Shown here in pieces: positions 1 through 33,345 of a DNA stretch of 33,345 bases. A program made the translations under genes and the position numbers. Positions within the stretch are counted from its first letter, which is position 1. Each line of letters starts with the position of its first letter. The notes below the pieces were generated by a model. The model was not told the DNA's origin. It was given only the letters and a program-made list of their open reading frames with translations, and ran no database searches. Origin of the DNA: Bacteroidales bacterium (GTDB lineage Bacteria; Bacteroidota; Bacteroidia; Bacteroidales; UBA932); the NCBI GenBank assembly GCA_017634595.1, contig JAGBNC010000034.1, positions 1-33,345 of the forward strand, read 5' to 3'.

Positions 1-1
1 G

Positions 2-202
2 GATTGTCATTCTCCATTTTTGACAAACAGGAGACCGAAGCCATGGTGGTGTTCACGACGGGTCAATATCGACTTTGTGGATTCAATCGAGCGCGGGCCC
101 GGAAGGGACTTCATTGCAAAACTGCGCGCACCTTTCCAGGACATCGGGTTCGTAATGACTGCGGATAAGATGAAACAACTGATGGTTCTATTGGATGAAT
201 AA
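2..202 (+). CDS. C-terminal fragment of a small uncharacterised protein, cut by the window edge
   Basis: This frame is open from the left edge to a TAA at 200-202. A TTG at 20 could serve as a start, but the open frame continues to the edge, so the gene probably begins outside the window. The last 35 residues look like a real domain end: a strand-like stretch (DIGFVM) followed by a helix (DKMKQLMVLLDE). I do not recognise the family with any certainty. It loosely recalls the ends of small cysteine-containing Bacteroidetes proteins of unknown function. It is convergent with the gene that ends at 218, only 15 bases away. The first reading frame is also open over the first ~170 bases, so a frameshift or a chance ORF cannot be excluded. 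Confidence 0.35.
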   Translation, partial: DCHSPFLTNRRPKPWWCSRRVNIDFVDSIERGPGRDFIAKLRAPFQDIGFVMTADKMKQLMVLLDE

Positions 203-217
203 GGCAGCAGTTATAGT

Positions 218-589
218 TTAAAAAATGGTATAGCTTATACCAAAAGATGCGGCGAGTCCGCAATGTACTTTCTCGTTTTCTACTACCCCGTCGATTTCAT
301 AAGACTTAATATAAGTTGGGCTGAATGAGCATCCGGCTTTAACATCAAGGTACAAATTCGGGAAAGTCCGTATTGAGAGTCCAAGTGATGGGGTTATATA
401 GGGTACCCCTTTCTTAAAGCAAATGACACCTTTCTCGATATGCCTCCCGGGAGTAACGCCAGCGCCATCAATTTTACCGGCATCATAATAGATTCCTGGC
501 CGGGAACCGAATTCAACGTTTTCTTTTGCAAAGATGTAGCTATTACATGCCAGAATTGCCAGTAAAAACGTAAATACTATTCTTTTCAT
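218..589 (-). CDS. Small exported beta-barrel-like protein, unknown function
   Basis: The 123-residue product starts with a Sec signal peptide (basic MKRIVF, then a hydrophobic run ending near residue 21). The mature part alternates polar and hydrophobic residues with glycine and aromatic residues, and the chain ends in ...SYTIF. A terminal phenylalanine after alternating aromatics is typical of outer-membrane beta-barrel proteins. The length is short for a full barrel, so it could be a truncated barrel or a periplasmic protein. It lies 27 bases downstream of the barrel-like gene at 617-1324 on the same strand and is probably co-transcribed. Both genes are visibly richer in AT than the rest of the window, which suggests a different origin. 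I do not recognise a named family. Confidence 0.6.
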   Translation of the reverse strand: MKRIVFTFLLAILACNSYIFAKENVEFGSRPGIYYDAGKIDGAGVTPGRHIEKGVICFKKGVPYITPSLGLSIRTFPNLYLDVKAGCSFSPTYIKSYEIDGVVENEKVHCGLAASFGISYTIF

Positions 590-616
590 GTTCTGCCATA
601 GAAATATTTATCTTCA

Positions 617-1324
617 CTAAAAGGTATATCCCACTGTCAGAGAAACCGCGTAGTATCTGGCCGCATAAATGTTAGTGGATGTTATAATATCATTTGGAAC
701 GAGGTCGTATATTTGTGTTTTCAACGCGTAATACTCTTGAACCTCATCACTATGCAGACCAAAGTCTGTGTAACGAAGAGAAAGTTCAAACTTGCCAAAT
801 GTAACGGCTGCACATAGTTCTGCCGCAATGTTTGCAGAGGGTTTTCGCGTACCCAGAAATTCAGAGTATGCATAATTATCTTGACCGCCCGCCCAAGAAT
901 AATAGAACCTATCAGAATTAAGCATTATATTAATTCCCGCTCCGGCTCCAAGTAGGACATTGCATTTCGGAGTAATTGCAAATTTGCAGTCTAGTCCTGC
1001 AATCGCCGGGATTGTCATTCTAAGTGGGGCATAATAACTCGTGTTATCATACACCTCCCAACGCTCGTCAGGCATTGATTCATGTGTTCTATTAACAAGC
1101 AAATCTGCACTACAATAAAAATCAAGGTGCCTGGACAACTCTGTTCTATGTTTATATCCCAAAGAAACGCCAATGCATGATTCATCGTATATGCTACGAA
1201 GGCTTGTATTTGCATAGACCATACTTCCAATCCTTAGTTGGTCTTTATTTTGTCCATTGGCAATATCAGCAATTGATAATAACATCCCAATGAACATGAC
1301 TATTCTGATTATTCTTCGATTCAT
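617..1324 (-). CDS. Outer-membrane beta-barrel-like protein, unknown function
   Basis: I chose the ATG at 1324 because it gives a clean Sec signal peptide (MNRRIIRIVMFIGMLLSIADIANGQ) and a 235-residue protein; a longer frame up to 1372 would put 16 non-signal residues in front. The mature chain contains many short alternating strands with tyrosine and glycine and ends in ...SLTVGYTF, a typical barrel terminus. One segment (ITPKCNVLLGAGAGINI) resembles strands of OmpW- or porin-family barrels of Bacteroidetes, but I cannot assign a substrate. It is the first gene of a probable two-gene unit with 218-589. Its upstream region contains the left copy of a 29-bp segment that recurs at 3514-3542. 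Base composition is AT-rich compared with the neighbouring housekeeping genes. Confidence 0.65.
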   Translation of the reverse strand: MNRRIIRIVMFIGMLLSIADIANGQNKDQLRIGSMVYANTSLRSIYDESCIGVSLGYKHRTELSRHLDFYCSADLLVNRTHESMPDERWEVYDNTSYYAPLRMTIPAIAGLDCKFAITPKCNVLLGAGAGINIMLNSDRFYYSWAGGQDNYAYSEFLGTRKPSANIAAELCAAVTFGKFELSLRYTDFGLHSDEVQEYYALKTQIYDLVPNDIITSTNIYAARYYAVSLTVGYTF

Positions 1325-1333
1325 AGTGTCAAA

Positions 1334-1492
1334 TGTTTTGGCCTGTTCGGTTTTTCGTTGCCAAAGGTACATCGGACTGTACCCATAGTGACAAAAACCG
1401 GCTTATTTGTGTCCATCGGTCCAATGGCTGGCACCCTTGGGAGCAGGGGAGGGCAAACTGGCATCTGCCCGCGGCACTACACCAGACCTTCG
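1334..1492. repeat. Left, interrupted copy of a ~52-bp direct repeat that flanks the two-component genes
   Basis: Bases 1334-1362 match 3514-3542 with one mismatch in 29, and 1466-1492 match 3539-3565 with one mismatch in 27. In the right copy the two parts are continuous and share TGCC at 3539-3542. In the left copy they are separated by 103 foreign bases (1363-1465), with TGCC present on both sides (1359-1362 and 1466-1469). That is what a small insertion with a 4-bp target duplication would leave. I see no convincing terminal inverted repeats in the insert and no ORF worth calling. Confidence 0.7.
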
Positions 1493-1542
1493 TGTGAGAG
1501 TTTCTCGAAAGCGCAGAGTGCTCCGAAGTGGGCCAACTGATG

Positions 1543-2301
1543 TCAATATAGCCTGTTGAACAGTTCTTTTTTCTTGCGAATTGTAATGTGTATCTGGATT
1601 TTGCTATATGGCTCCTTGAGCACTAGTGCGCACTCCCGCTTATCGGGAAGGTCGTTAAAAGCTTTTATCTCATCGAAAGCTACTATGAAGTGCCGGTTCA
1701 CGCGGTCAAAGTGCGCCGGATCCAATTCTTCCTCAATCTTGGCCAGCGAGACGTTGACATAGCCGTGCGCTCCGTCTTTCAGGAAGACCTTGGTTCCGCC
1801 GGTATCGGCAACTATATAGCTTACATCTTCAATAGGTGCTACCTGGGTACTGGTGCCCTGCTCCAGAAGCAGTCGCTTGCGGTAGCTTACTTTCCGCTCC
1901 ATAATGTCGCGCGACATATCCTTAAGCATGGATGGAGTGAGGCGTGGGAAGCGCTCCTCGCAGCGCAGCAGGGCCCTGTCGAGGTCGGCTTTCTGCACAG
2001 GTTTCATGAGGTAGTCGGCGCAGTTGTACTCGAAGGCGCGGAGGGCATATTCGTCGTATCCGGTAACAAACACCACCGCAGCTTTTGTGTCCACCTTGTC
2101 GAAGATGGCAAAGGACAGGCCGTCATCGAGCCGTATATCGGACAGGATGATGTCAAGGTCCGGGTGCTCGGCAAGGAAGCACAGAGATGCTTCAATGCTG
2201 GTCGTGCGGCCTGCCACTTCCCAATCAGGGCGCATGGCTTTAAGCGCCCGTTCCAGTGCCCGAGCGCTCAGTGCTTCATCTTCAATTATCAGAACTTTCA
2301 T
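1543..2301 (-). CDS. LytTR-family response regulator
   Basis: The product is a 252-residue two-component response regulator. The receiver domain (about 1-120) shows the acidic pocket E7-D8-E9, the phospho-acceptor D55 (in ILSDIRL), the switch threonine T80 and the conserved lysine K100 (in YLMKP). A LytTR DNA-binding domain follows (about 145-250), recognised by its strand pattern and the HFDRVNRHFIV motif. I chose the ATG at 2301 because residues before it are not conserved and the receiver begins exactly there. The start lies inside the end of the histidine kinase gene (20-base overlap), so translation is probably coupled. LytTR regulators usually bind pairs of direct repeats spaced by two helical turns. 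Such repeats lie just upstream of the kinase gene, so autoregulation is likely. Confidence 0.93.
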   Translation of the reverse strand: MKVLIIEDEALSARALERALKAMRPDWEVAGRTTSIEASLCFLAEHPDLDIILSDIRLDDGLSFAIFDKVDTKAAVVFVTGYDEYALRAFEYNCADYLMKPVQKADLDRALLRCEERFPRLTPSMLKDMSRDIMERKVSYRKRLLLEQGTSTQVAPIEDVSYIVADTGGTKVFLKDGAHGYVNVSLAKIEEELDPAHFDRVNRHFIVAFDEIKAFNDLPDKRECALVLKEPYSKIQIHITIRKKKELFNRLY

Positions 2302-3391
2302 AGCGAAGGTCGTTTGCACTAAGCAGCGGCAGGCCCACACGGAAGGTCTTGCCGTCATTATTTATCGAGAGTTTCCTGCCGCTCAGGAGCTCGTATCGGC
2401 TGTTCAGGTTCTTAAGGCCACGGCCACTTTTTTCGGGAGAGTCGAGCCGGGGCAGGATGTTGTTTTCAACCACAATCATGTCGCCATCCCGGAAGATGTG
2501 TATCCGGAGGCCGGCGCCCTCACCGTGTCGGTTGTGCTTCAGTGCGTTCTCCACCAGCATCTGCACCGACACAGGTACAACATAGGCGTTATTCGTGTCA
2601 ATATCGCCTGCAATCTCGGCGCTCACGCCGCTGTAGCGGTATCCTATCAGGTTTATGTACTTTTTCGTGAAGGAGAGTTCCTTCTGCAGCGGCACTTCGT
2701 GCGTGCTGGAGTTCATCATAAGGTAGCGGTAGATATTGGAGATGTTTAGCGTGAAGGCTCTTGCATCTTCTGCTTCCTCGGGTATCAGGTTATAGAGCGT
2801 GCTGAAGCTGTTGAAAACGAAGTGATTGTCTGCCTGCAGGGCCAGGGTGTCGAGCCTGGACTGCAGAGCCGAGATTTCCTTCTCCGTTGCCTGTACTTCG
2901 GCTTGCGCCTTCGCCTCTTCCTCGTCGCGGTGACGGCTGATGAGGAAGGATATCAGGCATGTGGTGGAAAGTACCGAGGTCATTGCCGAGTCGGTGTAGA
3001 ACACCCGCCAGAATACGGTTGTGTTTCCTGGGTATACCGCCCTGTAGAAAGCTGCAACCCCATATGCACAGAGTATATTGAACAGTGCAACGAGCAGCAC
3101 CATCACCAGCATCCTGCCGAAGGTCTTCTTCTGCTTCCAGAACACTCTCACCACTGCCGTACAAAACAGCAGCGAGAGTTCAATGAGCACGGTTGTCTCC
3201 ACCAGATGCTCGGCAAAGTCCACGCCCATCTCGCCAATCAGCGCCCAGCCGCTGAAGTCCGCGTAATAAGGGATGCTGACCACGCACCATAGCAGCCAGC
3301 TCACTGCTATAGCGAGCAGCACTACCATCAAGTGCCTGCGTCGTCGCTCCCGCTGGCTTGTCTTGTATGTGTCGAACAAACTGAAATACAT
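2282..3391 (-). CDS. LytS/YehU-type sensor histidine kinase
   Basis: This 369-residue membrane kinase has four hydrophobic segments (about 21-40, 66-83, 94-116, 134-152), a short coiled-coil linker (155-185), and a His_kinase domain of the LytS type. The phospho-acceptor is H190 in the motif DNHFVFNSFSTL; many relatives have NPHFLFN, so the usual proline before the histidine is missing here. The ATP-binding domain has an N-box (VENALKH, N282) and a G-box (GRGLKNLNSRY). There is no large extracellular sensor domain, so the signal is probably sensed in or near the membrane. It pairs with the overlapping LytTR regulator downstream. It has its own Bacteroidetes-type promoter and upstream tandem repeats, separate from rimM, which ends 159 bases upstream. 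Confidence 0.92.
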   Translation of the reverse strand: MYFSLFDTYKTSQRERRRRHLMVVLLAIAVSWLLWCVVSIPYYADFSGWALIGEMGVDFAEHLVETTVLIELSLLFCTAVVRVFWKQKKTFGRMLVMVLLVALFNILCAYGVAAFYRAVYPGNTTVFWRVFYTDSAMTSVLSTTCLISFLISRHRDEEEAKAQAEVQATEKEISALQSRLDTLALQADNHFVFNSFSTLYNLIPEEAEDARAFTLNISNIYRYLMMNSSTHEVPLQKELSFTKKYINLIGYRYSGVSAEIAGDIDTNNAYVVPVSVQMLVENALKHNRHGEGAGLRIHIFRDGDMIVVENNILPRLDSPEKSGRGLKNLNSRYELLSGRKLSINNDGKTFRVGLPLLSANDLRYESSDN

Positions 3392-3423
3392 CTATCTTAA
3401 AGGTACAAAAACAATTAGTGCTG

Positions 3424-3455
3424 CAAAAGTAGCCTATTCGAGCGGTGCGAACAAA
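3424..3455 (-). promoter_or_regulatory. Promoter of the kinase/regulator operon
   Basis: Read on the minus strand, this is TTTG (3455-3452), a 20-base spacer, then TACTTTTG (3431-3424), which matches the Bacteroidetes sigma consensus TTTG-N19-21-TAnnTTTG. Transcription would start near 3418 and leave a leader of about 27 bases before the ATG at 3391. Confidence 0.75.
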
Positions 3456-3465
3456 TAAAAGTTGG

Positions 3466-3524
3466 TGAACATGACATTTTGGCCCCTGAACGTGACATTT
3501 TGGGGTGTGAACCTGTTCTGGCCT
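3466..3524. promoter_or_regulatory. Tandem 21-bp-period operator-like repeats upstream of the kinase promoter
   Basis: Two near-identical 17-base units begin at 3466 and 3487 (tgaacatgacattttgg and tgaacgtgacattttgg, one difference). A third, degenerate unit begins at 3508 (tgaacctg matches the first eight bases except one). The period of 21 bases equals two helical turns, the spacing LytTR-family regulators use. The units lie directly upstream of the -33 element, where an activator would bind. Binding by the neighbouring LytTR protein is inferred. Confidence 0.65.
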
Positions 3525-3565
3525 GTTCGGTTTTTCGTTGCCCGCGGCACTACACCAGCCCTTCG
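3514..3565. repeat. Right, intact copy of the ~52-bp direct repeat
   Basis: This copy overlaps the last codons and TAG stop of rimM (3550-3552) and the adjoining intergenic bases. The matching left copy, split by an insert, is at 1334-1492. Similarity stops abruptly on both sides, so the 1.9-kb two-component operon is bracketed by a duplicated rimM end. Confidence 0.7.
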
Positions 3566-4014
3566 GGGAGGTTCATTATGAGTATATGATTGGCAGAGTC
3601 GGCTTCGACAAGAAAGTCCCCATGAAGAGGTATGAGGGCATCGCCGACCTCAAGGCAGGGGTTGCCCGGGATATCTTCCAGGCCAGTGATTTCTCCCACC
3701 AGGTTTTCGCCGTTGTAAAGGAGCCAGCCTGTGAAGTCTTCGGCTCCCTGATCATCGCTGTCGGCGTCCAGCATTATCTCGCGCCCTACTATTTCTTCAG
3801 CATCGGTAAGATTGTCCACACCGGTCAAGTGGACGATGGCCTTTGAAGAGCCGCGGGCTGTGAGTTTTTCGATAAAAAATGGAACCGGCAGTCCATCGAA
3901 TTCGATGAATACCGGTTCCTCGGTGTTGATTTCCTCGGCGTCGATTCCGATCAGTCCTATAAGGACATCGCCCTCGATGCCATTGGATTTCTGAATTTTG
4001 GCAATGCTGAGCAT
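3550..4014 (-). CDS. rimM: Ribosome maturation factor RimM
   Basis: RimM is a cytoplasmic assembly factor that binds ribosomal protein S19 and helps mature the head of the 30S subunit. The 154-residue product has the N-terminal RimM barrel (IAKIQKSNGIEGDVLI) and the C-terminal PRC-like barrel (LIPLHGDFLVEAD...ILMNLPEGL). It is somewhat shorter than the ~170 residues common in other phyla, and the N-terminal G-K-P loop is reduced. The ATG at 4014 shares one base with the TAA of rpsP, so the two genes are translationally coupled, which is a conserved gene order. The gene ends in TAG, and its last codons are part of a sequence duplicated at 1466-1492. Confidence 0.93.
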   Translation of the reverse strand: MLSIAKIQKSNGIEGDVLIGLIGIDAEEINTEEPVFIEFDGLPVPFFIEKLTARGSSKAIVHLTGVDNLTDAEEIVGREIMLDADSDDQGAEDFTGWLLYNGENLVGEITGLEDIPGNPCLEVGDALIPLHGDFLVEADSANHILIMNLPEGLV

Positions 4015-4562
4015 TATGCCTCTGCGGGAGTTTCCTCTGCAGGAGCAGCTTCCTCTGCGGGAGCCTCAGCGGCGGCCTTGGCGGCAGCCTCTGCTGCAGC
4101 GAGCTCGGCGGCCTTCTTGGCCAGAGCCTCTGCGCGGGCCTCGTTCACCTTGGTCTCCTCGGCCTTAGCAGCCTTGCGGGCCTCGATGGCGGCATTCTTC
4201 AGGCCGGTCTTCTTGGCCTCGACCTTGGCATCCCTGCCAGCTTTCCAGTCGTTCCACTTCTTGTCGGCAACTTCCTGAGTAAGAGCGCCCTTGGCTACAC
4301 CACCGTCGAGGTGATGACGAAGGAGAACACCCTCGTAGGAGAGAATGCGACGTGCAGTAAGGGTGGGCTCGGCGCCGACCTTGATCCATGCCAGTGCACG
4401 CTCGAAGTTCAGAGCGATGGTAGCAGGGTTTGTGTTGGGGTTGTAGGAACCGATTTCCTCGATGTAACGACCGTCACGCGGGGAGCGTGAGTCTGCCACA
4501 ACAATGTGGAAGAATGCGAAATTCTTCTTACCGTGGCGCTGTAAACGAATCTTAACAGCCAT
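4014..4562 (-). CDS. rpsP: 30S ribosomal protein S16 with an alanine/glutamate-rich tail
   Basis: S16 is a primary component of the 30S subunit that stabilises the 5' domain of 16S rRNA. The N-terminal half ([38 protein letters not shown]) carries the family signature. From about residue 110 onward the protein is a low-complexity tail of alanine, glutamate and lysine. The total of 182 residues is about twice the length of S16 in Proteobacteria; long tails of this kind are common in Bacteroidetes. It is the first gene of the rpsP-rimM unit. A Bacteroidetes-type promoter and a terminator-like hairpin lie in its upstream region, in an unusual overlapping arrangement. Confidence 0.97.
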
Positions 4563-4592
4563 TGTGAATCTGTTTGTTTATAAATGTTTAAC

Positions 4593-4623
4593 TAAAAAAG
4601 TCCGCCCTACCCGAGAGCGGACT
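4593..4623 (-). terminator. Intrinsic terminator downstream of vapBC, overlapping the start of the rpsP transcript
   Basis: On the minus strand the arm AGTCCGC (4623-4617) pairs with GCGGACT (4605-4599) and is followed by a run of six T (4599-4594). The stem sits between the vapC stop and rpsP. The rpsP promoter lies just upstream and would start RNA inside the first arm, so only read-through RNA from vapBC would carry the full hairpin. Confidence 0.6.
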
Positions 4624-4624
4624 G

Positions 4625-4655
4625 CAAAGGTAATAAATCTTTGAGAATTAGCAAA
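4625..4655 (-). promoter_or_regulatory. Promoter of rpsP-rimM
   Basis: Minus-strand TTTG (4655-4652), 19 bases, then TACCTTTG (4632-4625), a full match to the Bacteroidetes consensus. The predicted start is near 4619, giving a leader of roughly 55 bases. Confidence 0.7.
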
Positions 4656-4657
4656 CT

Positions 4658-5050
4658 TTATTTCTCCCAGTCCTTAAACTTCAGTCCCGGGATTCTGGAA
4701 AAGTGCCTGGTGTTGTGGGTAATCAATGTCATCTTACCGCTCATGGCTGAAGATGCTATCAGGAGATCGAAGCCGTCCAATGGCGTTCCCTGCTTTTCCA
4801 TAGAGGCGCACAGCCTTGCAAATGTTTCCAGTACGGGGCTTATCGGCAGAATTTCGAAATTGTCCTGCAGGAATTGGATTTCGTGTGAATGCCGCTCGAA
4901 ACCGCCTTTGTAAGTTCCGGTCAGCAGCTCTGCGAAGGTTATTTCACTGACTGCACAGTTGCTCATGCCGGCCTTAAGGATTGCTTCCCTTATGCCGTGC
5001 TGGCCGCGGAACATTGCTACAAGGACGTTTGTATCCAGAAGGTATCTCAT
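4658..5050 (-). CDS. vapC: PIN-domain ribonuclease toxin (VapC-type)
   Basis: The 130-residue product is a PIN-domain endoribonuclease, the toxin half of a type II toxin-antitoxin pair. The acidic metal site is visible: D6 in LLDTN, E41 in FAELLTG, and D92/D95 in PLDGFDLLIA, followed by the THNTRHF motif. I chose the ATG at 5050 because LLDTNVLV normally starts within five residues of the N-terminus. The start overlaps the antitoxin stop in an ATGA arrangement, so translation is coupled. VapC toxins often cut initiator tRNA or the sarcin-ricin loop of 23S rRNA; the target here cannot be read from the sequence. The gene is followed by an intrinsic terminator. Confidence 0.9.
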   Translation of the reverse strand: MRYLLDTNVLVAMFRGQHGIREAILKAGMSNCAVSEITFAELLTGTYKGGFERHSHEIQFLQDNFEILPISPVLETFARLCASMEKQGTPLDGFDLLIASSAMSGKMTLITHNTRHFSRIPGLKFKDWEK

Positions 5051-5313
5051 AATTCGACAGGTTCTCTGGTGGAGATGCGCCAAGTGTTTAATTCTTCGCT
5101 GATTTGGTGGGAGTCCCGTGGGTCGTCGAACCATCCACCTTTGGAAATTGAGGCGAAAGGGTCTTCCGCAGTTGCGGCAGGTGAGACGACCAGCCGTCCG
5201 TTCTCTATCTCCAGTTGAACGCTGTCATGCAGGTTCATGTTCATTCTGCCAAGAAGTTTGGCGGGAATGACTATACCGCGGCTGTTTCCAATTTTAATGA
5301 TATTGGTTTTCAC
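5047..5313 (-). CDS. vapB: AbrB/MazE-type antitoxin of the VapBC pair
   Basis: This 88-residue protein carries an N-terminal SpoVT/AbrB swapped-hairpin DNA-binding domain (KTNIIKIGNSRGIVIPAKLL) and an acidic, tryptophan-containing tail (about 55-88) that would wrap the toxin. I chose the GTG at 5313 because family members start directly at this motif. An in-frame ATG at 5388 would add 25 residues that do not fit the family, though it cannot be excluded. It is the first gene of the pair and ends in an ATGA overlap with vapC. Such antitoxins bind their own promoter together with the toxin; I could not identify a convincing operator in the AT-rich region 5314-5490. Confidence 0.82.
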   Translation of the reverse strand: MKTNIIKIGNSRGIVIPAKLLGRMNMNLHDSVQLEIENGRLVVSPAATAEDPFASISKGGWFDDPRDSHQISEELNTWRISTREPVEL

Positions 5314-5493
5314 AAATCCAAGAGTTTTGGTAAATGTAATAATAATTCTTGGGATTTCTCTAATTGTTATAACCATTTGAGTTTTCATAGTTGCTATTTT
5401 TACGGCAAGATAATGATTTGGCAACATTATTTCAGTACTTTGTGGCCAAATGCAATTAGATTTTTACAATTTTTATAGATCTTTTGTAAAATA

Positions 5494-5532
5494 CAAAAAA
5501 TCCTGTACCGAAATTTTACTTCCGGTACAGGA
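5494..5532 (-). terminator. Intrinsic terminator of pgk
   Basis: Arms 5501-5510 (tcctgtaccg) and 5523-5532 (cggtacagga) form a perfect 10-bp stem with a 12-base loop. On the minus strand the stem is followed by a T-rich run (complement of 5494-5500), as expected for a terminator after the pgk stop at 5553. Confidence 0.85.
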
Positions 5533-5552
5533 CCTATGCTGAGAAAAAATAA

Positions 5553-6806
5553 TTACTTGCGGATGGCAGCGATGCCGGGGAGTTCTTTGCCTTCCAGGGC
5601 TTCGAGCATTGCGCCGCCGCCGGTGGACACGTAGCTGACCTTCTTGGCAAATCCCATCTGGGTCACTGCTGCAACGGAGTCGCCGCCGCCCACGAGGGTG
5701 TAAGCGCCGTTCTCGGTGGCCTGGGCCAGGAATTCAGCAATCTTGAGGGTGCCCTTTGCGAAAGGAGGAATCTCAAATACTCCCACAGGACCGTTCCAGA
5801 GGATGGTCTTGGAGTCGAGAATAACCTTGCCCCAGCGCTCCTGTGACTCGGGGCCTGCATCTACGCCTTCCCAACCGTCGGGAATCTGGTGCGAGGGAAC
5901 GAGCTGAGTATGAGCATCGGCGCTGAAGTCGTCGGCAACGAGAGTCTGGACGGAAAGATAGATGTTGACGCCCTTCTCCTTGGCCTTGGCCATGATCTCC
6001 TGAGCCTGAGGGATGAGTTCGTCCTCGTGCAGTGAGTTACCGATCTTGCCGCCTTCGGCTTTGATGAAGGTGTAACCCATGCCGCCGCCGATGATGAGGT
6101 TGTCAACTTTTTCGAGCATGTTTTCGAGCACTGCGAGCTTGCTGGACACCTTGCTGCCGCCGATGATAGCGGTGAAGGGGTGCTTGGCGTTCTGCAGAAC
6201 GTTGTCGATGGCCTTGATCTCACCTTCCATCAGGTAGCCGAACATCTTGTCATTGGGGAAGTAGTCGGCGATGAGGGCGGTAGATGCGTGTGCGCGGTGT
6301 GCGGTGCCGAATGCATCGTTGATGTAGCAGTCGGCGTAAGATGCCAGGGTCTTTACGAATTCCTTCTGGGACGCTTTGACAGCTGCCTTTGCGGCCTTCT
6401 TCTCTTCATCGGAAGCGTCTTCTGCGAGTCCGCGGGGCTTGCCTTCTTCCTCGGCATAGAAGCGGAGGTTCTCGAGCAGCAGGGCCTCGCCGGGCTTCAG
6501 GGCTGCGACCTCGGCCTGGGCTTTCTGGCAGTCGGGAGCGAACTTGACATCAACTCCGAGGCACTCGGACACGTGTGCGAGGATGTGACGGAGGGAGAAC
6601 TTGTCGGCCACTCCCTTGGGACGTCCAAGGTGGGACATTATGATGAGGGAACCGCCTCCGGCAAGCACCTTTTTGAGGGTAGGCATTGCGGCACGGATGC
6701 GGGTGTCGTCAGTAATTTCGAAATTGTCGTTGAGGGGGACGTTGAAGTCAACGCGTACGATGGCTTTTTTGCCGTTGAAATCGTAAGAATCAATGTGCTG
6801 TTGCAT
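5553..6806 (-). CDS. pgk: Phosphoglycerate kinase
   Basis: Pgk transfers the phosphate of 1,3-bisphosphoglycerate to ADP in lower glycolysis, in the cytoplasm. The 417-residue product has the complete family pattern: the N-terminal signature RVDFNVPL, the substrate loop SHLGRPKG, the GGSKVSSK nucleotide-side motif, the WNGPVGVFE segment and the C-terminal GGGDSVAAV phosphate loop. Length is normal for Bacteroidetes. The ATG at 6806 is preceded by a TAACTTTG promoter element, leaving a short leader. The gene is a single transcription unit ending in a strong hairpin terminator, divergent from the methyltransferase gene at 7082. Confidence 0.98.
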
Positions 6807-6827
6807 AGTCTTGAATGATAAATCTCA

Positions 6828-6835
6828 CAAAGTTA
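6828..6835 (-). promoter_or_regulatory. -7 promoter element of pgk
   Basis: The minus strand reads TAACTTTG, a match to TAnnTTTG, 22 bases before the ATG at 6806. I did not find a clear -33 TTTG at the right distance. Confidence 0.5.
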
Positions 6836-6920
6836 ATAAAATTATCAATATCTTAGCTCCGACTGGAAAACAATCATGCTTCAGTTGTTTCTTAATTAGC
6901 CGGAATGTAGTCTTGGCAAG

Positions 6921-7001
6921 GCCCAGGTTTGCGGTTCCCGGGCCCGAATGACGGTTTCTGTGCCGCGGCGGGCCTAGGTTTGCCGTTCTCGAGCCTGAAT
7001 G
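6921..7001. repeat. Imperfect 30-base tandem repeat between pgk and the methyltransferase gene
   Basis: Bases 6921-6950 and 6972-7001 are about 25/30 identical (both begin gcc-aggtttg and end gcc-gaatg), offset by 51 bases. The rest of the 275-base divergent intergenic region contains the two promoters and no convincing gene. The function of the repeat is unknown. Confidence 0.5.
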
Positions 7002-7069
7002 GTCTTGACAGCGACTTGTGAAATTGATAGTCTCCGGTTTTATGTTTATGAAATATCGGGAAATATCGA

Positions 7070-7077
7070 TACCTTTG
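7070..7077 (+). promoter_or_regulatory. -7 promoter element placing the transcript start at the start codon
   Basis: TACCTTTG matches TAnnTTTG and ends four bases before the ATG at 7082. Transcription would begin at or next to the start codon, giving a leaderless or nearly leaderless mRNA. Confidence 0.5.
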
Positions 7078-7081
7078 CGTC

Positions 7082-8062
7082 ATGATTGAATTTCCCACCA
7101 CCAATTGGAAAGATTATGAGCTGCTGGACAGCGGCGATGGAGAAAAATTGGAACGATTCGGATCGTTCGTGCTGGCACGTCCCGAGCCTAAGGCCCTTTG
7201 GAACAGAAGCTTACCCATGAGCGAATGGAACCGTCTGGCTCACACTCGGTTCAAGCCCGGCGCCGGCTTCAGCAAGGCGGGCAAGGAGGACAGCGGCACC
7301 TGGGAGCGCCTTCGCCAGATGGACGACCAGTGGTGGATACGATACAATTCCCTCTGCCTGCGTCTCGGACTCACGAGTTTCAAGCATGTGGGAGTGTTCC
7401 CGGAGCAGGCTCCCAACTGGGACTTTATCTATCGTAAATGCTCCGGCATGGATCATCCGAAGGTGTTGAATCTCTTCGCTTATACCGGCGCCGCATCTCT
7501 GGCGGCACTGGCCGGCGGTGCCGAAGTCACTCACCTGGACTCAGTCAAACAAGTCGTTACCTGGGCCCGCCAGAACATGGAGCGAACCTTCTCTCCTGCA
7601 GGGGGGGGCGGGGGCGTATGCCGCTGGGTCGTCGAAGACGCCATGAAATTCGCCCGCAGGGAGGCGCGCCGCGGCAATTTGTACGACGGCATAATCCTCG
7701 ATCCGCCGGCTTACGGGCACGGACCTGACGGGGAAAAGTGGAAGCTTGACGAGTGCTTGTTCGATATGCTCCGGACTGTGGCGTCGATATTGAAGCCGCA
7801 TAATTCTTTTGTGGTCCTGAACCTTTATTCCAATGGCTACAGCGCGGCCCTCGGTGAGACCTTGGTTCGCGAGGCCTTCGGTATCAGAGGGGCGGGAAAA
7901 TCAGAGGCGGAACGTTCGGAGTGCAGCGACCGGGGGCGAGCCGACGATAATAGCAGTTCTCCGGACGCGATTCTCACTTCCGGTGAGCTCGCCCTTAGGG
8001 ACAACTTTGGCAAAGTCTTGCCCCTGTCCATCGTCGTCAGGCTCGAAACCCCAAGTAGATAA
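7082..8062 (+). CDS. Class I SAM-dependent methyltransferase, RlmI-like rRNA methyltransferase family
   Basis: The 326-residue product resembles the RlmI/RsmB-type cytosine or guanine methyltransferases that modify large-subunit rRNA. Motif I is visible as NLFAYTGAASLAALAGGAEV (about 139-158), the acidic motif II as HLDSVKQ, and the catalytic-loop motif as ILDPPAYGHG. The N-terminal ~110 residues form the substrate-recognition half typical of Bacteroidetes members. A glycine run is encoded by G8-C-G5 at 7601-7614, a likely slippage site. Near the C-terminus a hydrophilic insert (about 275-300) looks unconserved. The gene is alone on the plus strand, divergent from pgk and convergent with the PCMD lipoprotein gene. 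The exact rRNA target is not determined. Confidence 0.85.
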   Translation: MIEFPTTNWKDYELLDSGDGEKLERFGSFVLARPEPKALWNRSLPMSEWNRLAHTRFKPGAGFSKAGKEDSGTWERLRQMDDQWWIRYNSLCLRLGLTSFKHVGVFPEQAPNWDFIYRKCSGMDHPKVLNLFAYTGAASLAALAGGAEVTHLDSVKQVVTWARQNMERTFSPAGGGGGVCRWVVEDAMKFARREARRGNLYDGIILDPPAYGHGPDGEKWKLDECLFDMLRTVASILKPHNSFVVLNLYSNGYSAALGETLVREAFGIRGAGKSEAERSECSDRGRADDNSSSPDAILTSGELALRDNFGKVLPLSIVVRLETPSR

Positions 8063-8069
8063 CCTACCG

Positions 8070-8100
8070 CCGGACAGGAAATCGCATGAATCCTGTCCGG
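8070..8100. terminator. Bidirectional hairpin between convergent genes
   Basis: Arms 8070-8079 (ccggacagga) and 8091-8100 (tcctgtccgg) form a perfect 10-bp stem with an 11-base loop, placed between the methyltransferase stop (8062) and the PCMD lipoprotein stop (8119). No T-run follows on either strand, so it may work as a weak terminator or as protection of both mRNA ends. Confidence 0.5.
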
Positions 8101-8118
8101 AGATCGAAAACACAGCAG

Positions 8119-10065
8119 CTACTCCGTCAGATAAGCGGTGTTAGCCTTCAGAGACGATCCCGTAAACTCCCCGAAAACAGCCAGCGACGAAGTGCTCTTG
8201 CCAGAAAGAACCCGGCAAGTGCCCGATGGCTTGCTGCAGTCAGTCAAGGTACCTTTGAGCAGATTGCCGCTCACGGTGACAGGGGTCCGGCTGCTCACAT
8301 CAGAGCTTCTTCCGTTGAATGAATAAGTAGTATTTGCGCTACCTTTCACCAGCACGGCGGTATTCTTGGGAAGCACGCTGCCGGAGTAGATAGGAACGAG
8401 CGATGCATATCCGCAAGCCACTTTGGTCACATAATAAGCTGTGACCCCTGAAGGTATGAGGGCATTGTAATCCAGGCACAGGGTAGCCCAGCCGGCGGCA
8501 TCGGTCTTGAGATTGTACAGATTGTATATCATCTCCAGGTCATCGATGTACATGTAGTCGTTCTCTTTGCCGCCACCGGGGTAGGAGTTGGTTGCAATGT
8601 TAATGAGGACGAAGCTGGGGGTCGTGCTGTTGCTGTATTTGAAAGGGATAGAGAAACGTTTCCATGCATTATCGGTTCCGCTTATCTGCATCTCGGTGGC
8701 ATCGGCTATCTTGTGAGTGCCTCCCGTGCAGTCGCTGGCATTGTATCCGCTCTTGTAGTCAAACTTGTCGTGCAGAATGGCCTCTACCTTGGCGTACGGA
8801 TGCTTGCTGTCCGTTCCGTTGGGAACAAATTTGATCCATACTGCCATAGAGTCGGGCCTGCCGGTGAAGTCCATGTGGAAGGGATTGGACTTACCATTTA
8901 CTTTGATGGAACCGTCCTGGTCGGTGTAGTTGTAGTTGCCTGTGCCGTCGGCAGTTAAGTTGCTGGCATACACACGTCCTGTAGTAAGATTGCCCTGAGC
9001 GGTAGCGATGCTCATTATTTTCCTGGCCCATATTGAGCAAGAGTAGGACCCTTTGCTGCCCGGACGCTTGTCAGAACTTCTTTTTACCTGGCGGTTGGAA
9101 GAGTCGTAGCCATTTGCAAGCAGCCCTTTAGTGAATAAGTTCCCACCGTTTTCGAAGGTCTGGAAGGAATTCCAGTTGTTGGGGAGATGCTCTCCGTCAA
9201 GGGTCCAGGTCTCAAAATCGCCGTTGGTGACCTGCGGCTTGGACGGCTGCGTGGCCGCTGAATACGACTGAGTCGAGGTGGCATCGCCGATGAGAGCTGT
9301 ATCGCTGAAGCTGAGGGTTGAAGGCACTGAACCGAGATTCTTGATGTGTCCTGCGGAGGCGCCTGAGCCCATGTTCTTGCTTATCAAGGCCATCTTGCCG
9401 TAGCCATTGGTCAGAACCATTTCCAGCTTGGAGGACGATGACGGCAGCAGGCTCACATATATGTCTCCGCTTAGGGTTGAGCCGGTGGATATCGAGACAT
9501 TTGTGGCTCCGCCGGAAGGAACGGTCAAGGCCATCGTGCTGCTGTTGAGCGAAGCCTTGCCGCATGCCGGAGCGTCGCGGAGTATTTCTATCTTGCGGAT
9601 GTCCAATGAATAAGGCACATTGAGCTTGACCACGCTCAGCAGGTTGGAAAAGTTGAAACTTCCGTCGGCAGGAGATGCCATGACAGCCGTAGCGGCGGTG
9701 CCGTCCTGCTCTGCGGGCACTTCTATTGTGATGGTTCCGCCCGACATGCTCACCGCAGCGCTGTAAGGATATACGGCAGCTCCGAGGGTGGAGCCTTCGG
9801 GCTTGGTGCCGCTGAAGCTGGCGCTTTGTGAGCCGCTGTCGGAAGTGGTGAATGCGGGGCAAAGGGTCCCGTCGGTGGTGAATACGGCAATCTTGTCGCC
9901 GCTCTGCCACTTGGGTGAAACCCCGTCAATGCTGACTTTAGTATCAGGAAGGGACGCGTTAATGGTCACGGGAACCATTCCGTCCGAAGACATGCTTTCT
10001 TTCTGGCATGCTGCGGCTACGGTCAAAGCTGCCGCGCACGCAAGTGCAAAGCTATACTTTTTCAT
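8119..10065 (-). CDS. PCMD-domain surface lipoprotein
   Basis: The 648-residue protein has a lipoprotein signal peptide (cysteine 20). A beta-rich N-terminal part (about 30-250) resembles fimbrillin-like or Ig-like modules of Bacteroidetes cell-surface proteins (TKVSIDGVSPKWQSGDKIAVF). A PCMD domain, a putative carbohydrate-binding jelly-roll, spans about 281-505, starting NGDFETW and ending YIDDLEMIYN. A C-terminal beta domain (about 510-648) follows. PCMD proteins are commonly surface glycan-binding proteins or adhesins. Its ATG overlaps the stop of a 46-residue peptide gene (ATGA), so the two are translationally coupled. The unit has its own promoter element and follows the sugar-utilisation operon. 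It ends in TAG. The function beyond surface display and sugar binding is inferred from family. Confidence 0.82.
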   Translation of the reverse strand: MKKYSFALACAAALTVAAACQKESMSSDGMVPVTINASLPDTKVSIDGVSPKWQSGDKIAVFTTDGTLCPAFTTSDSGSQSASFSGTKPEGSTLGAAVYPYSAAVSMSGGTITIEVPAEQDGTAATAVMASPADGSFNFSNLLSVVKLNVPYSLDIRKIEILRDAPACGKASLNSSTMALTVPSGGATNVSISTGSTLSGDIYVSLLPSSSSKLEMVLTNGYGKMALISKNMGSGASAGHIKNLGSVPSTLSFSDTALIGDATSTQSYSAATQPSKPQVTNGDFETWTLDGEHLPNNWNSFQTFENGGNLFTKGLLANGYDSSNRQVKRSSDKRPGSKGSYSCSIWARKIMSIATAQGNLTTGRVYASNLTADGTGNYNYTDQDGSIKVNGKSNPFHMDFTGRPDSMAVWIKFVPNGTDSKHPYAKVEAILHDKFDYKSGYNASDCTGGTHKIADATEMQISGTDNAWKRFSIPFKYSNSTTPSFVLINIATNSYPGGGKENDYMYIDDLEMIYNLYNLKTDAAGWATLCLDYNALIPSGVTAYYVTKVACGYASLVPIYSGSVLPKNTAVLVKGSANTTYSFNGRSSDVSSRTPVTVSGNLLKGTLTDCSKPSGTCRVLSGKSTSSLAVFGEFTGSSLKANTAYLTE

Positions 10066-10202
10066 AGGCCGCTGAAGAAATTAAATTCGTTATCCTGCTC
10101 GTAATCTGAGAGAGTGCCATTCCTGTCAGAGGTGGCGCAGAGTTGATGTTCCGGTGGAAAGGCACAGCTTTCCATGTCCGGCTTCAGGTAAGGTTTGTAC
10201 AT
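10062..10202 (-). CDS. 46-residue peptide gene translationally coupled to the PCMD lipoprotein
   Basis: The peptide begins MYKPYLKPDMESCAFPPEH, continues with LCATSDRNGTLSDYE, and has no signal sequence. The pattern of an early Y-x-x-P followed by a central TS and an acidic aromatic tail resembles a group of very short Bacteroidales peptides (start K-Y-x-x-P) often found ahead of surface-protein genes. I recall these only as uncharacterised. Support for a real gene is the ATGA overlap with the PCMD start (TGA at 10062-10064, ATG at 10063-10065) and a promoter element 25 bases upstream of its ATG. It could be a leader peptide that controls translation of the lipoprotein, or a small protein with its own role. 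Confidence 0.65.
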   Translation of the reverse strand: MYKPYLKPDMESCAFPPEHQLCATSDRNGTLSDYEQDNEFNFFSGL

Positions 10203-10226
10203 TGTGACTATTCTAACAAAATCGTG

Positions 10227-10234
10227 CAAAGTTA
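10227..10234 (-). promoter_or_regulatory. -7 promoter element of the small peptide/PCMD unit
   Basis: The minus strand reads TAACTTTG, matching TAnnTTTG, 25 bases before the ATG at 10202. A clear -33 element is not seen. It lies just beyond the stop of MBL lipoprotein 1 (10268), so the PCMD unit is probably transcribed separately. Confidence 0.5.
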
Positions 10235-10267
10235 GCAATAATTTGCAAAAAGATTTCGCCAGAAGGC

Positions 10268-11653
10268 TTATTTCGACGTGTACGGACCTGAAATCTGCCG
10301 GACGGCCTTCTTGCCGTCGGAGTCGGACAGAGTATAGATACAATAGTGTGCACCACCCTTTTCCACACGGACCACAATATGTCCGTCGCGGCCCTTGACC
10401 TGTCTCCAGCGAGCATAAGAAAGCATTTCCGCGGCACTGTTGGTAATAAACACGTCCATGCCCTGGGAAATGTTAGTAACTCCTTCATATACAGGCTGAC
10501 GTGGATGTCCGTCGGTCCAGCTGTTAATGATCCAGCAGCGCGGCTTAAGGTAGTTCATGGCCTCGCACACGTGCCCGTTTTTGGCCACATAACCGTAGCC
10601 GTTGGTGTTGGTGACACCGTGGTGGTCGGCTTTCATTACATCCACGGCACCACTGGCCTTTGCCACGGCGGTCTCCATGTCCTTCCACGCGTAGGAAGAG
10701 CAGCCGTCGTACTGGGCATCGCCTCCGTGGAAGAAGTCGAAGCGTCCGTAGCTGAGTTTGAACACGGTAGTGCAGTGGTTCTCCTCGGGACAGTTGTCAG
10801 CGTTGCCGACTTTGGCTGGATTGGCTACCGAGATGTCTTTCAGAGCGGGGAATGTGGCCGTGAAGCCTCCTCCTTCTGTTCCGTCCCATATATTGCCGTT
10901 GACCGCTATGTTGCGGACTTTGAAGTCGGGATATGCTCCGGGATCACGCAACATGACTATCTGGTCCGCTGCCCCGGCTTTGAACATCCCCGCCTTGAGC
11001 CCTTTGTTGGCTACATGCCATTTGACAGCAGTGACATAATTCCTTATGGCCGATGCGTTTGCCGCCTTGGTCTGCATATCGAAGGGGTAGTCATACGAAG
11101 GCCAGCCGCGGTCAAGAAGCAGCCCTGCGGGAAGCAGGTCCAGTACCTCGGGCAGGCTCTGCTTACGGTAAGTGCTTGACAAGTCGGACGCGGGAAGCGA
11201 TGAACTGCATCCCCCGAAATGGTCGGAATGGAAATGTGTGTTTATCACGTAGTCGAGTTTCTTGTTGCCTGTCCATTCCATACAGTCCTTGATATAGTCG
11301 ACTATGAACTTGCCGGCCCTGAAATCAGGATCGACTGTGGGGTCCCAGCGTTTGCGTATGCCCGTATTGGTGGTGCTGCCCACAGCCCCGGTAGCCGACA
11401 GCGACCCTGCTGCATCTACCAGCATCTGAGTGCCGTCGGGGAATATCACGAAGGTACATTCTCCGGTGGTAGTGTTTATGAAATGAATGTCCAAAGTGCC
11501 TTCAGTCCATGCCGAAAGAGGCTGGCCTAAGGTCTCAGGGCTTTTAATAGGCGCAGTGCCTCCTCCAGGAACAACTGTGTTGGAAGAACTGTCCTTGCTG
11601 CCGCATGAAAGCATCAGCAAAGACAAAACTGTAAATATCAGAATCCTTTTCAT
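10268..11653 (-). CDS. MBL-fold metallo-hydrolase lipoprotein (paralogue 1)
   Basis: This 461-residue lipoprotein (cysteine 17 in LMLSC) carries a metallo-beta-lactamase fold of the ComEC/Rec2-like type. The fold starts at about residue 53 (LDIHFINTTTGECTFVIFPDG). The metal site is complete: H140-x-H142-x-D144-H145 in THFHSDHFGG, D312 in GGD, and H344/H345 in KADHHG. The enzyme would sit in the periplasm or on the cell surface and hydrolyse an ester, lactone, phosphate or similar bond; the substrate is unknown. It ends the main sugar-utilisation operon, four bases downstream of its paralogue (11657-13060). A third paralogue lies at 20793-22151. Three copies in one locus suggest different positions on one substrate or different oligomer lengths. 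Confidence 0.88.
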   Translation of the reverse strand: MKRILIFTVLSLLMLSCGSKDSSSNTVVPGGGTAPIKSPETLGQPLSAWTEGTLDIHFINTTTGECTFVIFPDGTQMLVDAAGSLSATGAVGSTTNTGIRKRWDPTVDPDFRAGKFIVDYIKDCMEWTGNKKLDYVINTHFHSDHFGGCSSSLPASDLSSTYRKQSLPEVLDLLPAGLLLDRGWPSYDYPFDMQTKAANASAIRNYVTAVKWHVANKGLKAGMFKAGAADQIVMLRDPGAYPDFKVRNIAVNGNIWDGTEGGGFTATFPALKDISVANPAKVGNADNCPEENHCTTVFKLSYGRFDFFHGGDAQYDGCSSYAWKDMETAVAKASGAVDVMKADHHGVTNTNGYGYVAKNGHVCEAMNYLKPRCWIINSWTDGHPRQPVYEGVTNISQGMDVFITNSAAEMLSYARWRQVKGRDGHIVVRVEKGGAHYCIYTLSDSDGKKAVRQISGPYTSK

Positions 11654-11656
11654 TCG

Positions 11657-13060
11657 TTAAAGATAAGCTGTAAACGGCCCGTATTTAGCTTTGACTTTGT
11701 ATTCCATATTGGAATCGTCAAGCACATAGATGTAGTATTTTTTGCCTTCAGGAAGTACTCTTACCACTACATGCCCTCCGGTTGCAAGGAATTTGTCGGG
11801 ATCGACCCCCTCGCCCTTCAGCGTGGCTACATTGCTCTGCGCCAGGTTGGTGGTGAATATACGCACGCTGGCGTTGGCTTTCTGGACCCTCTTGAGGGTG
11901 GCGGGATTGGGCTGAACATCCCTCCATACTCCGGCTATGTAGAAGTCGGGCTTAAGCACACCGAGGAGCTCCGCGCTGTTGGTGTTGGCGGTGCTGTGAT
12001 GGCTGGCTTTCATGCCTTCTACCTTCTTGACTACAAGGGAGATGGGCTTTTCGATATCTTTCCATGAGTAGGAACTCTTGCCTGAGTACTGAATGTCGCC
12101 GCCGCTGAAGAAGTCGAAGTTGCCGTACTTGAGCATGAAAACATTGGACAGGATGTTCTCGCTGATGGACCAAGTCGCATGGTTCTTGGCGCATTCTTCT
12201 GCGGAAGGGACGTAGCTGGTGTTGACGCTGGTGCCGCTGCCGGTCCAGATGTCTCCACCGGAGGCAATGGTGCGAAGGCTGAAACTACTATATTTCGAAG
12301 GCTCGTGCTTCAGGACAATCTGGTCATCGTGGCCGATCTTTAGGGTCTCGCGCACGGTTCCCTGATTGCGGGAGGCATAGTCAAGGTAATTGATATACAG
12401 CTGGTAACGCTTCTTGCCGCCGTCGTCGAAATAGTCGGCTGAGGGGCGGGATGCCCAGTCGCCGCGGTCCAGCACCTTGTCAATAGGTATGGACAGGCCC
12501 ACTTCGGCAAGTCCGTTCAGCAGGAAGCCGCCGGCGTTCAGGTTGACAGCAGCCACCGGCTTGCCGTCCTTGTCCATGGGCGTCCACCCGAACGCAGCGT
12601 AACTCTCGCGCCACGATCCGATATGGTCACCATGATAATGGGACGTCATGAAATAATCCAGGCGACCGTTTGCTACAGAAGGGGCGAAGTGCTTGATGTA
12701 CTGGACTATAACGGATCCGCTATTCACCGAGGCGCTGGGCTTGGAAGGCACGCCCTGAGAGTCGCCATAATTGTGCAGCTCTGCGGGCGGGGCGCCTGCT
12801 GCGTCGCAGAGCATGGTGGTGCCGTCGGGGAAAATATAATAGAACGCTTCTCCGCGGCCGCCGTTGATGCTGTGTATGTCAAGATAGCCTTCCTGCCAAT
12901 TGGGCAGTACCTTCCCCACGGTGACGTCAATTGCGGGGTCTTTGGCCTCCGGCTCTGTCTTTCCTCCCGGAGTTGGAGGGGTATAAGGCTTCTCACCGCA
13001 CCCCGTGAAGAGTGCGGCAAGAGCCATAAAGGAAGTTACAACGAATAACTTGATTCTCAT
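11657..13060 (-). CDS. MBL-fold metallo-hydrolase lipoprotein (paralogue 2)
   Basis: I chose the ATG at 13060, which gives a clean lipoprotein signal (MRIKLFVVTSFMALAALFTGC, cysteine 21) and 467 residues; an upstream start would overlap susD and spoil the signal. The catalytic cluster is H141-x-H143-x-D145-H146 (SHYHGDHIGS), with later ligands in SGGDIQYSG and MKASHHSTANTNS. The order of conserved blocks is the same as in paralogues 1 and 3, including the DIHSINGGRGEAFYYIFPDG entry strand. The chain ends shortly after KYGPFTAYL, which fixes where the normal C-terminus of the family lies. The gene starts one base after the susD stop, so it is certainly part of the same operon. The substrate is unknown. 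Confidence 0.88.
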   Translation of the reverse strand: MRIKLFVVTSFMALAALFTGCGEKPYTPPTPGGKTEPEAKDPAIDVTVGKVLPNWQEGYLDIHSINGGRGEAFYYIFPDGTTMLCDAAGAPPAELHNYGDSQGVPSKPSASVNSGSVIVQYIKHFAPSVANGRLDYFMTSHYHGDHIGSWRESYAAFGWTPMDKDGKPVAAVNLNAGGFLLNGLAEVGLSIPIDKVLDRGDWASRPSADYFDDGGKKRYQLYINYLDYASRNQGTVRETLKIGHDDQIVLKHEPSKYSSFSLRTIASGGDIWTGSGTSVNTSYVPSAEECAKNHATWSISENILSNVFMLKYGNFDFFSGGDIQYSGKSSYSWKDIEKPISLVVKKVEGMKASHHSTANTNSAELLGVLKPDFYIAGVWRDVQPNPATLKRVQKANASVRIFTTNLAQSNVATLKGEGVDPDKFLATGGHVVVRVLPEGKKYYIYVLDDSNMEYKVKAKYGPFTAYL

Positions 13061-13061
13061 T

Positions 13062-14780
13062 CTAATATCCTGGATTCTGGGTAAGGTTAGGACATACAAC
13101 GCGCTCATTCTCGGGAATGGGCATCAGGTACTCGCGCGGGACGAATGCACCTCTCTGATTGATTGTAAAGTACTTAGGATAGTTCTCAATGTCGGAGAGG
13201 TCGATGGCGGAGCTGGCCTTCATGTGCGGACGGAAGTCCTTGGGCCAAGGCCAGTAGCCTGTCTTCTCGTTTGCGGCGCTCTGCTCGTTGCCGGGCAGGC
13301 CGTAAATAGGCATGGTGAAGCACTCCTCTGCCATCCTCCAGCGCATGACGTCGAACCAGCGGCGGTTCTCCCAGGCAAGCTCGCAGCGACGTTCGTTGCG
13401 GATAATCTTGCGCAGGGCGGACTGCCTTGTCTCGGTGATTGCAGGGTACTTGGCCGTGTCGCCGACGCCGCACTTGTATGCGCGTGCGCGGATGCTGTTG
13501 AGGGCGTTGAACACGGAGGCGTCAATCTCGTTCATTTCCATCTTGGCTTCGGCATACATCAGGAGCACGTCTCCGTAGCGTATGATGCGCATGGGAGTAT
13601 CGGTCAGACGGTCGTCAATCCATTCTTCATCAATGCCTTTCTTGAGCACCAGACCATTGTAAGAGCAGTCTTTGGCAACGGGTTTGGTGTCGTTGTTCTT
13701 AACCATCTTGCCGGTAGATACCTGCAGGGTCTGCGTGGCGCTGGGGCGGGGATTGTAGATGTAATCCATGAACTCTTCGTCGAATGGAGCGGTAAGCTCG
13801 CTCAGTCGGGGATCACGGTTGGCAAAAGGATGCGCCGGGTCGTACAGAGGGGATTCCTCTACGCTCAGACCGTCGGTGCAGGTGTAGGCGAAGAACAGCT
13901 GCCAGCTGGGCTGGGCAACCGAAGTGCCGCCGTTGTTACGGGGGTAGAAACTGCGGGTCGCGGCCTCGTCGTAGGAGTGGATACCGAGTTCGTTGGACGC
14001 AGGCAGTACGAAGATGAATTCAGGACTGGTCTTTGTCTTGCTGAGGAAGAGTTCGCGGTAGTCCGAATGCAGGGAATACACGCCCAGGTCCATGCAGGCC
14101 TTGGCTGCGTCGGCGCAGGTCTTCCAGTCGCTCATGAACAGGGCCGCGCGGGCTTTCATGGCAAGTGCAGCTCCCTTCGTGACACGCTGGGTCTTGGTGT
14201 ATGATGCAGGCAATGCGGCAGCAGCGTCGTCGAAGTCCTGGTAGATCTTCTCGAGTATGTAGTTGCGGTCTATCCTTCCCATCTTGTAGGCGGCTTCCAG
14301 GGTGAGGTGCTCGTCATAGTAAGGAACATCGCCGAAGAGAGTGATAAGATAGGTGTAGAACGATGCGCGGAAGAATTTTGCCTCGCCTGTGTATAGAGTG
14401 GCAATGGCGTCGCCAAGTTCTTCCCGGCGCCTCTCGATGCTCTGGATGACGGTGTTGGCGCGGGCAATGCCCTTATAATAGTTTGCCCAGTGATTGGCGC
14501 CCTCGCTCCAGGTGGTGGATATTGTGCCTCCCAGCCAGTCATAGGTCTGGGTACGCTGGTTCCAGTCGTCTGTCCAGCGGTCGGTAGGCCAGAGGCGCCA
14601 TGCCTCGGTGTACCACATGGAGGGTTTGTACAATGCATTGAGCGAGAGTTCGAGCTCCTGGGCGGTGGAGTACCAGTTCTCGCTGGAACCCTGGCTCCTC
14701 GGACTGAGGTCAAGGTCCACACAGGCGGTCATGAGGACCGCTGATGCAAGTGCTGTGAATATATATTTTTTCATTTTCAT
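13062..14780 (-). CDS. SusD/RagB-family glycan-binding lipoprotein
   Basis: SusD proteins form the lid over their SusC channel and capture oligosaccharides at the cell surface. The 572-residue product has a lipoprotein signal (LMTAC) followed by the family start DLDLSPRSQGSSENWYSTAQELE and a helical TPR-rich core with tryptophans suited to sugar stacking. The C-terminal signature includes FNALNSIRARA, ALRKIIRNERRCELAWENRRWFD and a final YLMPIPENERVVCPNLTQNPGY. Its usual partner, SusC, is not directly adjacent: a BACON lipoprotein gene is inserted between the two, an uncommon order. Intergenic gaps on both sides are at most 12 bases. The stop is TAG. Confidence 0.95.
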   Translation of the reverse strand: MKMKKYIFTALASAVLMTACVDLDLSPRSQGSSENWYSTAQELELSLNALYKPSMWYTEAWRLWPTDRWTDDWNQRTQTYDWLGGTISTTWSEGANHWANYYKGIARANTVIQSIERRREELGDAIATLYTGEAKFFRASFYTYLITLFGDVPYYDEHLTLEAAYKMGRIDRNYILEKIYQDFDDAAAALPASYTKTQRVTKGAALAMKARAALFMSDWKTCADAAKACMDLGVYSLHSDYRELFLSKTKTSPEFIFVLPASNELGIHSYDEAATRSFYPRNNGGTSVAQPSWQLFFAYTCTDGLSVEESPLYDPAHPFANRDPRLSELTAPFDEEFMDYIYNPRPSATQTLQVSTGKMVKNNDTKPVAKDCSYNGLVLKKGIDEEWIDDRLTDTPMRIIRYGDVLLMYAEAKMEMNEIDASVFNALNSIRARAYKCGVGDTAKYPAITETRQSALRKIIRNERRCELAWENRRWFDVMRWRMAEECFTMPIYGLPGNEQSAANEKTGYWPWPKDFRPHMKASSAIDLSDIENYPKYFTINQRGAFVPREYLMPIPENERVVCPNLTQNPGY

Positions 14781-14792
14781 TGCTCTTGGAGG

Positions 14793-16163
14793 TTATTCTA
14801 CAACTACGATCTTGGGATTTTCAGGAACCCTCAGGTAGGCTGTCGCGTCTGCGTCGGACCACTTGCCGGCAAAACGGAGCACGTGGTTGCTGGAGAGTTT
14901 CTCCAGGGGAGTGCCGTCGCCGCACTGTGCATTCTGGATGCAGGTGAAGCGGAATTGTGCGTAAGGAGTGTCCTTGGTGAGGGTGGCGGTCTCAACAATG
15001 TACTTGTTGATCTGCTTGGGATCTTCTTCGGTGTTGGCTGCGTCGGGGTGGAATTCGAGCTCTATGGTCTCCAGTTCCTTCCATTCGTCGCCGTCAAGGT
15101 ATTCGGCCTTCCAGTACTTCATGACTCCTGCGCTGTTGGGACGCAATACAAAGTTGAGCTGGAACTTGGTGCCGGCTGCCAGCGGAGCGTCCAGCTCGGC
15201 TGTCCATGTGAACCAGTCGCCTTCCCATGAGCCATATATCACTGGCTCGCCACGGTTTCCGATGGCCCTCTTGACGCAAGTCCTGGTCTTTATGGTAGAT
15301 TTGTCGATACCGTTGTAGTACTCGATTTTGCCCTTGCCGCTGACATTGGAGGGTACGTATGCACCGCCCATGTTGCCGGGAGCGTCAACCTCGGGAGATG
15401 AGGAGCTCTGCTCGAATCCTCCGGCACGGAGAGCCTCGATCTGAGGAGTATCGAATTCCCATTCGGCAAGTACAGTGCCTACGGCGGGCTTAACTGCGCT
15501 TCCGCCCTTGGCTGCAGCCTGCTTGATGGTGACAGTCAGTTCTTTGGTGTTCACGGCTTCATCCGTGGTGCTGACTGTTATGACAGCAGTTACTTCTTCA
15601 GTGACGGTATTGGCGGGGAAGCTGACAGTCACGTTGCCGTTGCCCTCTCCCGATGCGGGACTGGGGACAAATGCAGGGTTGGAACTGCTCACTGTCCAGG
15701 CCACGTCGCCGGACACGCTGAACGAGGCGCTGGTATCTTCGGCCTTGACCTCAATGGCGCTGGTGGAGATTTGGAAGTTCTTGTGGATTACATCCTTCTC
15801 GGAACCGTTCTGTACCACATCGAAGCTGGTTATGGAGATGTTCATCTCCTTGTCTATGACGCTCAGGCGCGCGGCACGTGCTGCGGCTGAACTATTGGCC
15901 TTGACAGTTACTGTGACCACGCTGTCGGCCTGGGACACGGAGATCCAGTCAGCAACTTTGGGTACTGACACGTTGAATGCGGGGCTGCGGTGCACTGTGG
16001 CAATCAGGGTGCCGCCTTCTGCAGGGAGCCTGTCGGTGGTAGAAAGCTCTACGCTGGCCCTGCTGCCGGCATACTCAGAGACCTCGATATCGGGGCTTGC
16101 CGCCGGAGTGCATGCTGCTGCTGCCAGAGCCGCGCAGAGGAATATGCTGATATACTTTTTCAT
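14793..16163 (-). CDS. BACON-domain surface glycan-binding lipoprotein
   Basis: The 456-residue protein has a lipoprotein signal (cysteine 18, AAAC) and two Ig-like BACON repeats (about 33-118 and 128-215, the second recognisable by WTVSSSNPAFVPSPASGEGNGNVTVSF). A C-terminal beta-sandwich (about 225-456) follows, with aromatic residues (YGSWEGDWFTWTAEL, RPNSAGVMKYWKAEYLDG) that could bind sugar. Such proteins act as surface glycan-binding partners of the SusCD complex. Its position between SusC and SusD is unusual; they normally follow SusD. Gaps to both neighbours are 12 bases. No catalytic motif is visible. Confidence 0.85.
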   Translation of the reverse strand: MKKYISIFLCAALAAAACTPAASPDIEVSEYAGSRASVELSTTDRLPAEGGTLIATVHRSPAFNVSVPKVADWISVSQADSVVTVTVKANSSAAARAARLSVIDKEMNISITSFDVVQNGSEKDVIHKNFQISTSAIEVKAEDTSASFSVSGDVAWTVSSSNPAFVPSPASGEGNGNVTVSFPANTVTEEVTAVITVSTTDEAVNTKELTVTIKQAAAKGGSAVKPAVGTVLAEWEFDTPQIEALRAGGFEQSSSSPEVDAPGNMGGAYVPSNVSGKGKIEYYNGIDKSTIKTRTCVKRAIGNRGEPVIYGSWEGDWFTWTAELDAPLAAGTKFQLNFVLRPNSAGVMKYWKAEYLDGDEWKELETIELEFHPDAANTEEDPKQINKYIVETATLTKDTPYAQFRFTCIQNAQCGDGTPLEKLSSNHVLRFAGKWSDADATAYLRVPENPKIVVVE

Positions 16164-16175
16164 CTTTGCTGAATT

Positions 16176-19100
16176 TTAGAAAGTGATCTGTGCACCGACG
16201 GTGAACGTCCTGGTCATGTAAGCACTGAGGTTGGTATATGATTCAGGATCCCAGCCCTGGGGGAAACGGTCGATGGAGAAAGGATCAGTAGCGCTGCCGT
16301 AAAGGCGAATCTTCTGCATCTTGATAGCCTTTGTGAGGCGCTCCGGGAGAGTGTAGCTGAGGGTGATGTTCTTCATGCGGAAGTATCCGCCGTTGAAGAG
16401 CCAGTAGTCAGAAGTCTGCTCGTAGTCGTTCTTGGCAGAGTTGGTGAGGGATGCCCTGGGGTAGAGTGCCTTGGCGTTCTCCTCGTCGCTCTTGTAGCGG
16501 CTCCAGTAGTGCTTGTCATATTCGAGGGGGAAGGTGTATGCATCTCCGTCGCGGTACACCATTGCCTGGCCCTTCCATGCCAGCACCTTGCCTACGCCCT
16601 GGAAGGCCATGGACAGATCCCAGTTCTTCCAGCCAAGGTTGATGTTGCCGCCGAACTGGTAGTGAGGTGTGGAGCTTCCCAGTACTTCGCGGTCGTAAGT
16701 GGCGTTCACGATGCCGTCGGGAACGGGGTTGCCGGGGGTGCCTTCGGGACCGTTGAGGTCTTTGTACTCGATGTTGCCCAGGCCCACGCTCGGATATAGT
16801 TTGGCGGAGTTTGCAAGCTGCTCATCGGTAAGGTAGATACCATTGCTGCGGTAGCCGTACCAAGCGTTGTACTCCACGCCTTCCTTGATGATATTCCTGC
16901 CGAGGCTCTGGTAGCCGCCCAGGTTGCCCATGATGGAGGTGTAGTCGGATAGGTTGGCGCTGATGGCGTAGGTGAAGTCACCCTTTCGGTCCTGCCAGCC
17001 TATCTGGATTTCCCATCCGTTGGTGTACATCTGTCCTATGTTGTCCTGAGGGTCGGAGTAGCCGAGCACATCGGGAATCTTGCGGCTCAGGAGCATGCCG
17101 TAAGTGTCTTTGTGGTAGATGTCGCCGGTAAAGCTCAAACGGTTGCCAAACATGCTGAGGTCGATACCGATATCCCATGTCTTGGTCGTTTCCCAGGTGA
17201 TGTTGTAGATGGAGTATGCCGTCTGCGCGGCGGTCATCACTGAAGCGATGGTGGTGGGGCTGTCGTACATGGGCACGGTACCGAATGCGATGAGGCTCTG
17301 GTAAGGATAGTTGCCGATACGCTCGTTGCCCAGAGTACCGTAGGATGCACGCAGTTTGGCGAAATTGAGAGTCTTGCCTACCAGATTCTGCATCCAGGGC
17401 TCTTCAGTCACCACCCAGCCCAGGGAGACAGAAGGGAAGAAGCCGCCCCTGTACTCCTTGGCGAAGCGTGAAGACTGGTCGTAACGTGCATTGAGCTGCA
17501 GGAGGTAGCGTCCCTTGTAGTCATAGGTGATGCGTCCGAAGAAAGAGCGGTAGGCGTTGTCGGATGCATTGCCCTTGGGATACACGATGTTGCCGTCGGA
17601 ATCGGTGCCGATGAGGTAGTTCTTGTTGGCCAGGTTGAGGTAAGGATAACCGGCCAGTTCCATGCGGTCCGATCCTGCCACCAGGTTCTCGGTGAAGTTG
17701 TAGCTGTCTTCGTAGCCGAGCAGATAGGTGGTGTGGTGGTTCTCTCCGAAGTCCGCCTTGTAGTTGAGCAGCAACTGCTTGGTGATGGTCTTGGAGTCGG
17801 TGCGGCTCTCTGTGAGGGAGTTGTAGTTGCAGCCGCTCAGCGGGTTTTCGCTCAGCACTCCGGGCTCACGGTAGTAGTAGGCCTGCTGTATGTAGTCTTT
17901 CTCCGAAGAATGCCTGAGTGAGGGGGCGAATACTCCGGTGATGGTGAAGTTCTTGAACGGAGTGATGATGAGGGAAGCCTTGCCGTAGAATGCATCGCGC
18001 TCCGTGTTGTCGAAGCCGCCTGCATGGATGCGGGCGTAGGTGTTGGTGCCGTTGTTGCCGGGGCCCATGGTGCCGTCGGACCAGACTGCGGCGTAGATAG
18101 GATTGTACTTGAACGCAGCCTGCACGGGGTTGACCTGGTTGTTGCGTGAGTACTTATGGTTGAAGGTCATGTCGAACGATGCCGATATGAACTTGTTGAT
18201 CTTGATGTCGTTGTTCAGGCGGGCGGTGTACTGCTCGACTCCGCGGCCGACGTAGAGGGCTTCTTCGTTCTCGTAGGAGAGCATGGCGCGGCTCTTGATG
18301 TTCTTGTTGCCGTAGCTGATGCCCACACGGTGCTTGTGCTGGGGTGCCCATTTTGCAATCATGAGGGCGTCCCAGTCGGTAAGCGGATAGGTGTCGGGAT
18401 CAAGGGCGTGATTTGCCATGTAGTTGTTGACGAAGTCTTCTTCATAAGTGAAGTAATCACGTCCTTCAGGATTGCCTGCGTCGTTCCACTGGGCCTCGTT
18501 CTGGAGTTCCATGAAACGGGTGGGGCTTACCTGCTCAGGATGACGTGTACGTGTCATGACGCTGAAGGAGCCGTTGTAGTCGATATGCATCTGTCCTTCC
18601 TTTGCACGCTTGGTGGTGATGAGGATGACGCCGGCGCTTGCACGGGCGCCGTAGATGGATGCGGATGCAGCGTCTTTCAGCACTGTGATGTTCTCGATGG
18701 CATCTACATCCACGTCGTTGATGGTGCTCACGGGCACTCCGTCAACAATGATCAAGGGGTCGGAGTCGCCGATGGTGGTGATACCGCGCACGCGGATGGT
18801 TGCGCCGGCTCCCGGGAGGCCGCTGGTCCTGGTGACCTGCACGCCCGGCATGGAACCCTGCAGGGCCTGGCTCAGGCCGACGCCCTGAATGGCGGAAATC
18901 TTACCGCCGTCCACGGCCGCCACGGCGCCGGTGAGGTCTTTCTTCTTAACTGTACCATAACCGATAACAACCACTTCGTCAAGAAGTTTGTTGTCATCTT
19001 CCATTGTCAAATCGATGGTCTGGCGTGTGCCCACGGTCTGCTGTACGGTCTGGTAGCCGATGCAGGAGAATTCAAGCACTGAGCTTTCCGATTTGACTGT

Positions 19101-19283
19101 CAGTGAGTACTTGCCGTCCGAGCCCGTGGTGGTGCCGTTGGTCGTGCCTTGCTCGACCACGCCGGCCCCGATCACTGCAAGCCCGTCTTTGTCGACGACG
19201 GTACCCTGTACCCTGATCTGCGCGTTGGCTGCGATTGCGCCAAGGCAAAGGGTCAAGAGTGTGATCAGAATGTGTCGTTTCAT
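16176..19283 (-). CDS. SusC/RagA-family TonB-dependent transporter
   Basis: This 1035-residue outer-membrane transporter has a Sec signal peptide, an N-terminal CarboxypepD_reg-like domain (about 23-98), the conserved LDEVVVIGYGTVKKKDLTGA segment, a plug domain (about 115-225, with LQGSMPGVQV and IIVDGVPV) and a 22-strand barrel ending in ...FTVGAQITF. It would import the oligosaccharide captured by SusD, powered by TonB. The length is normal. It starts 38 bases after the end of the interrupted FAD oxidoreductase, and I see no TAnnTTTG element in that gap, so its transcription depends on upstream promoters. This makes the upstream MBL and oxidoreductase genes part of the same regulated unit. 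Confidence 0.97.
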   Translation of the reverse strand: MKRHILITLLTLCLGAIAANAQIRVQGTVVDKDGLAVIGAGVVEQGTTNGTTTGSDGKYSLTVKSESSVLEFSCIGYQTVQQTVGTRQTIDLTMEDDNKLLDEVVVIGYGTVKKKDLTGAVAAVDGGKISAIQGVGLSQALQGSMPGVQVTRTSGLPGAGATIRVRGITTIGDSDPLIIVDGVPVSTINDVDVDAIENITVLKDAASASIYGARASAGVILITTKRAKEGQMHIDYNGSFSVMTRTRHPEQVSPTRFMELQNEAQWNDAGNPEGRDYFTYEEDFVNNYMANHALDPDTYPLTDWDALMIAKWAPQHKHRVGISYGNKNIKSRAMLSYENEEALYVGRGVEQYTARLNNDIKINKFISASFDMTFNHKYSRNNQVNPVQAAFKYNPIYAAVWSDGTMGPGNNGTNTYARIHAGGFDNTERDAFYGKASLIITPFKNFTITGVFAPSLRHSSEKDYIQQAYYYREPGVLSENPLSGCNYNSLTESRTDSKTITKQLLLNYKADFGENHHTTYLLGYEDSYNFTENLVAGSDRMELAGYPYLNLANKNYLIGTDSDGNIVYPKGNASDNAYRSFFGRITYDYKGRYLLQLNARYDQSSRFAKEYRGGFFPSVSLGWVVTEEPWMQNLVGKTLNFAKLRASYGTLGNERIGNYPYQSLIAFGTVPMYDSPTTIASVMTAAQTAYSIYNITWETTKTWDIGIDLSMFGNRLSFTGDIYHKDTYGMLLSRKIPDVLGYSDPQDNIGQMYTNGWEIQIGWQDRKGDFTYAISANLSDYTSIMGNLGGYQSLGRNIIKEGVEYNAWYGYRSNGIYLTDEQLANSAKLYPSVGLGNIEYKDLNGPEGTPGNPVPDGIVNATYDREVLGSSTPHYQFGGNINLGWKNWDLSMAFQGVGKVLAWKGQAMVYRDGDAYTFPLEYDKHYWSRYKSDEENAKALYPRASLTNSAKNDYEQTSDYWLFNGGYFRMKNITLSYTLPERLTKAIKMQKIRLYGSATDPFSIDRFPQGWDPESYTNLSAYMTRTFTVGAQITF

Positions 19284-19321
19284 TGATTTTTGTTTGTTAT
19301 TAATATGTCGTTTTGTATGAG

Positions 19322-20299
19322 TTACCCAAGAAATGCTTTCTGCTCCAGCAGAATACGGCGCACGTCGCCGGCATCTACCTTGCGGGGAACGGTCCCTCCG
19401 CTCACTGCCAGGGCGGCGGCTATGCCTGCGGCATGTCCCATGGCCATGCAGGGAGGCATGACGCGCACCGCTCCTGCGGCATCGGAACTGGCGCTGATGG
19501 CGCGTCCGGCAACGATGAGCCCGTCGATATGCTGGGGCATGAGGCTGCGCAGCGGCAGTCCGTACCAGCGTCCGTTCTGGATGGTCTTGTATTCGGTAGT
19601 GTTGGCTCCGTTGCGGCCGTGTACGTCCACGGAGTTGGATGCGCAGAGTATGCTGTCGTCAGGCACTACGCCTTGAAGCAAGTCGTCGGCAGTGAGGAGA
19701 TATTCGCCCATCACGTGACGCGACTCCCTTATGCCAAGGGTGGAAGCGGAGCTCTTGATAGTGGCTTTTTCGCAGCCGGGTACGTATTTGTGGAAGAAAT
19801 TCATGAGTTCCTGCACCTGCCGGCGGCCTTCTTTCTCCGCGGCACTCAGGCTCTCGGTGCTGGTGGCATCCACTTTTGCAATGCGGGTGCAGTTCACTGC
19901 CCATTCGTCTTCGTGTACGCCCCTGTAGATGTTGACGCTCTTGCGGTTGATATCCCATTCGCCAGCTGCTTCAGCTTCTTCTACCCTCCAGTGGAGTGCC
20001 CTGTAGCTCACTCCGTTTACCTTTCGGAATTCGTGGAGGTGTGCCTGTACGTCGGCGGTAAGGCGCTGGCTGTCAACGTTGTTGATGTGGAAGAAGAGGG
20101 TGGCGGGCTGTACGGTGCCGAGTTCGGGATTGCCGAAGGTGCAGGGGACTCCCGCGCGAGCGGCAACGTCACCGTCGCCTGTAGCGTCTATGACCACTTT
20201 GGCGCCTATGCTTGCCAGTCCCTCGCGGCGCAGGACGCGTATCCCTGTGATCTTGTCGCCCTTGAGTATGGCGTCCACAAGAGAGGTGTGGAACATTAC
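19322..20299 (-). CDS. FAD-dependent oxidoreductase, C-terminal part after an in-frame TAG
   Basis: This is the distal part of the gene that starts at 20791. It is in the same reading frame as the N-terminal part and separated from it only by a TAG at 20300-20302. The next codons read VMFHTSLVDAI, which continues the family sequence without any gap, and the FAD-domain motif VVIDATGDGDVAARAG follows. The chain ends with the GLPLRSLMPQHIDGLIVAGRAISA and GHAAGIAAALAV blocks typical of FAD_oxidored proteins. An ATG at 20296 could restart translation, but the product would lack the dinucleotide-binding domain and signal peptide. No other defect is visible, so the mutation is recent, or the stop is read through, or it is a sequencing error. 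Confidence 0.85.
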   Translation of the reverse strand, partial: VMFHTSLVDAILKGDKITGIRVLRREGLASIGAKVVIDATGDGDVAARAGVPCTFGNPELGTVQPATLFFHINNVDSQRLTADVQAHLHEFRKVNGVSYRALHWRVEEAEAAGEWDINRKSVNIYRGVHEDEWAVNCTRIAKVDATSTESLSAAEKEGRRQVQELMNFFHKYVPGCEKATIKSSASTLGIRESRHVMGEYLLTADDLLQGVVPDDSILCASNSVDVHGRNGANTTEYKTIQNGRWYGLPLRSLMPQHIDGLIVAGRAISASSDAAGAVRVMPPCMAMGHAAGIAAALAVSGGTVPRKVDAGDVRRILLEQKAFLG

Positions 20300-20302
20300 C
20301 TA
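20300..20302 (-). other. In-frame amber (TAG) codon inside the FAD oxidoreductase gene
   Basis: The minus strand reads GAG GCC GGC GTG TAG GTA ATG TTC CAC. The codon takes the place of residue 164, where relatives usually have lysine or another ordinary residue; AAG to TAG is one base. TAG is used as a normal stop by rimM, the PCMD gene, susD and the second sulfatase in this window, so the genome has not reassigned TAG. Confidence 0.9.
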
Positions 20303-20791
20303 CACGCCGGCCTCGTCGCACATCTGGTCAAGGACGAACTTCATGATTTCGGGTTCGAAGGGGGTGAGATGGTCGTGCCCGGTTGTTATCCATGCGCTGA
20401 AGGGGGTGCCTGCACGTACTTCACGTGGGTGTATTGCTCCTCCGAGGGCTACCATCCTGTCCACTATTTCTTCGAATATGCCGCGGATTATCATCTGCTC
20501 TCCGGTGGCGTCGTAGCAGGTCATGAAAGGGGCGACCAGGCCCCTTGTAGCCATGCCTCCGAGGCAGTTGCCCTGCTCTACTATCAGGACTTGCATCCCG
20601 CAGCGTGCCGCGGCTATTGCGGCGCATACTCCTGCGGGGCCGCCCCCCACAACCAGCACGTCGGTGCTGCCGAGCTTGCTGTCCGGGTCCATGGAGGACA
20701 GGCAGGAGGTGGCAAGGCTGCCGGAAGCGCCCAGGAGCGCTCCGCTCGCTATCGCGGCTCCGCCGGTCTTAAGAAAGTCTCTTCTTTTCAT
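20300..20791 (-). CDS. FAD-dependent oxidoreductase, N-terminal part, Tat-exported, truncated by TAG
   Basis: The 163-residue part begins with a twin-arginine signal (KRRDFLKTGGAAIASG), so the protein would be folded with its cofactor in the cytoplasm and exported. The FAD-binding Rossmann motif is intact (VLVVGGGPAGVCAAIAAARCG, with GGGPAG at 49-54), followed by VEQGNCLGGMATRGLVAPF, characteristic of the FAD_oxidored family. Together with 19322-20299 the gene would encode about 488 residues, normal for the family. In sugar-utilisation loci such enzymes are suspected to oxidise carbohydrate hydroxyls. It starts one base after the stop of MBL lipoprotein 3 and precedes susC in the same operon. 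Alone this fragment would not be active. Confidence 0.87.
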   Translation of the reverse strand: MKRRDFLKTGGAAIASGALLGASGSLATSCLSSMDPDSKLGSTDVLVVGGGPAGVCAAIAAARCGMQVLIVEQGNCLGGMATRGLVAPFMTCYDATGEQMIIRGIFEEIVDRMVALGGAIHPREVRAGTPFSAWITTGHDHLTPFEPEIMKFVLDQMCDEAGV

Positions 20792-20792
20792 A

Positions 20793-22151
20793 TCAGATGT
20801 TGTTACTTGCTACTAACGGCCGGGTGTCTCCGGTGCCCGTAGCCACTCTCGGCTCCGTAAGAGGGAGGGGCCCACGAAGTGGGAGGGGTCGCGAAGCGAC
20901 GGCAACCGGAGACACCCGGCCGTCAGTAGCAGAAAAAGGACCCCAAATACCTGTGATACGGTATGAGGGGTCGGTGTCGTCAAGAGTATATATCGTATAT
21001 GTCTTGCCGCCATTGGCAACGCGGATGACAATATGGCCGGAAGTAGAAGCGAAACGATCAAGATAGTCTCTTACAATATTGTCCTTATGCAGATTGGTAA
21101 GGAACACCTTGCAGTCGGGATTGGCAGCGTAGATATTGTCAAGGGTCTCCGGATTGGGCTGGACATCGCGCCAGACATGTGCCACTACAGCATCGGGACG
21201 AAGGACGTTCATGATCTCCGGTCCGTTGGCTCCCTTGGTGCAGTGGTGGCTGGCCTTCATCACTTCCACCTTGTGGCAGAGCCCGCTCACCGGAGCTTCC
21301 ATGTCGAAGTAGTCGTGCAGATCGCGGTGCGCCCACTGCAAGTCGCCGCCGGCGAATATGTCAAAAGGCCCGTAGCTGAGTATGAATACAGTGCTCAGAG
21401 CGTTCTCTCCAGGGTAGGCCTTGGGGTCGCCGAGCGAGTCGAGCACAGCCTTCGGGGGCATGTTGGTGGTCCACTCGTCGCTGTCCGGCGCCGTGCGGAA
21501 GCGCCCGTTGGCCGCCAGATTGTGGACTTTGAAGTCTTTGACCTTGCCTCGCACCGGGACTATCTGCGTGTCGGAGCAGGGATCGAAGAACTCATACTTG
21601 GTGCCGTTGGCCTTGACCGACCAGTTGACGAAGCGGGCGAAGTTGGAGATGCTCTCCTCCCTTGCACAGTTGGAGCTCTTGACTTCGGTAGGATCGCCCC
21701 TGGTAATCAGGCGCTTGTACGGTATGGTCGATCCCACCTCGCATATACTTGACAGCAGGAACTTGCCCTCGGGATGAATCGGTAGGAACTTCTTGGCGTC
21801 TCCCATGTGGTCCGTATGATAGTGACTCAGCAAGAAGTAGTCGATAGAGTCGGCATGACCCTTTGGCGCAAAATGACGGATGTAATTGATGATAGCCTGC
21901 CCGGAACTCATGGTGCTGTCCGGCTTGGGCTCGGTGGGCATGTGCTTGTGCTTCTTGAGCAGCGAACCGGCGGCATCGACCAGCATGGTGGTGCCGTCAG
22001 GAAAGACATAGAACATGCTCTCGCCCCGTCCTGTATTGATGCAGTGTATATCCAAGGTGCCCTTTTTCCATGGGCGGAGAGACTGGCTTTCGGTGCACGA
22101 TACCAGTGCCAATGACGCCACAAGGGCGATAATCACGAAACGACGCATCAT
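20793..22151 (-). CDS. MBL-fold metallo-hydrolase lipoprotein (paralogue 3) with a repeat-derived C-terminal tail
   Basis: The 452-residue lipoprotein (cysteine 19, ALVSC) has the same architecture as the two downstream paralogues: LDIHCINTGRGESMFYVFPDG, metal site H110-x-H112-x-D114-H115 (SHYHTDHMGD), AGGDLQWAH, and KASHHCTKGANG. Family homology ends at IWGPFS, where paralogues 1 and 2 stop within a few residues. The remaining ~43 residues (proline-, arginine- and valine-rich) are translated from the palindromic element at 20808-20931, and the frame ends in a TGA one base before the FAD oxidoreductase ATG. The tail is therefore very probably acquired. Either ATG at 22151 or 22148 could be the start. 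It is the first gene after the sulfatase/GH27 fusion, with a 61-base gap that contains a -7-like element. Confidence 0.87.
   Translation of the reverse strand: MMRRFVIIALVASLALVSCTESQSLRPWKKGTLDIHCINTGRGESMFYVFPDGTTMLVDAAGSLLKKHKHMPTEPKPDSTMSSGQAIINYIRHFAPKGHADSIDYFLLSHYHTDHMGDAKKFLPIHPEGKFLLSSICEVGSTIPYKRLITRGDPTEVKSSNCAREESISNFARFVNWSVKANGTKYEFFDPCSDTQIVPVRGKVKDFKVHNLAANGRFRTAPDSDEWTTNMPPKAVLDSLGDPKAYPGENALSTVFILSYGPFDIFAGGDLQWAHRDLHDYFDMEAPVSGLCHKVEVMKASHHCTKGANGPEIMNVLRPDAVVAHVWRDVQPNPETLDNIYAANPDCKVFLTNLHKDNIVRDYLDRFASTSGHIVIRVANGGKTYTIYTLDDTDPSYRITGIWGPFSATDGRVSPVAVASRPLPLRGPLPLTEPRVATGTGDTRPLVASNNI
20808..20931. repeat. Palindromic multi-hairpin element, copy A, inside the 3' end of MBL gene 3
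   Basis: Outer arms 20808-20834 and 20905-20931 pair over 27 bases with one mismatch (a G-U pair in minus-strand RNA). Inside are three hairpins: AGCC/GGCT (20841-20844/20851-20854), CCCAC/GTGGG with loop GAA (20871-20875/20879-20883), and GTCGC/GCGAC with loop GAA (20888-20892/20896-20900). A conserved purine run, aagagggagggg (20859-20870), lies between the first and second hairpin. Copy B at 29986-30116 has the same core with compensating stem changes and unrelated outer arms. Confidence 0.85.
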
Positions 22152-22172
22152 CTATTAACCGATAATCACTTA

Positions 22173-22180
22173 CAAAACTA
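22173..22180 (-). promoter_or_regulatory. Possible -7 element ahead of MBL lipoprotein 3
   Basis: The minus strand reads TAGTTTTG, matching TAnnTTTG, 22 bases before the ATG at 22151. No good -33 match is seen, so this may be a secondary promoter for the SusCD operon or a chance match in AT-rich sequence. Confidence 0.35.
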
Positions 22181-22212
22181 CAAAAAAATGAAATAATATA
22201 AAATGCCGACTT

Positions 22213-25200
22213 TCATTTGCGGTAGAAGCCTTCGAGCTTGTGGTCGGTATGGCCGGGACTCAGCCGGTAGAAAGCGCATCCATGGGCCGGGACGCTTACC
22301 TCCCAGCGCTCCTTGTAGCCCACTTTCCCTACATCCTTCTGTCTCCAGAGGTCGCGTACGGTCTGCTCGCCGAAGATCCCGAGCTTCTTGGGCACAAATC
22401 CCAGCGTACACTCCTCTTCACCCAGATTGAACAAGGCCACGGCAAGCGAACCGTCCTCAAGTGGCTTGACGTAGGTGGCATGGCCCTCTCCGGATGCGAA
22501 TTTCACACCCTGTATGCCCAGCGCATCCTGGTTGACGTCAAGTACCTCGCTATTGCACAGAAGGCTCAGGGTAAAGTCGTCCAGCATAGCCATGTCGCAT
22601 CCCAGCAGCATGGGCGAAGCAAGTATGGACCAGAGGGTTATGTGGGTGTACTGCTCCCATGGAGTAAGCTGAGTCCAATGCATCTTGCGGCCCCAGCCCA
22701 CCTTGCCTAGCACCAGCATGTCGGCATCGGGCCAGTGCCCGGGGCTACGGAATCCGGCCCAGCGGTCCTGACCCTCGAAGCCGATGGTGGACATGCTTTC
22801 CCAGGTGTCGCGTATGTCACCGGTGGTGCGCCAGCATTCGGCATACTTCAAAAGTACGGGCCCGAGAGTCACACGGGCGCTGTTGGAGATGCTGTACACT
22901 ATGTCGCGTCCGGTTGCGTCCAGGGCCTGCCGCATATCCCGCATCCACCATTCGTCGTTGGGATTCCAGTCGTACTTGAGGTAATCCACGCCCCAGTCGG
23001 CCCACTGGCGGGCGTCGGCTCCGGCAAAGGAATACTTGCCGAAATTGCGTATCGCCTCTTTGTCCAACTTGCTGCGGTCCAGCTTGAAGTATTCGTCCGT
23101 CATGCCCTGCTCCACCCACCAGTAGGTGCCGTCGGCGTTGTCGCACGAGCTGCCGATGTGTGATGCGTAAGTAGAACACCAGGGGCCGGAGTAGATGCCG
23201 AACTTGAGCCCGCGTGCGTGCAGCGAGTCGGCGAGGGCCTTCATGTCAGGAAATTTCTTGTTGGGCTGTATAGCATTGTACTTGCCGCCGCGCACTCCCT
23301 GCCAGCCGTCGTCTATGTTGACATAGCTCCAGCCGTAGTCGGCAAGTCCCTTTTCATCCATGATTCTGGCCGACTGGAGCATCAGTTCCTGCGATACGCT
23401 GTTCCCCCAGCAGTTCCACGAATTCCAGCCCAGAGGCGGTGTGAGGGCTATGCGGTCGCCTATCTCGATGCGCAGGGTGCGGCTGTCGCTGCCCAGTGCG
23501 TTGGTGGCTGTGAGAGTCACGTTGTAGCTTCCTTTCTTGCTGGCTTTTCCGCTTATTATGCCCTTGTGGGGGTCGAGTCTTAGGCCCCGGGGCAGCCCTT
23601 TGGCGCTGAACGTCATGGGACGCACGCCGGTGGCTGGTATGCGGTACAGGAAATCGGCCTTGGGACGGGCTCCGTAGATCTTGGGCCCGTTGATGCGGGG
23701 TGTGTCCGGGGCCTTGGGCGTCAGTATATAGGCGCTGTAATCGGGCACCACCGTGCTATCTTCTCCATACTCGGCGGGCGTATGCAGGGTGTCGGTGCCG
23801 TCTGTGAAATTGACAGACATGTCGGTCCCGACAAGCAGCCTCGTGCGTGCGCCGGCGGAGGGGATTTCAATCTCGAAAACCGGGTTGTGGTTAGACACTT
23901 CAGTGTGCTCTGCTTCAATTATTTCCCACATTCTCTTGACTATGTCCGGGTGCAGGGACGCTACGTCGGTGCTCTCGCGGGGGTCGTTTTGCAAGTCGTA
24001 CAGTTCCATGCTGTCGTTGCCGTTGTGTACGTTCTTGACCAGGCCCTTCCAGTAACCCTCGCGCACAGCCAGCCAGCCTTTGCCGCCGGGGAATTCCCAG
24101 TAGAGGTGCTGGTGCCGAGGCTGCCTTTTGCCCTTCAGGGCAGGCGCGAACGATATGCCGTCGGTAGTGGGGCAGCTGGCGCCGGAGAGTTCGGCGAACG
24201 TGGGCATGAGATCGGTAAACTGTCCCATGTAGCTGCTGCGGCCGGGCTTGAGCCTGGAGCCCCAGCTGACTATGAACGGCATCCTTATGCCGCCCTCGTG
24301 CAGGCTGCTCTTGCCCCATCCCTTGCGGCACTTGAACGGGCCGCCGGAGTTGAAGTACTCGCCGGGAGAGTTGGAATTGGCCGCAGGGCCGTTGTCTGAT
24401 GATATGATAATCAGGGTGTTGTCGTAGATTCCGAGGTCTTTCAGCTTCTGCACTACTTTGCCCAGTTGAGTGTCGATGTGGGTAATCATGGCGGCATAGG
24501 CCGAGTGGGGATAAAGCACGGGATAGTACCAGCCGCCGTCGGTGATGGGGGTCTTTTCTTCGTGAAGCTTGTCCACATAGTACATGACTTCATCTTCAGG
24601 GGCCTGCACCGTGGAATGCGGTACAGTGGTCGTCCACATCAGGAAAAACGGCCCTCCCGCATTGTCCGTAATCCACTTGTCCAGTTTGTCGAACATCAGG
24701 TCGCAGGAGTAGTCTTTCTGGTTGAATTTATCGTAGCTGCGTGGGTCCAGCGGGTCGGCGCCGGGGTCCAGGCGGCGGTTGACGGGCATGTAGGAGTTGC
24801 GCGTGTACACCTTGGTGCCGTTTTCCCAGAGGTAGTCGGGGTAGTAGGAGTGCGCCAGCATCTGGCAGTTGAAACCGTAGAAGTAGTCGAAGCCGCAGTC
24901 GTTTGGCGCCGAACCCGAGCCGGGGCCTCCCAGACCCCATTTCCCTATCATAGCCGTGGCGTAACCGGCATCGTGCAACATGCTTGCAATTGTGGGAGTG
25001 CCCGGAGCAAGCGGCCATTGCCCTTCAAGTTCGGGGTTGTCGTGGATGGCGTCGAAGTACCAGTCGGCATCCTTGAGCACCATGCCTTCGGGACGGGGCC
25101 AGCGTTCGTCGTTGCCGCGTATCTGGCTGTGCCCGCTGTGGAGGCCGGTGAGAATGCTGCAGCGCGATGGAGCGGACAGCGGACATGCCGTGTACATGTC

Positions 25201-25434
25201 TGTGAATAGGATTCCGCTCTTTGCCAGGGCATCAATATTCGGGGTCTCAATGAGGGACTGCCCGTAGCAGCCAAGGTCTCCGTAACCGAGGTCGTCGAAT
25301 AGCAGGAATACAATGTTGGGGCGCTCCGGTATGCCGCGGGAGAGGACCGTGCTTTGAGATCCTGCCGCCCCGGCAGCCATGAGTGGAAGGACGGTCAAGC
25401 TTGCCGTCCCTAAGACAAAGGGTTTCATTGACAT
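22213..25434 (-). CDS. Bifunctional sulfatase / GH27 alpha-galactosidase fusion
   Basis: One uninterrupted frame encodes two complete enzymes. Numbering from the ATG at 25428, an N-terminal S1 sulfatase (about 36-525) shows metal ligands D45-D46 and D355-N356 and the maturation motif S85-A-P-S-R followed by ILTG, so it is a serine-type sulfatase needing conversion of serine to formylglycine. A putative Ig domain (about 585-668) leads into a GH27 alpha-galactosidase (about 669-1064) starting PPLGWNSWNCWG, with nucleophile D820 (LKYDWN) and acid/base D871 (RTTGDIRDTW). The signal peptide precedes residue 24. The start must be 25434 or 25428, because the promoter element at 25444-25451 lies over any earlier codon. 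The fusion implies a substrate carrying both sulfate and terminal alpha-galactose. It heads the SusCD locus. Confidence 0.93.
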   Translation of the reverse strand: MSMKPFVLGTASLTVLPLMAAGAAGSQSTVLSRGIPERPNIVFLLFDDLGYGDLGCYGQSLIETPNIDALAKSGILFTDMYTACPLSAPSRCSILTGLHSGHSQIRGNDERWPRPEGMVLKDADWYFDAIHDNPELEGQWPLAPGTPTIASMLHDAGYATAMIGKWGLGGPGSGSAPNDCGFDYFYGFNCQMLAHSYYPDYLWENGTKVYTRNSYMPVNRRLDPGADPLDPRSYDKFNQKDYSCDLMFDKLDKWITDNAGGPFFLMWTTTVPHSTVQAPEDEVMYYVDKLHEEKTPITDGGWYYPVLYPHSAYAAMITHIDTQLGKVVQKLKDLGIYDNTLIIISSDNGPAANSNSPGEYFNSGGPFKCRKGWGKSSLHEGGIRMPFIVSWGSRLKPGRSSYMGQFTDLMPTFAELSGASCPTTDGISFAPALKGKRQPRHQHLYWEFPGGKGWLAVREGYWKGLVKNVHNGNDSMELYDLQNDPRESTDVASLHPDIVKRMWEIIEAEHTEVSNHNPVFEIEIPSAGARTRLLVGTDMSVNFTDGTDTLHTPAEYGEDSTVVPDYSAYILTPKAPDTPRINGPKIYGARPKADFLYRIPATGVRPMTFSAKGLPRGLRLDPHKGIISGKASKKGSYNVTLTATNALGSDSRTLRIEIGDRIALTPPLGWNSWNCWGNSVSQELMLQSARIMDEKGLADYGWSYVNIDDGWQGVRGGKYNAIQPNKKFPDMKALADSLHARGLKFGIYSGPWCSTYASHIGSSCDNADGTYWWVEQGMTDEYFKLDRSKLDKEAIRNFGKYSFAGADARQWADWGVDYLKYDWNPNDEWWMRDMRQALDATGRDIVYSISNSARVTLGPVLLKYAECWRTTGDIRDTWESMSTIGFEGQDRWAGFRSPGHWPDADMLVLGKVGWGRKMHWTQLTPWEQYTHITLWSILASPMLLGCDMAMLDDFTLSLLCNSEVLDVNQDALGIQGVKFASGEGHATYVKPLEDGSLAVALFNLGEEECTLGFVPKKLGIFGEQTVRDLWRQKDVGKVGYKERWEVSVPAHGCAFYRLSPGHTDHKLEGFYRK

Positions 25435-25443
25435 AAGCGGAAT

Positions 25444-25451
25444 CAAAATTA
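25444..25451 (-). promoter_or_regulatory. -7 promoter element of the sulfatase/GH27 gene
   Basis: The minus strand reads TAATTTTG, a match to TAnnTTTG, 9 or 15 bases before the two candidate ATGs. It is the probable main promoter of the sugar-utilisation locus and rules out translation starting further upstream. Confidence 0.5.
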
Positions 25452-25492
25452 GTTATTTTGAAAAAAATATCCAAGTTGCATGTTTTTTGCTA

Positions 25493-25500
25493 TATATTTG
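25493..25500 (+). promoter_or_regulatory. -7 promoter element of the TlpA-like gene
   Basis: TATATTTG matches TAnnTTTG and ends four bases before the ATG at 25505, so the transcript would be leaderless or almost so. The -33 element is not clear. Confidence 0.5.
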
Positions 25501-25504
25501 TCCT

Positions 25505-25981
25505 ATGAAACGTTTATTCCTCATTATCGCAGCCGCCATTCTTAGCGTTGCGGCATGGTGTCAGACACCTCAGACAAGTGTGCTCAAGGTCCTTCCCAAA
25601 GGTGAATTCTCGCAGGAGAATGCTTCCTTCGGCGACTTTGTAGGCAAAGGCAATTATGCCCTCGTGGATTTCTGGGCCTCTTGGTGCGGTCCCTGCCGCA
25701 AGGAAACACCCAATGTGGTGGCGGTGTACGAAAAGTACAAGGACAAAGGTCTGGTGGTGCTCGGAGTGCCTGTAAATGACAAGCTTGACGATACCAAGAA
25801 GGCCATCGGCGAACTGGGCATCACTTATCCTCAGTTGCTTGATCCTTCGATGCAGCTGGCCCGGCAGTACGGCGTAAGGGCCATTCCTCATCTCGTCCTG
25901 CTTGGTCCTGACGGACGTCTGGTGGCTGAAGGTTTAAGGGGTTCCGCTATAGAAGAGGCTGTTGCTAAGGTGCTTAAGTGA
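25505..25981 (+). CDS. TlpA-like periplasmic thioredoxin-fold protein
   Basis: The 158-residue protein has a Sec signal peptide ([18 protein letters not shown]) and a thioredoxin fold with the active site W60-C61-G-P-C64 (WASWCGPC) and a cis-proline loop (VRAIPHLVL). It would act in the periplasm in disulfide reduction or as a TlpA/ResA-like redox protein. The ATG at 25505 is the first codon that gives a signal peptide. Its TGA shares one base with the ATG of the AraD-like gene, so the two are co-translated, an unusual pairing for which I know no functional reason. Confidence 0.9.
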
Positions 25982-26661
25982 TGACTGGACTTAAAAAGCA
26001 AGTACTTGAAGCCAATCTGGAGCTGGTGCGCCAGAGGCTGGTGATTTACACTTGGGGCAATGCTTCAGGTATTGACCGTGAGCGCGGGCTTGTGGTGATC
26101 AAGCCCAGCGGCGTGAGCTACGATACTTTGACCGAAGACGACATGGTGGTGCTGGATCTTGACGGGAAAGTCGTTGAGGGGCATCTCAAGCCTTCTTCCG
26201 ACACACCGACGCATCTTGCTCTCTACAAGGCTTTTCCGCAGATAGGAGGGATTGTCCATACTCATTCTACCTACGCCACTGCATGGGCACAGGCCGGAAA
26301 GGACCTTCCATGCCTTGGGACAACCCACGCCGACTATTTTCATGGCCCCGTGCCTTGTACGGAGAGTCTGAGCGCGGAGCAGGTCAGGGGACAGTATGAG
26401 CTGGAGACTGGTAATGCTATCATACGCCGATTCGAATCGCTGAATCCTCAGTTTACTCCCGGCGTCCTGGTCAAGAATCACGGTCCGTTTACTTGGGGGG
26501 CATCGCCGGCGCTGGCCGCTTATCATGCCAGAGTATTGGAAGAAGTGGCCCAGATGGCATTTCTGACCTTGCAGATCAACCCGTCAGCTACCGGGGATCC
26601 ACTGCTGGAAGAGAAGCATTTCTTCCGCAAGCACGGTCCGGGAGCAACCTACGGGCAATAA
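25981..26661 (+). CDS. araD: L-ribulose-5-phosphate 4-epimerase / class II aldolase family protein
   Basis: The 226-residue product matches AraD, a cytoplasmic zinc enzyme that interconverts L-ribulose 5-phosphate and D-xylulose 5-phosphate. Visible are the phosphate loop GNASG (26-30), [15 protein letters not shown], the zinc ligands H93 and H95 in VHTHS, H167 in KNHGPF, and D118 in THADYF. The related UlaF/SgbE enzymes of ascorbate metabolism share all of these. The ATG at 25981 overlaps the thioredoxin stop by one base; a GTG three bases earlier is less likely. No other arabinose genes are nearby, so the pathway is not certain. Confidence 0.9.
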
Positions 26662-26761
26662 AAATCAGCAATTTCTTTAAAAATCGTAAAAATGTGACGA
26701 ACGGTGGGGTCTGAGGCATTGGAAATAGGCAGAAAAGCCTTTCCTTTGCTTCAAAAAAACT

Positions 26762-27955
26762 ATGAGAACCTCACCGTTACTTTTGCTGGCCCTTCTGTCA
26801 GCTTGTTCTATCCTCGAACCCGATTTGCCGATAGGACGTCCGCGTATCGTCGATGGCCCGGGTGGAAAAAGCCCGGACGCTGAAGATACCGTCCATGACG
26901 GGCATCGTGCCGATACGCTCTTCTATGTTTCTGCGGTAAGCTTCCCTGTCTCTTATGATTGGCGTAGGGACACATCGTTCGGCGCTACTGCATGTACGCT
27001 GAAGTTCTTCCGTGGGGCAGAGCCCTTGCTGTCTGTCGCCGCCGGTCCTTCCGAGCGCATCAGCCCTTCGCCTGACAGACATCATATCATAGGCGGACGC
27101 TTATATTCTCAATATCAAGATATTAAGGGCACTACCATCAAGTGCGGAGGCGCTGTGGCTGCCGAGTGGCCGGAGCCTGAGTATATTATAGGCCTGCTGC
27201 CCAAGGATGGAGCGTTATATACCATCGGCCGCAGTGCTTCTTCTTCCGGATTCACTTACAGGCGCGACGGTGAAGTCTTGCTCAAGGTAGACCGCGGGAC
27301 CGTATTCGGCGGCTTCGACAAGGATAGCTGCCCACCCACCGGTGCGCTCTATGAGGACGGAGGAGCAGTCTGTTTTGCGTACAAGACCGAGCTCAACGGT
27401 ATGCAGGCCGCTTATATCGTGCGTGACGGAGAAGCGGAGCTTCTGCTCTGCAAGGGTGATACGGAAATATTTGATGTTAAGTCACTAAAGGGCAAAGTCG
27501 TCATGTTTTACAACGAAAACGGGATTGCGCAGTTCATCTCCGGAGGCTGGGCAGTCAATATAAGACAGGGCGGAACCCTGCTCTGGGACGACGGCGAAGT
27601 GCTATGGTATGATGGCAGGCCCTGCGTGCTCGGGCATTTCCACAAGCCGGGTGAACCGGCCGAATTCGGCTTGGGCTGGACCAATACTGTAAAGCGTCTT
27701 TTCGACAAAGACGCCTTCGTTTACTATAGCGGCAATGCTGAAGAGCTGGTAGCCTTCGGCCAGCCTCGGAAGGGATGGGAGAACTATTATTTCTTCAACC
27801 GCCACTGCGCATGCCTTGTTGGTGAGGACCTTGCAGCCGTACTCACTCCGCGACTCGGCTCTGACGGAGACCCTTTCCTGACTTTCAAAGGCAGGAAAGT
27901 CAGTTACGGGCTCCATGGATTTCTGTCTGGTGTAGCCGTTGAAATAGTTGAATAA
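26762..27955 (+). CDS. Uncharacterised lipoprotein
   Basis: The 397-residue product has a short lipoprotein signal (MRTSPLLLLALLSAC, cysteine 15). The rest is beta-rich with repeated short blades containing aromatic and DG/GG turns (for example DGALYTIGRSAS, YEDGGAVCFAYKTELNG, LLWDDGEVLWYDG), suggesting a beta-propeller-like fold. I do not recognise a family. Residues 35-65 are polar and probably a linker to the membrane anchor. The gene follows araD after a 100-base gap and ends one base before the ComM start, so it may share a transcript with comM and tsaE. Function unknown. Confidence 0.75.
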   Translation: MRTSPLLLLALLSACSILEPDLPIGRPRIVDGPGGKSPDAEDTVHDGHRADTLFYVSAVSFPVSYDWRRDTSFGATACTLKFFRGAEPLLSVAAGPSERISPSPDRHHIIGGRLYSQYQDIKGTTIKCGGAVAAEWPEPEYIIGLLPKDGALYTIGRSASSSGFTYRRDGEVLLKVDRGTVFGGFDKDSCPPTGALYEDGGAVCFAYKTELNGMQAAYIVRDGEAELLLCKGDTEIFDVKSLKGKVVMFYNENGIAQFISGGWAVNIRQGGTLLWDDGEVLWYDGRPCVLGHFHKPGEPAEFGLGWTNTVKRLFDKDAFVYYSGNAEELVAFGQPRKGWENYYFFNRHCACLVGEDLAAVLTPRLGSDGDPFLTFKGRKVSYGLHGFLSGVAVEIVE

Positions 27956-27956
27956 T

Positions 27957-29522
27957 ATGCTGATACGTATAATTGGGGCTAAGTGCGTCGGAGTGGACGC
28001 CGTGCGCGTGACCGTTGAGGTCAGCATTGACCGGGGGATAGGAATTCATCTGGTCGGACTGGCAGATGTGGCTGTGAAGGAGAGTCTGTTGCGTACGACT
28101 ACAGCCCTGCAGGCCATTGGGTACCACATCCCTGGGATGAGAATGGTCATAAATCTTGCCCCTGCCGACCTTCACAAGAACGGAAGCGGGTACGACCTGC
28201 CGATAGCCATTGGAATCATCGCGGCGTCGGAGCAGAAGGAATTGCCGCTTGCCGGCCGTTTCTTGCTTATGGGGGAGCTCGGGCTTGACGGGAGCGTAAG
28301 GGATGTGCCCGGGGCTTTGCCTTTTGCTGAACTTGCTGCAAATGAGGGGCTTGATGGCGTGGTACTGCCCGAACAGTCGGCGTTGGAGGCTTCCGAGCTG
28401 CATAAGGGACTGGTTTACGGAGTGAGGACCCTTGACGACGTGGTGCGCATATTGTCCGGCGAGGACAGCGACGATCTCCTCATCAAGAACTCTATGCGAT
28501 ACTCAACGACTTGCGCAGCTGCTGCCGTGGGAGTGCCCGACTTTGCTGATATAATAGGGCAGGAGGGTGCCAAGAGAGGGATGGAGATCGCTGCTGCCGG
28601 AGGGCACAATATAGCTATGGTCGGACCTCCCGGCTCGGGGAAAAGCTCTCTTGCCAAGGCTTTGGCGGGTATTCTGCCTCCCATGACGAGGGAAGAGAGC
28701 CTCATGACGTCCAAGATATTCAGCATTGCCGGCAAGGGGAATCTGCGCTACGGCCTTATGGACTCCCGGCCGTTCAGGGCCCCTCATTATTCGGCATCGC
28801 TGGCGGCTATAATAGGAGGCGGGGCCGGGGACAATATCCTTCCCGGGGAGGTAAGCCTGGCCCACAATGGGGTGCTGTTCTGCGACGAGGCTGCGCAGAT
28901 GCCGCGTAGTGTCATCGAGGCGTTGCGAGGGCCTATGGAGGACAGGAAGGTGGTCATCTCCCGCCTTAAGGCCAAGGTGGAGTATCCGTCGTCGTTTATG
29001 CTGGTCCTGGCTTCGAATCCTTGTCCTTGCGGCTACTGGGGTGTAGGCGACCGGTGTACATGCACTCCCACGCAGCGGATGAACTACCTCTCCCGCTTAA
29101 GCGGCCCGATTATGGATCGTATTGATATACAGCTTCTTGTCTCGGGCATGTCGGCGGCGGAGCTGTCCCGCTCCCGCCTGCAAGGGGGTGTGTCCAAGCC
29201 TGAATCCAGCGCCGTGGTGGCCGCTCGCGTTGCCGAGGCGAGGGCGGCTCAGACAGAGCGATTCAAGGGTGCCGGCATATTTACCAATGCCGAGATGGAC
29301 AATAAACTCATCGAGCGCTTCTGCCCTCTGGATCATGACTGCCGTGAACTTCTGGTCTCGCTAATGGAGAGGCTTGGCCTTTCGATGCGAGCCTACTTCC
29401 GCATCATCAAGGTCGCGCGCACCATCGCAGACCTTGGCGGCAGCTCCGTCATTTTGCCGGAACACATTTCAGAGGCCGCGGCCTACCGCTTCCTCGATCG
29501 TGCTCCCGGCTCCTTCTGGTGA
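27957..29522 (+). CDS. comM: ComM/YifB family Mg-chelatase-like AAA+ ATPase
   Basis: ComM is a hexameric helicase that promotes branch migration when DNA is integrated during transformation; YifB is its general name. The 521-residue protein has the N-terminal ChlI-like domain (about 20-140, KNGSGYDLPIAIG), the AAA+ core with Walker A at 223-230 (GPPGSGKS) and Walker B at D310-E311, and the zinc-binding NPCPCGYWG...CTCTP segment in the C-terminal part. In Walker B the common VLFLDE reads VLFCDE, a mild oddity. I chose the ATG at 27957, one base after the TAA of the lipoprotein gene; a TTG at 27948 would overlap it. Confidence 0.92.
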   Translation: MLIRIIGAKCVGVDAVRVTVEVSIDRGIGIHLVGLADVAVKESLLRTTTALQAIGYHIPGMRMVINLAPADLHKNGSGYDLPIAIGIIAASEQKELPLAGRFLLMGELGLDGSVRDVPGALPFAELAANEGLDGVVLPEQSALEASELHKGLVYGVRTLDDVVRILSGEDSDDLLIKNSMRYSTTCAAAAVGVPDFADIIGQEGAKRGMEIAAAGGHNIAMVGPPGSGKSSLAKALAGILPPMTREESLMTSKIFSIAGKGNLRYGLMDSRPFRAPHYSASLAAIIGGGAGDNILPGEVSLAHNGVLFCDEAAQMPRSVIEALRGPMEDRKVVISRLKAKVEYPSSFMLVLASNPCPCGYWGVGDRCTCTPTQRMNYLSRLSGPIMDRIDIQLLVSGMSAAELSRSRLQGGVSKPESSAVVAARVAEARAAQTERFKGAGIFTNAEMDNKLIERFCPLDHDCRELLVSLMERLGLSMRAYFRIIKVARTIADLGGSSVILPEHISEAAAYRFLDRAPGSFW

Positions 29523-29552
29523 TTTGTTTTTAAAAGCGTTTTAGTATCTTTG
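29523..29552 (+). promoter_or_regulatory. Promoter of tsaE
   Basis: TTTG at 29523-29526, 18 bases, then TATCTTTG at 29545-29552. It begins directly after the comM stop, and its predicted start point is within a few bases of the tsaE ATG at 29560, so the mRNA is nearly leaderless. Confidence 0.6.
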
Positions 29553-29559
29553 TACACAA

Positions 29560-29985
29560 ATGCAGCACGAAATAATTATCAAGGATTTGGCTGATCTTGG
29601 CAGGGCGGCCGTCGAGTTCCTCAAAGAGATTGGAAATAATAAACTGATTGCCTTCTACGCTCCGATGGGGGCGGGCAAAACTACGTTTACTACGGCAATA
29701 TGCAAGTTGCTGGGTGTACGTGAAGACGCTGTCAGTTCGCCCACTTTCGCTATCGTCAACGAGTACAAGTCGGCCGATGGCGAGCCTGTATATCACTTTG
29801 ATTTTTATCGAATTACTAAGGAGGCGGAGGCCCTTGATATCGGTCTCTACGAATATCTTGACAGCGGCGCCCTGTGCCTTATGGAGTGGCCTGAAAACAT
29901 TGAGAGCCTCCTTCCTGAAGAGACTCTCAAAGTAAGTATTTCTGTTGGCCTTGACGGCTCCCGCACCGTGTCCTGGTCCGACTGA
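29560..29985 (+). CDS. tsaE: tRNA threonylcarbamoyladenosine biosynthesis ATPase TsaE
   Basis: TsaE is the ATPase that drives turnover of the TsaB-TsaD complex making t6A at position 37 of ANN-decoding tRNAs. The 141-residue product has the Walker A motif APMGAGKT (34-41), the switch region SSPTFAIVNEY, the HFDFYRI motif and LMEWPENI. Length is normal. It has its own promoter in the gap after comM. Its TGA at 29983-29985 is immediately followed by palindromic element B, which extends to the stop codon of the convergent sulfatase gene. Confidence 0.95.
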   Translation: MQHEIIIKDLADLGRAAVEFLKEIGNNKLIAFYAPMGAGKTTFTTAICKLLGVREDAVSSPTFAIVNEYKSADGEPVYHFDFYRITKEAEALDIGLYEYLDSGALCLMEWPENIESLLPEETLKVSISVGLDGSRTVSWSD

Positions 29986-30116
29986 CCCCTTCCCGGCGTC
30001 CGGCTGATTCTGTTGCTGGACCGTGCCACCCTCGGCACCGGAAGAGGGAGGGGCCCGCTTGCGGGAAGGGCCGCGAAGCGGCGTCCAGCAACAGAATCAG
30101 CCGGACGCGGGAGGGG
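29986..30116. repeat. Palindromic multi-hairpin element, copy B, filling the gap between convergent genes
   Basis: Perfect 26-bp outer arms (29996-30021 and 30083-30108) are extended by CCCC...CCC/GGG...GGGG pairing to 29986 and 30116. The inner hairpins are GTGCC/GGCAC (30023-30027/30034-30038), CCCGC/GCGGG with loop TT (30054-30058/30061-30065), and GCCGC/GCGGC with loop GAA (30070-30074/30078-30082). The purine run aagagggagggg is at 30042-30053. The element begins at the first base after the tsaE stop and ends at the last base before the sulfatase stop. Confidence 0.88.
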
Positions 30117-31658
30117 CTATTCGGCAGCTTCGGGGAAGTTGATGTCTATATTGAACTTTTCAATATCGAATACAGGCTTCTCGTGACTCTCACGCACCAC
30201 CTGCCACATCTGCTCCACAATCTCGGGGTGCTCTGCCGCAACATTCATACTCTCGCGCGGGTCGGAGACAATATTGTACAACTCCATCTTGTTGTTGCCT
30301 TTGGCCGCTTTCTGAAGCAGGCCCTTCCATTCGCCGATACGCACTGCCACCCAGCCCTTTGCTCCGGGGAACTCCCAGTAGAGGTAAGGATGCTCCTGCT
30401 GCTTCTTAGGCTGGCCGCATATAATGGGCGCGAATGAAATACCGTCATTCTCAGGGGCTTGGACACCGGCAAGCTCAGCAAAAGTAGGCATGAGGTCGGC
30501 AAAGTATGCGACGTGCGAACTCTTGGCGGCCTTAAGCTTGTCACCCCAGGCCAGTACGAACGGCATCCTAATGCCGCCCTCGTGCAGGGAACTCTTGCCC
30601 CATCCGGCAGCACAACTGAAGGGGCCGCCGCTCTGGAAGTATTCCATAGGGGAGTTGCCGTTGTGAGCAGGCCCGTTGTCCGAAGTGACGATGAAGATGG
30701 TATTATCCCAGATTCCGAGTTCCTTGAGTTTGGCCACAAGTTTGCCCACCTGGGTGTCGATATGGGTTACCATGGCGGCGTAAGTGGCAAGTGGATAGCG
30801 GTTTGGCAGATACATGCCGCCGTCGGTGCAAGGCTTTTCGTCGCCGAGCTTCTCCACGTAGTACATAACTTCATCCTTCGGAGCCTGTACTGCGCTGTGG
30901 GGCACGGTCGTAGTCCACATGGCAAAGAAGGGGCCGCCTGCGTTGTCGGTGATGAACTTCTCGAGCTTGTCGTACATAAGGTCGCAGCTGTAGTACTTGC
31001 CGCCGTAGCGGTCGTAGCTTGCGGGATCGAGAGGATCAAGCCCTTCGGGGAGCGGTTCTCCCTGCATGACGGTCTCGTTGCCAGTCTCTATCTTGACATC
31101 GTTCTCCCACAGGTGGGTGGGGTAGTAGGAGTGAGCAAGGGCTTGACAATTAAAGCCGTAGAAGTAGTCGAAGCCCATCTTGTTGGGCGTGGAGTCGCTG
31201 CTCGGGAAACCGAGGCCCCATTTGCCCACCATCGCGGTCTTGTAGCCCGCCTCCTGCATCATTTTGGCTATGGTCGGCGTGCCTGCGAGCATGGGGAACT
31301 GCCCTTCGTTGGTGTCGTCCAGGAACAATTCGTTCCACCCGCTGGCAGAATGCTGGGAGTGCTCTTCGTTGTGACGTATCTGGCTGTGTCCCATGTGTTT
31401 ACCTGTCATGATACAGCAGCGTGACGGAGCCGACAGGGGAGCTGCGGAGTACATGTCTGTAAAGAGTATGCCGTGGCTGGCCAGTGCATCGATGTTGGGG
31501 GTCTCAATCTTGGTCTGTCCATAGCAGCCCAGGTCGCCGTAGCCGAGGTCATCGAACATCAAATAGATGATATTTGGCTTTTCTGGAGCTTTGTTGGCGC
31601 CTGTGCATCCGCAGGCAGCAGCCGCAGCGGCCGCGAGCAATAGTTTGTTGGTCTTCAT
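30117..31658 (-). CDS. Serine-type S1 sulfatase, lipoprotein
   Basis: The 513-residue protein is a paralogue of the sulfatase half of the fusion at 22213-25434. It has a lipoprotein-type signal with cysteine 16 (AAAAACGCTG), metal ligands in YLMFDDLGYGDLGCYGQ and VTSDNGPAHNG, and the maturation motif S76-A-P-S-R followed by CIMTG, so formylglycine must be made from serine by an anaerobic radical-SAM maturase, which is not in the window. The domain arrangement ends after DINFPEAAE, without any GH27 part. It would remove sulfate esters from carbohydrates in the periplasm or at the surface. It is divergent from the symporter at 31775. The stop is TAG, directly next to palindromic element B. Confidence 0.95.
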   Translation of the reverse strand: MKTNKLLLAAAAAAACGCTGANKAPEKPNIIYLMFDDLGYGDLGCYGQTKIETPNIDALASHGILFTDMYSAAPLSAPSRCCIMTGKHMGHSQIRHNEEHSQHSASGWNELFLDDTNEGQFPMLAGTPTIAKMMQEAGYKTAMVGKWGLGFPSSDSTPNKMGFDYFYGFNCQALAHSYYPTHLWENDVKIETGNETVMQGEPLPEGLDPLDPASYDRYGGKYYSCDLMYDKLEKFITDNAGGPFFAMWTTTVPHSAVQAPKDEVMYYVEKLGDEKPCTDGGMYLPNRYPLATYAAMVTHIDTQVGKLVAKLKELGIWDNTIFIVTSDNGPAHNGNSPMEYFQSGGPFSCAAGWGKSSLHEGGIRMPFVLAWGDKLKAAKSSHVAYFADLMPTFAELAGVQAPENDGISFAPIICGQPKKQQEHPYLYWEFPGAKGWVAVRIGEWKGLLQKAAKGNNKMELYNIVSDPRESMNVAAEHPEIVEQMWQVVRESHEKPVFDIEKFNIDINFPEAAE

Positions 31659-31679
31659 CAGGATTTGTTTTAGCGGGGC

Positions 31680-31721
31680 AATAATCGTAATTATTTGTCA
31701 ATTCTGCAAATAATCGTTATT
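31680..31721. promoter_or_regulatory. Nested direct and inverted repeats between the sulfatase and symporter genes
   Basis: A 13-base unit (aataatcgtaatt at 31680, aataatcgttatt at 31709) is repeated with a 29-base offset. Nested in it is an inverted repeat, attatttg (31690-31697) and caaataat (31707-31714), whose left half contains the -33 TTTG of the symporter promoter. This is a plausible operator for joint control of both divergent genes. Confidence 0.45.
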
Positions 31722-31725
31722 TTTG
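31694..31725 (+). promoter_or_regulatory. Promoter of the sodium:solute symporter gene
   Basis: TTTG (31694-31697), 20 bases, then TATTTTTG (31718-31725), a full Bacteroidetes consensus match. Transcription would start near 31731 and leave a leader of about 45 bases. Confidence 0.75.
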
Positions 31726-31774
31726 TTTGCGGATGATAGAGCCCCCAGGGCTTTGAGATACACATTAAAGTTTT

Positions 31775-33345
31775 ATGGCAGTAATAGACTGGTTGATTGT
31801 AGCTCTCTTCCTTGGTGCATTGGTCACCATTGGCTACCTTTTCTCTCACAAGAACAAAAACATTGAAGATTATTTCGTAGCGGGCCGTTCTATGCCTGGC
31901 TGGCTGGTGGCGATCGCCGCCACCGGAACCACCATCAGCGCAGGAACATTTGTTGGATCTCCCGAGCTTGGTTTCAATACCAACCTGACGTACGTTCTCA
32001 ACCTGCTCGGCTCCATATTCGGCGGTATACTGGTAGCCGCACTGATCTTGCCCAAACTTTATAACGCCAAGACTATCACCATCTATGGTTTCATCGGAGA
32101 ACGTTTCGGCGAGAGCTCCAAACAGGCCAATTCGGTGATGTTCCTCATAGGTCAGCTGCTCACCAGCGGCAGTCGTCTGTTCATTGCCGCCATTGCCATC
32201 AGCGTCATTGCTTTCGGCAGCATTCAGTTCCAGTTCATGGTGTGGAGCATCATCATCCTTGGTGTCGTGTCCACTTTCTATACAATGATGGGCGGCATCA
32301 AGGGGCTTCTTTATATCGACACCTTCCAGACCCTGCTGATGATATTCACCGGCGTCGTGGGTCTCGTGCTTGTGGCGTGTGACCTGGGAGGCTTGAGCTT
32401 CAAGGAAGTATGGGAGACCCTGACCACCAACGGCATGGTTAAATCACCTGCGGCTGCGGGTGTGGCGCCCGGGATCGCCGCCGACGGCACTCTCAGCGGC
32501 TGGGTCCACGGCAGCAAGGTGCAGATGTTCGACCCCAGCATTGATTTCAGCAAGCCTTATACCATCATAGGAGGCATGATAGGCGTGGCATTCTTCAAGA
32601 TTGCCCAATATACTACTGATCAGGAGTTTGTGCAGCGCCAACTTGCTTGTAAGGATGTCAAAAAGGCCGGAAGTTCCCTGGTGGCCTCTCAGCTTATTGC
32701 CCTGCCTGTGGTCCTGATTTTCCTCTGCATTGGACTTTTGCTCTATGTTAAGTATATCCATGATCCTCAGGCCGACGGAGCCTTGAGCGCCGCCTTCTTT
32801 ACTGATGCTCGTGACGTATTCCCTCAGTATATTAAGAACCATATCCCTGTGGGCGTGAGGGGTCTGATGATCACCGGGCTGCTTGCCGCCGCACTGTCGA
32901 GTTTCAATTCGGCCATCAACTCTATGGCGTCCAGCTTCGTGGCGGACCTTTACCTTCCGCTGCGGGCCAAGCGGGGCAAAGCGGTCAAGAGTGACAAGGA
33001 GCAGATAGCTTCGTCGCGCTGGATGGTAGGGCTTATGGGTATGATGCTTACTGCCTTTGCCATTGTGACTTGCGTGATGCAGCAGAGCAGCGGCCTGAAT
33101 CTGGTCGATTTCGCTACCGGCATCATGTGCTTCGCCTACGCCGGTATGATTGGCGTGTTCCTCACAGCTATCTTTACCAAGAGGGGTAACTCCCGCAGCG
33201 TGCTGGCCGCCCTCATCGTTGGCGCTCTCATCATCATACCTTTGATGTTCCAGAAGGAGTTCTTCGGTCGTACCTATATAGCCTGGAGCTGGTGGTGCCC
33301 CATCGGCGGCATCATCTCCACTCTGATATGTATGCTCGGTAAACC
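31775..33345 (+). CDS. Sodium:solute symporter (SSS family), partial at the right edge
   Basis: The visible 523 residues form a polytopic membrane protein of the SSS (SLC5-like) family, which moves sugars, sialic acid, proline or similar solutes with sodium. The first membrane segment follows MAVIDWLIVALFLGALVTIGYLF. The family motifs DYFVAGRSMPGW and AATGTTISAGTFVG, a GLLAAALSSFNSAINSMAS segment near residue 370 and multiple further helices are all present. No stop codon occurs before the edge, so the C-terminus is missing. The gene has its own strong promoter and is divergent from a sulfatase, so a desulfated sugar is a reasonable guess for the substrate; sequence alone does not prove it. 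Confidence 0.93.
   Translation, partial: MAVIDWLIVALFLGALVTIGYLFSHKNKNIEDYFVAGRSMPGWLVAIAATGTTISAGTFVGSPELGFNTNLTYVLNLLGSIFGGILVAALILPKLYNAKTITIYGFIGERFGESSKQANSVMFLIGQLLTSGSRLFIAAIAISVIAFGSIQFQFMVWSIIILGVVSTFYTMMGGIKGLLYIDTFQTLLMIFTGVVGLVLVACDLGGLSFKEVWETLTTNGMVKSPAAAGVAPGIAADGTLSGWVHGSKVQMFDPSIDFSKPYTIIGGMIGVAFFKIAQYTTDQEFVQRQLACKDVKKAGSSLVASQLIALPVVLIFLCIGLLLYVKYIHDPQADGALSAAFFTDARDVFPQYIKNHIPVGVRGLMITGLLAAALSSFNSAINSMASSFVADLYLPLRAKRGKAVKSDKEQIASSRWMVGLMGMMLTAFAIVTCVMQQSSGLNLVDFATGIMCFAYAGMIGVFLTAIFTKRGNSRSVLAALIVGALIIIPLMFQKEFFGRTYIAWSWWCPIGGIISTLICMLGK

Follow-up and report, generated by a model that had tools for sequence, protein, structure and literature searches.

Pseudoknotted palindromic elements of Bacteroidales as candidate non-autonomous mobile elements associated with Y1 transposase genes

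Introduction

Rickettsia palindromic elements (RPE) are palindromes of about 150 bp that lie in frame within unrelated protein genes and form several families per genome (excerpts of PMC10969869 and PMC3733652). REP and REPIN sequences are stem-loop units scattered at gene ends, with some inside genes, and are thought to be mobilised in trans by a Y1 HUH transposase, RAYT or TnpA-REP (excerpts of PMC3733652 and PMC6006769); a mostly Bacteroidetes subclass (2.6) is described as flanked by atypical secondary structures (excerpts of PMC6006769). CGTC-tagged repeats, among them two RPE families, are found in Bacteroidetes and other phyla and are presented as lacking a dedicated transposase and as carrying the tag at the unpaired end of a small stem-loop (excerpts of PMC3733652).

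The window analysed here is a 33,345-nt stretch of a Bacteroidales genome (GCA_017634595.1, contig JAGBNC010000034.1). A preliminary description had noted two multi-hairpin palindromes in it, which it read either as a non-autonomous mobile element moving as folded single-stranded DNA or as a structured RNA placed at gene ends. The palindrome family to which they belong is close to RPE in habit and to REP/RAYT in its probable enzymology, with two defining REP features missing. A literature search, covering neither bioRxiv nor most subscription papers, found no description of such an element in Bacteroidales.

Results

Both elements lie at the coordinates first proposed for them (Table 1) and are four-stem palindromes, with DNA folding z scores of −7.7 to −9.5 on either strand and 0 of 200 shuffles folding equally well. 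They are the two longest of four inverted-repeat pairs in the window (I1, 36 nt at 89%; I2, 29 nt at 97%) when arms of at least 15 nt with partners within 200 nt are sought; the remaining two are 16 nt at 81 to 88%. The sequence AAGAGGGAGGGGCCC occurs exactly twice in the window. On the core strand, which is the window minus strand, copies A and B both read arm, P4, CCCTCCC or CCTTCCC, P3, GGGCCCCTCCCTCTT, P2, arm. All the stem pairs said to differ between the copies by paired changes are present (AGCC/GGCT versus GTGCC/GGCAC, CCCAC/GTGGG versus CCCGC/GCGGG, and GTCGC/GCGAC versus GCCGC/GCGGC). The P2 loop of copy A, previously given as ACCCTC, is ACTCTC, and this single base change breaks one pair with the predicted pseudoknot partner GAGGG at 20861 to 20865.

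Table 1. Coordinates of the two elements and neighbouring genes in the window
Feature	Coordinates	Strand	Evidence or remark
Element copy A, family 1, entire palindrome	20808..20931	- (core-strand orientation)	Covariance-model match G000:C34:20838-20900(-), 88.4 bits
Copy A outer arm P1	20808..20837	.	Pairs with 20901-20931
Copy A hairpin P2, AGCC - ACTCTC - GGCT	20841..20854	+	
Copy A conserved AAGAGGGAGGGG (= CCCCTCCCTCTT on core strand)	20859..20870	+	
Copy A hairpin P3, CCCAC GAA GTGGG	20871..20883	+	Sequence varies among other copies
Copy A hairpin P4, GTCGC GAA GCGAC	20888..20900	+	GNA triloop on plus strand
Copy A outer arm P1'	20901..20931	.	
Element copy B, family 1	29986..30116	-	Covariance-model match G000:C34:30022-30082(-), 87.9 bits
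Copy B core: P2, AAGAGGGAGGGG (30042-30053), P3 (30054-30065), P4 (30070-30082)	30022..30082	-	
Open frame, 452 aa, crosses copy A at the frame's 3' end	20793..22151	-	Weak phmmer match to phosphorylcholine esterase CbpE, E 8.7e-5
tsaE (tRNA t6A synthesis), stop codon abuts copy B	29560..29985	+	PF02367, E 1.2e-36; TsaE chains in PDB
Sulfatase gene, stop codon abuts copy B's other edge	30117..31658	-	PF00884

The suggested location at gene ends suits copy B, which fills the entire gap between the convergent tsaE and sulfatase genes; copy A is more than a gene-end element, since a reading frame crosses it. A Pfam scan of that 452-aa frame returned no match. The FAD_oxidored gene adjoining it is split into two open frames (window 19322-20791, minus strand), with 20300-20791 corresponding to profile positions 1-103 and 19322-20296 to positions 106-416.

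Further copies emerged from the same genome. The 12-mer CCCCTCCCNCTT occurs 12 times there, at 10 elements, and the reversed pattern matches once. Covariance modelling, proposed in the preliminary description as a check, revealed both additional copies and sister families: a model built from the cores of 10 own-genome elements gave 31 matches at E≤1 in that genome, 12 of them strong (73.5 to 90.6 bits). The next match (L218, G000:C19:209773; 41.7 bits) is a truncated family-1 copy, broken off in box 2 and without P2. The 11 matches that follow were sorted by eye into three sister families of 5, 4, and 2 copies, two of these copies, L228 and L229, being at E 0.011 and 0.05; the reading covered the first 24 of the 31 matches. 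Elements of the superfamily measure about 110 to 150 nt, and the P1 stem encloses P2, P3, and, in most copies, P4. A long form of P3 with several tens of extra bases is seen at L049, L063, L081, L116, L134, L140, L250, and L258. Two elements share a stretch, several pairs being of different families, at L061, L080, L094, L128, L131, L140, L146, L158, and L258.

Across the genus, which may be Candidatus Cryptobacteroides, a pattern for family 1 (pattern 1) matched 43 of 101 genomes, a looser pattern 2 that recovers mostly sister families matched 62, and either one matched 66; the two patterns' counts may overlap for a few copies, and the reversed-pattern controls for both gave 0 in every listed row. 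Among 198 genomes drawn from across the order, pattern 1 was confined to the own genome and to a single sister genus in its family. A scan of genome collections yielded at least 120 matching stretches, and the 80 titles listed were all from Bacteroidales or Bacteroidia, mostly rumen or gut MAGs. There was no match to the exact pattern 1 in viral contigs, nor any blastn match to the 63-nt core of copy A (family 1) in plasmids and phages. In genomes G098, G065, G040, and G034, P3 is much alike within each genome but differs from one genome to the next, as recent amplification or concerted evolution would leave it.

The fold was analysed in 147 distinct family-1 copies, those within about 150 nt of locus ends being left out. 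At the base of P2, a 2-bp step whose bases are free in the search pattern is complementary in 146 of the 147 copies with nine different dinucleotides, against a mean of 48.5 and a maximum of 66 in shuffles that, like the real copies, were permitted three offsets. In a superfamily set of 190 copies, 187 were parsed, and in 184 of these the two bases that follow box 2 are complementary to the two that open the P2 loop; the unparsed ones are L010 (window copy A), L131, and L246. The 148 TC/GA copies weigh little in this count because the search pattern fixes those bases. Outside family 1, where the search left the pseudoknot bases free, 36 of 39 copies pair and 3 do not (shuffle maximum, 25), by means of GT/AC (21 copies), GC/GC (4), AC/GT (4), AT/AT (4), and CC/GG (3). 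These shuffle figures are not probabilities, since related copies are not independent. The stem covariation first seen between copies A and B is thus corroborated and extended to the pseudoknot and the 2-bp step, and together with the loop evidence described below these features support a conserved folded form. They are stronger evidence for a kept fold than the paired changes in the outer arms, on which the preliminary description had also drawn; hairpin-templated repair can produce such arm changes, which alone do not prove selection on the fold.

P4 was parsed in 126 copies (21 unparsed); in 102 of them its loop, read along the window plus strand, is G-N-A with a closing C-G pair, as GAA (55), GCA (26), GGA (15), or GTA (6). 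These loops are of the GCGNAGC mini-hairpin type, which is very stable in DNA. Arm mismatches in 146 copies, counted with approximate arm boundaries and with related copies repeating identical mismatches, comprise 146 C.T versus 38 A.G on the core strand, i.e., G.A is commoner on the other strand. The GNA loops and this asymmetry therefore favour the plus-strand folded form, be it DNA or RNA. G.T and A.C arm mismatches show no strand bias (72 versus 94, p 0.10), which counts against RNA-strand selection on the arms. Orientation is likewise unbiased with respect to local GC skew (50/106), and a replication-strand bias was rejected on this measure. Rfam 15 gave no match in the window at the gathering score, and a search of five copies at E≤5 returned sub-threshold matches alone, mostly eukaryotic.

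As claimed at the outset for A and B, outer arms are complementary within a copy and unrelated between copies: in the 10 aligned own-genome copies they span 22 to 35 nt, are perfect in 8, and share no sequence likeness. Similar flanks on both sides were found in 36 copy pairs, 26 of which, including every pairing among five trmB and four ribF copies, have arms long enough for comparison. Over 646 arm positions in these 26 pairs, 309 are the same, 293 have changed on both sides and still pair, and 44 are unpaired in one copy; the 293 are inflated because the comparison is ungapped and indels add to the count, and the 44 are biased down because arms were chosen as the best inverted repeats. In many pairs the arms have changed more than the flanks, as in L142/L083 (flanks 88 to 89% identical, 15 of 25 arm pairs kept) and L098/L109 (87 to 89%, 15 of 31). 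They are better kept than the flanks in L117/L128 (80 to 83%, 24 of 26); in L042/L062, 24 of 25 arm pairs are kept with flanks at 96 to 97%. To judge from these alignments, the both-side changes fit repair in which one arm serves to rewrite its partner; alone, they would not establish selection. At aroB, the sole gene in which an empty site was examined, a target-duplication origin of the arms was rejected, since the empty gene leaves no space for either of them.

More than half of the family-1 copies (82 of 147) lie within open frames that cross them, in near-equal orientations (42 and 40, the longest frame being taken). By a greedy gene model, 80 copies fall within an ORF and 3 at edges, and the others lie between genes that are tandem in 40 cases, convergent in 15, and divergent in 9. 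Pfam scanning of 79 of the 82 crossing frames gave a domain in 55 and none in 24; 54 copies in frames with a Pfam domain divide into 29 and 25 by orientation. Some of the crossing frames must be spurious, and there are cases in which the element sits next to the domain instead of inside it. Housekeeping genes are often among those that carry an element in frame. The sole empty-site comparison concerns aroB, where the filled gene exceeds two empty relatives (L178 and L179) by 39 codons and is joined in frame. By eye, aroB, truA, truB, and ribF carry elements at the same site in opposite orientations in different species. Many intergenic copies stand near stop codons. Among 176 approaches of a gene to an element, 97 genes end at or before the element edge, 61 cross, and 18 end inside; nine of the latter are the second strand of copies lying in frame on the other strand, and of the other nine, eight end within 30 nt of the edge and one (L152) 78 nt in. 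No clear case of out-of-frame gene interruption was found among the 176 approaches, and no autonomous version with an internal gene among the 147 copies. Box 1 occurs within 200 nt in all of these copies but L073 and L090, which carry a near-box.

The 55 Pfam matches of element-bearing frames fall into 33 families, or 32 once NAD-GH (L143), presumably a shadow frame, is set aside. RNA modification or processing accounts for 14 of the 32 (25 of 54 copies): RsmH, KsgA, a THUMP-like protein, RNase R, an RlmI-like protein, methylthiotransferase, TrmB, TruB, TruA, an RluA-like protein, RsmG, TilS, QueH, and SpoU, where enzyme names beyond the Pfam label are interpretation and the assignment of THUMP-like, methylthiotransferase, and RNase R to this class is debatable. 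Control ORFs (30 picked at random from 102 non-element ORFs of the same loci, 21 with a Pfam match) gave 1 RNA-modifying family, MnmA, among 20 distinct ones (Fisher p 0.004 versus 14/32). Such a functional bias has precedent, since many REPs inside genes sit in replication and repair genes (excerpts of PMC3733652). Tolerance of inserts in dispensable enzymes would be the plain explanation for it. One open frame (L038 2-1012, minus strand) combines a QueH domain, an element, and a tyrosine-recombinase-family match.

The preliminary description had advised looking for a genome-encoded Y1/RAYT enzyme that tracks copy number. Matches to PF01797 (Y1_Tnp) at E≤1e-3 were found in 78 of the 101 genus genomes (69 above the curated cut-off), three unlisted negatives in this tally being assigned by elimination. 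Family 1 is present in 42 of the 78 PF01797-bearing genomes versus 1 of the other 23 (p 9e-6), and the superfamily in 60 of 78 versus 6 of 23 (p 2.5e-5), both values ignoring the kinship of genomes; 42 of the 43 family-1 genomes carry a PF01797 match at this threshold. Neither control profile showed an association, be it RVT_1 (family 1, p 0.83; superfamily, p 0.18) or DDE_Tnp_1 (p 0.84 and 1.0). Proteins classed as RAYT-like at E≤1e-20 occur in 58 of the PF01797-bearing genomes and in no PF01797-negative one, and this subfamily is associated with family 1 more weakly than PF01797 is (34/58 versus 9/43, p 2e-4). Presence of the gene thus tracks presence of the element, whereas copy numbers correlate weakly among Y1-bearing genomes (Spearman 0.21, p 0.06). 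Genome G014 (70% complete) is an exception to the association, with 16 pattern matches and no Y1 match; G027 and G011, with 23 and 18 pattern matches, have no RAYT-like match at 1e-20 yet have Pfam Y1 matches.

No RAYT gene had been visible to the earlier reader, and the own genome does encode RAYT-like genes elsewhere, on contigs C20 and C9. The open frame at C20:10114-10947, whose match covers query residues 56-333, was missed by Pfam; the genome's Pfam Y1 match is the broken gene at C9, below the curated cut-off. No element core was found at 12 Y1 loci and L013, and 30 RAYT-like loci (about 110 kb) held one element copy, at 1 of the 30, near the rough chance expectation. Conversely, 915 kb of element loci contained four Y1-like matches, one of them weak, with about one expected by rough estimate. 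Placement of the element beside Y1 genes was rejected as not beyond estimated chance. Two RAYT-like genes (L081 211-1224 and L156 5983-6936) are neighbours of element-bearing truB and ksgA, at distances of about 100 and 190 nt. By eye, in 4 of 8 flanks inspected (L260, L262, L271, and L272) the RAYT-like gene has much the same short hairpin to its left and right; these hairpins differ from gene to gene and may be target duplications or ends that belong to the transposase gene itself.

Discussion

We interpret these elements as non-autonomous mobile palindromes of one Bacteroidales family that are read as a folded single strand, with RAYT-like Y1 transposases probably mobilising them in trans, a reading that the comparisons made here place at somewhat better than even odds (about 0.55). 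The idea of a non-autonomous element moving as folded single-stranded DNA, one of the two first put forward, is the best supported, with further copies, covarying stems, and Y1 tracking in its favour. Mobility is backed by filled aroB being 39 codons longer than its empty relatives, and a Y1 enzyme by PF01797 presence tracking the element while RVT_1 and DDE_Tnp_1 stay flat. When the locus is single-stranded, the strand with the GNA triloop (window plus) would fold. A RAYT-like transposase of the Y1 (HUH) type, encoded at another locus, would recognise the core in its folded form, and not the sequence of the arms, and would copy or move the element. Surviving insertions would be mostly those near stop codons or in frame within proteins. 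After insertion the arms would drift yet stay self-complementary, probably through one arm templating the repair of the other, and the core may flip.

The Y1 link might instead be phylogenetic, with the palindrome moved by other means such as an unknown recombinase, a reverse transcriptase, or template switching in replication. The lack of physical linkage between element and Y1 genes agrees with this, as do the 16 pattern matches of Y1-free G014; we nevertheless hold it unlikely, given that Y1 tracks the element and the two families compared with it do not. Rather less probable still is the other reading first put forward, a structured RNA at gene ends, here meaning one that the host keeps and that acts in the transcript as a terminator, stability, or feedback element, for instance in genes of RNA-modifying enzymes. 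Conservation of the core and pseudoknot while the arms drift would be expected of such an RNA, and the many intergenic copies near stop codons and the 14 of 32 families devoted to RNA modification or processing (1 of 20 in the control) point the same way. It is less supported because 82 of 147 copies lie in crossing frames in both orientations (42 and 40), and it sits poorly with the opposite orientations seen by eye at the same aroB, truA, truB, and ribF sites, with arm G.T and A.C mismatches free of RNA-strand bias, and with the Rfam results, which were no gathering-score match in the window and sub-threshold matches alone for five copies.

Two further explanations were weighed. Neutral palindromes, whose paired changes would come solely from hairpin-templated repair and whose folded form would be under no selection, could account for arms that are often perfectly complementary (8 of 10 in the own genome) yet unrelated between copies, and arm pairs changing together at many sites are the signature of one arm being copied onto the other. 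For the core this explanation is disfavoured, since complementary pseudoknot bases in several families, together with the GNA loop and the boxes that are conserved, exceed what simple palindromes would show, and we regard it as improbable overall. That the elements are ordinary bidirectional terminators alike by chance, an outcome that the preliminary description had named as one that would overturn its view, seems very improbable indeed: copy B does lie between convergent genes, like 15 of 147 copies, but the simple gene model puts 80 of the 147 within an ORF, and the conserved core with its pseudoknot recurs in sister families.

Set beside described systems, the mobile palindromes proposed here combine traits of several. 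In RPE, the arms are common to the copies of a family, whereas those of the present elements are unrelated between copies of one family. As with RPE, in-frame palindromes are found within protein genes (82 of 147 in crossing frames), and several families coexist in one genome. Compared by description rather than by sequence, and as far as the excerpts of the RPE reports go, the two differ in lineage and in the hairpins and covarying pseudoknot of the element core. Y1 presence tracks the element and a Y1 transposase is encoded in the same genome, as for REP/RAYT; unlike REP, the element has no GTAG tag (GTAG is not invariant in the 10 aligned cores, and the unpaired GTAG/CGTC foot of the REP hairpin is absent), its copies do not flank Y1 genes, and its arms are hypervariable. 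Its multi-stem pseudoknotted fold also contrasts with the single 21- to 65-nt REP hairpin of the excerpted accounts. CGTC stands at the foot of P4 in eight of the 10 aligned own copies, in likeness to CGTC repeats, whose excerpted description differs in that here GTC is paired inside P4, the C falls in the arm, and the palindrome is larger and multi-hairpin. The elements further resemble MITEs and enterobacterial RU-type repeats in being short, non-autonomous, and located both within and between genes. MITEs have terminal repeats shared with a parent transposon; here, in contrast, the termini differ in all 10 own copies compared, no parent was found, and no gene lies inside any of the 147 copies.

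It is possible, and we advance it tentatively as well short of an even chance, that the elements represent a new class of transposable element. Their transposase would read the shape of single-stranded DNA only (multi-way junction, GNA mini-hairpins, and pseudoknot), the arms would be freely rewritten by hairpin-templated copying so that no termini are fixed, and insertion in genes of RNA-modifying enzymes would be favoured or even beneficial.

A general warning follows for the reading of such loci, namely that paired changes in arms are alone no proof of an RNA. Many copies that have kept their shape, and not their arm sequence, amount to a natural experiment, with which questions also raised by REP, CGTC, and RPE elements become testable: what recognises them, how they are tolerated in coding sequence, and how palindromes are maintained. 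For the Bacteroidales themselves, these data suggest that some proteins, including tRNA and rRNA modification enzymes, carry inserts of ∼40 residues of mobile-element origin.
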